This document shows positions 1-64,000 of a stretch of 64,000 bases of DNA, piece after piece. Source of the DNA: Acidiferrobacterales bacterium (GTDB taxonomy: Bacteria; Pseudomonadota; Gammaproteobacteria; Arenicellales; JAJDZL01); NCBI GenBank assembly GCA_028820695.1, contig JAPPIB010000025.1, positions 1 through 64,000 on the forward strand. Reading direction: 5' to 3'. A program made the position numbers and the translations under genes. Numbering within the stretch: position 1 is the stretch's first letter; every line of letters starts with the position of its first letter. Below the pieces are notes generated by a model. It did not search any database, had not been told where the DNA came from, and was given only the letters and a program-made list of their open reading frames with translations.

Positions 1-617
1 TAGAAAATGCCGCTTCGGTGTGTCAAAATGACAACTCGGAGACACGAATACGCACTCAAATCGTCTTGTTAAAAAGATCCACCCTCAGACGTTGACGGAT
101 TACTCAGTCCAAAAAAGAATAAATTTGCCTTGCAACACTAGTGTATTTGGTTGCGAAATGAATTCGCTCGCATTTTGCAGCTGTGGCAATCGCTCAATTC
201 AGTATACGCGGTAGCCGGATTCTCCATCCCACACTGGATTTGCAATCCATAGACAATCGAAAGAAACACCAACCGGTCACCCGAACCTGAAGATCAAAAC
301 GACGTGTTCAAGAAATTCTCCTTTGATCTCACTGCATCAGTGCGTCCATTCGTTCGGCTACGGACAATTAACGAGCAACGTTGTTATGGCAAAAACCGAT
401 TGCAGGATTATAATTTCGAGCCTGATCAAGTCAGTCGGTCCCACCGTGTTCGGTGACATCGGAGAGGAGACCGCTGCAAAGGTTGTCAATATTGGCATGC
501 TGAAGAATCTCAGGGACGATGCACCTCAAAGCAATTGGTGATGATCCCTTGGGTTCAAATGCAAGATTTACCTGCACTGTGCACAACCCCTGCTTGAATG
601 AAACCGGTCCGTAAGTT
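1..617. other. Leading region without a recognisable gene
   Basis: No reading frame here resembles a protein family I know. Two short frames exist (about 323-541 on plus and 431-673 on minus); they overlap each other, lack a convincing ribosome binding site and look non-coding. A T-loop-like string (GGTTCAAAT near 552-560) has no matching D, anticodon or acceptor arms, so it is not a tRNA. The region presumably carries the promoter of yggX and the end of a gene left of the window. Confidence 0.5.
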
Positions 618-899
618 ATGACGAATTTCGTTGATTGTGTCGTTCTAAAAGAAAAGTCCGAGGCGATGACCACTCCACCCTACCCTGGAGAACTGGGCGT
701 ACGGATTGTGGAAAACGTTTCGAAAGAGGGTTGGAAACAATGGTTGGAGCGACTGGTAACGATAATTAATGAGAATCAGTTGGCTACCAGCGACCCGGAC
801 ACACACAAATTGATTGAACAGCATATGCTGGGCTTTCTATTTGGTGAAGGTGATTTGGGAAATCTGCCTCCTGGGTTTACGACTCAACGGAAGAAGTGA
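618..899 (+). CDS. yggX: YggX, probable Fe(2+)-trafficking / oxidative damage protection protein
   Basis: This 93-residue protein matches the YggX family in length (about 90 residues) and signature. The conserved PPYPGELG block lies at residues 21-28, followed by an ISKE-W-like block (VSKEGWKQWL), an INEN helix and the C-terminal LFGEGDLGNLPPGF-type ending. A cysteine near residue 7 (VDCV) corresponds to the conserved N-terminal cysteine of the family. YggX is a small cytosolic protein linked to iron handling and protection of Fe-S clusters from oxidation; the biochemical role is known only from other bacteria. It stands alone here rather than beside mutY. Its last 23 bases overlap the 3' end of the convergent recO gene. 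The ATG at 618 has only a weak ribosome binding site. Confidence 0.9.
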   Translation: MTNFVDCVVLKEKSEAMTTPPYPGELGVRIVENVSKEGWKQWLERLVTIINENQLATSDPDTHKLIEQHMLGFLFGEGDLGNLPPGFTTQRKK

Positions 900-1620
900 T
901 GCGATCTCGGCTTAGGCGGTGTTGAATCGTCTGGTTGAAGATTCTGCGCGAATGAATCGGTTTGCCTTCAAGATAGTGATCGATGACCGCTGCGAGCAAT
1001 TGTTTGCTTTCTGACCGGACCTTTTTGGTCTTGAATTCTTCTCGCGCCACTGACAATAGCGTTTCACCTGACACCACAACAGCCTCGTCGCCGTTCGCCT
1101 GTACAGGCCCTCTTGCGAAGTCATAGGTATAGACATTGGACGGGTCGATCGGTAAATTGGAGTCCGACTCGGATGTCAGTTGAAGGGCATATCCCAATTC
1201 CTGCAGGAACACTTTCTCGAATACTCGCAATGTGTGAAATTCACTGGACGGCTCTTTCAATCGTTCCAAAGCGAGATAGTAAGCGTCAAACAGAACCTCG
1301 TGAGGGTCCCTGTCGAGCAGCAAACGGATCAGCAACTCATTTAGATAGTATCGACAGTAAAGCCGCTCACTTTCGATCCACTGGCTATCGGAATCACATT
1401 TCAATGCGGTGAGAGTCGGTACATTGCCCTTTCCGGACCAATTCGCAGACAAGCGTTGAAATGGCCTGATCAGTCCCCTGAACCGCGAAGTTTTACGTCT
1501 CGCTCCCTTTGCAAGCAGGTTGATACGACCATAACTGCGGGTAAACATGTCCACGATCAGGCTGGATTCGGAGTACGGCGTGGTCCGCAACACGAAACAA
1601 TCTTGTCGGTAGACACGCAT
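877..1620 (-). CDS. recO: DNA repair protein RecO
   Basis: The product (247 residues with the ATG at 1620) is RecO, which together with RecR loads RecA onto SSB-coated single-stranded DNA in recombinational repair. The N-terminal OB-fold region is clear (RVYRQDCFVLRTTPYSESS, then DMFTRSYGRINLLAKGARR), followed by the helical C-terminal domain. The open frame extends upstream to 1701, but the family starts with the strand at RVYRQDCFVL, so the ATG at 1620 is preferred. It begins 5 bases after the era stop codon and is the last gene of a lepB-rnc-era-recO operon. The four-cysteine zinc site found in some RecO proteins is absent, as in enterobacterial RecO. Confidence 0.92.
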   Translation of the reverse strand: MRVYRQDCFVLRTTPYSESSLIVDMFTRSYGRINLLAKGARRKTSRFRGLIRPFQRLSANWSGKGNVPTLTALKCDSDSQWIESERLYCRYYLNELLIRLLLDRDPHEVLFDAYYLALERLKEPSSEFHTLRVFEKVFLQELGYALQLTSESDSNLPIDPSNVYTYDFARGPVQANGDEAVVVSGETLLSVAREEFKTKKVRSESKQLLAAVIDHYLEGKPIHSRRIFNQTIQHRLSRDRITSSVES

Positions 1621-1625
1621 CGGAC

Positions 1626-2549
1626 TCAATCCGCCTCGGAATAACCGAAGTTTGAAATCGACTGCAAGTCGTCGGTCCAGCGAGCCCGGACCTTTACCCA
1701 CAGATTCAGATGTACTTTGACACCTTGTTCAGCTTCGACTCTGCTTCGAACCTCGGTTCCAATTCTCTTTATCTTTGAGCCGCCTGCTCCGATTATGATT
1801 CGCTTCTGTCCTTTGGACTCCACCCATATTGTCGCTTCAATGTGCAGGAAGTTGTTTTCTCGATCATACTTTTCGATCTGTACTGCACTGGTATAGGGAA
1901 TTTCGTCACCGTAGTAGCGGAAAATCTGTTCGCGAATCACCTCCGCCGCTTGAAAAATCTCACCTTTATCGGTAACCGTGCCCGACGGGAAGAGCGAGGG
2001 ACCAGGCGGTAGATACTTCAGGATCACACTCTTCAACTCCTCGATATTCTCATCTTTGTGAGCCGAGACCGGCACAATATCGGTAATCTGTGTTCGTCCG
2101 GCGATATCGTGAATCATCGGGAGCAGAAGATTTTTATCTTTTACCCGGTCGATCATGGACAACACGACTATGAATGGCAGATTCTCATCCTGAATTCGTT
2201 CCAGGATCATATTGTCCTGCTCCCGCCAACCGCGACAGTCCACGACAAGAAGCACTAGGTCTGTACCGCTGACTCCAGCCGCGGCAGTCTTGAATACGGA
2301 ACGGTCAATCAGACGTTTGTAGTTCGTGTTGAAGCCAGGCAGATCAATGAAGACGTACTGTCCGTGTGGGTCATTCAACACACCCATAATCCGATGACGG
2401 GTGGTATTGGCTTTCTTTGATGTGATGCTGACTTTCTGCTTGAGAAGACAGTTGAGCAAGGTAGATTTGCCAACGTTCGGGCGTCCGGCCAGAGCAATCA
2501 TGCCGGAACGAAAATTATCGTCAGACGTTGTGCTGGCGGAGTAAGTCAT
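1626..2549 (-). CDS. era: GTPase Era with a divergent G4 motif
   Basis: Era (307 residues from the ATG at 2549) is a GTPase that binds the 3' end of 16S rRNA and helps mature the 30S subunit. The P-loop GRPNVGKS ends at about residue 29, G2 is in the TTRHR segment, G3 is DLPG (usually DTPG), G5 is SAHKDEN, and a C-terminal KH domain with IIIGAGGSKIKRIGTE closes the protein. Unusually, the G4 motif that reads NKxD in GTPases is SMID here (residues 131-134), so both Asn and Lys are replaced. The open frame runs further upstream inside rnc; the ATG at 2549 gives a normal Era length and overlaps the rnc end by 29 bases. An alternative ATG lies at 2501. Confidence 0.93.
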   Translation of the reverse strand: MTYSASTTSDDNFRSGMIALAGRPNVGKSTLLNCLLKQKVSITSKKANTTRHRIMGVLNDPHGQYVFIDLPGFNTNYKRLIDRSVFKTAAAGVSGTDLVLLVVDCRGWREQDNMILERIQDENLPFIVVLSMIDRVKDKNLLLPMIHDIAGRTQITDIVPVSAHKDENIEELKSVILKYLPPGPSLFPSGTVTDKGEIFQAAEVIREQIFRYYGDEIPYTSAVQIEKYDRENNFLHIEATIWVESKGQKRIIIGAGGSKIKRIGTEVRSRVEAEQGVKVHLNLWVKVRARWTDDLQSISNFGYSEAD

Positions 2550-3207
2550 AGGCTTGCGCAGCAGCGTCCTGCTCGGCTCGCTTCTTTGTGTTTCCTTGAC
2601 CGGTAGCGGTGTCGACAAGACCGTCGACATGGCAGTTAACGGTAAAACTGGGATTATTGTAGTCACCGCTTACATCTACGGTAATGTAAGTTGGAACTGG
2701 GAGCGAGCGCTGTTGCAAATACTCCTGCAACCGGCTCTTGGAGTCTTTGTAGTCGGTAATCGAGCTTTTCTCAATCAATGACCGAAACTTGTCAAGGATG
2801 AACTTTTGGGCGTTGTACATTCCGCCATCAAGATATATCGCGCCAATCAGCGCTTCAAGCGTATTCGGCAGAAGGTTTCGCCAAGCTTTGTGATTTTGTT
2901 TCGGGAATGACTTCCCGACTTTGACGTGGGTCTCCAGTGACATTCCGAGAGCCACACTATAGATGGCATCATGGTTGTTGACAATCCGGCTTCGCAGTTT
3001 GGTCAGTTCACCTGCGGTGGCGTCTGGATATTGGCCAAACAGATAGTCTGAAATGACCGCGGAAAGGACTGCATCGCCTAGAAATTCCAGGTTTTCGTTG
3101 TCCGGCTGTTCAGTGCTGCTGTGCGTAAGCGCTCGATGCAATAGTTGCGTGTTTTCAAATCGGTATCCAAGTACCAGTGAAATTTCATTTTGGTCAGAAA
3201 TGTTCAC
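2521..3207 (-). CDS. rnc: Ribonuclease III with an altered active-site block
   Basis: RNase III (228 residues) cleaves double-stranded RNA, notably the 30S rRNA precursor. The signature NLEFLGDAVL carries E38, E41 and D45, and the C-terminal double-stranded RNA binding domain (DSKSRLQEYLQQ to the KKRAEQDAAAQAYDLL end) is canonical. The second acidic block, normally ILADTxEALIGAIYLD, reads LLPNTLEALIGAIYLD, so the Asp that is D114 in E. coli is Asn115 here, while the Glu equivalent to E117 (E118) is kept. The stretch just before it (VGKSFPKQNHKAWR) also departs from the usual Gly/Glu/Arg-rich sequence. The start is GTG at 3207 with a weak ribosome binding site. It sits between lepB and era, the usual gammaproteobacterial order. 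Confidence 0.93.
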   Translation of the reverse strand: MNISDQNEISLVLGYRFENTQLLHRALTHSSTEQPDNENLEFLGDAVLSAVISDYLFGQYPDATAGELTKLRSRIVNNHDAIYSVALGMSLETHVKVGKSFPKQNHKAWRNLLPNTLEALIGAIYLDGGMYNAQKFILDKFRSLIEKSSITDYKDSKSRLQEYLQQRSLPVPTYITVDVSGDYNNPSFTVNCHVDGLVDTATGQGNTKKRAEQDAAAQAYDLLRQHNV

Positions 3208-3307
3208 TTGAACTTAAGGCACGAAACGGTAAGATTCACGGGCAGTTCATCGACACTGTCAAGAGTGATGCGGGTCGGGATTCGAATGAACCGCGAAGAC
3301 TGTGCGA

Positions 3308-4105
3308 TCACTCGATCGCAGCTGCAATGCGGCTCCAATTTACGCCATTCCCTCCAACTGAATCCCAGCTGAACCATATAAAGAAAGCCTTGCCAATCAG
3401 GTTTTCATCCGGAACGAACCCCCAGAATCGACTGTCATTACTATAGTCCCGATTGTCACCCATCACGAAATAGTGCCCTTCGGGAACCTTAAACTCCATA
3501 TTCGAAGTCCATCTCTTCTCGTCAATCAGAATGGAATGAGATTCACTCGAATCGAATGACTCATTCAATCGTGTGGTTTCATTCCTTCTGCTTGCATTTG
3601 ACACGACGACATAGGTTCCGGTAACTTCCTGCGCAACCTCATTTCCGTTGATATACAGCTTCTTTTCGTTATAGGCTACGGTATCGCCCGGCAATCCTAC
3701 GACGCGTTTGATGAAATTGACGGCCCGGTCATGCGGATACTTGAATACCATCACGTCGCCATATTCCGGAGATCCGAATTCTAGAATCTTGTCATCGATA
3801 ATGGGCAGGCGAAGCCCATATTTGTACTTGTTGACTAAAATGAAGTCTCCGATCTGCAAGGTGGGAAGCATCGACCCTGATGGAATTCGGAACGGCTCAA
3901 CCACAAACGAACGAAGTGCGAAGACGATCAGCAGCACAGGAAAGAACGCCCGGGCATATTCGATCACCCAGTAGCCTGCCGCCTTTTTGCCCTCTTCAGA
4001 TTGCATGAAAAAGAGATTTCTAATGACTTTTCGCCAAACCAGGTCGAGCAGCCAAATTAGCCCGGTTACGGAGACCGCGATTGCTAGGACGAGTGCAAAA
4101 TCCAT
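3308..4105 (-). CDS. lepB: Signal peptidase I
   Basis: LepB (265 residues) removes signal peptides from exported proteins at the periplasmic face of the inner membrane. Two N-terminal membrane segments are visible, about residues 3-22 and 52-68. The catalytic serine lies in SGSMLPTL (Ser78) and the general-base lysine in IKRVVGLPGD (Lys133), with the later GDNRDYSNDSRFWG block also conserved. It is somewhat shorter than E. coli LepB (324 residues). It heads the lepB-rnc-era-recO operon; lepA, often upstream, is not here, and nadB is divergent instead. Confidence 0.96.
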   Translation of the reverse strand: MDFALVLAIAVSVTGLIWLLDLVWRKVIRNLFFMQSEEGKKAAGYWVIEYARAFFPVLLIVFALRSFVVEPFRIPSGSMLPTLQIGDFILVNKYKYGLRLPIIDDKILEFGSPEYGDVMVFKYPHDRAVNFIKRVVGLPGDTVAYNEKKLYINGNEVAQEVTGTYVVVSNASRRNETTRLNESFDSSESHSILIDEKRWTSNMEFKVPEGHYFVMGDNRDYSNDSRFWGFVPDENLIGKAFFIWFSWDSVGGNGVNWSRIAAAIE

Positions 4106-4218
4106 ACGGAATTCAGTTTTACTGTTTTATGGGAATCACCAAAATGCAACAGCAGATATTGCTGTCCTTATTCAATTATTGGCACAAGATCAAAAGGTAG
4201 GAAACAGAAATGGATCCA

Positions 4219-4246
4219 ATGACAATTATATGGAATTTGCTATTAT
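4219..4246 (+). promoter_or_regulatory. Candidate sigma-70 promoter for nadB
   Basis: An ATGACA hexamer (4219-4224) and a TATTAT hexamer (4241-4246), each five of six matches to the consensus, are separated by 16 bases. They lie about 100 bases upstream of the nadB ATG in the lepB/nadB divergent gap. Read by eye only. Confidence 0.4.
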
Positions 4247-4342
4247 TGCGTCATGAATTCTCATCGGACTCGTCCGTGTTCGACGTCTGCTCCCAGGGTT
4301 GATTCCTAAATCAGCCATGTCGCCGCGAAAACGGATACAGGC

Positions 4343-5947
4343 ATGCTAAACACCTACGACGTCGTGATAGTCGGCAGTGGGCTTTCGGGCTTGACGGTTG
4401 CGCTCAAGTGCGCGAACGCGGGATTGACAGTCGCCATTGTTACAAAAGAGTCGGTTATCGAAAGCTCCAGTTACTATGCGCAAGGTGGTATTGCAGCGGT
4501 TTGGGATATAGACGATTCGTTCGAGTCGCATATCAACGACACCCTCAACGCCGGTGCGGGCCTGTGTGATTCATCGGTTGTCGAGTTCGTGGTATCCAAG
4601 GGGCCTGAATCAATCAATTGGCTGATTGAAAATGGAGTCATATTCAGCCGACGCGGCCAGGATTCGAGCCAACCGGACGAGTTTCACCTTACCCAGGAAG
4701 GCGGGCACAGTGCGAGAAGAATTATCCACGCGGAAGACGCGACAGGACAAAGAGTCGAGAGCACGTTGGAGTCCAGAATCCGCAGTCATCGAAAAATTGA
4801 TATTTTCGAACAGTACATTGGGATCGAACTGATCACGAAGTCAAGATTGTCAGACGCGGGAGAAGACCGATGCCTTGGTCTCTATGCACTGAATATCGCT
4901 ACCGAGGAGGTTGTCACCTTTGCCTCCAATGCCGTCGTCCTCGCCACCGGAGGGGCATCCAAAACCTATCTGTACACCAGCAATCCTGACACCTCGACCG
5001 GTGATGGCATCGCCATGGCGTGGCGAGCGGGCTGTCGCATCTCGAATATGGAGTTTGTTCAGTTTCATCCCACGTGTCTTTACCATCCACACGCGAAGTC
5101 GTTTCTCATCTCGGAGGCGGTTCGGGGCGAAGGGGGAAAACTGATTTTGCCGGACTCTTCCGAGTTCATGCACAAATATGACAAGCGAGGAGAGCTCGCA
5201 CCTCGAGACATCGTTGCACGTGCAATCGACCATGAAATGAAACTGGGCGGACATGATTGTGTGTTGCTGGACATCACCATGAAGCCAGAGAAGTTTCTTC
5301 GTTCGCATTTCCCAAACATCTATGAAAAATGTCTTCACTTTGGAATTGATATTTCGAAAGACCCGGTGCCTGTCGTTCCAGCCGCACATTACTCCTGCGG
5401 CGGGGTGATAGTGAATCAGAGCGGACAGACAGACCTGGCAGGATTGTATTGTGTCGGGGAAAGTGCGTGTACCGGCCTGCATGGAGCGAACAGACTGGCG
5501 AGCAACTCCTTGCTCGAATGTATAGTTTTCGCTGACTCTGCGTTCGAGGATATTCGGATTAATGCGACAGGCAGAGAAATACCACAACTGCAGATTCCGC
5601 AATGGGATGAAAGTCGCGTTACCGACCCTGACGAGCTTGTCGTGGTATCCCACAATTGGGATGAATTGCGAAGATTCATGTGGGATTACGTTGGTATTGT
5701 ACGCACCCAGAAGCGGCTCGAACGAGCACTGCGCCGCGTTGATCTTCTGTCGGATGAAGTGCGAGACTTCTATAGCCAGTTCCGGGTCAATCGAGACTTG
5801 ATCGAATTGAGAAACTTGGTACTTGTTTCAGAACTGACAGTGAGATGTGCGCTCGCAAGACACGAAAGCAGAGGGTTGCATTTTGTGCTGGATTATCCCG
5901 GGCTCGATCCCGCCGGTGCAAAGAATACGGTGCTGACTCCGAATTGA
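4343..5947 (+). CDS. nadB: L-aspartate oxidase
   Basis: NadB (534 residues) oxidises L-aspartate to iminoaspartate with FAD, the first step of de novo NAD synthesis; iminoaspartate then goes to NadA, which is not in this window. The FAD dinucleotide fold is at the N-terminus (VVIVGSGLSGL), followed by the SSSYYAQGGIAAV segment, the FHPTCLYHP and EAVRGEGG blocks, the APRDIVARAI block and the HYSCGG and GLHGANRLASNSLLE motifs of the succinate dehydrogenase/fumarate reductase flavoprotein family. The absence of sdhB next to it, the length and the overall sequence distinguish it from SdhA. In many gammaproteobacteria nadB lies beside rpoE; here it is divergent from lepB. It converges on maeA with a 30-base gap. 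Confidence 0.95.
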   Translation: MLNTYDVVIVGSGLSGLTVALKCANAGLTVAIVTKESVIESSSYYAQGGIAAVWDIDDSFESHINDTLNAGAGLCDSSVVEFVVSKGPESINWLIENGVIFSRRGQDSSQPDEFHLTQEGGHSARRIIHAEDATGQRVESTLESRIRSHRKIDIFEQYIGIELITKSRLSDAGEDRCLGLYALNIATEEVVTFASNAVVLATGGASKTYLYTSNPDTSTGDGIAMAWRAGCRISNMEFVQFHPTCLYHPHAKSFLISEAVRGEGGKLILPDSSEFMHKYDKRGELAPRDIVARAIDHEMKLGGHDCVLLDITMKPEKFLRSHFPNIYEKCLHFGIDISKDPVPVVPAAHYSCGGVIVNQSGQTDLAGLYCVGESACTGLHGANRLASNSLLECIVFADSAFEDIRINATGREIPQLQIPQWDESRVTDPDELVVVSHNWDELRRFMWDYVGIVRTQKRLERALRRVDLLSDEVRDFYSQFRVNRDLIELRNLVLVSELTVRCALARHESRGLHFVLDYPGLDPAGAKNTVLTPN

Positions 5948-5986
5948 CGTCACAGTGATGTGACGCTGCAGTGGCCGTCAGGCCAC
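5948..5986. terminator. Twin hairpins between convergent nadB and maeA
   Basis: Two perfect inverted repeats lie side by side: CGTCACA-GTGA-TGTGACG (5948-5965), directly after the nadB stop, and GTGGCC-GTCA-GGCCAC (5971-5986), which includes the maeA stop codon. Neither is followed by a T-tract, so this is not a classical intrinsic terminator, but the position suits a bidirectional transcript end or 3' stabilising structure. Confidence 0.45.
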
Positions 5987-7639
5987 ATCGTCCGCAGGGT
6001 GCCAAATTTTCTCGTCGACCAACTGCTCTACCGGTCTTCCATCATCCGTAGCGGCAACACCTTGCCTGACAGCAATGTCAGCGACCGCGATTGCAATCTC
6101 TCTGCTGAGAGCTCGAATTTCTGTCAGTGGTGGCAGTAAGGACGAACCGGGTATACTGACATTGGATTGTGAGTGACCGATTACCGTTGCGGCCGCCGTA
6201 AACATTTCGTTGGTCACCTTTCTTGCCTTGACCGAAATGAGACCAAGGCCGATGCCTGGAAATGCGTACGCGTTGTTGCATTGGGCAATGTTGTGCACGA
6301 CCCCGTCGTATTCGATCGGGTCAAATGGACTGCCGGTTGCGACGATAGCTTTTCCATTGCTCCACTCGAGAAGATCCGACGGCAACGCCTCAGTCCTGTC
6401 AGTCGGGTTTGACAGAGGGAATATGCAAGGACGGTCGCAAGTCGAACACATGAGCTTGACGAGTTCCTCGGTAAAGTAATTCTTCTGTCCGCTGACTCCG
6501 ATCAGGATGTCCGGCCTGACGTTTCGAACGGTGTCGAGCAGACGGAAATCCCCTTCCCAACCTGAGAGTTCGGCCTGACGTTTGACGAACGCTTTCTGAC
6601 CGGAACGAATACGCTCCGAGCCGTCGTGAATCAGCCCCTTGCTATTCATCAGGTAAATTCTGCTATGGGCACTGTCGTGATCCAATCCTTCATTAATCAT
6701 CGCATCCGCACAGCCCTTTGCGATTCCGGTACCAGCGGCACCGGCACCTACAACGACAATTCTGGAATCGCAAATCGGGTTGCCGGTTACCCTGCATGCA
6801 GCAATCAGACTTCCAACTGTTACCGCTGCGGTTCCCTGTATGTCATCGTTGAAGCAACATATTCTGTCAATGTAGTTGTCTAGAATTCTCTGTGAGTTTG
6901 ACGCTCCGAAATCCTCGAACTGAATAACTGCATCAGGCCATCGACGGTGAATGGATGCCAGTGCAGTCTCGAGGAACTCATAATATTCGTCGCCCTGGAT
7001 CCGTTCATGTTTCCACCCGACATACAGATCGTTATCAAGTAGTTTTTGGTTATTCGTTCCGACGTCAAGTGCGATTGGCAATGTCGTGATCGGGTGTATT
7101 CCACCCAAGGCCGAATAAAGACTCAGTTTTCCGATCGGAATGCCCATTCCGCCGACTCCCTGATCACCAAGTCCTAAAATTGCCTCTCCATCTGTGATAA
7201 CGATGACCTCGATCGAATCTGTGCGCACATTGGAAATTGCGGTTTCGATCATGTCACGCTCCGGATAGCTCAAAAAAAGCCCTCGCGGCCTTCGGTAAAT
7301 CTCCGAAAAGTACTCGCAGGCAGCACCGACTGTGGGTGTGTAGATGACTGGGAGCATCTCGTCTGCATTGTCGATGATCAATTGAAAAAACAGATTTTCA
7401 TTCAAGTCTTGCAGTTGTCGCAAATAGATATGTCGTTCGAGATTGGTCGGCTTTTCCGAATATGCCTGATAGGCGCGGTCAACTTGGACTGCCAGGGACT
7501 CTTCGCAGTATGGCAGCAAGCCCAGCAACCTGCGATCAACTCTTTCCTTTCGCGTGAATGAGGTTCCCTTATTGAACTGCGGCAAAGTCAGGAGCAACCG
7601 TCCTTGCTGCAGATGTGCCGGTAAATTGCTGACTCCCAT
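5978..7639 (-). CDS. maeA: NAD-type malic enzyme
   Basis: The 553-residue product is an oxidative-decarboxylating malic enzyme (malate to pyruvate and CO2), of the long form related to E. coli MaeA (565 residues). Visible hallmarks are YTPTVG with the catalytic tyrosine, GLGDQGVGGMGIPIGKL with the catalytic lysine, the metal site in FEDFGASNS and FNDDIQGTA, and the second nucleotide fold VVVGAGAAGTGIA. The choice of NAD over NADP is inferred from family membership. Its ATG lies directly against the sdhE stop codon, so it appears to be the last gene of the sdh operon, an arrangement that couples the TCA cycle with pyruvate supply. Confidence 0.93.
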   Translation of the reverse strand: MGVSNLPAHLQQGRLLLTLPQFNKGTSFTRKERVDRRLLGLLPYCEESLAVQVDRAYQAYSEKPTNLERHIYLRQLQDLNENLFFQLIIDNADEMLPVIYTPTVGAACEYFSEIYRRPRGLFLSYPERDMIETAISNVRTDSIEVIVITDGEAILGLGDQGVGGMGIPIGKLSLYSALGGIHPITTLPIALDVGTNNQKLLDNDLYVGWKHERIQGDEYYEFLETALASIHRRWPDAVIQFEDFGASNSQRILDNYIDRICCFNDDIQGTAAVTVGSLIAACRVTGNPICDSRIVVVGAGAAGTGIAKGCADAMINEGLDHDSAHSRIYLMNSKGLIHDGSERIRSGQKAFVKRQAELSGWEGDFRLLDTVRNVRPDILIGVSGQKNYFTEELVKLMCSTCDRPCIFPLSNPTDRTEALPSDLLEWSNGKAIVATGSPFDPIEYDGVVHNIAQCNNAYAFPGIGLGLISVKARKVTNEMFTAAATVIGHSQSNVSIPGSSLLPPLTEIRALSREIAIAVADIAVRQGVAATDDGRPVEQLVDEKIWHPADDVA

Positions 7640-7927
7640 TTACACAAGCCCGGATCGATTTTCAGACAATTGACAGTTTCTGATCTTGCCGATGAGATCA
7701 GAATACTCATCACGATAGGTTTGAATGCCAAATACCAGCCAGTCGTTGAGATCGCAGTGGTTGTGCTCCAGCAGTTTTTCGAACGTACGTCGCTCCGAAC
7801 CTGACACGGAATGGTATCCGTGTTCCAGAAATCGAAATAAAATCAACTCGAGTTCCCGGGAACCGAGCCTGCATCGCCATATCAGTCGATTCATTTCCCG
7901 GCGACTCAGATTATCTGCGGCCATCAT
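7640..7927 (-). CDS. sdhE: SdhE, FAD assembly factor for succinate dehydrogenase
   Basis: This 95-residue protein belongs to the SdhE/Sdh5 (YgfY) family, which promotes covalent flavinylation of SdhA. The N-terminal helix contains [10 protein letters not shown], equivalent to the RGxxE-containing segment of E. coli SdhE (CRRGMREL); the arginine directly before the glycine is Leu21 here, while Gly22 and Glu25 are kept. The FFEH-like segment ([14 protein letters not shown]) and the [13 protein letters not shown] block also match. The ATG overlaps the sdhB stop by four bases and the gene ends directly before maeA. The context after sdhB supports the call. Confidence 0.9.
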
Positions 7928-8703
7928 GTTCGCAATGCTATGAGTTTCTTGATTTCCGCTATGGCCTTGCCCGGATTAAGATGCTTTGGACAAGTGTTGG
8001 TACAGTTCATGATGGTATGACAGCGGTAAAGACGAAATGGATCCTGAAGTTCATCAAGTCGGTTACCGACCGCTTCATCGCGGCTGTCTGCGATCCAGCG
8101 ATAAGCCTGCAAAAGAATAGCGGGCCCAAGGTAGCGATCGCTGTTCCACCAGTAACTCGGGCAACTTGTTGAACAGCAGGCGCATAGAATACACTCGTAG
8201 AGTCCATCCAGTTGCTGTCGCTCATCAATTGACTGTAGATTCTCCCGACTTGCCGAAGGAACGGACTGTTGCTGCAACCACGGCTTGATTGATTCGTACT
8301 GGGCGTAAAAATGGGTAAGATCAGGCACCAGATCCTTGACGACAGGCAGGTGTGGCAAGGGGTAGATCCTGACGGCTGATTTGAGTTCGGCGATGGGCTT
8401 GATGCAGGCCAACGTATTGGTGCCATTGATGTTCATCGCACAAGAACCACAAATTCCTTCTCGACATGACCTGCGGAACGTCAGGGAGGGGTCGATCTCA
8501 CTTTTGATCTTGATCAATGCATCAAGCACCATGAAACCGCAATCATCCAAGTCGACTTCAAACGAGTCGAGTTTGGGAGATGAATCGTCTTCCGGGTTCC
8601 AGCGATAAATCTTAAAGACCCGCTTGCGCTTCACCGAACCCGGCAAGGTGTGCTGTTCGCCCTGAACAACTGTTGAGTTCTTTGGAAGTCTGATTTTTGC
8701 CAC
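7924..8703 (-). CDS. sdhB: Succinate dehydrogenase iron-sulfur subunit
   Basis: SdhB (259 residues) carries electrons from SdhA to the quinone. The 2Fe-2S motif is CREGICGSC, the 4Fe-4S ligands lie in [16 protein letters not shown], and the 3Fe-4S ligands in [18 protein letters not shown] choose the GTG at 8703 as start because it has a good ribosome binding site (AGGGGA, 9 bases upstream) and gives the usual family length; the frame can be extended to 8748 into the end of sdhA. It lies 19 bases after sdhA and overlaps sdhE by four bases. Confidence 0.95.
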
Positions 8704-8722
8704 GGTTACGGTTTCCCCTATT

Positions 8723-10513
8723 TCAGTAGACTCTTGCCCGAGGTGCAATCAAGTCAACCTCTTCGGTCAATGTGTACAGGTGCACGGGTCGGTAGTCCAG
8801 CTCAACTGTTCCATCGCCGCCAAACCACGACAACGTGTGTTTCATCCAGTTTTCATCATCCCGTTCGGTATAGTCATCCCGGGCGTGCGCCCCTCGGCTC
8901 TCTGTCCGATTCGCTGCAGAGATGACAGTTGTCAGTGCCTGGCGCATCAAATTATCCAATTCCAATGTCTCTACTAGATCCGTGTTCCAGATCAGGGAGC
9001 GATCGGTAGTGCAGATATCGTCCATGTCGTTCCAGACATCTAGCAACTTGCGGACACCCTCATCCAACAATTCCTGCGTGCGAAATACGGCGCAGTGAGT
9101 CTGCATGATTCTTTGCATGCGGTCCCGAATCTGCGAAGTCGGGCTGTTGCCTGAACTGAATCTGAGGCGGTCGAAGTGCTCAATGGCCTCTACTTCAATA
9201 TTTCGCGGGAGAGAACGTCTGGCTTCCGTTCCGTCCACCAGCTGTCTGGCACGCACGGCTGCCGAACGACCGAACACAACGAGGTCCAGCAAAGAGTTGG
9301 AGCCAAGACGATTAGCGCCGTGGACAGAAACGCAACCGGTCTCACCGATTGCCATCAACCCCGGGATTACGCAATTGTCATCACCATCTTTACGGGTGAC
9401 AACCTCGGCCTTATGATTGGTCGGTATTCCACCCATGTTATAGTGAACGGTCGGTAACACCGGAATCGGAGTGGCGGTCGCGTCGACTCCGGCAAATATT
9501 CTCGCGGTTTCCGTAATGCCGGGCAATCTTTCGTGAATCACTTCAGGTCCGAGGTGTTCCAGGTGCAGATGAATGTGATCAGCTCGCGCACCGACGCCCC
9601 TGCCAGCATTGATTTCCATTGTCATGGATCGGCTGACCACATCCCGCGAAGCCAGATCCTTGGCATTTGGAGCGTAGCGTTCCATAAACCGCTCCCCGTC
9701 AGAATTTGTAAGGTAACCGCCCTCGCCTCTCGCACCTTCAGTGATCAGACAGCCTGATCCATATATCCCGGTCGGATGGAACTGTACAAATTCCATATCC
9801 TGCAGCGGCAGTCCGGCTCGCAATGCCATGGCATTGCCGTCTCCAGTGCAGGTGTGAGCGGAAGTGCACGAGAAATAAGCTCTTCCGTACCCTCCAGTCG
9901 CCAGTACTACGATTTTGGACTGAAATCGATGCAATGTGCCATCGTCCAGACACCAGGCGAGAACACCACGGCATTCGCCATTGTCCATCAGCAGATCGAG
10001 CGCGAAATATTCAATGTAGAACTCAGCCCGGTGTTTCAACGCCTGTTGATACAAGGTGTGCAGGATTGCATGGCCGGTACGATCAGCTGCCGCACAGGTG
10101 CGCATTGCCTGCCCCTCGCCGAAATGTGTGGTCATGCCCCCGAATGCTCGCTGATAGATGCGCCCGTCTTCTGTTCTTGAAAATGGCACGCCATAGTGCT
10201 CCAGTTCAATCACCGCTTCCGGCGCTTCCTTGCACATGTATTCGATTGCATCCTGATCACCGAGCCAGTCAGACCCCTTTACGGTGTCATACATATGCCA
10301 TCGCCAATCATCCTCACTCATATTTCCAAGCGCGGCACTGATACCGCCCTGTGCAGCAACAGTGTGACTCCTGGTGGGGAATACTTTGGTAATGCATGCT
10401 GTGGACAGGTTTTCAAACGCAGCGCCGAAAGTCGCCCTGAGCCCGGCACCTCCCGCACCGACGACTACCACATCATAATTATGATCGATGATCTTGTAGG
10501 AACTGATACTCAC
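8723..10513 (-). CDS. sdhA: Succinate dehydrogenase flavoprotein subunit
   Basis: SdhA (596 residues) oxidises succinate to fumarate in complex II. The FAD fold is [11 protein letters not shown], and the histidine that carries FAD covalently is in [11 protein letters not shown] (His50). The substrate site is seen in [10 protein letters not shown] and in the [10 protein letters not shown] block, and the C-terminal [19 protein letters not shown] segment is typical. It follows sdhD with an 8-base gap and precedes sdhB, the usual sdhCDAB order. Confidence 0.97.
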
Positions 10514-10521
10514 GGAACCAG

Positions 10522-10899
10522 CTAACCCAGTGCGACACGCAATATTGAGATTGTGCTGGAAATCACAAGTATCACGGATAGAGACTTGACAGCGAGAATG
10601 GTGCCAACCTTCAACCCTTCATGATGCAGGTAATCTTCCACGACGACTTGGAGGCCAAGCTGTGCGTGGTAGAAAAGCGAAACTATGAATGCGATCAGCA
10701 ATGTTGCCGTGAACGGCGACTCCATCCATGTGCGAACATCAGCGAAGCATTCACCGGTGAGCGCTGAAATTGAGAAGGTAAACCATAATGTCAGCGGAAC
10801 CAATGCCAACGCAGTCAGGCGCTGCCACCACCAATGGGCGGATCCATCCTTAGCCGAGCCAAGCCCGATCACTCTCGCCAATGGAGTCTTGTAGCTCAT
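10522..10899 (-). CDS. sdhD: Succinate dehydrogenase membrane anchor subunit SdhD
   Basis: The 125-residue protein has three membrane segments and the family pattern [17 protein letters not shown] at the N-terminus. The [15 protein letters not shown] segment contains the histidine that coordinates heme b in E. coli SdhD. I choose the ATG at 10899, seven bases after the sdhC stop, because the sequence from [14 protein letters not shown] matches the family start; the frame extends 10 codons upstream inside sdhC. Confidence 0.9.
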
Positions 10900-10906
10900 T
10901 GCATGA

Positions 10907-11296
10907 TCAACCGCAAGCCGTGTAACCAACAGTCCAGACGACGATGGTCAGAATGAACGAACAGGTTATTGCAACCCACCCGCTTCGGTAAACTTGCGTG
11001 ATCTCGAATCCTTTACCGGAATCCCAGAAAAGATGTCGGATACCGTTGCACAGGTGATAAAACAAATTCAGAGTCCAGATGAACAGGAACAGGCGACCGG
11101 TGACTCCAGAGAGAAATTCGAATATTCTGTTCGATAAATCAGGGTTGTATGCGATCGCACTGAGCCATAACGCAATCAGAACCGCACCGAAAGCAAGAAC
11201 GACACCCGTAATACGGTGAAGTATTGACATTACGGACGTCAGTTGAGGCCTGTAAATCTGTATATGGGGTGAGACTGGACGATTCGAGGGATTCAT
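10907..11296 (-). CDS. sdhC: Succinate dehydrogenase cytochrome b556 subunit SdhC
   Basis: SdhC (129 residues) anchors complex II and contributes to the heme and quinone sites. The family N-terminus NRPVSPHIQIYRPQLTSVMSI is clear (the SPHLxIY pattern), with the serine and arginine used in quinone binding in SVMSILHRITG, and the heme-ligating histidine in LYHLCNGIRHLFWD. Three membrane segments are visible. It is the first gene of sdhCDAB-sdhE-maeA; its promoter must lie in the gene-poor region 11297-12030. Confidence 0.93.
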   Translation of the reverse strand: MNPSNRPVSPHIQIYRPQLTSVMSILHRITGVVLAFGAVLIALWLSAIAYNPDLSNRIFEFLSGVTGRLFLFIWTLNLFYHLCNGIRHLFWDSGKGFEITQVYRSGWVAITCSFILTIVVWTVGYTACG

Positions 11297-12030
11297 GCCC
11301 GAATTATTTCTCTATAGCCAATATTGCCGGTGGCCGTGCAGATTTGACACTGCTGCGTTCGGAATCTGCTCGGTTCTTATCTGAAACTTCGACATAAGGA
11401 AGAGATCGCATCAGAAATCTATACATCTGCCATTCTTCTCCCAGTCTCCATATCGCGTCGGATCCGGACGCTGACCGTTCGTTGAACCTTCTTTCGAAGG
11501 CTCATGATCGCGTCGTTCAAGTTTTGTAGTTCGCTCGATGTTGAGCGGCTTGCTGCGGTTCTGCTCGTTCAAACTAAATGCCGTGAACCCTTGAAATTGA
11601 ATGACTTGCAACTATTTGAATATTATATCTGTCAATCTAATGCTTGATTGGATGTTTGTAGGTCGATGTTTCGCAATTCAAGATCTGTCGTTGTTCGAAT
11701 TTCTTCCACGATTGACGAATGCAAGATTAAACGGCGGTAATTCGAAAGGAATAACCTTTCAAGTGCTTCGACAACTGTAGCCTGGCGATCGCATCGGACT
11801 CGATCCGTGGAGTATCGTTTAGAATTCGAACAGGCGATGTTGTGTATCATCTTGACTTGGACACGTAGTTGGCGATTGCTGCGGCGCTTCACAGAATCCA
11901 CTTCAGAATTGATTTATTATTTAATTAAAACAATCAATAAACCATAATTATTAAAGTAAAAGCCAAGTAATCAGCTCTCTGGATGAGTCGCTGACAGGAA
12001 ACAATCTTTTTGACGGGCCGACAGGGGAAA
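11297..12030. other. Gene-poor divergent region between sdhC and ygfZ
   Basis: About 730 bases separate divergent sdhC and ygfZ and should carry both promoters. Two minus-strand frames (11411-11611, 66 codons; 11632-11901, 89 codons, GTG start) lack ribosome binding sites and recognisable sequence, so I leave them out. The stretch 11905-11965 is strikingly AT-rich compared with its surroundings and contains TTTAATTAAA (11920-11929) and an inverted pair ATTGATT (11908-11914) / AATCAAT (11932-11938); it may be a regulator-bound promoter area. Confidence 0.4.
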
Positions 12031-12948
12031 ATGAAAATAACCAGACTCAACCACTACGGTACTGTTTGCGTATCTGGTGCCGATGCCGACAATTTTCTGC
12101 AGCGTCAGTTCACCAGCGACATATGCGAGATCACCTCTGAACGTGGTGGCATCTCGGCATATCTGAATCCGAAGGGTCGTATTCTTGCCAATTTCATCAT
12201 TTTCAGGAAAGACGATAGTTTCTATCTGATCTTGTCCGCAGATCTTGTGGAATCATTCTCAGATCGATTGCGGAAGTTTGTATTTCGAGACAAAGTCAAC
12301 ATTTCGATCCAGTCAGAATCGCAGATTGTGGGGGTGCTGAATGACGAACGGATGGGATTGTCTGATCTGCTCCCGGATCATGCGTTTCACGTGATGCATG
12401 ATGATTTTTTCACATATATTCGAGTGCCTGGAATACCCAGACGAATCGCTGTGTACGGTGACAAACGCAATTTTGAGCGTTACTCAGGACAGTTCGACGA
12501 AAGTCTCACGGCTCAATGGAAGCAGGCTGACATTGACTGCATGCATCCGCTCATCAATTCATATACCACGGAAGAATTGATATTGCAGGCAACCAATCTG
12601 GACCTGACCGGTGCGGTGAGTTTTACCAAGGGTTGCTATCCAGGACAGGAAATTGTCGCGAGGCTGCATTACAAAGGCGGTGTCAACCGACGAATGTTTC
12701 AGGCATCGGTGCCTGGAGATGACCGGTCGCAGTCAGGTTCCCTGATCTACTGTGATGAAGTGCCTGGCAGGCAAACCGGCTCGGTCGTCAATTCTGTGCG
12801 TCCAAATGAGTTTGGAGATAAGAATCTTCTTGTTTCTCTTCCGCTCAAGTTCCTGGGACACGACCGCCTGCGATTGGAGGACGGAACGAACTTGCAATTG
12901 AGGCTGGATGGGATTCCCTATGCGATTCCGGAACTGGAAAGAAACTGA
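12031..12948 (+). CDS. ygfZ: YgfZ, folate-binding Fe-S cluster repair protein
   Basis: The 305-residue product belongs to the YgfZ/GcvT-like family. The diagnostic KGCYPGQEIVAR motif (K-G-C-[FY]-x-G-Q-E) is present at about residues 206-217, and the N-terminal FLQRQFTSDI segment is typical. YgfZ is a cytosolic tetrahydrofolate-dependent protein that supports Fe-S enzymes such as MiaB. The frame can begin at a TTG at 12010, but the ATG at 12031 directly follows AGGGGAAA and begins with the family-like KITRLNHYG, so it is preferred. It stands close to the sdh operon, whose SdhB is itself an Fe-S protein. It converges on ftsB with a 3-base gap. Confidence 0.92.
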   Translation: MKITRLNHYGTVCVSGADADNFLQRQFTSDICEITSERGGISAYLNPKGRILANFIIFRKDDSFYLILSADLVESFSDRLRKFVFRDKVNISIQSESQIVGVLNDERMGLSDLLPDHAFHVMHDDFFTYIRVPGIPRRIAVYGDKRNFERYSGQFDESLTAQWKQADIDCMHPLINSYTTEELILQATNLDLTGAVSFTKGCYPGQEIVARLHYKGGVNRRMFQASVPGDDRSQSGSLIYCDEVPGRQTGSVVNSVRPNEFGDKNLLVSLPLKFLGHDRLRLEDGTNLQLRLDGIPYAIPELERN

Positions 12949-12951
12949 TCT

Positions 12952-13269
12952 TCAGTTATCCGGACCCGGCCGCTTGTCAGTTTCGATAATTCGATAGAAA
13001 ACCTCACCTTCCTTGATCAGTCCCAATTCCATTCTCGCCCGCTCCTCCATAGTTTCGTTATCAGTCTGCAAGTCAATCACTTCCGCTTTCAGTACATCAT
13101 TTCGTTTGGACAGTTCGACGTTGCGCTGCTGTTCCACTTCGATCAACGACCGGGTTTCCTCAAGTGTTGCCACCGAATTCTTCCCGGCCCAGAAAGCATA
13201 CTGGAGACCACCGGCGATTACAGCCAGAACCAAGAAAACGATCAACCTTTTGCCCTTCACGACATTCAC
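12952..13269 (-). CDS. ftsB: Cell division protein FtsB
   Basis: This 105-residue protein is FtsB, a small bitopic inner membrane protein that joins FtsL and FtsQ at the division septum. A short cytosolic N-terminus is followed by one membrane segment (about residues 9-28) and a coiled coil (about 33-75) ending in the conserved [18 protein letters not shown] block. It overlaps the eno stop by four bases, the standard gammaproteobacterial eno-ftsB arrangement, and is the last gene of pyrG-kdsA-eno-ftsB. Confidence 0.93.
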
Positions 13270-14558
13270 TCCATGCCATCACTGCGGGATTGGGCAGGTG
13301 ACCGCACCCCTCCCAACTGCGACTCTATGCGCAACAGACGATTATATTTGGCAGTTCGTTCGGACCTGCACGGAGCGCCTGTCTTGATCTGACCCGATGC
13401 AGTTGCAACAGCAAGGTCTGCGATCGTGGTATCTTCCGTCTCACCGGATCTATGGGAGATAATCACACGATAGTGCGCATTCTTCGCAATCTGTATTGTG
13501 TTCAGGGTTTCAGTCAATGTTCCAATCTGGTTAAGCTTGACCAGTATTGAATTTGCAATGGAACTGCGAATGCCTTGCTGAAAAATATCCGGATTGGTGA
13601 CGAATACGTCATCACCGACCAGTTGCACTCGTTCTCCGAGCGTTTGCGTGAGATGTGACCAACCTTCCCAATCATTCTCTGCCATTCCATCTTCGATTGA
13701 GACGATCGGATACTGATCAACCCATGAACTGAGTCGATCGGTCAGTTGACCTGAATCCATTGTCATATGTTCCGAACTGAATTCATACCTTTTGTCTGAA
13801 TCACGCCACAGCTCTGAGCTTGCGACATCCAAAGCGATTCCGAAATGCACGCCGGGCTCCCAACCCGCCTTGGCACCAGCTTCACAGATCAGCTGCAAAG
13901 CTTCCTCATTCGACTTCAAGTCTGGCGCAAAGCCGCCTTCGTCACCGACTGCGGTACTGAAACCGCGGTCGTTCAGATACCGGCTCAGTGAGTGGTAAAT
14001 CTCGACCCCCATGAGGACACTTTCCTGAAAACTCGACACGCCATTCGGGACGATCATGAATTCCTGCACATCCAATTGATTGTTTGCGTGAGCCCCGCCA
14101 TTGAGAATGTTGAAAAATGGGGTCGGCAAGGTGACCACATCCTCTGTTGCGAGAAATCGGTACAGCGGCTGTTGCTTTGAGTCCGCGGCAGCCTTGGCAG
14201 ATGCCAGCGAAACCGCCAGAATCGCATTCGCGCCAAGTCTGCTCTTGTTTTCAGTGCCGTCCAGCTCGATCATCAGGTTATCGATTGAAGATTGATCAAA
14301 GGGATTTTCGCCCGACAACGCTGGTCCAATCACATTGTTGACGTTCTCAACTGCATTGAGCACGCCTTTGCCCAGATATCTATCGCGATTTCCATCCCGC
14401 AATTCGACCGCTTCTCTCTCGCCTGTCGACGCGCCGGACGGGACGGCAGCCGTCCCGCGGGCTCCGTCGGACAACACCACCTGTGCCTCAAGTGTCGGAT
14501 TGCCTCTGGAATCCAATATTTCCAGAGCATGAATGGTTTCAATCGAAGAATTGGACAT
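13266..14558 (-). CDS. eno: Enolase
   Basis: Enolase (430 residues) converts 2-phosphoglycerate to phosphoenolpyruvate in glycolysis and is also a degradosome component in some gammaproteobacteria. The sequence shows [10 protein letters not shown], the VPSGASTG loop, [10 protein letters not shown] with the catalytic glutamate, the metal ligands in [12 protein letters not shown] and VGDDVFVTN, the catalytic lysine in LVKLNQIGT, and [19 protein letters not shown]. The ATG at 14558 is preferred to a TTG two codons upstream. It lies 13 bases after kdsA. Confidence 0.97.
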
Positions 14559-14571
14559 AGTCAATATCTAT

Positions 14572-17057
<2,486 letters not shown>

Positions 17058-17096
17058 TTAATTCGTTGCAGTTGGATCAGTTTTGAAGCTGAAAAT

Positions 17097-17137
17097 AATC
17101 ATCTTTGGGGATGATTGGACGGATTAATAGATTAGCA
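17097..17137 (-). promoter_or_regulatory. Candidate extended -10 and 5' hairpin upstream of pyrG
   Basis: On the minus strand TGCTAATCT (17137-17129) matches an extended -10 element (TGn then TAATCT). Just downstream, AATCATC (17097-17103) and GATGATT (17110-17116) form a 7-bp inverted repeat with a 6-base loop, so a transcript starting near 17122 would begin with a stem-loop. No good -35 hexamer is seen at the right distance. Confidence 0.3.
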
Positions 17138-17287
17138 CATATCGCATCTGAATTTTGGACAAATTGCGAGTTATTCTTGTTGCAGCGACTTGACTCGAAA
17201 CCGGATAAATCGTTGGCTGATCGGGATGCGAAAATGCCAGACTTGCGCTGATCCTTGCATTCCATCAACCGAAAAAACCGACACGAA

Positions 17288-18655
17288 TCAGTTGTCTGTC
17301 TGTGAAGTCAACTCAATTTGAATGTCAATTCCGTTCTGTCCCGGTTTGACAGCATAACTGTCTGACACCTGCCATGGAACGACAGCGACCAGTTCCTCGT
17401 TGTCATGGATCAGCGGCAAAAGTTTTCGCTCACATGGCGGAATATGGTGTGTCTGCAGCAACTTCTTGAGTTTGCTGAAATGCGATCGACCCGGCATCCT
17501 GAATCGCTCCCCGCCCTTCCTGAATCCGACTGAAACCGGCAGGGAGAGCCGATTGACATCAATACCCTTTCCGATGGCCGGTGTCGGAATCAACCTGAAC
17601 CCTTCATGTTCAAGCACCAAGGGCTCTTCCAGAGTCCACATGAGCTTGTCTTTACGGGGCTTCGGTGTGACATTCGGCGTCAGATAGAGAACTTTCCGAA
17701 ATAGGTACAGCTTGAATCCGTTCCAATCCATTTCGGAATATTCAGCATTCCCGGCGATAGTCGTATCGAGGAAGTTGTCCAGAGTTTGTCGACCGGGTTC
17801 TGCTATCGATTGGCTCCGGATCCAGTAGCGAATCAGATTGATCTGACGCGCCCTGCTCAGTTTTCGCAGTTCAGTCAGTTTCAACTGGTATCCGATCGAC
17901 AGATAAGCAGAGCCGGTCGTGCGGCACGAAGCGGCATCCATCTCAGCAAGCTCATCCAGCAACACGCGCGAGTCCGACAGATTCTCGGCAGATCGGCTGA
18001 TATTCTCAATTGCCGCCCCCCAGTGTTCTTGCATGGTTGGAAGCACCAGGTGACGCAAGTAATTCCGGTCATAACGCAAATCGTCATTGGATGGATCATG
18101 AACGTAGTCCAATTCGTGCTCGGCTGCATAATCAAGAATCTGCTGTTTGCTGAATTGCAACATGGGACGGACCAAAGTGCCCTTCCCAAACGGCGTCGCT
18201 TCCTGTATTGCGGACAATCCCCTGGCACCTGCGCCGCGCATCAGATTCAACATCAGCGTTTCAGCCTGATCATTCCTGTGATGCCCCGTCAATAGAAATT
18301 CCTCTTGTGCAATCTGGCTGTTCAGCCAGGAGTATCGGGCAGACCTTGCTTTGTGCTCGGGCACCCTGTCGGAGCAGGTGAATTGCTCAAGCCGATGGGA
18401 ATGAAACGGTATATTTCGTGAGTGGCAAAAGTCCGCACAAAATTCCATCCAATTCCCGGAATTTGAAAAAATATTGTGATTGATGTGCAAAGCACGCAAT
18501 GAAAACCCGAACCGCTGGTTGGCACAGTGCAACAGATGCATCAATACAACGGTATCCACACCACCGCTGAATGCGACCGCGATGCTCGTCTTGCGGTCGA
18601 GATTGGAATGCTTGGAAAGGACTTCGAGCAGGGATTCTACGTCAAGAGCAGTCAT
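17288..18655 (-). CDS. tilS: tRNA(Ile)-lysidine synthase
   Basis: TilS (455 residues) converts the wobble cytidine of tRNA(Ile2) to lysidine so that it reads AUA. The ATP pyrophosphatase P-loop is FSGGVDT near residue 30 (usually SGGxDS, so Ser is replaced by Thr), followed by HINHN, the LLTGHHRNDQAETLMLNLMRGAG block, and the middle and C-terminal tRNA-binding domains (GFRKGGERFRMPGRSHFSKLKK). It follows accA by 125 bases, the normal order in gammaproteobacteria, and is the last gene of the long rpsB-to-tilS block. Confidence 0.94.
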   Translation of the reverse strand: MTALDVESLLEVLSKHSNLDRKTSIAVAFSGGVDTVVLMHLLHCANQRFGFSLRALHINHNIFSNSGNWMEFCADFCHSRNIPFHSHRLEQFTCSDRVPEHKARSARYSWLNSQIAQEEFLLTGHHRNDQAETLMLNLMRGAGARGLSAIQEATPFGKGTLVRPMLQFSKQQILDYAAEHELDYVHDPSNDDLRYDRNYLRHLVLPTMQEHWGAAIENISRSAENLSDSRVLLDELAEMDAASCRTTGSAYLSIGYQLKLTELRKLSRARQINLIRYWIRSQSIAEPGRQTLDNFLDTTIAGNAEYSEMDWNGFKLYLFRKVLYLTPNVTPKPRKDKLMWTLEEPLVLEHEGFRLIPTPAIGKGIDVNRLSLPVSVGFRKGGERFRMPGRSHFSKLKKLLQTHHIPPCERKLLPLIHDNEELVAVVPWQVSDSYAVKPGQNGIDIQIELTSQTDN

Positions 18656-18780
18656 GGCAGATCACATAGCGGACTCGAATCAGCGCAACCCTTCGCAACA
18701 GCAAAATATCGCGATAGCTGCGTCAGCACGGAACACTCTCGATCAATTGACATCGCAGGTCTTCCCGCTACGAACCGAGT

Positions 18781-19740
18781 TCACTTCGCCGATCGAAATT
18801 CTCCGTAGGACATCAGACGTCGATTGCGCTCAGCAATCAGCTCGTCGAGTTCGATCTCCTTGAGTCGATGCAGTACCGATGCCAGCTCATACTTCAGCAT
18901 GCCCGCTGCCGCATCGTAGTCCCGATGTGCGCCACCCAATGGCTCTGAAATCACTCCGTCAATCAGGCCATTCGCCAAAAGCGCCTTGGAAGTCAGCCCC
19001 ATAACCTCAGCAGCATCTGATGCCCGGCTCGAATCTTTCCACAGTATTGATGCACAACCCTCAGGCGAAATGACCGAGTATGTTGCATACTCCATCATGA
19101 TGACGTGATCCGCAATGCCAATCGCAAGCGCCCCGCCGGAGCCGCCCTCACCGATAACAGTTGCGACAATCGGGCACTTGGCATTTACAAATGTCAGCAG
19201 GTTCGAGGCAATTGCTTCACTCTGACCTCTCGACTCCGCCTCAACACCGGGATAGGCGCCCGGTGTATCGATAAATGTGAAAACCGGCAGCGAAAACCGC
19301 TCAGCCAACCGAACGGCGCGTTGCGCCTTGCGGTAACCTTCAGGTTTTGGCATGCCGAAATTCCTGATAAGCTTGGAGTTGGTGTCACGGCCTTTCTGAT
19401 GTCCGATCACCACCGCACCATGATTCTCGAATGTGGCCAGCCCGGTTACGATGGCAGGATCATCACCAAACATCCTGTCGCCATGAATCTCTCTATAGTT
19501 CGTGAAGATTCGTTCGATGTAATCCAATGTGTACGGTCTGAGCGGGTGACGTGCAAGTTGTGTAATCTGCCACGGTGACAGGGAAGAAAAGATGGACTTG
19601 GTCAGTTTCAGGCTTCTTTTCTCCAGTCGGGAAATCTCGTCGGCCAGGTCCACCCCGTCCTCATCATGAACTCGTCGCAGCTCCTCAATTTTCGCGTTGA
19701 TCTCAGCGACCGATTTTTCAAATTCGAGAAATGCTGTCAT
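18781..19740 (-). CDS. accA: Acetyl-CoA carboxylase carboxyltransferase subunit alpha
   Basis: AccA (319 residues) forms, with AccD, the carboxyltransferase that makes malonyl-CoA for fatty acid synthesis. Recognisable segments are [25 protein letters not shown]-like ([23 protein letters not shown]), [38 protein letters not shown] and [12 protein letters not shown]. It lies 41 bases after dnaE, the classical dnaE-accA pair, and the other acc genes are not in the window. Confidence 0.96.
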
Positions 19741-19781
19741 CTTTCGTTCATCCGGCGAATGAATCCCAAAATTCTTGGTTC

Positions 19782-22700
19782 CTATAACGGTACGTTCAAA
19801 TAGTTTACGGTGACACTATCTTCACCCAGAATATTTTGCAACTCATCCAATAGATCCTCATTGATGCTTACCCGCCAATCATCACCAAGCGAGAATCTGG
19901 CACTCGAACCGCAAGTCGAAGAATATCTCACTTTGACAACGCTTTTGCCGACCCGATGCTTTTCCAATATATCCCTGAATTGACGAAAATGGTCTGAAGT
20001 GATGTCGCTTTGCTTCAAATCCAGCACGATTTCTGATGCCGGATGCTGCCTGACAGTGTCCAGTTTGACGGCATTGCTGACTAACAGTCTGGCAGAACCA
20101 TTGAATTGCTCCCCGGACAGAACGCCAACCAGGATTATCGGTTCGTTCTCGACAATTAGCTTGGACAAGCTATCAAAGTTTTCCGAATAGATGATAGCAA
20201 GAACCTCTCCTTTAGAGCCTTCAAGTTCAAAAAAGAGGTTATTCCCACCCTTTTTTCGTGCCTTGGTGACAGTTTTATTGAACACCCATCCGCAAAGAAT
20301 CAGTCGCTCGTCCTCTTGATTGGGCATCTGACCGACCGTTCCGGTCAATAATGTCTTGAATTCCTTTTCATATTTTTCACTGGGGTGGCCGCTGATGTAA
20401 ATTCCCAGAATCGCATGCTCCCGACGGAGCAGTTCGGAGCGCGTCCAAGGTTCGACTTCCTTGCTTGTCAATTCCATATCGTCGCTTTCCATGGTGCCGA
20501 ATAGATTCATTTGCCCGGACTTTTGTTCCTGCTCTTTCATTTGTGCGAAAGCATATGCGCTTTCGACATGCGCAAACAATTTCGCACGATTGGAATCAAA
20601 TGAATCAAATGCACCGGCGGCGGTCAGCACCTGACATGTGGACTTGCTGATCTGCGTCAGATCAACGCGGTTGCAAAAATCCGATAGACTTGAGAACTCG
20701 CCGCCATGGTCTCTAGCAGTTCTGATCGCATCGACAACCGGAGTACCGATTTGCTTCAGGGCGCCGAGACCGTAGAGGATTTCGGTGTCACTCACAGGAG
20801 TGAACTCATACGCACTGCGATTGATGTCCGGCAAAAGAAATTCAATGCCCTGTCGTTTTGAGTCGTTGTAGATTTTTGCCGTTGTCTCGACCTTTATATC
20901 AACCGACATGCATGCGGCCAGGAATTCCGTCCGGAAGTGCGTCTTCAGATATGCCGTACGGTAAGCCAGTAACGCGTAGGCAACGGAATGTGACTTGTTG
21001 AATCCGTAGCCGGCAAAACTCTCCATCAAGTCATAAACCTCGGCTGCGAGCTTCTTGTCATAACCTTTTTCTACCGAGCCGCTTACGAACCTTTCCCGTT
21101 GGAATTCCATTTCCTGCTTTACTTTCTTGCCCATTGCGTAGCGTAGGATATCCGCTTCACCCATCGAGTAGCCCGCCATGATCTGAGCAATCTTCATGAC
21201 TTGCTCCTGATAAAGGATCACGCCATGAGACTGATCAAGTACTTCTTTCAAATCATCATGTAAAGCATTGTAACTATTGTTATTGTGATTTTCGATGTAC
21301 ATCTTGTCCATGCCTGTCTGCAACGGCCCGGGCCGAAACAAGGCAAGCAATGCAACGAGGTCGCTGAATTTGTCTGGTTGAATTTCGCGGATCAATCGCT
21401 GCATTCCTCTGGACTCAAGCTGAAATATACCGACTGTCTGTCCGGTTCGTATGTATTCAAACGTATCCTCATCGTCCAGAGGAATGTCGTTCTCCGTGGC
21501 CGGAGCGCCAGGCACGTTCCTCTCATTCAGTCTTCGCAGCGTATCTGAGATGACCGTCAATGTAGTCAACCCGAGAAAGTCAAATTTGACGAGGCCTATT
21601 GCCTCCAGATCGTCTTTGTCAAAATGCGTAATTCCCCGACCGCTGTCACTATCAGCAAACAGAGCGGTATATTCAACAATTTCCGACGGAGCGATAACCA
21701 GGCCGCCTGGATGTTTGCCCTCATTACGAATCATTCCTTCGAGAGCCTGTGCGGTATCGATCAGTTCTTTGACTCTCGACTCACTGTTGTAGCGTAATTT
21801 CAGCTCCTTGTTTCGCTCCAGCGATCGTGCGAGTGTGATATTCAGATCCTGCGGAATCATTCTTGCCAACTCATCATAGAACTTGTAGTCGGGCCTCAAT
21901 GCCCGGCCGACATCCCGGACAACAGCCTTTGCGGCCATCGTGTTGTAGGTAATGATCTGTGCAACCTGATCCCGTCCGTATCTGTCTGCTACACGTTCAA
22001 TAATCCGATCGCGCTCCCGGACACAAAAATCGATATCAAAGTCGGGCGGGGAAACTCGTTCGGGATTCAGGAAACGCTCGAAAATCAAATCGTGCTCAAT
22101 CGGGTCAATCGCTGTAATTTCGAGACAGTACGCAACGAGCGAGCCTGCCCCGGACCCCCGTCCAGGACCGACAGGTATGCCATTGGATTTTGCCCAAGCA
22201 ATGATGTCTGCCACGATCAGAAAGTAGCCTGCATAATTTGTCTTGCAGATTATGTCCAGCTCTTCATTGAGCCGGTTCTCATAGCGATCGTCTGTGCGTC
22301 CTTGCAGAATCTTCTGCAGGCCCTCCCTGCTCAATCTTTCCAGGTATTTTTCTATGCTAGGCTCTTCGATCGACACCGGATACGCTGGCATATGACTCTT
22401 GGTCATGTTGAATCGGAGATTGCAGCGTTTGGCGATCTCAAGTGAATTCTCAAGTGCGTTCGGCAGATCAGCGAAGCGTTCACTCATTTCATCCGCTGAG
22501 CGAAAGTATTGTTCGGCGGTGTAATTCGATCTTCGGGAAGCATCCGATAACGACGTTCGCTCTTGGATACAGACCTTGACCTCATGGACTTCGTAATCTT
22601 CCTTGCTCAGGAATCTCGGCTGATGGGTGGCGACTATCGGTGTATTGGTTGAACTCGCCAATTCCAAGACGCCGGCTTCGTATGCGGCTTCATGTTGCCC

Positions 22701-23216
22701 GTCAAATCTGGACACCTCAAGATAAAACCTGTCGTCAAAAATCTCGCGCAGGCGACTGATGGCCTTGTGCGCCTCATCATTTTTATTCAGCAGCAGTTTC
22801 TGCCCGATCTCACCTTGCTGTGCACCGGAAAGAGCGACCAGTCCCTGACAGGAAGACGGGGTGAACCAATCCTCTCGCATGAGCACGCTCCCGCTCGAAC
22901 TGACCTGATTGTGGGCTCTGCTTACGAGAGTACACAGGGCGCGATACCCGTCATTGTTCTGACACAGCAATACCAGGGTGAAAGGAGAGGCAGGGTTGTT
23001 CCTGTTCTCCACCTGGACTTCTGAACCGATGATTGGTTTGACCCCCATCTTGACACAGGCTGTATATGCCTTGATGGCACTGTACAGATTTCGATACTCC
23101 GTTACGGCTACAGCAGGCATTCCCAGTTCAACCGTGCGCGAAACCAGATCATCGATCCGGATGATGCTGTCGGACACAGAGTACTCAGTGCGGACACGAA
23201 GGTGTACGAAGCTCAT
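19782..23216 (-). CDS. dnaE: DNA polymerase III alpha subunit
   Basis: DnaE (1144 residues) is the replicative polymerase. The catalytic aspartates lie in PPDFDIDFC, the palm/fingers region contains [14 protein letters not shown] and the [17 protein letters not shown] and [20 protein letters not shown] blocks, and a beta-clamp binding motif QMNLFG sits at about residues 925-930. The N-terminal PHP domain has lost its metal ligands: LRVRTEYS replaces the HxH pattern and VTEYRN replaces the usual TDHGN, as in E. coli, which implies a separate proofreading subunit (DnaQ, not in this window). Its ATG overlaps the rnhB stop by four bases. Confidence 0.97.
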
Positions 23217-23806
23217 GAGAAAAAACTCGGCCTGCTGCGTTCAATGACTTGCCGCACTGGGGCGAAACTCTTACGATGTATGGCTGTGGCGCCATTAATT
23301 CGCAGTGCCTGCAGATGAAATGGGGTGCCGTAACCGACATTGCTTCGCAGACCGTACTCGGGATACTCTTTCTCATAGGCATGCATCAGTTTGTCCCGGG
23401 TATGCTTGGCCAATATCGATGCAGCCGAGATTACGGGAACGTAAAGGTCGCCTTTTACAATCGCCTGGACCGGAACACGGATATCAGGACGTTGATTGCC
23501 ATCGACCAGAACGAGGTCCGGTTCGCATTCCAGGCTTTCAATCGCGCGCTTCATGCCCAGCATGGTGGTCTTGAGTATGTTGTAACGGTCAATCTCTTCC
23601 ACGCTCCCGACTCCGATCGCCCAGCTAACGCAGTATTTCTTGATCTGTTTTGACAGACGTCGGCGCTGTTTATAGGTCAGTTTCTTGGAATCGGTCAGAT
23701 TGTCAATTTTAATTTCGCTTCCCAGGATCACCGCCGCGCACACTACGGGTCCCGCCAAGGCCCCGCGACCGGCTTCATCGACTCCTGCAACCCTCACTTC
23801 AGTCAT
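23213..23806 (-). CDS. rnhB: Ribonuclease HII
   Basis: RnhB (197 residues) nicks DNA at embedded ribonucleotides and removes RNA from RNA-DNA hybrids. The active-site motif GVDEAGRG supplies the Asp-Glu pair, followed by DSKKLTYKQR, the LVDGNQRPD block and the KEYPEYGLRSNVGYGTPFH block. The start is set at the ATG at 23806, which overlaps the end of lpxB by eight bases; the open frame extends 15 codons further but the family starts near TEVRVAGVDEAGRG. The lpxB-rnhB-dnaE order is the usual one. Confidence 0.95.
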   Translation of the reverse strand: MTEVRVAGVDEAGRGALAGPVVCAAVILGSEIKIDNLTDSKKLTYKQRRRLSKQIKKYCVSWAIGVGSVEEIDRYNILKTTMLGMKRAIESLECEPDLVLVDGNQRPDIRVPVQAIVKGDLYVPVISAASILAKHTRDKLMHAYEKEYPEYGLRSNVGYGTPFHLQALRINGATAIHRKSFAPVRQVIERSRPSFFS

Positions 23807-24968
23807 TTTCCAGAATCCTGACGATTTCCTCCGCCGCCCTCGCGCTGGCATTGCAGTTCAGCGACTTTCTGAACCCGTCAAATTGATCCAGCACGTTTTC
23901 CCTGTATGCGGAATCTTCCAGATATCTGTTGATTTCCTCTGTCAGGTTATCGACCGTACAGTCGCCTTGCATGAACTCGGGAATGACCGGCGACGATCCA
24001 AGATGATTCAACACTGAATAATGCTTGACGTGTCCGAGCAGCTTGAGCACGACGAGTGACAGCAACGAAATCCGATAGGCAACCACGACCGGCTTGCGGC
24101 ACAATGCGGCTTCAAGCGCTGCAGTTCCTGAAGCGAGCAGGACGACATCGGCTGTTGCAATCACTTCGATGGAATTTCGGTCAACAACCTGTATTGGCAG
24201 GTTTGGTGCAATCTGCTCCACTTTGTGGCTGAATGCGGTCTGGATCTCATTGCTTGCGGCCGGTGTGATGAATTTGATCTGCGGATGTGATTTTTGAAGT
24301 TCCAGCGCAGTCCTGAGAAAGACCTCTGCAAGTCGATTGACCTCACTCATTCTGCTTCCCGGAAGAATTGCGATCACTGTATCGTTGCCGCTTAGTCCAA
24401 ATCGAGCCCGTGCGGCTTGCAGTGGCTCGAGTGCGATCTCGTCAGCAAGCGGGTGGCCCACATAGGCAAATGGAACCTGCTGATCGTAAATCCTGTCTTC
24501 AAAGGGATAAATTGTCAGAATCTTGCTTACCGCCCGTTTGATCTTTCGGATTCTATAGCCTCGCCAGGCCCAGATTGACGGTCCGACGTATTGCACAGTT
24601 GGCACTCCAGCCTTTCGCAGTCGTTTTTCGACTCCGAGATTGAAGTCCGGCGCGTCAACACCGATGTAAATGTCTGGTTTGTTCTCCAGCAGCCTTGCAA
24701 TCAGATTCCTTCTGATCGCAAGGATACTGCGGACTCGACCGAACAAGCCCTCCATGCCGATGCTGTTGATCGCGTCGATGGAATACATGGCGGTCGCGCC
24801 TTCTGCGATCATCTTCGGGCCGCAAATTCCGGTCACCTCAAATTGCAGGTCATGTTGTCTCATCGCGCGGATAAGTCCGGCAGCGAGGTGATCGCCTGAC
24901 GCTTCACCTGCTACCATGCTGATCCGCCTTACTGCCCGCTCACCTGTCAATGTTCTATCGTACGACAC
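23799..24968 (-). CDS. lpxB: Lipid-A-disaccharide synthase
   Basis: LpxB (389 residues) condenses UDP-diacylglucosamine and lipid X into the lipid A disaccharide at the inner face of the inner membrane. The N-terminal MVAGEASGDHLAAGLI motif, the IGVDAPDFNLGVEKRLR block, YVGPSIWAWRGYRIRKIK and LPGSRMSEVNRL are characteristic, as is the VLLASGTAALEAALCRKPVVVAYR block. The frame begins with GTG at 24968, overlapping lpxA by 14 bases; TTG at 24950 or ATG at 24917 (with AAGG upstream) are possible, but the ATG would remove half of the first beta strand. Confidence 0.94.
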   Translation of the reverse strand: MSYDRTLTGERAVRRISMVAGEASGDHLAAGLIRAMRQHDLQFEVTGICGPKMIAEGATAMYSIDAINSIGMEGLFGRVRSILAIRRNLIARLLENKPDIYIGVDAPDFNLGVEKRLRKAGVPTVQYVGPSIWAWRGYRIRKIKRAVSKILTIYPFEDRIYDQQVPFAYVGHPLADEIALEPLQAARARFGLSGNDTVIAILPGSRMSEVNRLAEVFLRTALELQKSHPQIKFITPAASNEIQTAFSHKVEQIAPNLPIQVVDRNSIEVIATADVVLLASGTAALEAALCRKPVVVAYRISLLSLVVLKLLGHVKHYSVLNHLGSSPVIPEFMQGDCTVDNLTEEINRYLEDSAYRENVLDQFDGFRKSLNCNASARAAEEIVRILEND

Positions 24969-25725
24969 CGCGCTCGGTCGAACCTAGGAATTCAAGCAAG
25001 ACCCTGACGCAGGCATCTTCACGGGTTCCTGCGTCGAGCGCTTCGGGTAACTTCTCAAGCTTGACGTTCTTGCGAAAGAATAATTTGAAAACCTTGCTCA
25101 ACGCCGATATGGACTGCTGACTGAATCCTCTTCGGGAAAGTCCGCGCGAGTTAATGGCAATTGAGCGCGCCGGATTTCCATTGACAGTGACAAATGGCGC
25201 GACATCCTGACGAAGAATCGTATTGATTCCGGTCATGCAATGCGTCCCGATCCGGCAACTCTGGTGGATCATGGTGAATCCGCTCAGGAATGCGTAATCG
25301 CCAACGCAGACATGTCCGGCAATGTTGGTGCCGTTGACAAATACGCAGTTGTTTCCAATATCGCAATCATGGCCGACGTGCACGTAAGCCATGAGATAGT
25401 TATCGTCCCCGATTGTGGTAACGCCTCGATCCGATGCGGTTCCCCGACTGATCGTGACAAATTCGCGGATAGTGTTGTTATCGCCGATCCTGAGCCCGGT
25501 GGCTTCGCCTTGATAATGAACGGATTGGGGTTCACCACCGATTACGGCGAACTCATGGACGCGATTGCCCTCACCCATCCGGGTGTGACTGCGTATGACT
25601 GAGTGGCTGCCAATATGTGAATTGTTTCCGATCTCGACGTCATCTTCCACCGTCGCGTAAGCATCGATTCTGACATTATCGCCAATCCTGACATCCGATG
25701 CTACGAGCGCCGTCGGGTCAATCAT
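24955..25725 (-). CDS. lpxA: UDP-N-acetylglucosamine acyltransferase
   Basis: LpxA (256 residues) transfers a 3-hydroxyacyl chain from acyl carrier protein to the 3-position of UDP-GlcNAc, the first step of lipid A synthesis. The left-handed beta helix is made of hexapeptide repeats (IGDNVR, IGNNSH, MGEGNR, IGDDNY and others), the catalytic histidine is in NIAGHVCVGD, and the C-terminal RRGFSQQSISAL helix is typical. The segment after the catalytic histidine reads AFLSGFTMIHQSC instead of the E. coli-like AIIGGMTAVHQFC, which may matter given the GnnA/GnnB-like genes at 48043-50114. The ATG abuts the fabZ stop. Confidence 0.95.
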   Translation of the reverse strand: MIDPTALVASDVRIGDNVRIDAYATVEDDVEIGNNSHIGSHSVIRSHTRMGEGNRVHEFAVIGGEPQSVHYQGEATGLRIGDNNTIREFVTISRGTASDRGVTTIGDDNYLMAYVHVGHDCDIGNNCVFVNGTNIAGHVCVGDYAFLSGFTMIHQSCRIGTHCMTGINTILRQDVAPFVTVNGNPARSIAINSRGLSRRGFSQQSISALSKVFKLFFRKNVKLEKLPEALDAGTREDACVRVLLEFLGSTERGVVR

Positions 25726-26166
25726 TCACAGTTCCTGGAAAGTGAACAACATTTCAGCACTGCATACCACGACGTCATCCACTTTTGCATCTGCGGCGGT
25801 CTTCCATACATCCTTGATTTTTCGCACGGTGCGTGTCTCAATCGTGATGCAATCCCCCGGAACGACCTGTCGTTTGAAACGTGCCTTGTCAACTCCCGCA
25901 AACAGATACACCCTGTTGTCGTCGGCTTTCGCGCCAAGTGCCAGACTTGCCATGATGGCCGACGCCTGAACCATGGCCTCAAGTATGAGCACACCTGGAA
26001 AAACCGGCCAGTGCGGAAAATGTCCCTGAAAGATGGGTTCGTTTACACTTATAGCCTTGATGGCGACCAATGAATCGTCCGTGTAGTCAATTACACGGTC
26101 GATCATCAGCATCGGATAACGGTGTGGCAGAAGTTCCCTGATTTCAATTGCTGACAACGACGGCAT
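25726..26166 (-). CDS. fabZ: 3-hydroxyacyl-[acyl-carrier-protein] dehydratase FabZ
   Basis: FabZ (146 residues) dehydrates 3-hydroxyacyl-ACP in fatty acid elongation and so competes with LpxA and LpxD for 3-hydroxyacyl-ACP. The catalytic histidine lies in LPHRYPMLMIDRV and the glutamate in VFPGVLILEAMVQA; the FQGHFPHWPVFPG segment is diagnostic. It sits between lpxD and lpxA, as in most Gram-negatives, 33 bases after lpxD and directly adjacent to lpxA. Confidence 0.96.
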   Translation of the reverse strand: MPSLSAIEIRELLPHRYPMLMIDRVIDYTDDSLVAIKAISVNEPIFQGHFPHWPVFPGVLILEAMVQASAIMASLALGAKADDNRVYLFAGVDKARFKRQVVPGDCITIETRTVRKIKDVWKTAADAKVDDVVVCSAEMLFTFQEL

Positions 26167-26199
26167 CTTTGATTCTCACTGTAATACTGATATGGAAAC

Positions 26200-27255
26200 C
26201 TATTTCTTCGGCTTGTCGGTGGAACCGGATGATGCTTCCTTGATCATCCTCGAGAGGCTTGCCAGACTGCGTTTCCACTCTGACGCCTCCTTTGCCGGAA
26301 TACTTGAGGAATACGATCCACTGGTGGCAATTGATTTGGTGATCAGGCTGCAGGCCTGCACCGTAACATCATCGGCAATTTCGACATGACTGACGATACT
26401 GACTTGGCCACCCAAAACACAACGCTTGCCGATTTTCGCACTTCCCGCAATACCGACATTGCCTACGATGAGTGAATGATCGCCGATTTCCACGTTGTGA
26501 CCGATTTGAACATTATTGTCGATTTTCACTCCGTTTCCGATGATTGTGCTACGGACGGAGCCGCGATCGATGCTGGTTGATGCCCCGATATCCACGTCAT
26601 CACCTATCGTCACGCCACCAATATTTCTGATGTAATTCCATTGCCTGCCATCCCATTCGTAGCTGAAACCGGACGCGCCGAGCACGACGCATGAATAAAT
26701 TCTGCAGTTGCGACCGATGACGCAGTGTCCGTAGATGGACACATTGAAATCGACTGTTGTACCCGGTCCAATGATAACGTCATCGCCAATAACGGTTCCA
26801 GCACCGATTACTGCATTATCGCCTATGTCGACATTTTCACCTACGACCACGTTGGCTTCAATGCGTGCGGAATCTGCGATTTTTGCGGTTGGGTGAACGA
26901 ACGCGGATTGCGCAATATACGCTGCACTGTTTGCCGGTTCAGGATGCATGAGATCAACAATCTGTGCAAAAGCGATTCGTGAATTCCGGGCGAGCAAACA
27001 ATCTCCTTCGTAACCCCAGTTGTTTCCTTCCGGCAGAATCACAATCCCTGCTGACGTGGACTGCAAGTATCGTTTCTGGGCGATGGTCGAACAGTGGCTG
27101 ATGGCATCTTCCTGGGCATGTCGCAGCTCATCGACATGGGTTACGGACTTATTTGCGTTGCCTTGTACACGCCCGCCCACCTGTTCAGCCAATTCGGAGA
27201 GTGTCCATTTCCCCAAGTCTGACTTACTGGGACGCAGGCGTATTGTGTAACTCAT
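26200..27255 (-). CDS. lpxD: UDP-3-O-(3-hydroxyacyl)glucosamine N-acyltransferase
   Basis: LpxD (351 residues) adds the second, N-linked, hydroxyacyl chain to the lipid A precursor. An N-terminal uridine-binding domain (TLSELAEQVGGRVQGN) is followed by a long hexapeptide-repeat helix (IADSARIEANVVVGENVDIGDN and similar), with the catalytic histidine in VQIGHNVEIGD. A C-terminal helical extension follows. The ATG at 27255 overlaps the skp end by 32 bases; a TTG at 27216, just before GKWTLSELAEQ, is an alternative start. Confidence 0.95.
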   Translation of the reverse strand: MSYTIRLRPSKSDLGKWTLSELAEQVGGRVQGNANKSVTHVDELRHAQEDAISHCSTIAQKRYLQSTSAGIVILPEGNNWGYEGDCLLARNSRIAFAQIVDLMHPEPANSAAYIAQSAFVHPTAKIADSARIEANVVVGENVDIGDNAVIGAGTVIGDDVIIGPGTTVDFNVSIYGHCVIGRNCRIYSCVVLGASGFSYEWDGRQWNYIRNIGGVTIGDDVDIGASTSIDRGSVRSTIIGNGVKIDNNVQIGHNVEIGDHSLIVGNVGIAGSAKIGKRCVLGGQVSIVSHVEIADDVTVQACSLITKSIATSGSYSSSIPAKEASEWKRSLASLSRMIKEASSGSTDKPKK

Positions 27256-27847
27256 GGAGTTTATTCAGTATCTCATCTGTAATGTCGACTTCATCGCTAA
27301 CCCAGACGATTGGTTCCTGGACTATGAGATCGAATCCCTCATCTTCCGCAACCTGCAGAATAACTGAGCTGATGAAGTTTTGAAGATCGGTCAATTCCTC
27401 GTTTCGAAGAAAATTGAAATCTTCTTCGTAGTCCAGCCGACCCCGCTCAAATTCCCTGTTGAGCGATCTGAACTCTGCTTCCAGCCGTCTTCGATCGTTC
27501 GAATCTTCTTCGGAGTCGAGAATGTCGGCAATCTGCTTCAGCGTCGCTTCCATGTCTTCGAGCTCTTTCTTGCGGTCCGCGAAACTCTCCACCAGGTATT
27601 CGAACGCCGCTATGCCTTGCGGGGCTTCGTTCATCAGGGTATTGGCGTTGACGTAGCCGATCTTTGGAAAACCGGAGTTCTTCAGACCGGAAGAAGATGG
27701 TTGCTGTGTGTCTGGAGAAGAGACAGATCCAGTATCCGTGTCGGAAGAAGTGGTCGAATCCTGGGCATGGGAGCCAACGTAAGCAAGCATCAATATTGCG
27801 AAACCGGCTGGCAGAAGCCAATGCAAGTGGAATCTGGACGGGTTCAT
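27224..27847 (-). CDS. skp: Periplasmic chaperone Skp/OmpH family protein
   Basis: This 207-residue protein carries a signal peptide (hydrophobic segment about residues 9-28, ending near SHA), a low-complexity Ser/Thr/Asp linker, and a Skp-type domain starting at KIGYVNANTLMNEAP. A long charged coiled-coil region (about residues 88-155) gives the tentacle helices. Skp delivers unfolded outer membrane proteins to BamA, its upstream neighbour. The linker between signal peptide and Skp domain is longer than in E. coli Skp (161 residues). Confidence 0.88.
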   Translation of the reverse strand: MNPSRFHLHWLLPAGFAILMLAYVGSHAQDSTTSSDTDTGSVSSPDTQQPSSSGLKNSGFPKIGYVNANTLMNEAPQGIAAFEYLVESFADRKKELEDMEATLKQIADILDSEEDSNDRRRLEAEFRSLNREFERGRLDYEEDFNFLRNEELTDLQNFISSVILQVAEDEGFDLIVQEPIVWVSDEVDITDEILNKLHELHNTPASQ

Positions 27848-27851
27848 TCAG

Positions 27852-30320
27852 TTATTCTCCCTGAAGATATCCCAGAGTGATCTGGAACTTGTCTGTCCGA
27901 TCGCCGGGTTTTTCCTTGATTGGTACCGCATAACTGATACCGAATGGACCGATCGGCGAGAGCCATTCAAACCCGGCCCCTGCCGCAGCCCGCAAATTAC
28001 TGAAACTGAATTTCTCATGTCCAGGAAAATCCGCCCGTGTTTGTTGACGTTCCACGGCTGCCATTCCGTCCTTCATTATCGTCCTTGTCGAAGTGTATGC
28101 TTTGCCATAGTGCTTGTCTGACATCATGAACGTATTGCCAGCATCGACGAACAGCGAAAAACGTTTGTCCTCACTGTCCCGTGTTCCAAAAAATGGCAGG
28201 AACAGTTCGGCGCGCCCCAGAAAACGCAAGTCACCGCCGATAGCACGGCTGGCAGCACACTCTTCGTACGTAATTTCTTCGGCTGTATCATCAGTAGCTG
28301 CTTTAAATTTACGACAAATTTCCCTAGGTCCCAGAGTGATACTGTCAAAACCTCGGAGCGATGCGGAACCGCTCATGAAATAGTTGTGATAAAACGGCAA
28401 TCCACTGCTGCCGTAGTCAACGCGACTGGAAAGACGCAGTGTCATGTCATTGCCAATCGGAAAGAAATGCGCATAACTGCCGCTCACTGTGACGAAATCC
28501 TGATCCCCGGCGGACGTGCGTACAGCCAAACCCAGATTACTGCCACTTGTTGCAAAAATAGCGCGATTTCTCGTGTCCCGTCGATAAGAGACTGTACCGA
28601 TTCCCGCATTGCCCTTGGGATGGAATCGTCTGAAATCATAAATCCGAAAATCGGTACTTGTAGTCGGTTCTAATTCCTCCGTATCTGCAGGCGCAACGCT
28701 TACCATCTTGTATTGAGACGCTGCAATCGAAACGCCTATATTGGAGACTTCAGAAATCGGGAACCGATAGTTCACCCCAAACTGTGTTCTATCCAACTGG
28801 TAAATTGACGTGGACGCCGTCTCTGAAGTGTCGGACTCACTGTGATCGATACTGAAACCACGCGCAACTCCGTCCAGCGTATAGTACGGATTCGTATAGT
28901 CCAGCAAGAATGAATTGGTAACCTTCCCCAAGTCAGCGCTCAAGGAAAGTTCCTTTCCGGTTCCATAAAGATTTCTCTGCCTGATACTGAAGTTGAACGA
29001 TGCCTTTTCGGAATCGCTGTACCCGACCCCAAAAAGCAGTGTGCCGGTCAGACTCTCCTCAATTTGCACGATAAGGTCAACCTGATCATCCGCTTCAGGC
29101 ACATCAACAATCTGGATATCAACAGACGTGAACAATCCCAACCGACCCAGTCGTGCCCTGGACTGCTGTATCTGCTCTGAAGAGTATCGACCACCTTCGT
29201 AGATTCGCATCTCGCGGCGAATCACCTCATCTTCGGTGGACACATTCCCGGTGATTGTGATTCTGCGCACATACGTCAGCTTGCCGGGCTTGACAACGTA
29301 GTTCACATCGATGGTTTGCTCCTCGTCATTGATCGTAGGCAGCGGATCGACCTGCGCTCGGGCGTATCCCTCGTCGGCGAATTCGTTGGTAATTCTGTTT
29401 CGAGTATCGCTGACCCGATTGAATGAATAAAGATCGCCCGGCATGACCTCAATCAACTGGTCCAATTCGGCCTGGTCAACGACATCCTCTGAAGCAGTGA
29501 TCTCGGAACTTCCGAAACGGTACTGCGCCCCTTCCGACAAGGTGATCACGATCAGAATCCCTTCCCTGTCGTCCGCAATGAAAACTCGCGAGGAGACGAG
29601 GGTAATGTTGATATAACCCTGATCGTGGTAATGATTTGCGATTGCTTCAAGGTCAGCCCGCAACTTGGCGCGATTGTAGCGATTGTTCCTGTTCAGGAAC
29701 CCCAGTGACTTTTTCGTCGTGAGTTCCATAACGTCCAGCAAATCCGCCTCAGAGACATTTTCGGTCCCGATGAACCGGATTTCCTTGATCAATGCAACCT
29801 TGCCTTCAAAAACCGTAAATACCAGATCGACGCGATTGCGTTCAATGGGTATGACAGCGACGGAAATGTCTACGTTGAAATGTCCGACTTCGACATAAGC
29901 CTGTTTCATTTCCGCAATGAAGCTATCGACCAGATCAGGATTGTAGATATCGCCGGCAGCCATGCTTCCGGTTTTCAAGGCTTCCTCGATGGGCTCATCC
30001 TTGATCTTCTTGTTACCTTCGATCTCAATGGATGCAATGGTCGGTCGCTCTACGACCGAGACGATCAAGGTGTCATCCTCTCTCCCGAGTTGCACATCGT
30101 CAAACAATCCAGTGGCATAAAGTGATTGGATTGCCGTGGCGGAGACCTCGTCATTCATCTCATCGCCGACTCGCACGGGTAACGCGACGAAAACAGCCCC
30201 TGCCGTGACCCGTTGCAATCCCTGGATCTTGATATCACCGATCGTAAATGGTTCCAGGGCTCTCGCGGCTGTAGTCAGGACCAAGACTGCCAAACCAAAC
30301 CAAAGTAGTTTCGTCTTCAT
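27852..30320 (-). CDS. bamA: Outer membrane assembly factor BamA
   Basis: BamA (822 residues) inserts beta-barrel proteins into the outer membrane. A signal peptide (residues 1-21, ending at ARA) is followed by five POTRA domains, the first beginning FTIGDIKIQGLQRV, and by the C-terminal 16-stranded barrel. The barrel includes the FMSGSASLRGFDS segment with the conserved RGF of loop 6. The protein ends in LGYLQGE, which differs from the usual terminal aromatic signature of the last strand. Its ATG overlaps the rseP stop by one base (TGATG). Confidence 0.95.
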   Translation of the reverse strand: MKTKLLWFGLAVLVLTTAARALEPFTIGDIKIQGLQRVTAGAVFVALPVRVGDEMNDEVSATAIQSLYATGLFDDVQLGREDDTLIVSVVERPTIASIEIEGNKKIKDEPIEEALKTGSMAAGDIYNPDLVDSFIAEMKQAYVEVGHFNVDISVAVIPIERNRVDLVFTVFEGKVALIKEIRFIGTENVSEADLLDVMELTTKKSLGFLNRNNRYNRAKLRADLEAIANHYHDQGYINITLVSSRVFIADDREGILIVITLSEGAQYRFGSSEITASEDVVDQAELDQLIEVMPGDLYSFNRVSDTRNRITNEFADEGYARAQVDPLPTINDEEQTIDVNYVVKPGKLTYVRRITITGNVSTEDEVIRREMRIYEGGRYSSEQIQQSRARLGRLGLFTSVDIQIVDVPEADDQVDLIVQIEESLTGTLLFGVGYSDSEKASFNFSIRQRNLYGTGKELSLSADLGKVTNSFLLDYTNPYYTLDGVARGFSIDHSESDTSETASTSIYQLDRTQFGVNYRFPISEVSNIGVSIAASQYKMVSVAPADTEELEPTTSTDFRIYDFRRFHPKGNAGIGTVSYRRDTRNRAIFATSGSNLGLAVRTSAGDQDFVTVSGSYAHFFPIGNDMTLRLSSRVDYGSSGLPFYHNYFMSGSASLRGFDSITLGPREICRKFKAATDDTAEEITYEECAASRAIGGDLRFLGRAELFLPFFGTRDSEDKRFSLFVDAGNTFMMSDKHYGKAYTSTRTIMKDGMAAVERQQTRADFPGHEKFSFSNLRAAAGAGFEWLSPIGPFGISYAVPIKEKPGDRTDKFQITLGYLQGE

Positions 30321-31684
30321 CAGAACATCCTGGAAATGTCGTTATAGAAAGCCAGTCCCATCAGTCCGATCAGCAACGCAAACCCAACCTGGTTCGCCCA
30401 CACCAGCATTCGCTCGGTCGGCGGCGACCTGAATACCGCCTCATAGAGGTGAAACATGAGATGCCCGCCATCCAATACCGGAATCGGCAGGAGATTCAAC
30501 AGGCCCAGACTTATGCTCAACAGCGCAAGGAAGGTCAGAAAGTTATTGATTCCCGCCTGCGCCGCCTTACCGGCATAATCCGCGATCGCGATGGGTCCGC
30601 CTATTGCATCGGCAGACTGTTCAAACTTTAATAGACTGAAGAGCATCTTGACGGTCAATGCAGTCGTTGACCACATTGTTTGAAAGCCTCTGATGATCGC
30701 TTCAACCGGATTATGCCTGACAATGACAATATGCTCAGAATTCGAGATCTGAAGCTCAGGGTTGACTTTGATTCCGATCTGTCTGACCTGTCTGCCATCT
30801 ATCTCGACTGTCTTTGGTTCCAGCATCACCTCAACAGGTTCTCCATCCCGTTGCAGGCCGACCAGCAGGGATGACTGCGTGGAATTGCTGACAAAACCCA
30901 CCAAGTCTGCCCAGCTGCGGACCGCCTCACCGTTGATGCTTGTAATCCTGTCCCCTGGCTGCATGCCGGCAGCCTGAGCCGGATAGCCATCAACGACTTC
31001 GCCGACAATCGCCTGAACCAGTGGCATCTTCGGGTAGATTCCGATCAGAGACTCAAGTGATTCAGAATTCAGGTCCACCTGGCCAAGTTTTGAGAAATCA
31101 ACCGTTACGGTCCGCTCAACGCCTTGATTTGACACCTCGTAATCGATCGAGCTTCCGCTCACGATATTGTTCAGGATATGAAAATGATGCTGCTCCCAAC
31201 TCTCATTCGTGCGCCCGTCAACCTTGCGCAACTCATCACCCGGCATGAAGCCGGATACTTCTGCGAGGCTGCCCGAGACCACCTCACCGACAATCGGACG
31301 GATGCCTTCGGTCCCGATCGCAAAGACCGCACCGTAGAGAAGCGCGGCAAGCAGGAAATTTGCGAGCGGACCGGCGGCTACAATTGCCGACCGCTTGTAC
31401 AGAGGCTGGGTGTCGTATGCAAAAGGCCGCGATTCATCATCGAGTTCGTCAATATTGCCATCAAGCATCTTGACGTAACCACCGAGTGGAATTGCTGCAA
31501 TTCTATACTCAGTCGAAGAATCCTTAGGGGTATGTTTCCAGATAGCCGGACCGAATCCGATAGAAAACCGAACAACGGTTACGCCCATTTTCCGGGCAAC
31601 CCAGAAATGTCCGTACTCATGGAATGTAATCAGCACGCCTATAGCGACTATGAAGAAGACGATGCTATTGACTACTTCGATCAT
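30320..31684 (-). CDS. rseP: RseP, site-2 intramembrane zinc protease
   Basis: RseP (454 residues) cleaves anti-sigma factors such as RseA within the inner membrane and thereby activates the envelope stress response. The zinc motif HEYGH lies in the first membrane segment (His22, Glu23, His26), two PDZ domains occupy the periplasmic region (about residues 120-300), and the third ligand region is LLPIPVLDGGHL near residue 400. It is co-directional with dxr and bamA, the standard order. Envelope stress control would fit the operon, but rseA and rpoE are not in this window. Confidence 0.95.
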   Translation of the reverse strand: MIEVVNSIVFFIVAIGVLITFHEYGHFWVARKMGVTVVRFSIGFGPAIWKHTPKDSSTEYRIAAIPLGGYVKMLDGNIDELDDESRPFAYDTQPLYKRSAIVAAGPLANFLLAALLYGAVFAIGTEGIRPIVGEVVSGSLAEVSGFMPGDELRKVDGRTNESWEQHHFHILNNIVSGSSIDYEVSNQGVERTVTVDFSKLGQVDLNSESLESLIGIYPKMPLVQAIVGEVVDGYPAQAAGMQPGDRITSINGEAVRSWADLVGFVSNSTQSSLLVGLQRDGEPVEVMLEPKTVEIDGRQVRQIGIKVNPELQISNSEHIVIVRHNPVEAIIRGFQTMWSTTALTVKMLFSLLKFEQSADAIGGPIAIADYAGKAAQAGINNFLTFLALLSISLGLLNLLPIPVLDGGHLMFHLYEAVFRSPPTERMLVWANQVGFALLIGLMGLAFYNDISRMF

Positions 31685-31738
31685 GCAATACCAACTCGAC
31701 TCGAAACAGAAAGTGAAGAATTAATTTGTTTTTTATTG

Positions 31739-32911
31739 TTATATATACCGAACGGCAATTTCTCGTGTAATTTTATCAAGTTCGAGTATCTTTTCGATAT
31801 TTTCTACACTTTCGTCACCCAGCTCAATAACACATCTGTCGACGAGGGTGGAAATTTCCGTAAATTTGATTCGGCCAGCCAAGAACGCATCGACCGCAAC
31901 CTCGTTTGCCGCATTCATCACCGTCGCCGACGTTCCACCCATTCTTGCGACCTCCCCGGCAATCCTCAGACAGGGAAATCGGTTGAGGTCCGGCGGTTCG
32001 AACGTCAGCGAATTGACGCTCATCAAATCCAGAAAAGGTGCACCGCTGGCCTCGCGTTCTGGCCAAAACAGCGCATTGGCGATCGGAATACGCATATCCG
32101 GCATTCCCAGCTGAGCGATTACGGAGCCATCCAGATATTCGACCATGGAGTGTACGATTCCCTGAGGGTGGACAACAACCTGGATTTGATTCGGTGTCGC
32201 ATCGAACAGCCAACGGGCCTCAATGATTTCCAGGCCCTTGTTCATCATGGTTGCGGAATCAACTGATATCTTTGCGCCCATGTTCCAGACCGGATGTGAG
32301 ACAGCCTGTTCCGGCGTGATGCTCTCCAGCAGGTCGAGATCGGTCTCACGAAAAGGCCCCCCGGTTCCTGCAAGCAGAATCCGACGCAACCCCGGAATCG
32401 GATAGAAAGGTTCGTAGCGGTCAGCCGCAGCGCTCCCGGTGCACTGAAAAATCGCATTGTGTTCGCTGTCGACCGGCAAAATGGTCGTACCGTATCGCCG
32501 CACCTCCTGATGAAGCATCGGTCCCAGCATCACCACCGGTTCCTTGTTGGCCACGAGCACCGTCTTGCCGGCGCGGACTGCTTGCAATGTAGGATGAAGT
32601 CCTGCGGCGCCGGAAACACCGGTGACGGTGATGTCAACATCGAACAGGTGCTGGCAATGCTTGAGCTCACTTGCCGGCACCACCTGTGCCCGGATGCCCC
32701 GGTCTTTGAACTGGCTTTCAAGCCCTGCAACATCCTGATCCCCAACCACCACAAAGTCGGGACGGAACTCGTCGCAGGACTGCAACAGCGTCTCGCTTGC
32801 AGTGCGCGCGGTCAAAGTGCATACCCTGAACCGGTCCGGATGCAGCCTGACTACATCCAAAGCCTGCTGCCCTATGCTTCCGGTTGCACCCAGTATCAAT
32901 ATGGTTCGCAT
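31739..32911 (-). CDS. dxr: 1-deoxy-D-xylulose 5-phosphate reductoisomerase
   Basis: Dxr (IspC, 390 residues) makes methylerythritol 4-phosphate, the second step of the non-mevalonate isoprenoid pathway, whose products feed UppS encoded two genes upstream. The NADPH fold is ILGATGSIGQQALDVV; the metal and substrate residues are in PVDSEHNAIFQC, GTGGPFRE and HPVWNMGAKISVDSATMMNKGLE. The short gap after it (31685-31738) is AT-rich without a clear terminator. Confidence 0.96.
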   Translation of the reverse strand: MRTILILGATGSIGQQALDVVRLHPDRFRVCTLTARTASETLLQSCDEFRPDFVVVGDQDVAGLESQFKDRGIRAQVVPASELKHCQHLFDVDITVTGVSGAAGLHPTLQAVRAGKTVLVANKEPVVMLGPMLHQEVRRYGTTILPVDSEHNAIFQCTGSAAADRYEPFYPIPGLRRILLAGTGGPFRETDLDLLESITPEQAVSHPVWNMGAKISVDSATMMNKGLEIIEARWLFDATPNQIQVVVHPQGIVHSMVEYLDGSVIAQLGMPDMRIPIANALFWPEREASGAPFLDLMSVNSLTFEPPDLNRFPCLRIAGEVARMGGTSATVMNAANEVAVDAFLAGRIKFTEISTLVDRCVIELGDESVENIEKILELDKITREIAVRYI

Positions 32912-32926
32912 CGCATCCTCATCCGC

Positions 32927-33736
32927 TCAGACAAAAAGTGCTGTGACACAAAGTGCGTAAACCGGTGCTGCGGATACTGTACTGTCGATTCTGTCCAGGA
33001 CCCCACCGTGTCCAGGCAGGAGCGTGCCGCTGTCTTTGACTCCGACTATTCTCTTGTTCATACTGAAGAAAAGGTCACCGATAACTGAGAAGGCCGCTAC
33101 TGACAGGCAAACCAGTACCCAAAGCAGAATTCGTCCGTAACTTTCCTCCCACACGAGAGTTCCACTGACCAAACCGAATGCGAGGATCGCGAACAGAGAG
33201 CCTTTCAGCCCTTCGATCGTCTTCCCCGGGCTGATTCGCGGAGCCAGTTTTCGTGTACCGAACCGACGGCCCGTGAAAAACGCCGCAATGTCAGCAATCC
33301 AGATCACCGCGAACATGCCCAAAGTCCACAATGAACCGTTGTCAACCGTGATCATCAGATCAGAAATGGCAAATATGGCAAACGACAGTGACAATACCGT
33401 CAGCGTTGCGTAAAGGTACCGATGTTCCTGATATCGGGGATAGGTTATCAGCAACCACAAGATCACCAGCCACGTTGTCACCGCCATGACGTGAATGAGA
33501 AAATCCAGACGATGATCACGAATCTGATACAGTGCCACGCTGATAACGAGAAAGATTACCACAAAGATTGCCTGTCCCATCGAAGTCCGAAAATCGAAGA
33601 TGCGGGCTGCTTCGACCGCACTCATCGCTCCGACCGCAAGTAACAGCAGTACAAACCACTCGGACGGCAGAAGGAACAGTCCCGCTATAAAAACCGCAAC
33701 GAGAATCGCCGCAGTAATCAGACGTTTTCTAAGCAT
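32927..33736 (-). CDS. cdsA: Phosphatidate cytidylyltransferase
   Basis: CdsA (269 residues) makes CDP-diacylglycerol for phospholipid synthesis. It is a polytopic inner membrane protein with about seven to eight hydrophobic segments, and carries the family signature near the C-terminus: SMNKRIVGVKDSGTLLPGHGG followed by DRID. It overlaps the uppS end by eight bases and lies 15 bases before dxr. Confidence 0.95.
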   Translation of the reverse strand: MLRKRLITAAILVAVFIAGLFLLPSEWFVLLLLAVGAMSAVEAARIFDFRTSMGQAIFVVIFLVISVALYQIRDHRLDFLIHVMAVTTWLVILWLLITYPRYQEHRYLYATLTVLSLSFAIFAISDLMITVDNGSLWTLGMFAVIWIADIAAFFTGRRFGTRKLAPRISPGKTIEGLKGSLFAILAFGLVSGTLVWEESYGRILLWVLVCLSVAAFSVIGDLFFSMNKRIVGVKDSGTLLPGHGGVLDRIDSTVSAAPVYALCVTALFV

Positions 33737-34508
33737 GTTGCTTGGCAGGCTCGGCGGAGGCCTGCACTATCCCGCCAAACCGACGGACCCGTGATCCATA
33801 CGACTTCAGGGCATGCAGGAAAGCCTGCTCACCAAAGTCCGGCCAATAGGTATCGGTAAAGTACAGTTCTGTATACGCCAACTGCCACAGGAGAAAATTA
33901 CTGATCCGCTTCTCGCCACCGGTACGGATGAACAGATCCGGATTGGGGATCGCGGCGGTGCTGAGTTGTCCGGCGATTGTATCCGGTGATATGTCCTCAA
34001 CAGCCAGCTCGTTGTGTTTTACGCGGTCCGCAATGTCGCGACATGCCTGAGTCAGATCCCACTGGCCGCCGTAATTGACCGCTATGGTCAACTGCAAGTT
34101 CCGATTTGATTCGGTCAGTTCCATTGCCTCGCGAGTTTTTCTCTGTATCGCAGTGGAAAGATCGGAGAGGTCGCCGATGAACTTCAGGCGAATGCCTTCG
34201 TCGTGCAATTTCCGGACTTCTGAGCTCAGTGCGGTCGACAGCAGTTGCATCAACCACTGCACTTCTTTTCCGGGCCTTCTCCAGTTTTCACTTGAGAATG
34301 CAAACAGGGTCAGATAGGGAATTCCGAAACGGCCACACAATTCAACAATGGTACGGACATTCTTGACACCCTGGCGGTGCCCTTCCAGTCGGTTTGTGCC
34401 TCGACTGTTCGCCCATCGTCCGTTGCCGTCCATGATAATTGCGACATGTTCCGGAAGATTTGCCTCCGGCACGGAATCAATGGGCTCATGATTGGCTTGA
34501 GTCGGCAT
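33729..34508 (-). CDS. uppS: Undecaprenyl diphosphate synthase
   Basis: UppS (259 residues) extends farnesyl diphosphate to the C55 lipid carrier for peptidoglycan and O-antigen. The catalytic aspartate is in IIMDGNGRWA, followed by GHRQGVKNVR, LFAFSSENWRRP, the NLQLTIAVNYGGQWDL block and the C-terminal DLFIRTGGEKRISNFLLWQ and TELYFTDTYWPDF blocks. It follows frr by 33 bases. Confidence 0.96.
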   Translation of the reverse strand: MPTQANHEPIDSVPEANLPEHVAIIMDGNGRWANSRGTNRLEGHRQGVKNVRTIVELCGRFGIPYLTLFAFSSENWRRPGKEVQWLMQLLSTALSSEVRKLHDEGIRLKFIGDLSDLSTAIQRKTREAMELTESNRNLQLTIAVNYGGQWDLTQACRDIADRVKHNELAVEDISPDTIAGQLSTAAIPNPDLFIRTGGEKRISNFLLWQLAYTELYFTDTYWPDFGEQAFLHALKSYGSRVRRFGGIVQASAEPAKQHA

Positions 34509-34541
34509 CAGGATTTTTCGTGTGACGCTTGGGAAGGAAGT

Positions 34542-35099
34542 CTATACCGTCATTATCTCTGATTCTTTCTCACTGACGATCTCGCTGATATCGTCGATAT
34601 AGCGATCGGTCAGTTTCTGCACTCTATCCTGACCCAGCCTTTCATCGTCCTCGGTGATCTCCTTCAGTTTCTGCCACTCCTTGAGATCACTGTTGCAGTT
34701 TCTGCGAATATTTCGTATGGCGACCTTGCAGGCTTCACCTTCGGCGCGGGCAACTTTGGTGATCTCTCTCCGCCGCTCTTCGGTTAATGGAGGGATCGGC
34801 ACACGAATGATCTCACTCGCACTCATGGGATTGAGCCCGAGATCGGATTCGATGATCGCCTTTTCGATCACGGGAATCATGGACTTCTCCCACGGTGTGA
34901 TACTGAGGGTGCGAGCATCGCTCGCAGTGATTGTCGATACCTGATTCAGAGGTGCGGCCGTACCGTAATACTCTACCCGGATATGATCCAACAAAGCTGT
35001 ACTGGCTCGCCCTGTGCGCAATTTCGAAAGTTCGTTCTGAAGATTTGCCAAAGACTTTTTCATTCTTGTCTCGGCATCTGAAACCAATTCATCCAGCAT
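34542..35099 (-). CDS. frr: Ribosome recycling factor
   Basis: Frr (185 residues, the usual length) works with EF-G to split post-termination ribosomes. The family sequence is clear throughout: LRTGRASTALLDHIRVEYYG, PLNQVSTITASDARTL, WEKSMIPVIEKAI, PIPPLTEERRRE and the C-terminal RYIDDISEIVSEKESEIM helix. It lies five bases after pyrH in the rpsB-tsf-pyrH-frr translation cluster. Confidence 0.97.
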   Translation of the reverse strand: MLDELVSDAETRMKKSLANLQNELSKLRTGRASTALLDHIRVEYYGTAAPLNQVSTITASDARTLSITPWEKSMIPVIEKAIIESDLGLNPMSASEIIRVPIPPLTEERRREITKVARAEGEACKVAIRNIRRNCNSDLKEWQKLKEITEDDERLGQDRVQKLTDRYIDDISEIVSEKESEIMTV

Positions 35100-35104
35100 G
35101 TCTG

Positions 35105-35836
35105 CTACTCCCGTGCAACTACAGTTCCGTCATTTCCCCCGAGTCCTGCCCTTGCTATTCCCCCGCTGACAGTGGCATCAAACACCTGGATCGGCAGATT
35201 ATGTTCCCGACACATGACTATAGCGGCAGCATCCATCACCGCGAGGTTTCTCATCAGGACTTCATCATAGGTGATCCTATCATATTTCTTGGCGTCGTTT
35301 TCCTGCTTGGGATCGGAACTGTAGATTCCGTCAACCTGAGTTGCCTTCAGCAGGATATCAGCGCCAATCTGTATCGCTCGGAGACTGGCAGCGGTATCAG
35401 TCGAAAAGTGTGTGCTTCCTGTTCCGCCTGCGAAAATCACCGCACTGCCCTCATCCAGATGTCTCACGAACGAGCGACCGTCGAACTGATCAACAATCGA
35501 AGGTATTGCAATGGCTGATTGTACAACCGTTGGGACACCTATACCCAGCAGAGCCTGTTCCAGCGCGATGGCGTTGGCAATCGTGAAAAGCATGCCCATC
35601 TGGTGTGCCTGGACCGCGGGCAGTGAAAATCCGGCGCTTCTGCCGCCACGGAAAAAGTTACCGCCGCCAATGACCATGCCTGTCCGGACACCGGCATTGA
35701 CAACCTGCGCTATCTCATCGGCCACCCGATTGATTGACTGAGGATCAATTCCAGAGCCGTGCTCGTCGCCAAGCAATTCCCCACTCAACTTGAACAGAAT
35801 CGTTCTATGAGAACCTGACGCAGAGTCGTCACTCAA
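35105..35836 (-). CDS. pyrH: UMP kinase
   Basis: PyrH (243 residues) phosphorylates UMP to UDP and is a hexameric enzyme of the amino acid kinase fold, allosterically controlled by GTP and UTP in other bacteria. Visible motifs are LFKLSGELLGDEHG, MVIGGGNFFRGG, the IFAGGTGSTHFSTDTAASLRA segment and KATQVDGIYSSDP. The start is TTG at 35836 with an AGGGAG ribosome binding site about 10 bases upstream; no ATG fits. It lies between tsf and frr. Confidence 0.96.
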   Translation of the reverse strand: MSDDSASGSHRTILFKLSGELLGDEHGSGIDPQSINRVADEIAQVVNAGVRTGMVIGGGNFFRGGRSAGFSLPAVQAHQMGMLFTIANAIALEQALLGIGVPTVVQSAIAIPSIVDQFDGRSFVRHLDEGSAVIFAGGTGSTHFSTDTAASLRAIQIGADILLKATQVDGIYSSDPKQENDAKKYDRITYDEVLMRNLAVMDAAAIVMCREHNLPIQVFDATVSGGIARAGLGGNDGTVVARE

Positions 35837-35851
35837 AATTGATTTCTCCCT

Positions 35852-36697
35852 TTACCCCTGCCCTAGATTGATCAGACAAAAACGCTTTGCGACCCCGTCG
35901 GACTCTTTCAGCAAAGACTCCACGGTCTTGTCCTCGTCTTCATAGTATGGCTGATTGACCAGCGTGTTTTCCTTCGAGAACTTGCTGATCTTGCCTTCGA
36001 CTATCCGCTCGAGAATGTGATCGGGCTTGCCAGAACCGCGCGCCTGCTCCAGATAGATTTCCCGTTCCTTTTCGATCGTTGCAGACGGAATGTCCGCGAC
36101 ATCAAGCCACAGTGGTTTTTTCACCGCGATGTGAACGGCGATGTCGTCGGCAACGTCGCTGCCGGCATCACCGGCAATTTCAACCATGATTCCGAGCCGT
36201 TCCCGATGCACGTAGCTGCCAATGATCGCATTGTCAGATGCCCTGAATGTGACGACACGGCTGATCGTGATGTTCTCGCGAATCTTTGAAAGCACATCAA
36301 GACGCATCTCTTCCACAGTCTTGCCGGACTCATCAAATGGGAGGGTATTGAGAACATTGACATCCTCGCAATTGTCCCCGATCCCGAGAGCGATGCCGGC
36401 TAGAGGTCCGGCGAAACCGCGAAACACGTCCCCTCGCGAGACGAAGTCGGTCTCACAGTTGATCTCAACGAGTGAGCCGCAATCCCTGGATTCGGACATC
36501 GCACATACTATCAGACCTTCCGAAGCTGTACGTCCGGAGCGCGAGGCGGCCATTTCAGCACCCTTCTTCCGCAGTATTTCGACAGCCTTGTCCTGATCAC
36601 CGTCACACTCGACCAGCACTTTCTTGCAATCCATCATTCCGGCACCGGTACGGTCCCGCAGTTGCTTCACCATGACCGCGGTAATATCCAATTTCAC
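35852..36697 (-). CDS. tsf: Elongation factor Ts
   Basis: EF-Ts (281 residues) exchanges GDP for GTP on EF-Tu. The N-terminal domain shows VKQLRDRTGAGMMDCKKVL, and the core has the INCETDFVSRGDVF block that contacts the EF-Tu magnesium site. The start is GTG at 36697 just after GGGAGGAA. It follows rpsB by 85 bases, a gap that contains competing inverted repeats. Confidence 0.96.
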   Translation of the reverse strand: MKLDITAVMVKQLRDRTGAGMMDCKKVLVECDGDQDKAVEILRKKGAEMAASRSGRTASEGLIVCAMSESRDCGSLVEINCETDFVSRGDVFRGFAGPLAGIALGIGDNCEDVNVLNTLPFDESGKTVEEMRLDVLSKIRENITISRVVTFRASDNAIIGSYVHRERLGIMVEIAGDAGSDVADDIAVHIAVKKPLWLDVADIPSATIEKEREIYLEQARGSGKPDHILERIVEGKISKFSKENTLVNQPYYEDEDKTVESLLKESDGVAKRFCLINLGQG

Positions 36698-36719
36698 TTC
36701 CTCCCTCAGAGTCGATTGT

Positions 36720-36768
36720 ATGCGGTAATTGAATGAGTCAGGATCACCGCATATCGATCAGCATGCGG
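36720..36768 (-). promoter_or_regulatory. Competing inverted repeats in the rpsB-tsf gap
   Basis: Read on the minus strand, CCGCAT (36768-36763), ATGCGGT (36752-36746) and ACCGCAT (36726-36720) allow the middle element to pair either with the first (6 bp) or with the last (7 bp). The two pairings exclude each other. This could regulate transcription read-through from rpsB into tsf or tsf translation; function is inferred. Confidence 0.4.
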
Positions 36769-36782
36769 CCAATTCAAATTCA

Positions 36783-37970
36783 TCATTCCTTGCTTTCTTT
36801 GCTTTCGGATTCATCAGTTGCCGGTTCCGGCTCATCTGCAGATTCATCAGATTCAGCCGGTTCGGCGGATGCTGTCTCGGACTCAGCAGACGTCTTTTCT
36901 TCAGCCTCACTTTCAGTTTCAGCTGCGACCGGCTCGGATTCCTCGGACTCACCTTCCACATCTGCTGCGACCGGCGGTGCCTCTTCGGACTCACCTTCCA
37001 CATCTGCTGCGACCGGCGGTGCCTCTTCGGATTCGCCTTCAGTGTCTGTTGCGACCGGCGCCGGTTCGGCGGATTTGCTTTCCGGCTCGACCGACGGGAC
37101 TTGTTCGGTCACTTCAGGAACCGATGCAACCTGCGTTTCCGTTTCGGGTTCAGCGCTTTCGGACGGGTCAACCCGGACCGAAGGAGCGACGGCAGCCCTT
37201 GCATTGGTGATCGGATAATGTGAATAGTCTTCAGCTGAAACAAGACCGCCCGGTCCGGCCGCCCCATCCTGAGGTATTTCCGTTTTTGCTTTCGCCTTGC
37301 CTGCGATGATCGCGTCCGCAGCTGCAGTGCAATATAGACGGATTGCGCTGACTGCGTCATCATTGCCCGGAATCACATAATCAATTCCATCCGGGTCGCA
37401 ATTTGTATCCACCACTGCGACAACCGGAATTCCAAGTTTGTTCGCTTCCTTGATGGCGATGTTCTCATGCTTCACGTCAATCACGAACAATGCATCCGGA
37501 AGGCCTCGCATATCCATGATTCCAGCAAGGTTGCGGTCCAGTCTGAACCGCTCCCGCTCAATCCTCATGGCTTCCTTCTTGGCAATCTTGTTGATTCCGT
37601 CAGAAGCGATTATGTCGTTAAGCTCATTGAGGCGGTCAATCGATTTTCTGACGGTACGATTGTTCGTCAGCATACCGCCGAGCCAGCGATGGTAGACATA
37701 CGGACTCTCCGCCCTCTGGGCCTGTTCCCGTATGATTTTTCCCGCCTGACGCTTGGTGCCGACAAAAACGACGGAACCTCGTTTGGCGGCTACACCCGAA
37801 AGATAGTCCAATGCCTCATTGAACATCGTCAGAGTGCGTTCAAGATTGATGATGTGGATTTTGTTGCGATGCCCGTATATGTAGGGGCTCATCTTGGGGC
37901 ACCAGAATCTGGTTTGGTGCCCGAAATGCACGCCATACTCAAGCAGCTGGCGCATGGTTACGTCAGTCAT
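36783..37970 (-). CDS. rpsB: 30S ribosomal protein S2 with a long acidic C-terminal tail
   Basis: The first 229 residues are a canonical S2 ([54 protein letters not shown], and the [20 protein letters not shown] block). S2 binds the 30S subunit near the platform and is needed for S1 attachment. Residues 230-395 form a tail rich in Glu, Ser, Ala and Pro, with a repeated 14-residue unit of the type [14 protein letters not shown]. The start is set at the ATG at 37970, preceded by GGAG at nine bases; an upstream ATG at 37985 has no such site. Bacterial S2 is usually near 240 residues, so the tail is exceptional. Confidence 0.96.
36945..37070. repeat. 42-base tandem repeat inside rpsB
   Basis: Two identical 42-base units lie at 36945-36986 and 36987-37028, followed by a degenerate third unit at 37029-37070. 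Each unit encodes 14 residues, so the frame is preserved. The array belongs to the acidic tail of ribosomal protein S2. Confidence 0.9.
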
Positions 37971-38007
37971 CGATTCGATCTCCATTTGGGTTTTGCGACC
38001 ATGACAC

Positions 38008-38042
38008 AAACCTGCCACCAGTTAAGGCACCCTGTCAGGTTT
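38008..38042 (-). promoter_or_regulatory. Inverted repeat in the rpsB leader
   Basis: AAACCTG (38008-38014) and CAGGTTT (38036-38042) form a 7-bp stem with a 21-base loop in the untranslated leader of rpsB, between the putative promoter and the ribosome binding site. In E. coli S2 represses its own operon through the rpsB leader; this stem may play that part here, which is inference. Confidence 0.35.
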
Positions 38043-38075
38043 TGAATTCGCCATGTGAGAATAATTTGGTGCGTT

Positions 38076-38104
38076 AGTTTATCATCAAGTATCATAATTT
38101 GCAA
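38076..38104 (-). promoter_or_regulatory. Candidate sigma-70 promoter for rpsB-tsf
   Basis: On the minus strand TTGCAA (38104-38099) and TAAACT (38081-38076) are separated by exactly 17 bases, each with four of six consensus matches, about 105 bases upstream of the rpsB ATG. Read by eye. Confidence 0.4.
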
Positions 38105-38237
38105 TCTCGTTCAGCTGGCGATTCGGGATTGTACCGGTGAAGTCCACATGGGTTTTCATCGGCAGCTCCAACATTCCTTTGAGCGGATTTTCCTTATACG
38201 ATCCAACACAAACACCCATAAATCCATAAGCCGCGAA

Positions 38238-39011
38238 ATGTCGTCACCCACCATAAAGACGCCGGACGAGATTGAGAAGATGCGAGTCGCCGGGCAGCTT
38301 GCCGCATCAGTGCTGGATATGATTGAACCCCATGTCCAGGCCGGCAAGACTACCGAGGAACTGGACTCGATCTGCCATCACTTTATCGTAGAAGAGCTTC
38401 GGGCGGTTCCAGCTCCACTGAACTACCGTGGATTCCCGAAATCGATCTGCACTTCAGTCAACAATGTCGTATGTCACGGCATCCCCGGACCCAGAAAACT
38501 GAAAAACGGAGACATCATCAACATCGATGTTACAGTGATCAAAGATGGGTTCCACGGTGATACCAGTCGAATGTACCCGGTCGGAAATCCCTCCATCCGC
38601 GCAGACCGCCTATGCCGGATCACCCACGAAAGCATGATGAAGGGAATTGAAACCATCCGGCAGGGGTGCACGCTGGGCGATCTCGGACACGCGGTACAAA
38701 AGCACGCGGAATCCCATGGTTTCTCAGTCGTGCGCGAGTATTGCGGTCACGGAATTGGCAAGGGTTTTCATGAGGAGCCTCACGTCCTGCACTACGGAAA
38801 ACCCGGTTTGGGCATGCCATTGCAGGCGGGTATGACCATCACCGTTGAACCGATGCTGAATTCCGGTCATCGGGATACAAGATTGCTGGCGGATAAGTGG
38901 ACTGTGGTCACCAGCGACGGCACTCTATCCGCCCAGTGGGAGCATACCATTCTTGTAACTGAAACCGGTTTCGAGATTCTGACCATCTCACCGCAGACCG
39001 GACAGCCATAA
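38238..39011 (+). CDS. map: Methionine aminopeptidase type I
   Basis: Map (257 residues) removes the initiator methionine from nascent proteins. The metal ligands are visible in NIDVTVIKDGFHGDTSRM (two Asp), YCGHGIGKGFHEEPHV (His), TVEPML (Glu) and WEHTI (Glu). The open frame extends to 38055 without resemblance to the family; the ATG at 38238, just before SSPTIKTPDEIEKMRVAG, is the proper start. It is divergent from rpsB, the common arrangement in gammaproteobacteria, and is followed by glnD. Confidence 0.95.
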   Translation: MSSPTIKTPDEIEKMRVAGQLAASVLDMIEPHVQAGKTTEELDSICHHFIVEELRAVPAPLNYRGFPKSICTSVNNVVCHGIPGPRKLKNGDIINIDVTVIKDGFHGDTSRMYPVGNPSIRADRLCRITHESMMKGIETIRQGCTLGDLGHAVQKHAESHGFSVVREYCGHGIGKGFHEEPHVLHYGKPGLGMPLQAGMTITVEPMLNSGHRDTRLLADKWTVVTSDGTLSAQWEHTILVTETGFEILTISPQTGQP

Positions 39012-39070
39012 TCCAATCGGGTGTATTTGTCCATCCTGCGACAAGCGATAACAAGCCCAACGTAAAGCAG

Positions 39071-41689
39071 ATGAATATCGGCATTGCGCCAGAAGATTCG
39101 ACGTCTTTGGTTGAGACTTATCGCGCACAATTGCGCGCGGACGACGCCCGGCTCAGGAAACTTCATGAGAAGAAATATTCTGCCCAACGCATTGTCAGCA
39201 CGCGAACACAGTCGGTTGACACGACACTTCGAAACGCCTGGAATGAGTTTTTTTCCGGTCATGAAGCCGGGGATCACGTCAGTCTGATCGCAGTCGGCGG
39301 TTACGGTCGAGAGGAACTCAACCCCTGTTCTGATATTGACATCATGCTGCTGCTTGACCAAAAGAACAATGGTCATTACGACAGGATCATCAAACCCTTT
39401 ACCCGATTTCTGTGGGATATCGGATTTGAGGTCGGACATAGTGTCAGGACCATTGGTGATTGCATCAAGCAGTCACGGGCCGACCTGACAGTCATGACAA
39501 CCCTGCTTGAGGCAAGATATTGTGCCGGCTCCCAAGCATTGTTCCGCCAGTTTGAAAGCAGGATACAGGACGCAAACATCTGGCCGGCGAGAAAGTTTTT
39601 CGAGGCGAAAGTCAAAGAACAGAAACTCAGACACCACAAGTATTCGGACACCGCCTACAATCTTGAACCCAATATCAAGGACGGACCGGGCGGACTGCGG
39701 GATATCCACACAGTTTCGTGGGTGACGATGCGCCACTTCGGCAGCCGCGGGCTGCATGAACTGGTTTTGCAGGAGTTTCTGCAGGAGGACGAATTCCAGA
39801 CACTGATACGCGGCCGAAACTATCTGTGGAAGCTCCGCAATGAACTCCACCTGACACTGGGTCGGCGAGAAGACCGGCTGTTATTCGACAACCAGCTGAA
39901 ACTCGCGGATAAATTCGGTTTCCTGGACGATGACAGCAACAAGGCCGTCGAGAAACTGATGAAACCCTATTTCCGCACGGTCAAGGTATTGCGGCACATC
40001 AACCAGATGTTATTGCAGCATTTCGATGAGTCGATACTCACGCGCAAGCGTCACAAGGTCGTGTCGCTGAACGGCAAGTTCCAGACGGTCGATGGCTATC
40101 TCGATTTTGTGGATGCAAAGTCGATCGACAAGAAACCTGAAATGCTGCTTGATGCATGCGTGAATTTTCAGTCCAACTGTGATATTCGAGGCATCAGGGC
40201 TGCGGCACTGAGACTGATGCGTTCAAAAAAGTATCTTGTGAACAGACAGCTTCGCAATTCCACTGCGGTAAAGTCCCAATTGCTTTCGGTCTTCAGCAAC
40301 CCACAGCGGCTTCCGCAAACTTTGGACCTGATGCACGATACGGGTCTGTTGGGCAGACTGATTCCCGATTTCAACCGAATTGTCGGGCAGTTGCAGTATG
40401 ACCTGTTTCATGTCTATACGGTGGATGCTCATCTGTTGAATGTGGTATGGCATATCCATGAGCTTGGACAGCCGGCAGCAGCTCGATCTGTGCCGCTGGC
40501 TGCCGCGGCAATGAAACGAATCATCAAGCCCGAGCGACTATTCATCGCGGGACTGTTTCACGACATCGCAAAGGGCCAGGGTGGCGACCACTCAGAACTG
40601 GGCGAAGTGCAAAGCTATCGATTCTGCAAGAGGATCGGAATGGATGAGTACGACTCTCACTTCGTCGCCTGGCTGGTGCGACAGCACCTTGCGATGAGCT
40701 TTACAAGCCAAAGGGAGGATCTGAATGATCCGGATGTGATATCCCGCTTTGCGGCGAAGGTAGGCAACCAGGAGCACCTGGATCATCTCTTTGTACTGAC
40801 GATCGCCGACATGCGCGGGACTGGACCGAAAGTCTGGAACGACTGGAAAGGCAAAATGCTTGATCATCTGTATCTTGCAACCTCCCGGACACTATTGACA
40901 AATGTACTTCCGCACGACGAGGTCAAGCCTCAGATCGAGGAAATCAAAGCGGACTGCATTGCACTATTGGGAAAAGACCAGACACTGCGAAACAGGGCCG
41001 TGCGACTGTGGTCCAATCTGGAGGATGACTACTTTTTGAGCTACGATGCCGGCACCATTGAATGGCATGTGAGACATGCCGCAAAGACAAGCCTGATTGA
41101 CCTGCCGCTGGTTGTCTTTCGCCCCCACCCTTCGATTGATGTCATACAGATATTCGTTCTTGCCGCCAATTCAGACGAGCAGTTCACGATCATCACCGGT
41201 GCGTTGGACTATTGTTCTTTGAATGTGCTGGAAGCGCGAACGCATCCATTGCGTTCAGGTCTGACCGCCTTTTCGTTTGTCGTAATGGTTCGCAATCATG
41301 TGACCGACGGTCACAACGCGAATCTGGAACATTTTGAGCGGACCGTTGCGCAGGCAATCGTCAATCGACAAATCCAGCATCTGCCGAGTGCCGTCAAGCC
41401 CGACCGGGTTGCCCGTCATATCGTCTTTCCGACCCGGATAGAATTTACGCACTCCCCTGGCAGCGATTACACTGTGATGGAAATATTCGCCCAAGATCGA
41501 CCCGGTCTGCTTTATTTTGTAGTGAGGACGCTCCTGCTTCACAAGGTAAAGCTGCTTTCTGCGAAAATCACCACATCGGGAGCCAGGGCAGAAGATGTCT
41601 TTTTCATTGTTGATCGCGACGGTGATCCGATTTTCGATCAAGCCATCAAGGACGAGCTGAAAAAACAGATCATTCAGCAACTCGGCTGA
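39071..41689 (+). CDS. glnD: PII uridylyltransferase / uridylyl-removing enzyme
   Basis: GlnD (872 residues) senses glutamine and adds or removes UMP on PII proteins, which controls nitrogen metabolism. The nucleotidyltransferase motif GGYGREELNPCSDIDIMLLL is near residues 76-95, the HD domain motif FHDIAKGQGGDHSELG near residue 497, and two ACT domains close the protein (the second begins YTVMEIFAQDRPGLLYFV). The map-glnD-dapD order is typical. The glutamine synthetase and PII genes are outside the window. Confidence 0.95.
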   Translation: MNIGIAPEDSTSLVETYRAQLRADDARLRKLHEKKYSAQRIVSTRTQSVDTTLRNAWNEFFSGHEAGDHVSLIAVGGYGREELNPCSDIDIMLLLDQKNNGHYDRIIKPFTRFLWDIGFEVGHSVRTIGDCIKQSRADLTVMTTLLEARYCAGSQALFRQFESRIQDANIWPARKFFEAKVKEQKLRHHKYSDTAYNLEPNIKDGPGGLRDIHTVSWVTMRHFGSRGLHELVLQEFLQEDEFQTLIRGRNYLWKLRNELHLTLGRREDRLLFDNQLKLADKFGFLDDDSNKAVEKLMKPYFRTVKVLRHINQMLLQHFDESILTRKRHKVVSLNGKFQTVDGYLDFVDAKSIDKKPEMLLDACVNFQSNCDIRGIRAAALRLMRSKKYLVNRQLRNSTAVKSQLLSVFSNPQRLPQTLDLMHDTGLLGRLIPDFNRIVGQLQYDLFHVYTVDAHLLNVVWHIHELGQPAAARSVPLAAAAMKRIIKPERLFIAGLFHDIAKGQGGDHSELGEVQSYRFCKRIGMDEYDSHFVAWLVRQHLAMSFTSQREDLNDPDVISRFAAKVGNQEHLDHLFVLTIADMRGTGPKVWNDWKGKMLDHLYLATSRTLLTNVLPHDEVKPQIEEIKADCIALLGKDQTLRNRAVRLWSNLEDDYFLSYDAGTIEWHVRHAAKTSLIDLPLVVFRPHPSIDVIQIFVLAANSDEQFTIITGALDYCSLNVLEARTHPLRSGLTAFSFVVMVRNHVTDGHNANLEHFERTVAQAIVNRQIQHLPSAVKPDRVARHIVFPTRIEFTHSPGSDYTVMEIFAQDRPGLLYFVVRTLLLHKVKLLSAKITTSGARAEDVFFIVDRDGDPIFDQAIKDELKKQIIQQLG

Positions 41690-41725
41690 CAAATATCCAA
41701 ACCTTCAATCAAACAGGAAAAATCT

Positions 41726-42547
41726 ATGCCTAATCTGGAATCCATAATCAATCAAGCATTCGACAGGCGTGCAACACTTGATCCGGACTCCTGTCCGGAT
41801 GACATTCGACAAGCGGTCGACGAAGCCATAGCAGCGATTGATGCAGGTGAACTGCGCGTCGCCGAGAAGCTCGACGGCAAGTGGCACGTCAATGAATGGG
41901 CAAAGAAGGCTGTTCTGCTTTCTTTCAGGGTGTATGACAATCAGGTTGTGCACGATGGAAACGCCACCTACTTTGACAAGGTTGAGAGAAAATTTTTCCG
42001 TCACAGCGAGCAGCAATTCATCGATGGCGGCTATCGAGTCGTGCCTCCGGCAACTGTGCGATACGGCTCATACATCGGCCGCAACGTGGTGCTGATGCCG
42101 AGCTATGTCAACATCGGTGCATTTGTAGACGACGGAACCATGGTGGACACCTGGGCTACTGTGGGCTCATGCGCCCAGATCGGAAAGAACGTACATCTAT
42201 CGGGCGGTGTCGGGATCGGTGGCGTACTGGAACCCTTGCAGGCATCTCCGACAATTATCGAGGACAACTGTTTCATCGGTGCCAGAAGTGAGATCGTCGA
42301 AGGCGTGATCGTTGGCGAAGGATCAGTCATATCGATGGGTGTCTATATCGGTCAGAGCACAAGAATCTACGATCGTCGGACTGGAGAAGTCACTTACGGT
42401 CAAGTTCCTCCCGGTTCTGTCGTGGTCTCAGGAAACTTGCCCTCCGAGAGCGGGGAATACAGCCTGTATTGCGCAGTCATCGTGAAACAGGTTGATGCCA
42501 AGACAAGAAGCAAGACCGGATTGAACGAATTGCTCAGGGTAGACTGA
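41726..42547 (+). CDS. dapD: Tetrahydrodipicolinate N-succinyltransferase
   Basis: DapD (273 residues, E. coli 274) succinylates tetrahydrodipicolinate in lysine and diaminopimelate synthesis. The N-terminal helical part ([18 protein letters not shown]) is followed by [29 protein letters not shown] and a hexapeptide-repeat left-handed helix with the [21 protein letters not shown] block. An AGGA ribosome binding site precedes the ATG. It is the last gene of map-glnD-dapD and converges on alr. Confidence 0.96.
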
Positions 42548-42631
42548 AACAGGATTCAAGTCGCGGGAATTGCTTCGGACTCGCAACTGACGAAGTCTTG
42601 ATGCCCGGGCGGTCAATCCAGGTTGCCGGCA

Positions 42632-43705
42632 TTAATGTTCCCTGAACAGGACGGAACGGGAACTGATAGACGTCATGACCTCATATGAAATTGTACCGGC
42701 AGCGTTCGCCAAGTCCTCGACCGGCAATCCCTCGCCAAACAGTTTCACACTGGACCCGGCGCGGACATCTTGGTGCCGGTTCAGGTTGACAGCCAGCGTG
42801 TCCATGGATACCCTGCCGACCACATCGGCTGCGGTTCCCTCAATCAACACCCGAGCCTTGGACGATGCATTGCGAGGATACCCGTCTCCGTAGCCGCAAC
42901 CGACGATTCCAATGCGACTATTTTCACTGCAAATCCAGGTCTGTCCATAGCCGACTGCTTCGCCGGCCCTGACCTGTTTCACGGAGAGTATCGTCGAGTA
43001 AAGCTCCATAACAGGCTTGAGGCCGAGTTGTTTAGAAGACATGCCTGCAATCGGAGATGCACCGTAAAGCATTATTCCCGGCCGCACCCAATCGAAATGG
43101 CTCTCCTTCAGGCTGACGATGGCCGCCGAATTGGCAATGCTGCGGTCCACATCGACACCAGCGGTAGACTGCCTGAATCGATCGAGTTGCACCGAAGTGA
43201 AATTCGAATCTGATTCATCGGCACAGGCGAAGTGAGAGATGACTCCCTTCAATTCAAGCAAAGGGATGGCCTCGATGGTTTTGAGGACGTTCGGGAGTTC
43301 ATGGATCGGAAACCCCAATCGATTCATTCCCGTATCGACCTTGATCCAGATTGATACCCTATTGCCGGAACGAATCCAGCGCAGGAGCTCAAGCTGTTCG
43401 TCACAATAGATTACACAGTCAATTTGTCCTGCCTGGACGACCGGGACATGATCCGATTCACAAAAGCCTGACAGCACGCAGATAGGCTTCGTTATCCCCG
43501 GCTCTCTCAGTTGTGCCGCTTCATCAACCGTAGCCACTGCAAATGCATCCACACCCGACTGCAGGGCTTTTGCGACTCGTACAAGTCCGTGACCGTAGCC
43601 GTTCGACTTGACTACGCCCATGATTTTTGAGGCGGGTGAGAAGTCCCTCACCCTGGACAGGTTATGACGAAGGGCGGATAAGCGGATGGAACCATATAAG
43701 CGCAC
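42632..43705 (-). CDS. alr: Alanine racemase
   Basis: Alr (357 residues) interconverts L- and D-alanine for peptidoglycan. The PLP lysine is in VVKSNGYGHG near residue 33 (usually VVKANAYGHG), the second catalytic tyrosine lies in the AVGYGQTW block, and GCGYGDGYPRNAS and VGRVSMDTLAVNL are also conserved. The start is GTG at 43705, with AGGA about eight bases upstream. It follows dnaB by 23 bases, as in other gammaproteobacteria. Confidence 0.95.
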   Translation of the reverse strand: MRLYGSIRLSALRHNLSRVRDFSPASKIMGVVKSNGYGHGLVRVAKALQSGVDAFAVATVDEAAQLREPGITKPICVLSGFCESDHVPVVQAGQIDCVIYCDEQLELLRWIRSGNRVSIWIKVDTGMNRLGFPIHELPNVLKTIEAIPLLELKGVISHFACADESDSNFTSVQLDRFRQSTAGVDVDRSIANSAAIVSLKESHFDWVRPGIMLYGASPIAGMSSKQLGLKPVMELYSTILSVKQVRAGEAVGYGQTWICSENSRIGIVGCGYGDGYPRNASSKARVLIEGTAADVVGRVSMDTLAVNLNRHQDVRAGSSVKLFGEGLPVEDLANAAGTISYEVMTSISSRSVLFREH

Positions 43706-43728
43706 GGATTTTCCTGCTGTATGATCGA

Positions 43729-45186
43729 TCAGACATGCGCAATATCATGAGTCAAGCCGGATTCAACGATGTTGGATTCCGATAGGTTATCGAAATGTGT
43801 ACATTCTTTCATAAAACACAACTTGATCGTACCGGTATCTCCGTTTCGGTGTTTCGACACGATGATTTCTGCGGTTCCGTAATCTTTGGTATCGGCCTTG
43901 TATACCTCATCCCTGTAGATGAAAATGATTACGTCTGCATCTTGTTCTATTGCCCCGGACTCCCTGAGGTCGGCCATGATCGGGCGTTTGTTCGGGCGCG
44001 ACTCGACTTCCCTGTTTAACTGCGAAAGCGCAATGACCGGTACATCCAGTTCTTTTGCAAGAAATTTCAGCTCCCGGGTTATGTTGGCGAGTTCGGTTGC
44101 ACGATTGGACTGTTCATCTTTCATCTGCAGCAGCTGAAGATAGTCCACGATAATGAGATCGAGACCTGTTTCCCGATACATGCGTCGAGAAATTGCGGAA
44201 ATCTGCAGGGGAGAGACATTCGGCGTGGCATCAATATAGATATGCGCATCCTTTAGCAGTTTCACGGCAAGCTCCAGCCGCTCCCAGTTTTGCTCTTCTT
44301 CCCGACCACTCCCGAATTCGGCTTTTCGAATTTTCGCCGCATCGACACCGCTCAACGAAGACAGCGAACGCATGGACAGCTGGACGGCTGGCATTTCAAG
44401 GCTGAACACCGCGACTTTCATTTTTTCCTCGAGCGCGGCATTTTCCGCAACATTCATGGCCAGTGCGGTCTTGCCCATCGAGGGTCGCCCGGCGATGATT
44501 ATGAGATCAGACCGCTGGAACCCCCCGGTCAGGTCGTCCAGATCGGTAAATCCGGTTGGCACTCCAGTAATGCCACTCTTGTCCGGATTCTCATACAGTT
44601 CAAGTATTCGCTTGAAAGCCTCGTCGGCAGCATCCTTGATGTGCAGCAAGTCCGCGTTATTGTCAAATTGCTTTCCAAGGTCGAAAATCATTTTCTGCGA
44701 CCTGCTCAGGATGTCGTCAACCGACTCGTTCTCGCGTTCGTAGACTGTTCTTTGGATTTCTTCGGCGCGTTTCAGCAAGTTGCGCAGGATTGCACAGTCC
44801 CGGACAATTTGCGCATACGAGTCGGCGTTGATACTGTTCGGAGTTTCGTTGGCGATCTGCGCCAGATAATTTGTGCCACCGACCTCCTCCAGGCTGCCGT
44901 CCCGTTTCAGCCAGTCGTTCATCGTCAGAAGATCGATCTTTGTATGCTTGCGGTGGAGATCGATCATCGACCGGTAAATCAGTCGGTGACGATGATGATA
45001 GAAATCCTCGGCCGCGAGCAATCCGATGACGTTCTCAAGCTGCTCGTGATTGATCAGGACGGCTCCGAGCACCGCACGCTCAGCGTCAACCTGTTGTGGG
45101 GGTGTTTTCAGGTAATGTAGATTGGAAGGATCAGGCGAAGTCCTCATATCTGGTGGTGTATTTCGATGGACCTCGTCCGTATTCAC
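43729..45186 (-). CDS. dnaB: Replicative DNA helicase DnaB
   Basis: DnaB (485 residues) is the hexameric helicase of the replication fork. An N-terminal domain (VDAERAVLGAVLINHEQLENV) is followed by the RecA-like domain with Walker A in IIAGRPSMGKTALAMN, Walker B in LDLIIVDYLQLLQ, and the SQLNREVESRPNKRPIMADLRESGAIEQDAD region. The start is GTG at 45186, overlapping the rplI stop as GTGA; an ATG at 45147 is an alternative. There is no sign of an intein. Confidence 0.96.
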   Translation of the reverse strand: MNTDEVHRNTPPDMRTSPDPSNLHYLKTPPQQVDAERAVLGAVLINHEQLENVIGLLAAEDFYHHRHRLIYRSMIDLHRKHTKIDLLTMNDWLKRDGSLEEVGGTNYLAQIANETPNSINADSYAQIVRDCAILRNLLKRAEEIQRTVYERENESVDDILSRSQKMIFDLGKQFDNNADLLHIKDAADEAFKRILELYENPDKSGITGVPTGFTDLDDLTGGFQRSDLIIIAGRPSMGKTALAMNVAENAALEEKMKVAVFSLEMPAVQLSMRSLSSLSGVDAAKIRKAEFGSGREEEQNWERLELAVKLLKDAHIYIDATPNVSPLQISAISRRMYRETGLDLIIVDYLQLLQMKDEQSNRATELANITRELKFLAKELDVPVIALSQLNREVESRPNKRPIMADLRESGAIEQDADVIIFIYRDEVYKADTKDYGTAEIIVSKHRNGDTGTIKLCFMKECTHFDNLSESNIVESGLTHDIAHV

Positions 45187-45755
45187 TGATCAGTTGCCTC
45201 CTCGCTCGGAGTCTCATCTGCATCTTCTGATTCCTCTGCATTCGGAGATTCGTCCGATGCGGACTCATCCTGTCCGTCATCCAGCAGTTCCTCCATGGAG
45301 GGTTCAAGAGAGTCGGCTTCGACAATTATTGTCATGTCGAAATTCACCTCAGGATGAACTTTGATGTTGATGACATGTTCTCCGACTTGTTTGATTGATC
45401 CGCCAGGCATGTCGATCTCGGACTTGAGGATTTCTGTGCCTGCCTCGGCGGCCTTGTCAATAATTTCCATGGTTGACACCGAACCGAAGAGCCTGCCGGT
45501 TTCGTCAACAACGTGCTTGGATATGCGCAGTGTCTTGACTGCTGAATCCGCACGGGCTTGTGCGACATCCAAGCGATCTTTCTCTTCCTTGATCAGCTGG
45601 GCACGACGCTTCTCAACTTTGGCCAGCGCCTCCGCGGTCGCCTTGACGGCCTTTTTCTGAGGGATCAGATAATTTCGGGCGTATCCGGGCTTGACCTGCA
45701 CTGTGTCACCCAGCTGTCCCAGTTTCTGTACCGCTTCAAGCAATATTACTTCCAT
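45183..45755 (-). CDS. rplI: 50S ribosomal protein L9 with an acidic tail
   Basis: Residues 1-148 are a normal L9 (MEVILLEAVQKLGQLGDTV, VKPGYARNYLIPQKKA, and the C-terminal domain with DETGRLFGSVSTMEI and the GEHVINIKVHPEV segment). L9 binds 23S rRNA near the L1 stalk and limits frameshifting. About 40 extra residues (151-190) form a tail of Glu, Asp and Ser (EESEDADETPSEEATDQ at the end). A GGGAG ribosome binding site precedes the ATG. It follows rpsR by 13 bases. Confidence 0.95.
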   Translation of the reverse strand: MEVILLEAVQKLGQLGDTVQVKPGYARNYLIPQKKAVKATAEALAKVEKRRAQLIKEEKDRLDVAQARADSAVKTLRISKHVVDETGRLFGSVSTMEIIDKAAEAGTEILKSEIDMPGGSIKQVGEHVINIKVHPEVNFDMTIIVEADSLEPSMEELLDDGQDESASDESPNAEESEDADETPSEEATDQ

Positions 45756-45768
45756 GGCATACTCCCGA

Positions 45769-45993
45769 CTAATGAGAATCAGTGTATCCGATCAGTGCCA
45801 GATACCGCGCACGCTTGATCGCACGAGCAAGCTGTCTTTGATAGCGTGCTTTTGTCCCGGTACTTCGGCTGGGACTGATCTTCCCGGATTCTGAAATGAA
45901 ACCTTCAAGCATATCCAGATCCTTGTAGTCGACCTCATCAATGCCAGCCGCTGTGAACTGGCAGAATTTTCGGCTTCGATAACGACGGTTCAT
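45769..45993 (-). CDS. rpsR: 30S ribosomal protein S18
   Basis: S18 (74 residues) pairs with S6 on the 30S platform. The [19 protein letters not shown] segment, the IPSR-like [25 protein letters not shown] block and the length are diagnostic. Its ATG overlaps the rpsF stop by four bases. No priB gene lies between rpsF and rpsR, unlike in E. coli. Confidence 0.97.
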
Positions 45994-46535
45994 GTGGTCA
46001 CCTCCTCTTGTTCAGATTCTGCCGTTTCATCTTTCGCTTCATTGGTTTCGGACTTGCCCTCGTCGGTCGAATCACCATCTTCGGTCGCGTCAGCTTCAGG
46101 CGCCTCGTTTTCCTGCTCTCGCGCTTCGGCTGCCTTGGCAGCCTCCCGAGCTTTCAGGCGCTTCAGTTCCTCCGCCTCACGTTCCTTTGCCAGCTTTTCC
46201 TCTTCTTCCTGCTTGATTATTTTTTTCATGATCGCCGACTGTTCGGTAATCGCCTTTTCCTGCCTGATGCAAAGGCTGCGGAGAATGGAATCATAATATC
46301 TGAAATCGTTCTCAATCTTGTCCTTGACCGAAGGGTCGCATTCAACATTCATGAGAAAGTAGTCAGCTTTGTAGACTTTCTTGATTGGATAGGCGAGTTT
46401 GCGCCGTCCCCAATTCTCCTGCCGATAGACCTTGCCACCAGAATCCTCGACAATTTTTCGATATCTGGCGACTATCTCTTCGATTTGCGCACTCTGGTCA
46501 GGATGGACCAGTGCGACAATTTCGTAATGACGCAT
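45990..46535 (-). CDS. rpsF: 30S ribosomal protein S6 with an extended acidic tail
   Basis: Residues 1-105 are a normal S6 ([39 protein letters not shown], and the [12 protein letters not shown] end). S6 forms a heterodimer with S18 on the 30S subunit. It continues with a charged helix rich in Lys, Glu and Ala (about 106-142) and a strongly acidic end (143-181), making 181 residues where E. coli has about 131-135. A strong GAGGAG site precedes the ATG. It heads rpsF-rpsR-rplI-dnaB-alr. Confidence 0.95.
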
Positions 46536-46558
46536 TTATGTCTCCTCTCGGATAATCA

Positions 46559-46585
46559 GCCTTGAACTACCGGCTTTGGCAAGGC
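46559..46585 (-). promoter_or_regulatory. Possible S6:S18 binding motif in the rpsF leader
   Basis: On the minus strand GCCTTG and CAAGGC form a 6-bp stem around a 15-base loop containing GCCGGTAG, ending 24 bases before the rpsF ATG. A leader hairpin with a conserved CCG that is bound by the S6:S18 complex is known in many bacteria; this element has the right position and a CCG in its loop. The match was made by eye. Confidence 0.4.
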
Positions 46586-46687
46586 AAGGAGTTGGATGTG
46601 GTGCCGGAATACGGATATTTTACTCTCAATAGTCGATTTCACAAGCCATTTTTGAGTGGTCATCACGAGGGCTGACCCCTCCCCGGC

Positions 46688-47479
46688 TCAGGGCGCAAAT
46701 CGTGGCCGGCGTTTTTCAACGAATGCGGCCACTCCCTCAAAAAAGTCGTCTTCTGCCATGCATTCAAGGAAACTGTTCAGTTCGCAGTTCAACTGCGTAC
46801 TCAGGTCATTATCGAACGACTGACGGATCAGACGTTTCGCGTTGGCAACCGCCTTGCTCGCTGAATTGACAATCGTTGCAGCGGTACTCGCGACCGTATC
46901 GTCAAGCGCACTGTCTTCGACCACCATGTTGATCAGTCCCATTTCCAAAGCTTCCCGGGCACTGTAGCGTTTGGTCAGCAACGTCACTTCCATGGATTTT
47001 TTCATGCCCACCGATCTAGGCAGATAATAGGTGCTGCCACCGTCCGGAGAAGTGCCAAGAAGGTTATAGGCGGAGGTGAAAAATGAGTTTTCTGATGCAA
47101 TCGCCAGGTCGCAGCCAGCAACCAGACTGATCCCAAAGCCCGCAGCGGCGCCGCGCACGCTTGCGATCACCGGAACCGGCAACGCTGCAATATTCTCAAC
47201 AAGAACATGGACCCGTGAGATAAGTGAATTGAATGCGTCGGTCTTGGCAGCCCGATCAAGGTTTCGCAGTTCATGAAAATAATGGATGTCTCCACCGGCC
47301 ATGAAATTTGCGCCTTCCCCACGCAGCACTGCGCAGCGTACGTCTGAGGCGTCCCTAATTTCATCGATCACTTTGGCCAACCCCTCAAGCAAATCGTGAT
47401 TCAGTGCATTGAACTGTTTGGGTCGGTTCAGTCTGATGTGGCATACCCCTTCATGTGTCTCAGCAAATACAGCGTTCAT
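46688..47479 (-). CDS. Enoyl-CoA hydratase/isomerase family protein
   Basis: The 263-residue product belongs to the crotonase superfamily. The oxyanion-hole segments are seen in GEGANFMAGGDIHYF and VRGAAAGFGISLVAGCDLAIAS, and the NLLGTSPDGGSTYYLPRSVG block has the Asp found in the isomerase-type (PaaG-like) members instead of the second Glu of typical hydratases. The substrate cannot be read from the sequence: fatty acid double-bond isomerisation and aromatic-ring CoA isomerisation are both possible. The neighbours (a DUF192 gene upstream, rpsF downstream after 150 bases) do not tell. Confidence 0.85.
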   Translation of the reverse strand: MNAVFAETHEGVCHIRLNRPKQFNALNHDLLEGLAKVIDEIRDASDVRCAVLRGEGANFMAGGDIHYFHELRNLDRAAKTDAFNSLISRVHVLVENIAALPVPVIASVRGAAAGFGISLVAGCDLAIASENSFFTSAYNLLGTSPDGGSTYYLPRSVGMKKSMEVTLLTKRYSAREALEMGLINMVVEDSALDDTVASTAATIVNSASKAVANAKRLIRQSFDNDLSTQLNCELNSFLECMAEDDFFEGVAAFVEKRRPRFAP

Positions 47480-47555
47480 TGTTCACTCCGAAATTTCAAT
47501 TCAAGATCGTGCTGGCAACTGCCAACCGGATGGCCGGAAACCTGATCTGTCCGAT

Positions 47556-48050
47556 TCACGGGAAATCAAGTATGGTCGTGTCTGGTTTCAGATTGTGATC
47601 CGTAAAAAAATCCGCCCGCGTCTCCAACGCATACATAAAATTCTGCGAATTGACGCCATAGGTCGCGGCAGGCCCGTCTCCGATCTTCTGAGGTGTCATT
47701 CGCACAATTGCAATGAGTTTGCGATCCTGACCAAAGAAACCGATATCCAGATCGTCATGTACATTGAGCATGTGAAAACGACTGTTGGTAGGCGTATTGT
47801 AGACAAACAGGATTGAGCTCAACTGTATGACTTCCGGACAGATGTGCTGGAACCCGGCGGATCTTTCCCGGGGGCTGTCGGCAATTCGAGATCGAATCCT
47901 GATCACCTCACCATCTTCACGTTGAAGTTTTACTGTCTGGAGGGTCATCTCAGACCACTGCGGTGTCGCGAACTTGCAACTGTCGTCTGCCGCGGCTTGT
48001 GCAAAGCCGACAAGGACGGATATGCTCAAAATGATGGTCAGTCTAACCAA
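47556..48050 (-). CDS. Exported DUF192 family protein
   Basis: The 164-residue protein has an N-terminal signal peptide (hydrophobic residues about 4-18, with a likely cut near AQAA) and a DUF192 domain (about residues 40-160), recognised from the pattern IADSPRERSAGFQHICPE, then SILFVYNTP, RFHMLNV and the DIGFFGQDRKLIAIVRMTP segment. The family normally has WMKNT where RFHMLNV stands. Its function is unknown. The start is TTG at 48050 with GGAG five bases upstream, overlapping the end of the aminotransferase gene by eight bases, so it is likely co-translated with it. Confidence 0.8.
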   Translation of the reverse strand: MVRLTIILSISVLVGFAQAAADDSCKFATPQWSEMTLQTVKLQREDGEVIRIRSRIADSPRERSAGFQHICPEVIQLSSILFVYNTPTNSRFHMLNVHDDLDIGFFGQDRKLIAIVRMTPQKIGDGPAATYGVNSQNFMYALETRADFFTDHNLKPDTTILDFP

Positions 48051-49152
48051 CAGCGCTCCGGATAACCGTACAGATCTGATGGATGTGCGACTTGGGCATT
48101 TCGGGATAGAGAGGCAGTGAGATCACTTCATCTGCCGCGGTGATGGATTCAGGAAAATCAGCATCCGAATAGCCCAGATGACGATAAGGCAGTTGCTTGT
48201 GTATTGGAAACGGGTAATAGATCTGGTATCCGATGCCATGACGGTCCAGGACTTTGGCAATTGTGTTCCGAATCCGGCTTCTGACTGTAAACACATTGTA
48301 TGCGTGAGTTGTTCCGACCTGTTGCTGTGGCAGTGTCAGATCAAGTCCTTGCAGCTGCTCGAGGTAGATTTCTGAAATCTCGTGCCGGGTTCTGATCTTC
48401 CCGTCAACCGAATTTATCTTGACCGACAGCACTGCGGCCTGAATGCAGTCGAGTCGATTGGTGCTTCCGATAATCGAGTGGGTATTCGGGCCGGTCACGC
48501 CATGATTTCGCAACAGCTTCAATTGGTCGGCAATCCAGGCATCGTTGGTTGCAACGAGGCCACCATCCCCGAATGCTCCCAACACCTTGGTCGGATAGAA
48601 ACTGAAACAACCCGCGTCACCGATACTTCCGGCAAATCGCTCACCGATTCTTGCACCAAACGCCTGCGCTGCGTCTTCGACGACTGCGATGCCGCGGTCC
48701 GCCGCAATTCTCATAATCGGTGCGAGATTTGCGGGTGCACCGAAAAGGTGAACCGGCAATATGGCTTTTGTATTATCGCGAATCGCGGATTCAATCCTGC
48801 TCACATCAATATTGAAATCAATCGGATCTATGTCTACGAAAATCGGTGTGGCGCCGATGAGGGATACTGCTTCTGCCGTCGCGAAAAAGGTAAAGTCGGG
48901 AACAATAACCGAGTCGCCAGGCCCCACGCCTGAAGCCTTCAATGCCAGTGAAATGGCTTCAGTTCCACTCGATACCGAAACCGCATGCTCCACTTTGAGA
49001 TAGTCGGCCATGAGCGTCTCAAACCGATCAATCGCGTCACCCAGAATGAAGTTTCCACTCAGACCCAAGCGTTCTATTTCCTCGAACCACTCATTTTTGA
49101 CCTCGTTGTATTGCCCGGTCAGGTCGAAATACGGAATCGTCTGCTTTGCCAT
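48043..49152 (-). CDS. DegT/DnrJ/EryC1/StrS family sugar aminotransferase (GnnB-like candidate)
   Basis: This 369-residue PLP enzyme belongs to the nucleotide-sugar aminotransferases. The segments FDLTGQYNEVKNEWF, VSSGTEAISLALKA, VPDFTFFATAEAV, DAAQAFGARIGERFAG and CFSFYPTKVLGAFGDGG (with the PLP lysine in the YPTK part) are diagnostic. It probably transaminates a keto-sugar nucleotide. It lies two bases after an oxidoreductase gene of the family that includes UDP-GlcNAc 3-dehydrogenase GnnA, so the pair could make UDP-GlcNAc3N. A WbpE-like role in a UDP-GlcNAc(3NAc) uronic acid pathway is the main alternative, but WbpA and WbpD homologues are not seen in the window. Confidence 0.85.
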   Translation of the reverse strand: MAKQTIPYFDLTGQYNEVKNEWFEEIERLGLSGNFILGDAIDRFETLMADYLKVEHAVSVSSGTEAISLALKASGVGPGDSVIVPDFTFFATAEAVSLIGATPIFVDIDPIDFNIDVSRIESAIRDNTKAILPVHLFGAPANLAPIMRIAADRGIAVVEDAAQAFGARIGERFAGSIGDAGCFSFYPTKVLGAFGDGGLVATNDAWIADQLKLLRNHGVTGPNTHSIIGSTNRLDCIQAAVLSVKINSVDGKIRTRHEISEIYLEQLQGLDLTLPQQQVGTTHAYNVFTVRSRIRNTIAKVLDRHGIGYQIYYPFPIHKQLPYRHLGYSDADFPESITAADEVISLPLYPEMPKSHIHQICTVIRSAVG

Positions 49153-49154
49153 CG

Positions 49155-50114
49155 TCAGTTTTGGTTAACCTGTATACGAACCATCTCAGCCACCTGCATC
49201 GCGGACAATCCATCCTCAACGGTAACGTATGGTGTGCCACCATTGCGAACAATATCCACAAAGTGATTGACTTCTGTCTTCAAGGTGATATTCGGTGTGA
49301 CCTCGACTTTTGATTCAACCGTCACTGTATCCGCATCCCCATCGTTATTGTCCTCAGTTGTCCGAACCGTCATCGTCTGGTTGAGCAAGTCAAGCTCCAT
49401 GTACTGATGATGTGTGTAGACCTGAAAAATCCTCTGTCGTTCAAGTGCGACCCGGGACGCGGTCACATTTGCCACTGAGCCGTTCTCAAATTCAATTCTG
49501 GCATTCGCAACATCAACATGCTGGGTCACTACTGACGTACCGAGTGCCGAAACACTTGCCACCGGGGCCTTGACGAATGCTAGCACCAGATCAATATCGT
49601 GGATCATGAGATCATTGATCACATCAACATCACCACCGCGGCCGCCAAACTTGCCCTGTCTGTGCGCCTCGACGTACTTGGGCTGATCCACCCTATTGGA
49701 GGCCTCCATAATCGCGGAATTGAATCGCTCCTGATGTCCGACCATGCACGTCACGCCGTTGCGATGGGTCAGTTCGACGATGGATTGCGCCTCTTCAAGG
49801 GAGGAAGCCAGAGGTTTTTCGATCAGAACGTGAACCTTTCGGTTCAGACAAATCTCGGCGACGCTGTAATGTGCGGTTGAGGGGACCGCAATACTGATCG
49901 CATCGGCCAGTTCAGCCAGCTGTGCTGAGTCGGTATACCATGCACAATCGAATCTTTCAGCCACCCGGCGTGCGGTATCCGGGACAATGTCAGCAACTCC
50001 GATCAATTCAACCGCATCGTTCGCCTTATAGTGGGATGCGTGGAGCTCGCCCATGAAACCGGCGCCGATCACGCCGACTTTCAGTTTGTCGGCTGCGTTG
50101 ATGTGACTGGTCAT
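49155..50114 (-). CDS. Gfo/Idh/MocA family NAD-dependent sugar dehydrogenase (GnnA-like candidate)
   Basis: The 319-residue product has an N-terminal Rossmann fold (VGVIGAGFMGELHASHY), the EKPLASSLEEAQ motif that carries the conserved Lys, and a C-terminal alpha/beta domain. The VGHQERFN, DVDVINDLMIHDIDLVLAF and VDVANARIEFENGSVANVTA segments resemble the Gfo/Idh/MocA branch often found near lipid A genes and including GnnA of Acidithiobacillus ferrooxidans. That enzyme oxidises the 3-hydroxyl of UDP-GlcNAc. Substrate assignment here is inference from similarity remembered, not searched. It is the first gene of a four-gene cluster ending with the crotonase. Confidence 0.82.
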   Translation of the reverse strand: MTSHINAADKLKVGVIGAGFMGELHASHYKANDAVELIGVADIVPDTARRVAERFDCAWYTDSAQLAELADAISIAVPSTAHYSVAEICLNRKVHVLIEKPLASSLEEAQSIVELTHRNGVTCMVGHQERFNSAIMEASNRVDQPKYVEAHRQGKFGGRGGDVDVINDLMIHDIDLVLAFVKAPVASVSALGTSVVTQHVDVANARIEFENGSVANVTASRVALERQRIFQVYTHHQYMELDLLNQTMTVRTTEDNNDGDADTVTVESKVEVTPNITLKTEVNHFVDIVRNGGTPYVTVEDGLSAMQVAEMVRIQVNQN

Positions 50115-50257
50115 AGTCGTAATTACTACTCGACAGAAGTTGAAGTGGCAGATGAATTGGTTGATATACCGTTAGAAACCCGCCTGAATCTGAGTGGAAC
50201 GGCCAAGCAAACAGTCATAATCGAATAACCGATCGCATTCGATCAGAACCCGACGGC

Positions 50258-50287
50258 ATTATATACACTCGACTGTATTCGATTGAA
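50258..50287 (-). promoter_or_regulatory. Candidate sigma-70 promoter for the GnnA-like gene cluster
   Basis: On the minus strand a perfect TATAAT (50263-50258) follows TTCAAT (50287-50282) at 18 bases. The -35 element is poor. The transcript leader would be about 135 bases. Confidence 0.4.
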
Positions 50288-50412
50288 AACGGGTCAGGCA
50301 CCTGTTGCAATGGGAGTGAATGAATCTGTCCTGTTGTGGCTGTTGGCTTTGCGCCTGAGTGATGTGTCGAACGGGTACAACTTATTTGTTGCGGTATCAC
50401 AAGGAGGTTAAA

Positions 50413-50469
50413 ATGAGATGGTTGCAAGATCTTGAGATTCAGGAGACCGGGAGCCGGGTGTCATTTTGA
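50413..50469 (+). CDS. Possible 18-residue leader peptide upstream of the TerB-like gene
   Basis: An ATG at 50413 is preceded by AAGGAGGTTAAA, a near-perfect Shine-Dalgarno sequence at ideal distance, the strongest in the window. The frame MRWLQDLEIQETGSRVSF ends with TGA at 50467-50469, which overlaps the ATG of the TerB-like gene as TGATG. It may be a true microprotein or a leader whose translation delivers ribosomes to the next gene. I know no family for it. Confidence 0.5.
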   Translation: MRWLQDLEIQETGSRVSF

Positions 50470-50936
50470 TGCTTACAAATCTCAGAATAAATCTAACGAC
50501 TTTTCTTTCAGTCGAGGATGTCACCGAAGGGAACGATTCCGTCGCACGGACATCCAATGCGGCAGCCGCGCTGTTGCTGGAGGCCGCTCAGGCCGACAAT
50601 GAGATAGACGAAGCAGAACTTGCTCAGATTGAACTTTCATTAGTCAACAACCTGGGCGTGAACTCGGAAAACGTCAAGCAGATTGTCAGCGGCGCACAGA
50701 AGCAACTGGATCATGCGACGTGTCTGCACGAGATCACCAAGATCATCAATCAGAATTGGTCAGTCAACGACAAGATCAACTTGATTGAGAGCATGTGGAA
50801 AGTCGTATTGAGTGATCAGCATCTCGATGCACATGAACAGCATCTGATGCGAAAGATCAAGGGATTGCTCCACATTCCGCAGACCGAGTACATTGCAGCC
50901 AAACTACGCGCCAAAGACGCGCTTGGCACCAACTGA
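50469..50936 (+). CDS. TerB-like helical protein
   Basis: The 155-residue product is predicted to be entirely helical and resembles the TerB/tellurite resistance TerB-like family: AAAALLLEAAQADNEIDEAELAQIELSL is the first repeat with its acidic metal-site-like residues, and LIESMWKVVLSDQHLDAHEQHLMRKI is the second half. The biological role of chromosomal TerB-like proteins outside ter operons is unknown. It converges on ssb, and no other ter gene is present. The ATG at 50469 overlaps the stop of a preceding 18-codon frame and has no good ribosome binding site of its own, which points to translational coupling. Confidence 0.8.
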   Translation: MLTNLRINLTTFLSVEDVTEGNDSVARTSNAAAALLLEAAQADNEIDEAELAQIELSLVNNLGVNSENVKQIVSGAQKQLDHATCLHEITKIINQNWSVNDKINLIESMWKVVLSDQHLDAHEQHLMRKIKGLLHIPQTEYIAAKLRAKDALGTN

Positions 50937-50967
50937 TCCAAGTTGTGCCGTCTCTGCCGGCCGGCGT

Positions 50968-51450
50968 CTACCAGGGAATGTCTTCGGCTGGATCTTCCGG
51001 GAAGTCTGAAGTGCTTTGCGGTCTCGCGGGTTGCGAGGTTTGGGAATCAGGGTCAGCATTGCTGCTCTGACCATCGTCGGATGTCCGAGAGTAATCTCCC
51101 TGCCCGTCGCCTCTGGAACCCAGCATGGTCATGTCCCGTGCAACTATCTCGGTTGAATATCGATCCTGACCGGTTCTCGGGTCTTGCCATTTCCGGGTCT
51201 GCAGTCGGCCCTCAACATAGACCAGACTGCCCTTGCGGAGATATTGTGCGACCACTTCTGCAAGTTTTCCGAAAAAAACAACCCGATGCCATTCAGTCTT
51301 CTCCTGACGTTCACCCGAATCCTGACTTGGGAATCTTTCGCTCGTCGCCACATTGCAATTCACAACCATAAGCCCGGTCTGTGTTCTGCGTTGGTCTGGG
51401 TCAGCGCCCAAGCGCCCTACGATGATTGCCTTGTTTACACTACCTGTCAT
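50968..51450 (-). CDS. ssb: Single-stranded DNA-binding protein
   Basis: SSB (160 residues) coats single-stranded DNA during replication and repair. The OB-fold sequence is clear: [42 protein letters not shown] and the [17 protein letters not shown] block. A Gln/Ser/Asp-rich linker leads to the acidic C-terminal tip EDIPW; the tip is DIPF in most bacteria. The ATG at 51450 has GGAG upstream; a TTG two codons before it is not needed. It lies 60 bases after the MFS gene. Confidence 0.95.
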
Positions 51451-51510
51451 TTTCAACTCCGAAATCTAAGCGTTAATCATGGTTCTACCCAGCTTGAATT
51501 TCGACTTCGA

Positions 51511-52710
51511 TCATTTCAATGTCGACACCTTGCCCAAAACAATGAACTCAATCGATATCCATAGCAGTATAACAATTCCCGCCGCACAAAACACACCAGT
51601 TGCGCCGAACCAATCGTAGGCGAATCCACCGACGACACCACCCACAAACGCACCTGTGAATGTACAGGTGTTGAACACACCCATCACCGTGCCCCGCATA
51701 CCTGAGTCTGCGGCAGAAACAGTCGTTGAGGGAAAGATAGCCTCAAGTGTATTGAATCCGACAAAGAACAGCCACAAACCGACTGCCAGAAGCACAAAAT
51801 CACCTGAACGCGAACCTAGAGTCACACCTGCGAGCGCAATGACAAGCAATAATGCTGCGCAAAGCATGACCGGTCGGGAGCGTCCTTTTCCTGATCCGAT
51901 TCGGATCAGTGGAACCATCATGACGAATGACAAAATGAACACCGGTGCATAAACCTTCCAGGTACTGGTTCGAGCAAGTCCGGTCGCTTCCACAAGTTCG
52001 ATGGGAAACGCCAGGAACAGGGACGTTACCGCTACATGAATGGCCAGGGTACCGAAGTATAGCCCGACAAGTTTCCGATTGGTCAGCGCAGACTTCAAAT
52101 TTGAAAACAGACGCCCGGTCGGTGCGCTTGCGACCTGAACCGGCAGCGGAGGGACAACCTTCCAGACCAGAATCAGTCCGACTGCCGCCATCGCCGCAGC
52201 CAACCAGAACAAGCCTCGCAGTCCGGCAATGTAGTTCAACGAGGGGCCCAGAATCAGCGCCAGGGTGAACGCAGTACCAATTGACACTCCGATGACCGCC
52301 ATCGCCTTGGTGCGTTGTGATTCTCGAGTCAGGTCACCGACACATGCCAGCACCACTGCCGCGATGGCTCCACCGCCTTGCAGGAATCTCCCGGCGATAA
52401 CTCCAAAGATGGTGGTTGATTCCGCAGCGACCATACTGCCAATCGCAAAAATCACCAGGCCGAGCACCAGCATCGGTTTTCGTCCCCATCGATCCGAAGC
52501 GGCGCCAAAAGGCACCTGCAGCAGTGCCTGGGTCAGGCCATAGATGCCAAGTGCCATACCGATGAGAATCGGTGTTGACCCATGGAAATCATCAGCATGC
52601 AGCGCCAACACCGGCAAAATCATGAACAGCCCAATGAGGCGCATTGCCAGTACGGCAGCCAGCGAGGTAACCGACTTTCTCTCTAATGCTGTAAAACCTT
52701 CTTGTCGCAC
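51511..52710 (-). CDS. Major facilitator superfamily transporter
   Basis: The 399-residue protein has 12 hydrophobic segments. The loop 2-3 signature GAASDRWGRKPML and the family's motif C-like segment in helix 5 (GVSIGTAFTLALILGPSLN) identify a drug:H+ antiporter-type MFS protein, closest in my memory to YajR-like exporters, without the C-terminal ferredoxin-like domain of E. coli YajR. Its substrate is unknown. The MFS-ssb pair divergent from uvrA is a common gammaproteobacterial arrangement. The start is GTG at 52710. Confidence 0.88.
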   Translation of the reverse strand: MRQEGFTALERKSVTSLAAVLAMRLIGLFMILPVLALHADDFHGSTPILIGMALGIYGLTQALLQVPFGAASDRWGRKPMLVLGLVIFAIGSMVAAESTTIFGVIAGRFLQGGGAIAAVVLACVGDLTRESQRTKAMAVIGVSIGTAFTLALILGPSLNYIAGLRGLFWLAAAMAAVGLILVWKVVPPLPVQVASAPTGRLFSNLKSALTNRKLVGLYFGTLAIHVAVTSLFLAFPIELVEATGLARTSTWKVYAPVFILSFVMMVPLIRIGSGKGRSRPVMLCAALLLVIALAGVTLGSRSGDFVLLAVGLWLFFVGFNTLEAIFPSTTVSAADSGMRGTVMGVFNTCTFTGAFVGGVVGGFAYDWFGATGVFCAAGIVILLWISIEFIVLGKVSTLK

Positions 52711-53164
52711 TTGAGACTTTATGACTTCAGTAAATCCGATCAGGCCAACAGCAGGCGGACGAACATAACAATAACTTCCGGGAATACGATGGACACGAGA
52801 GAGGTCAGCTTGATACTGAAGTGATCGCTTCGACTTTTTCCCTGACGGGCTGCCGATACCCTGGCAAGAGCAGTAAGAATCGCTTGAAGCCTGTATGCAT
52901 GATCAATGCTGACAAGTGATTGTCCAATCGTCCCGCGACCAAGATATGAGGAAAGTTACTTCGGGCTCAATGTTGGCGCAAGTGGATGCAACGCAAAGTG
53001 ACCTGGTCGGGGAAGCCAGCTGTGATCTTCACGCAACGATCGTTTCTGAGTTCCGGGGGCAGTATTCACATCTCCTGCCTGAACCTTCAAATGCTTCATA
53101 CGTACATTACGTTTGTTGACTTGTTACATGAAAAACCGGGTTCCGACTTAAGTCGCCGTGTTAT

Positions 53165-53353
53165 TTATATCGTTAATTCAGTCTGACTGATGCAAGTTTT
53201 TTCGAGAACTTCGTCAATTGATTTTTCGAATTCAGCCAGGTACGCGGCTTGCACCACCGCGATTCCTTTCTTTATCTGTCCAGCAAAGAAATTTGCCGGA
53301 CGCAGTAAACCCCCAATCCAATTCGCGTTTGGAATTCTTTTTGCCTGATGCAC
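53165..53353 (-). CDS. Doubtful small ORF upstream of uvrA
   Basis: A 62-codon frame from GTG 53353 to TAA 53165 encodes a protein with plausible composition ([20 protein letters not shown], then an acidic amphipathic helix). I do not recognise it. There is no ribosome binding site, and its start lies inside the putative uvrA promoter; the open frame continues antisense into uvrA. It might be a remnant of a gene. Confidence 0.25.
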
Positions 53354-53369
53354 CCAAAGCGGGTAATAT
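53341..53369 (+). promoter_or_regulatory. Candidate sigma-70 promoter for uvrA
   Basis: TTGCCT (53341-53346) and TAATAT (53364-53369) are 17 bases apart, each with four of six consensus matches. Transcription would begin near 53376, which makes the ATG at 53373 unlikely as start and favours 53394 or 53400. Confidence 0.45.
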
Positions 53370-53393
53370 TTAATGGTTGTACTTTTTTTTAAA

Positions 53394-56261
53394 ATGCCGA
53401 TGTCGTCAGGAAAAATCATCGTCCGCGGTGCTAGAACACATAACCTGAAAAATGTTTCGGTCGACCTGCCGCGGGACAAGATCAACGTAATCACCGGTCT
53501 TTCCGGCTCCGGCAAGTCGTCACTGGCATTCGATACGATCTATGCGGAAGGACAAAGACGTTACGTGGAGTCCCTTTCCGCCTATGCAAGACAATTCCTC
53601 GCACTGAAGGACAAGCCTGATGTCGATTCGATTGAAGGGTTATCCCCGGCAATCAGCATCAATCAGCAGGCAACTCGTTACAGTCCCCGTTCCACGGTGG
53701 GTACGGTAACTGAAGTCTATGACTATCTCCGCTTGCTCTATGCCAGAATCGGAGAACCAAGATGTCCCGAACATGGCGTTACACTCTCCGCAAAGTCGAT
53801 TGCTCAGATTGTCGATCAAGTACTGTCACTCGGCGAAGATATCAGGACCGCAGTCATCGCTCCGGTCGTGCGTGACAAAAAAGGCGAACACGAACAAACC
53901 ATCGCCAAACTAAAGCGGCTGGGGTACGTTCGACTGCGAATCAATGGCGATGTTTATGAGATCGAGCGCGTGCCGAAACTGGATCGCAATTTAAAAAACA
54001 CCGTCGAAGTCATTGTCGATCGCCTCATTCCCTCTGACAGCACCCGTGTGCGTCTGACCGACTCGATTGAAACCGCGGTCGAACTGTCAGAGGGGCTTGT
54101 GATCTGTGCGAAGATTCACCAAGACGGTTCCATTGAAGACGAAGGCACTGTTTTCAGCGCCAACTTCGGCTGTCCCTACTGTGGCTATGTCTTGGATGAA
54201 CTTGAACCGAGAATTTTCTCATTCAACAATCCCATGGGAGCCTGCAGTCAATGCAAGGGACTCGGCCAAACGTTCAGTTTTGATCCTGAAAAAGTAGTGG
54301 TATCGCCCGAATCGAGTATCGCTTCAGGCGCCTTGGCGGAATGGAGTACCCGGCATGGCTACTATTACAGCATGCTGGAATCTTTGGCAAGACACTATGG
54401 CTTCAACCTTGATATCCCGTTTTCCGCACTTCCTGAAGCGGCCCGGAATCTCGTTTTATACGGCAGTGGATCGGACAAGATTGCCATGCGCTATACCAGC
54501 ACGAATGGACGAGTGTATCGGAGTTTCAGACCCTTTGAGGGCGTAATCCCAAATTTCGAGCGACGACTGCGGGAAACCACATCCGAAACCATCAAAGATG
54601 AACTCGCCAAGTATCAGATCACCAAGCCCTGCAACTCCTGCGGTGGGGCCAGACTGGCAATGGGTCCGCGTAACGTGTTTGTCGACAATATGGCCATCCA
54701 TGAACTGACGAATCTCAACATTACCGAAACCATCGATCGTTTCCAGAACATGAGCTACGACAGGCAGAATGTTCCAGTCGCGGAACGTATTGTCAGAGAC
54801 ATCACACAAAGACTGCAGTTTCTCGCTGATGTCGGCCTGACTTATGTTTCGCTGGATCGGGCGACCTCTACACTGTCCGGTGGCGAGCTTCAGAGAATCA
54901 GACTGGCATCTCAGGTCGGCTCCGGTCTGGTGGGTGTTACGTACGTGCTTGACGAACCGTCAATCGGACTCCATGAGCGGGACAACGCCAAATTACTGAA
55001 TACCCTGAGCCGCCTGCGCAACCTGGGCAACACACTGGTCGTAGTCGAGCATGATGAGACCACGATCAGGAGCGCCGACCATATCGTGGACTTGGGACCG
55101 AGAGCGGGTACCCAGGGCGGAGAAGTCCTGGTACAGGGGAGTGTTCAGGAGATTGAAAGCTGCCAGGAATCGCTGACCGGACAATATCTTTCCGGCAAGC
55201 GCAAGATTGACATACCGTTTTGGAGAGTGCCTTTTGATGAAAAGCGCACGCTCGGTATCCGGGGTGCGCAGGGGAATAACCTGAAGAACATTGATGTGGA
55301 AATACCGCTGGGGCTGTTCACTTGCGTGACCGGAGTTTCCGGATCCGGTAAATCAACGCTGGTCAATGAGACCATCCATCCTGCAATCTCCTCACGTCTT
55401 TATCGTTCGAGGCTGTCCGCCGCGAAGCACAGCGGAATATTCGGACTGGAGAATATTGATAAGATCATTCGGATCGATCAGCAACCGATCGGACGCACAC
55501 CGCGCTCGAATCCCGCCACCTATACCGGATTGTTCAGCCATATCAGGAAACTCTTTGCACGAACGCTGGAAGCTCGAAGCCGCGGCTATCAGGAAGGTCG
55601 GTTTTCCTTCAATGTTCGCGGCGGTCGCTGCGAGAACTGTCGCGGAGGAGGATTGGTGCGCGTGGAGATGAACTTTCTTCCAGATATGTTTGTCAGCTGC
55701 GAAGCCTGTAATGGGAAGCGTTACAATCGAGAGACACTTGAAATCGAATACAAGGGGATGAATATCGCTGAGGTGCTTGATCTTTCGGTCACAGAGGCGA
55801 TGGAGAAGTTTTCTGCGGTGCCGGCGCTTGCCCGCAAACTGAAAACGCTGTGCGACGTGGGTCTTGAATACATCCGGCTGGGACAGAGTGCGACGACACT
55901 ATCAGGCGGCGAGGCTCAAAGAATCAAATTATCACTGGAACTGTCAAAACGCGATACCGGAAGCACGCTGTATCTGCTGGACGAACCGACGACCGGGCTG
56001 CACTTCGAGGATATCAGGCAACTGCTTTCTGTTATACTGGAACTCCGTGACCGCGGTAACACCATTGTCATCATTGAGCATAATCTGGAGGTCATCAAAT
56101 CTGCCGACTGGATTATCGATCTCGGCCCCGAAGGTGGTGATGAAGGAGGCTTCATCACAGCGTGCGGCACCCCTGAGCAAGTGAGTACGGTCGGTGAGTC
56201 ACACACCGGATTGTGCCTTGCACGGGCACTTGAGCCAATCTCCGTTCACATTGATCACTGA
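53394..56261 (+). CDS. uvrA: Excinuclease ABC subunit A
   Basis: UvrA (955 residues) recognises DNA damage in nucleotide excision repair. Both ABC modules are complete: Walker A motifs [14 protein letters not shown] and [14 protein letters not shown], signature [14 protein letters not shown] and [15 protein letters not shown], and Walker [15 protein letters not shown] and [14 protein letters not shown]. The zinc modules CPYCG with CSQCKG, and CENCRGGG with [10 protein letters not shown], are present. The first ATG of the frame (53373) lies at the putative transcription start, so 53394 (or 53400) is preferred. An eight-T run sits just before the start. It is divergent from the MFS-ssb pair. 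Confidence 0.96.
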
Positions 56262-56335
56262 TCACGTGGATGGGCATTTTCAGTATTTTCCTCAGCCGTA
56301 AGTTTGTATAAATTCGATAAATTGGTAGAACAGGT

Positions 56336-59002
56336 ATGTCCGATCCGAAAACACTGATTGACGTCGATCCCGACGAAACCCAGGAATGGCTCGATTCGCT
56401 GGCCAGTGTGATTGATCGCGAGGGGCATAAGCGGGCACATTTTCTGATCGAACAGCTCATCGACAGCGCTCGACGTTCCGGCGCCCATATTCCCCACAAG
56501 CCCACTACTGCCTATGTCAACACAATCTCTACGGCAAACGAACAGCGAAGTACAGGTAATCATGAACTTGAATGGAAGATCCGTTCGCTGATCCGGTGGA
56601 ACGCGCTCGCGATCGTCGTGCGCGCCAACCAGTCATCATCGGAACTGGGTGGGCATATCGCGAGTTTCGCCTCATCCGCCACGCTATATGACGTAGGATT
56701 CAACCACTTCTGGCACGCTCCGAGTGATTCACACGGGGGCGATCTGATCTTTATTCAGGGGCATTCGGCACCTGGCATCTATGCGCGTGCATATCTTGAA
56801 GGCCGTCTGGATGAGGCTGATCTTGAGAATTTCCGGCAGGAAGCTGACGGCTCCGGCCTGCCGTCCTACCCGCATCCATACCTGAAACCGGATTTCTGGC
56901 AGTTTCCGACTGTATCCATGGGATTGGGTCCCATCATGGCGATCTATCAGGCTCGGTTCATGAAATATCTGGAAAATCGCGGCCTGACCGATACATCAGG
57001 ACGGAAAGTCTGGGCGTTTGTCGGTGACGGCGAGATGGATGAGCCTGAATCAATGGGTGCATTGTCATTGGCCGGTCGGGAGCATCTCGACAACCTTATT
57101 TTTGTTGTCAACTGCAACTTGCAGAGACTGGACGGACCGGTGCGCGGAAACGGGAAGATCATCCAGGAGCTTGAGGGCGAGTTTCGCGGAGCCGGATGGA
57201 ATGTGATCAAGCTGATTTGGGGTTCGTATTGGGATCCGCTGCTGATGGCAGATACGAACGGAACGCTTCGAAGACGGATGGAAGAAGCCGTCGATGGTGA
57301 ATTTCAGGCGTTCAAGGCAAAAGGCGGCGCTTACACCCGCGAGAACTTCTTCGGCAAATCGGAAGAACTGCTTGCAATGGTTGCAAAAATGACCGACGAG
57401 GATATCTGGCGCCTGAATCGCGGCGGGCACGATCCGCACAAGGTATACGCCGCGTATGCAGCAGCTGTTCAGCATACAGGCCAGCCTACCGTAATTTTGG
57501 CCAAAACCGTCAAAGGTTACGGCATGGGTGAGGCCGGAGAGGGTCAGAATATCACCCACCAGCAGAAGAAAGTCGGTGAGGACTCATTGGTCTCATTCCG
57601 CGATCGCTTCCGAATTCCACTGACTGATGAAGAACTGGCATCGGCCCCGTACTACCGACCCGCTGCGGATAGTCCTGAAGTCCAATACATGCTTGATCAG
57701 CGACGAAAGCTAGGCGGCTCGCTGCCGGTAAGAAGACAGCCGGATACCAAGTTCGAAATTCCACCGTTAAGCGTATTTGAGACGCAACTGAAAGGAACCG
57801 GCGAACGCGAGATCTCCACTACCATGGGGTTCGTTCGGATTCTGACCACACTGATCAGAGACAAGAATATCGGACAGCGCATTGTGCCGATTGTACCGGA
57901 TGAATCACGCACGTTCGGCATGGAAGGCATGTTCCGACAACTTGGAATTTACTCCCCATCCGGACAGCTGTACGAACCGGAGGATTCCGATCAGCTGATG
58001 TCCTATCGGGAGTCCAAGACCGGGCAGGTGCTGCAGGAAGGGATTAATGAAGCCGGCTCGATGTGTTCCTGGATCGCAGCAGGCACATCAGCGAGCAATC
58101 ATGATTTCGACATGATTGCTTTTTTCATTTTCTACTCCATGTTCGGTTTCCAGCGATGCGGTGATCTGGCATGGGCAGCAGCCGATATACAAACTCGCGG
58201 TTTTTTGATCGGCGGTACCGCCGGGCGCACGACACTCGCCGGTGAGGGATTGCAGCATCAGGATGGCCATAGTCACGTTCTCGCCTCGACCGTTCCGTCG
58301 TGTATCTCCTATGATCCGGCCTATGTCTATGAACTTGCCGTGATTATTCACGACGGTCTGCGCAGGATGTACAGTGAACTTGATCCGGTCTATTACTACA
58401 TCACATGCATGAATGAAAACTATGCCCATCCACCGATGCCGGAAGGTGTGGAACAGGGAATCGTCAGAGGCATGTATCCGTTGATTCGTTCCGAGCGTGA
58501 CAGTGAATTGCGAGTGCAATTGCTGGGAAGCGGTACGATTCTGCGAGAAGTGATCGCAGCGGCTGAACTGCTGGAATCCGAATACTCGGTTGCTGCAGAT
58601 GTGTGGAGTGTGACAAGTTTCAACGAACTCGCACGGGAAGGACAGTCAGTCGCGCGCGAGAACCGACTGAGTCCCAAGTCCAAGCGCAAGCACTCCTATG
58701 TAGAAGAGTGTCTCGAACAGACTAAAGGACCTGTCATTGCCGCAACCGACTACGTCCAAAACCATGCGGAGCAGATTCGGGGATTTGTGCCGCGCAGCTA
58801 CCACGTATTGGGGACAGATGGATTTGGACGATCGGACACACGTGCCAAATTAAGGTGGTTTTTTGAGGTTAATTGTGCGCACATCGCGGGTACAGCATTG
58901 AAAGCGCTCGCAGACGAAGGACAGATGAAACTGACAGATGTTGCCAAAATGTACAAAAAGTATGGGATCGACCCTGCAAAACCCGACCCCACTACGACCT
59001 GA
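56336..59002 (+). CDS. aceE: Pyruvate dehydrogenase E1 component, homodimeric type
   Basis: AceE (888 residues, E. coli 887) decarboxylates pyruvate and acetylates the lipoyl group of AceF. Typical segments are DPDETQEWLDSLASVI at the N-terminus, GHSAPGIYARAYLEGRL, the thiamine diphosphate motif GDGEMDEPES to VNCNLQRLDGPVRGN, and the GRTTLAGEGLQHQDGHSHV block. It lies 74 bases after uvrA, where TATAAA at 56307-56312 could be a -10 element. It begins the aceE-aceF-lpd operon. Confidence 0.97.
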   Translation: MSDPKTLIDVDPDETQEWLDSLASVIDREGHKRAHFLIEQLIDSARRSGAHIPHKPTTAYVNTISTANEQRSTGNHELEWKIRSLIRWNALAIVVRANQSSSELGGHIASFASSATLYDVGFNHFWHAPSDSHGGDLIFIQGHSAPGIYARAYLEGRLDEADLENFRQEADGSGLPSYPHPYLKPDFWQFPTVSMGLGPIMAIYQARFMKYLENRGLTDTSGRKVWAFVGDGEMDEPESMGALSLAGREHLDNLIFVVNCNLQRLDGPVRGNGKIIQELEGEFRGAGWNVIKLIWGSYWDPLLMADTNGTLRRRMEEAVDGEFQAFKAKGGAYTRENFFGKSEELLAMVAKMTDEDIWRLNRGGHDPHKVYAAYAAAVQHTGQPTVILAKTVKGYGMGEAGEGQNITHQQKKVGEDSLVSFRDRFRIPLTDEELASAPYYRPAADSPEVQYMLDQRRKLGGSLPVRRQPDTKFEIPPLSVFETQLKGTGEREISTTMGFVRILTTLIRDKNIGQRIVPIVPDESRTFGMEGMFRQLGIYSPSGQLYEPEDSDQLMSYRESKTGQVLQEGINEAGSMCSWIAAGTSASNHDFDMIAFFIFYSMFGFQRCGDLAWAAADIQTRGFLIGGTAGRTTLAGEGLQHQDGHSHVLASTVPSCISYDPAYVYELAVIIHDGLRRMYSELDPVYYYITCMNENYAHPPMPEGVEQGIVRGMYPLIRSERDSELRVQLLGSGTILREVIAAAELLESEYSVAADVWSVTSFNELAREGQSVARENRLSPKSKRKHSYVEECLEQTKGPVIAATDYVQNHAEQIRGFVPRSYHVLGTDGFGRSDTRAKLRWFFEVNCAHIAGTALKALADEGQMKLTDVAKMYKKYGIDPAKPDPTTT

Positions 59003-59110
59003 CGGAAGGTTGCGGTAGAAAGTCAATGAGAACGGCTGTCATTACAGGCCATCGGGAAGGGTCAGCGCGCACAGCCCCTTGCTTGCAAATTTGCGGTTCG
59101 CAGTACTGAA

Positions 59111-60445
59111 ATGAGCGATCTTTATACAGTGAAACTGCCCGATATCGGCGATTTTTCCGAAGTGGAGGTTATCGAAATCCACATCAGGGTGGGAGATAAG
59201 GTTGCTGCTGAAGAGTCATTGGTCACACTTGAGAGTGACAAGGCGACGATGGATGTGCCCTGCCCTGAGTCAGGTGAGGTCGCGGAGATCCTGATATCGA
59301 TCGGCGATAAGATTTCTGAGGGAGACTCGATACTTGCACTGAAAGGAATTTCTGAATCGGAGGACGATCCCGAATCAGCGCCGGACCCTGCAGACATCGA
59401 ATCACAGCCCGACGAGACATTGCCGCAAGAGTTGCCGGCCGAACCAGCACAGGAAAGCCAGCCGGCCGCAGACAGTTCTGATCCGTTTGCGCCGAAGCGA
59501 CCGCCCATACTTCCACCGCCGGTCGAACGGGCGAAAGGGACTTTGGCACATGCAAGTCCAGCGGTGCGGCGATTCGCTCGAGAATTGGGAGCGGACCTGT
59601 CGAAAATAAGAGGCACAGGGGCCAAAGGACGGATTGTCAAGGAAGATGTGCAGCTGTATGTCAAGAGCATTCTTCAGGGAGAACTCTCGCCTGCCCGCGG
59701 CGGGCCTGTCGGGCCACCACCGATTCCTGAAGTGGACTTCACCCAATTCGGCCTGATTGAATCGATCTCACTTTCCAAGATCAAGAGAATCACCGGGGAC
59801 CGTCTGCATAGATCATGGCTTGACATACCCCATGTCACCCACCATGATGAGGCGGATATATCTGAACTGGAAATTTTCCGGAAAGCTATTGACGCTGAAG
59901 AGAGAATATCCGGTACCCGGGTGACAATTCTCGCATTTATCTGCAAAGCGATCATCAACGCCCTCCAGCAGTATCCGAATTTCAACGCATCGCTTTCTCC
60001 AGACCGACAGAGCCTGATCCTGAAGAAGTATTTCAACATCGGGGTTGCAGTAGACACACCGAATGGCCTGGTTGTTCCAGTGATCCGGGACATTCAGAAA
60101 CTTGGCGTGCTTGAGATCGCAAGGACATTGCAGGAGCTGGGCGAAAAAGCCCGGACGGGCAAGTTGACTCCGAGTGATTTTCAAGGTGGATGCTTTACGA
60201 TTTCTAGTCTCGGTGGAATCGGGGGTCGTTTTTTCACGCCGATCATCAATCCGCCAGAAGTCGCAATTCTGGGGGTGAGCAGAAATCATCAGGTCGCAGT
60301 TCCGGGCAATGACGGTGTTGAGTGGAAGACCATGCTGCCCCTGTCGCTTTCCTACGACCATCGTGTCATCGACGGTGCCGAGGCAGCACGATTTGTGAAG
60401 TTTGTCTGCGAACTGCTGTTTGACGCCAGACGCATTCTGCTCTGA
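59111..60445 (+). CDS. aceF: Dihydrolipoyl acetyltransferase (E2) of pyruvate dehydrogenase
   Basis: AceF (444 residues) transfers the acetyl group to CoA and forms the core of the complex. One lipoyl domain occupies residues 3-75 with the modified lysine in LESDKATMDVP (Lys44), followed by a Pro/Glu-rich linker, the E1/E3-binding domain (SPAVRRFARELGADLSKIRG, then GRIVKEDV) and the catalytic domain ending with SYDHRVIDGAEAARF. E. coli AceF has three lipoyl domains, so this is a short form. The 108-base gap after aceE contains a 27-codon frame (59026-59109) I do not consider a gene. Confidence 0.96.
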   Translation: MSDLYTVKLPDIGDFSEVEVIEIHIRVGDKVAAEESLVTLESDKATMDVPCPESGEVAEILISIGDKISEGDSILALKGISESEDDPESAPDPADIESQPDETLPQELPAEPAQESQPAADSSDPFAPKRPPILPPPVERAKGTLAHASPAVRRFARELGADLSKIRGTGAKGRIVKEDVQLYVKSILQGELSPARGGPVGPPPIPEVDFTQFGLIESISLSKIKRITGDRLHRSWLDIPHVTHHDEADISELEIFRKAIDAEERISGTRVTILAFICKAIINALQQYPNFNASLSPDRQSLILKKYFNIGVAVDTPNGLVVPVIRDIQKLGVLEIARTLQELGEKARTGKLTPSDFQGGCFTISSLGGIGGRFFTPIINPPEVAILGVSRNHQVAVPGNDGVEWKTMLPLSLSYDHRVIDGAEAARFVKFVCELLFDARRILL

Positions 60446-60473
60446 ATACATTGCTTCAGCCGGATATTCAATT

Positions 60474-61913
60474 TTGAGTGCGAATAACTCCGAACTACGC
60501 GTCGATGTTGCAGTACTGGGTTCGGGCCCGGGCGGTTATACAGCCGCGTTCAGAGCTGCTGACCTGGGAAAGAAGACCGTTCTGATCGAACGCTACCCGC
60601 AACTTGGCGGTGTGTGCCTGAATGTTGGATGCATCCCATCAAAGGCGTTGCTTCATGTGGCCAAGATTGTCTGTGAGGCGGCCGAGATCAAGGAGTGTGG
60701 TGTGTTGTTCGGTGAGCCGGAAATCAATCACCAGCAACTGCGCAAGTGGGTTGATGATGTCATCGGGCAGCTGACAGGCGGTCTTGCGGCACTTGCAAAA
60801 CAAAGAGGGGTTGAGGTCGTCACCGGTGTCGGTCAGTTTGCAAGCTCTGACGCCATTGACGTTGTCGATGAGGAGCACGCCAAACGAGTCTATTTTCGCG
60901 ATGCGATTGTCGCTGCGGGTTCACGACCTGCCTCCCTGCCCTTTCTGCCTGATGATCCGCGGATTGTCGACTCGACTGGCGCACTGTCACTTCAGCAGAT
61001 TCCCAAGCGGTTGCTGATTGTTGGCGGTGGAATTATCGGACTCGAACTTGCTACTGTCTATCACGAACTTGGTACTGCTGTCACCATAGTTGAGATTCTC
61101 GATTCCCTGATCGCAGAGGCCGATCGCGACATTGTGAAGCCGCTCACTGCGCGAGTCAAGCGCAAGTATGAAAATATCCTGCTCAAGACCACTGTGACTT
61201 CCATAGACGCAGAAAAAGAGGAGTTGATCGTCGAGTTTGAAGACAGCAAAGGCAAGACAACACAAGCATTCGATATGATTCTTTCAGCTGTCGGACGCGT
61301 TCCGAATGGAAAATTCATCAATGCGAAAGCCGCAGGCTTGGCGGTCGATGAGCGAGGATTCATTCCAGTTGACGCACAACAGAGAACCAATGTCGATGGA
61401 ATTTATGCGATTGGCGACATCACCGGAAATCCGATGCTTGCGCACCGCGCTACGCATCAGGGCAAGGTCGCGGCAGAAGTGCTCTCCGGATTGAAGTCAG
61501 GGTTCGACACCTCGATCATTCCTTCCGTTGCCTATACCGACCCTGAAATTGCATGGGTCGGTGTTACTGAGAAGGAAGCCAAACAATTCGGCATCCCGGT
61601 CAGGAAATCGGTATTTCCATGGCGTGCCAGCGGACGGGCATTGTCGATGTCGCGTCCGGAAGGAGTTACGAAACTTCTATTTGATCCTGATTCAGATCGA
61701 CTGATCGGCGCAGGAATTTCAGGACCGAACGCAGGTGAACTGATCGCCGAGGCAGCATTGGCGATCGAAATGGGATCTGACGCAGAAGACCTTGCGCTGA
61801 CTATTCACGCACATCCCACCTTGTCGGAGACAATCAATTTTGCGGCGGAAGTCTACCAGGGAACCGTAACGGATATTTACATTCCCCGAAAATCAGCTCG
61901 TCAGGAACGCTGA
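60474..61913 (+). CDS. lpd: Dihydrolipoamide dehydrogenase (E3)
   Basis: Lpd (479 residues) reoxidises dihydrolipoyl groups with NAD+. The FAD fold VLGSGPGGYTAAFRAADLG, the redox pair in GGVCLNVGCIPSKALLH (Cys48 and Cys53), the NAD fold VGGGIIGLELATVY and the active-site HAHPTLSET are seen. No ATG is available; the TTG at 60474, 28 bases after aceF, gives the usual length, while the frame extends upstream into aceF without family similarity. It ends close to the convergent serS. Confidence 0.95.
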   Translation: MSANNSELRVDVAVLGSGPGGYTAAFRAADLGKKTVLIERYPQLGGVCLNVGCIPSKALLHVAKIVCEAAEIKECGVLFGEPEINHQQLRKWVDDVIGQLTGGLAALAKQRGVEVVTGVGQFASSDAIDVVDEEHAKRVYFRDAIVAAGSRPASLPFLPDDPRIVDSTGALSLQQIPKRLLIVGGGIIGLELATVYHELGTAVTIVEILDSLIAEADRDIVKPLTARVKRKYENILLKTTVTSIDAEKEELIVEFEDSKGKTTQAFDMILSAVGRVPNGKFINAKAAGLAVDERGFIPVDAQQRTNVDGIYAIGDITGNPMLAHRATHQGKVAAEVLSGLKSGFDTSIIPSVAYTDPEIAWVGVTEKEAKQFGIPVRKSVFPWRASGRALSMSRPEGVTKLLFDPDSDRLIGAGISGPNAGELIAEAALAIEMGSDAEDLALTIHAHPTLSETINFAAEVYQGTVTDIYIPRKSARQER

Positions 61914-61921
61914 TCCGTTTT

Positions 61922-61939
61922 TTTGGGAAAGATCCCAAA
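61922..61939. terminator. Hairpin between convergent lpd and serS
   Basis: TTTGGGA-AAGA-TCCCAAA is a perfect 7-bp stem with a 4-base loop in the 35-base gap. The T-run lies before the stem on the plus strand, not after it, so it is not a classical intrinsic terminator in either direction, but the place suits a shared 3' end. Confidence 0.45.
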
Positions 61940-61948
61940 CAAATCTGC

Positions 61949-63342
<1,394 letters not shown>

Positions 63343-63397
63343 GATTTAGCACGGTTCTCCTCGATTCTATCTTGGTCTGATTTCGTTGAATTTGCTC

Positions 63398-64000
63398 TCA
63401 CTTCATGGACGATCGATTTCGATATGACTCCAGATACTGTCTGATTCGCTTCTCAACACCGCGATCCACCGGACGATAGTACGTGGGGTTTTGCATTCCC
63501 TCAGGAAAGTAATTCTCATCCGCAGCAAATCCATCGGGTTCATCGTGTGCGTAGCGATAACCATCGCCGTACCCAAGTCCTTTCATCAGCTGCGTAGGTG
63601 CGTTGCGCAAATGCATTGGAACATCCAGATGGCTATGTCTGTCTGCGTCCTTGGACGCATCGTTAAACGCCTTGTATGACGCGTTGCTCTTTGGACTGCA
63701 AGCGAGGTAAATCACCGCTTGGGCAATCGACAGCTCGCCTTCCGGAGTTCCCAGACGTTGATAGGCATCCCAGGCATTGAGTGCAATATTCAGTGCGTTC
63801 GGGTCAGCGTTTCCAATGTCCTCACTTGCAATCCTTACGATGCGTCTGGCAATGTAGAGTGGATCGCATCCGCCCCTGAGCATTCTTGTCAGCCAATACA
63901 GACTGGCATCGGGGTCTGAACCCCTGATGGACTTATGCAACGCTGAAATCAGTTCGTAGTAGACATCACCGCGCTTATCGAATCTCGCGATCGGCTGACC
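63398..64000 (-). CDS. rarA: Replication-associated recombination protein A, C-terminal part
   Basis: The window edge cuts the 5' end of this gene; 200 codons remain, in frame to base 64000. They match the C-terminal part of RarA (MgsA), an AAA+ ATPase related to clamp loader subunits that acts at stalled replication forks. Diagnostic segments are YYELISALHKSIRGSDPDAS, YWLTRMLRGGCDPLYIARR, RIASEDIGNADP and the LRNAPTQLMKGLGYGDGYRYAHD block. The ATPase motifs lie outside the window. Confidence 0.94.
   Translation of the reverse strand, partial: GQPIARFDKRGDVYYELISALHKSIRGSDPDASLYWLTRMLRGGCDPLYIARRIVRIASEDIGNADPNALNIALNAWDAYQRLGTPEGELSIAQAVIYLACSPKSNASYKAFNDASKDADRHSHLDVPMHLRNAPTQLMKGLGYGDGYRYAHDEPDGFAADENYFPEGMQNPTYYRPVDRGVEKRIRQYLESYRNRSSMK

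Follow-up and report, generated by a model that had tools for sequence, protein, structure and literature searches.

A probably functional GTPase Era whose G4 motif reads SMID instead of NKxD

Introduction

Era is a GTPase of ribosome assembly that is usually well conserved and often essential. Its hallmarks include binding of GTP and GDP, GTPase activity stimulated by 16S rRNA, and binding to the 30S subunit. It is reported to bind GTP and GDP with low-micromolar dissociation constants, which lie below the cellular concentrations of these nucleotides (PMC10582724). In a study of SpoIVA, an Era-derived ATPase, the Asp of the G4 motif (NKxD) is described as the main guanine determinant and the Lys side chain as a hydrophobic, lateral wall of the base pocket. 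Most GTPase families have N or T at the first G4 position, which by the same account does not distinguish purines on its own (PMC7952092). One survey of 298 guanine-binding complexes found that 43.3% of them lack NKXD. The same paper describes the Asn-N7 bond as the weakest in Ras, and its quantum-chemical study places cation-pi contacts first in energy (PMC11594714).

Consequences of changing G4 have been described for other GTPases. Mutations of Lys117 in Ras are reported to speed nucleotide release, and H-Ras K117N to be destabilised by about 25 kJ/mol; in a superfamily-wide comparison of nine sites, Lys117 and Asp119 were the most conserved (PMC8916776). KRAS K117N is described as raising GTP-bound levels in cells (PMC6813200). 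In MglA, Ala at the N, K or D of G4 reportedly abolishes both function and protein accumulation (PMC3000849). Natural departures from NKxD are also described. The guanine-nucleotide-binding protein CobW has SKxD, as given in a figure legend (PMC7895991), and the FeoB of Bacteroides fragilis is listed with NMYD at G4 and DLPG at G3 (PMC8980893). For Vibrio cholerae FeoB, no electrostatic contribution from Lys120 was seen in the reported work, and some other FeoBs are said to carry Met or Ala there (PMC11406355). Our searches of the open-access literature, with subscription journals mostly outside their reach, returned no report of natural G4 variation in Era. The search for NMxD in a GTPase context returned nothing, and that for SKxD returned CobW only.

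Results

The window analysed here is a stretch of 64,000 nucleotides from an Acidiferrobacterales genome, whose assembly comprises 2.77 Mb in 58 contigs with a completeness of 97.58%. Near its start, era stands between rnc and recO, in the gene order expected of a genuine Era:

877..1701 (open frame as listed), minus strand: recO, downstream neighbour of era (TIGR00613, 106 bits, cut-off 48.7)
1626..2528, minus strand: era, GTPase Era, 300 amino acids as analysed
2521..3207, minus strand: rnc, ribonuclease III, upstream operon neighbour of era (TIGR02191, 200.3 bits, cut-off 166.25)
3308..4105, minus strand: lepB, signal peptidase I, upstream of rnc (TIGR02227, 180.6 bits, cut-off 47)

The start of era is given as analysed; its open frame extends further upstream and overlaps the end of rnc. 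The true start of recO is probably nearer 1620, because its match to the family profile starts only at residue 32. In curated profile searches the era product scored 318.8 bits against NF000908 (cut-off 237) and 263.4 bits against TIGR00436 (cut-off 116.25). It carries the Pfam domains MMR_HSR1 and KH_2, both above the Pfam cut-offs, and aligns nearly end to end with Escherichia coli Era (PDB 1ega, residues 4-297 on 4-298). This whole-length match above a curated cut-off, with both a G domain and a KH domain, identifies the protein as a member of the Era family.

Searching the assembly recovered this single Era. A second canonical Era was looked for in the genome and rejected: the five other matches all had E values of 1.2e-8 or weaker, and by length and motifs were read as Der (two matches), MnmE, IF-2 and EngB. 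A search of contigs with Era alone gave one distant relative (L037), Der-type-like and 32% identical over the best segment. In the first 6 kb of the window no Rfam family matched at gathering thresholds. A 93-residue open frame at 618-899 (plus strand) encodes what we take to resemble the iron-trafficking and oxidative-damage protein YggX.

The G motifs of this Era are as follows:

2460..2486, minus strand: G1 (P-loop) GRPNVGKST, residues 15-23, canonical (position derived from the residue numbering)
2397..2405, minus strand: G2 TTR, residues 42-44, canonical
2334..2345, minus strand: G3 DLPG, residues 62-65, in place of DTPG
2148..2159, minus strand: G4 S124-M125-I126-D127, replacing NKxD (codons TCC ATG ATC GAC, 2159-2148)
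2058..2066, minus strand: G5 SAH, residues 155-157, SA canonical, third residue His rather than Glu

SMID aligns without gaps to N124-K125-V126-D127 of 1ega, and the two proteins share their numbering there. The first-pass annotation had described SMID at G4 in an otherwise well-conserved Era that keeps Asp, the main specificity residue, and these observations hold: the motif and its codons read as listed, Asp127 is retained, 46 of 52 conserved columns are unchanged, and G1, TTR, G5 SA and the KH_2 domain are all kept. It spoke of translational GTPases; Era is a ribosome-assembly GTPase of the Era family, not a translation factor proper. It had also raised the case of SMID as a common and fully GTP-specific variant in Era; in the survey below SMID occurs once.

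We read G4 in Era loci from the order and class of this bacterium. A first set comprised 206 loci, of which 198 carry NKxD; the eight exceptions are the Era studied here, four other members of its genus, and L200 (NMMD), L203 (SKLD) and L217 (TKID). At E 1e-30, four of the 109 genomes from the order and eight of the 114 from the class gave no Era match and were dropped. The second set added 69 loci found with a 64-residue query, 65 of them with NKxD and the others with NQVD (L271 and L286), NMVD (L296) and SKLD (L304). The third set added 20 loci, namely four Era fragments that cover G4 (from G084, G068, G095 and G070) and 16 further loci; 19 have NKxD and one has NQVD (L323). One other fragment piece from G070 and the fragment from G200 do not include G4 and were left out. 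The 64-residue search matched 223 of 369 genomes, from which we read the best 30 (the present genome included) and 56 lower-ranked ones, hand-picked because they had not yet been sampled. Re-reading all 295 loci by pairwise alignment returned the same 13 exceptions.

After removal of 15 loci from genomes read twice (counted by handle, all NKxD), 280 remained. NKxD occurs in 267 of these and SMID once, in the present genome; these counts are not unbiased frequencies, since sequences resembling the query are over-represented in the second and third sets. Asn is missing from eight of the 280 and Lys from six, and only the Era described here has lost both. NKxD is therefore not strictly defining for Era, as twelve other Era loci also depart from it. 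L271 and L286 belong to one genus (g185), as do L203 and L304 (g101). If the genera changed independently, a count by genus gives five or more replacements of Lys and three or more of Asn. A further within-genus change of Lys to Met is visible in another genus, where L296 (genome G469) has NMVD and L270 (G110) has NKxD.

The other motifs vary as well. In the first set G1 is identical to GRPNVGKST in 105 of 206 loci, and G3 is DTPG in 185 and DLPG in four, three of which are among the six members of the genus. Residue 41 (2406-2408, minus strand), which immediately precedes the TTR of switch I, is Asn throughout the genus (six of six) and Gln in 196 of the 200 Era proteins outside it, a genus-wide signature. 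A single-sequence AlphaFold model of this Era had a mean pLDDT of 43.4 and a pTM of 0.38.

Within the genus (six genomes, one per species) G4 reads SMID in the present genome, SKID in G004, SKLD in G001, TKID in G003 and G005, and NKID in G002. Asn124 is Ser or Thr in five of the six, and Lys125 has become Met in the present genome only. The nearest relative is G004, with an Era 83% identical to ours. In the Era tree, our genome groups with G004, and G001 with G003 and G005, each at a bootstrap of 100; the placement of G002 is unresolved. From the G4 states and this grouping it follows that the loss of Asn predates the species studied here. The change in G4 is two separate events, with the loss of Asn common to most of the genus, a loss that may have had one origin or two. 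The first step, visible by comparison among the genomes, turned Asn124 into Ser or Thr in most of the genus, giving the S/TKxD form that is known and functional in other GTPases. The second, which is the state of one genome, turned Lys125 into Met, possibly through one base (AAG to ATG), giving a FeoB-like xMxD.

That said, the second step could be an artefact, in that a single assembly or sequencing error would leave the real motif as SKID, with ATG a miscalled AAG. The codons of the two residues are TCC ATG here and TCA AAG in G004, so that one A-to-T difference separates our Met from the Lys of the nearest relative; of the 200 Era proteins of the first set that lie outside the genus, 199 retain Lys, and an assembly in 58 contigs, compared with one genome per species, leaves room for a miscall. 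However, the reading frame of era and its neighbours are intact. Five more Era loci (L200, L296, L271, L286 and L323) also have Met or Gln at the Lys codon, and the state is therefore biologically reachable; the adjacent Ser is common to relatives, and so that half of SMID is not an error. We consider a miscall unlikely, although the chance of one is the main weakness of the finding.

A second concern is that this lineage no longer needs its Era, which would then be decaying, and relaxed constraint was one of three readings that the first-pass annotation offered. The genus does sit on a long stem in the Era tree (1.29 changes per column). Among 52 columns conserved in at least 90% of the 200 non-genus Era proteins, the present Era departs at six (P40A, Q41N, T63L, N124S, K125M and A260V), and 195 of the 200 depart at five or fewer. 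Columns 40, 41 and 260 have the same state in all six genus members. This lineage thus lies on the divergent side. However, its neighbours diverge too: the ratio of genus-to-order over order-to-order identity is 0.76 for rnc, 0.83 for era and 0.86 for recO, so the long stem reflects the lineage and not Era alone. An acceleration of the genus specific to Era was considered and rejected, as by this ratio rnc is more divergent and recO nearly as divergent.

Selection on the gene points the same way. By the Nei-Gojobori method, dN and dS between our genome and G004 are 0.098 and 1.179 for era (ratio about 0.08), 0.133 and 1.586 for recO (0.08), 0.085 and 1.253 for lepB (0.07) and 0.205 and 1.05 for rnc (0.20), ratios that are rough because dS is near saturation and that, for era, rest on this one pair, as dS is not computable against the other genus members. 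The era ratio is like those of recO and lepB and below that of rnc, and it indicates purifying selection on the gene. In addition, G1, TTR and G5 SA are kept, and era stays in its operon as the sole copy found. Decay of a dispensable Era is accordingly unsupported, and we regard it as highly improbable. In the same pair of genomes, RNase III has diverged at roughly twice the rate of Era, its neighbour in the operon (68% against 83% identity).

The annotation's second reading was altered specificity. In the form considered here, this Era would have become a promiscuous NTPase able to use ATP alongside GTP. Several published observations lend it some weight. The authors of the SpoIVA study speculate that the shift to ATP started when the G4 Lys was lost, and they describe only a slight preference for GTP in a form of SpoIVA with NSxD and SxA, in which Lys and the G5 Glu are absent and Asp is present (PMC7952092); some FeoBs are reported to be NTP-promiscuous (PMC11406355). 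Against this, an ATP-hydrolysing Era was made by changing Asp as well as Lys and introducing the G5 Glu (PMC7952092), and the present protein retains Asp127 and has His as its third G5 residue. The promiscuity of FeoB is ascribed for the most part to an effect of G5 residues on the G4 Asp, and the V. cholerae FeoB, itself promiscuous, carries Lys, not Met (PMC11406355). Altered specificity is possible; we do not favour it, given that Asp127 and the SA of G5 are retained and that G5 does not end in Glu, and outright use of ATP seems distinctly unlikely. A milder version would make this protein a natural Era that has taken the first step towards SpoIVA along the path proposed in PMC7952092. Asn and Lys would be lost and Asp kept, base selectivity would be lowered or nucleotide exchange would be fast and GEF-independent, and the protein would still run small-subunit assembly. 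We mention this as a speculative and improbable case.

Other GTPases of the same genome show similar G4 forms. By our reading, G4 is SKLD in an FtsY-like protein (L239), TKLD in an Ffh-like protein and TKAD in an EngB-like protein, the names resting on family search, length and motifs. TKLD is the G4 form of FtsY, and with SKLD in L239, Ser occurs at the first G4 position twice in this genome. A Der-like protein with two G domains (L039) has NKSE in the first and NKSD in the second; Glu in G4 of the first domain is known in other Der proteins. In the order, 16 FeoB or FeoB-like loci were fetched, and G4 is NM[IM]D in all 12 of those with a readable G1-G4 stretch (four lacked one).

Discussion

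We favour, with a probability of about 0.72, the reading that this is a genuine and functional Era whose G4 has drifted in two steps within tolerated space. Ser or Thr at the first G4 position and Met at the second are each found in other P-loop GTPases. Since each swap occurs singly in related proteins, this Era most likely still works as a GTPase, though one that holds its nucleotide less tightly. Ser and Met with the Asp kept combine two known states, the pair being new among the Era proteins read. The third reading of the first-pass annotation, that nucleotide binding is compensated, comes close to this one, with the difference that no dedicated compensating change was identified. Its interpretation as a whole was right about the motif and the Asp and missed that Asn is lost across most of the genus.

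A mechanism can be outlined. Asp127 should still hold the guanine base through its pair of hydrogen bonds, so that GTP and GDP would still be preferred; the replaced Asn124 is the 'lower wall' residue, which is itself not purine-discriminating. This Era is most likely guanine-preferring and, by analogy with Ras, would bind its nucleotides more weakly and exchange them faster. Because cellular GTP exceeds the micromolar Kd of Era, such a loss of affinity could be tolerated, and the ribosome-assembly switch could still work.

Some evidence stands against a functional protein. The double change has no precedent among the Era loci read (one of 280). The destabilisation of H-Ras K117N, the conservation of Lys117 and Asp119 and the Ala mutants of MglA also weigh against it, and the share of the cation-pi contacts owed to Lys would be lost.

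The genus offers a natural series (NKID, TKID, SKID or SKLD, SMID) in which the role of each G4 residue is measurable. It also illustrates that real Era proteins can escape recognition by the textbook NKxD signature. The SMID Era is a rare variant of a known motif and gives no pointer to a new kind of system.

Comparison with known systems

SpoIVA, like the present Era, has lost the G4 Lys. It is described as mostly losing Asp too and as having an SxE-type G5 (PMC7952092), whereas here Asp127 is present and G5 is SAH, which places the protein outside the SpoIVA-type ATPases. The S/TKxD GTPases (the SRP GTPases FtsY and Ffh, EngB, CobW) share Ser or Thr at the Asn position; they belong to different families and keep their Lys.

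The G domain of FeoB likewise has Met at the Lys position and a retained Asp. The FeoB of B. fragilis shares the DLPG of G3 as well, so that our Era resembles FeoB at two motif positions. However, FeoB keeps Asn at the first G4 position and is a membrane transporter with a transmembrane permease domain after the G domain, whereas our protein of 300 residues has a KH domain instead, and the genome has no match to TIGR00437 at E 1e-50. The likeness is one of single residues, not of membership.

The closest system is the GTPase Era itself (1ega), with which the present protein shares the domain plan, the rnc-era-recO order, G1, TTR, G5 SA, the KH domain and Asp127. It differs by Ser for Asn124, Met for Lys125, DLPG in G3 and Asn for Gln41.
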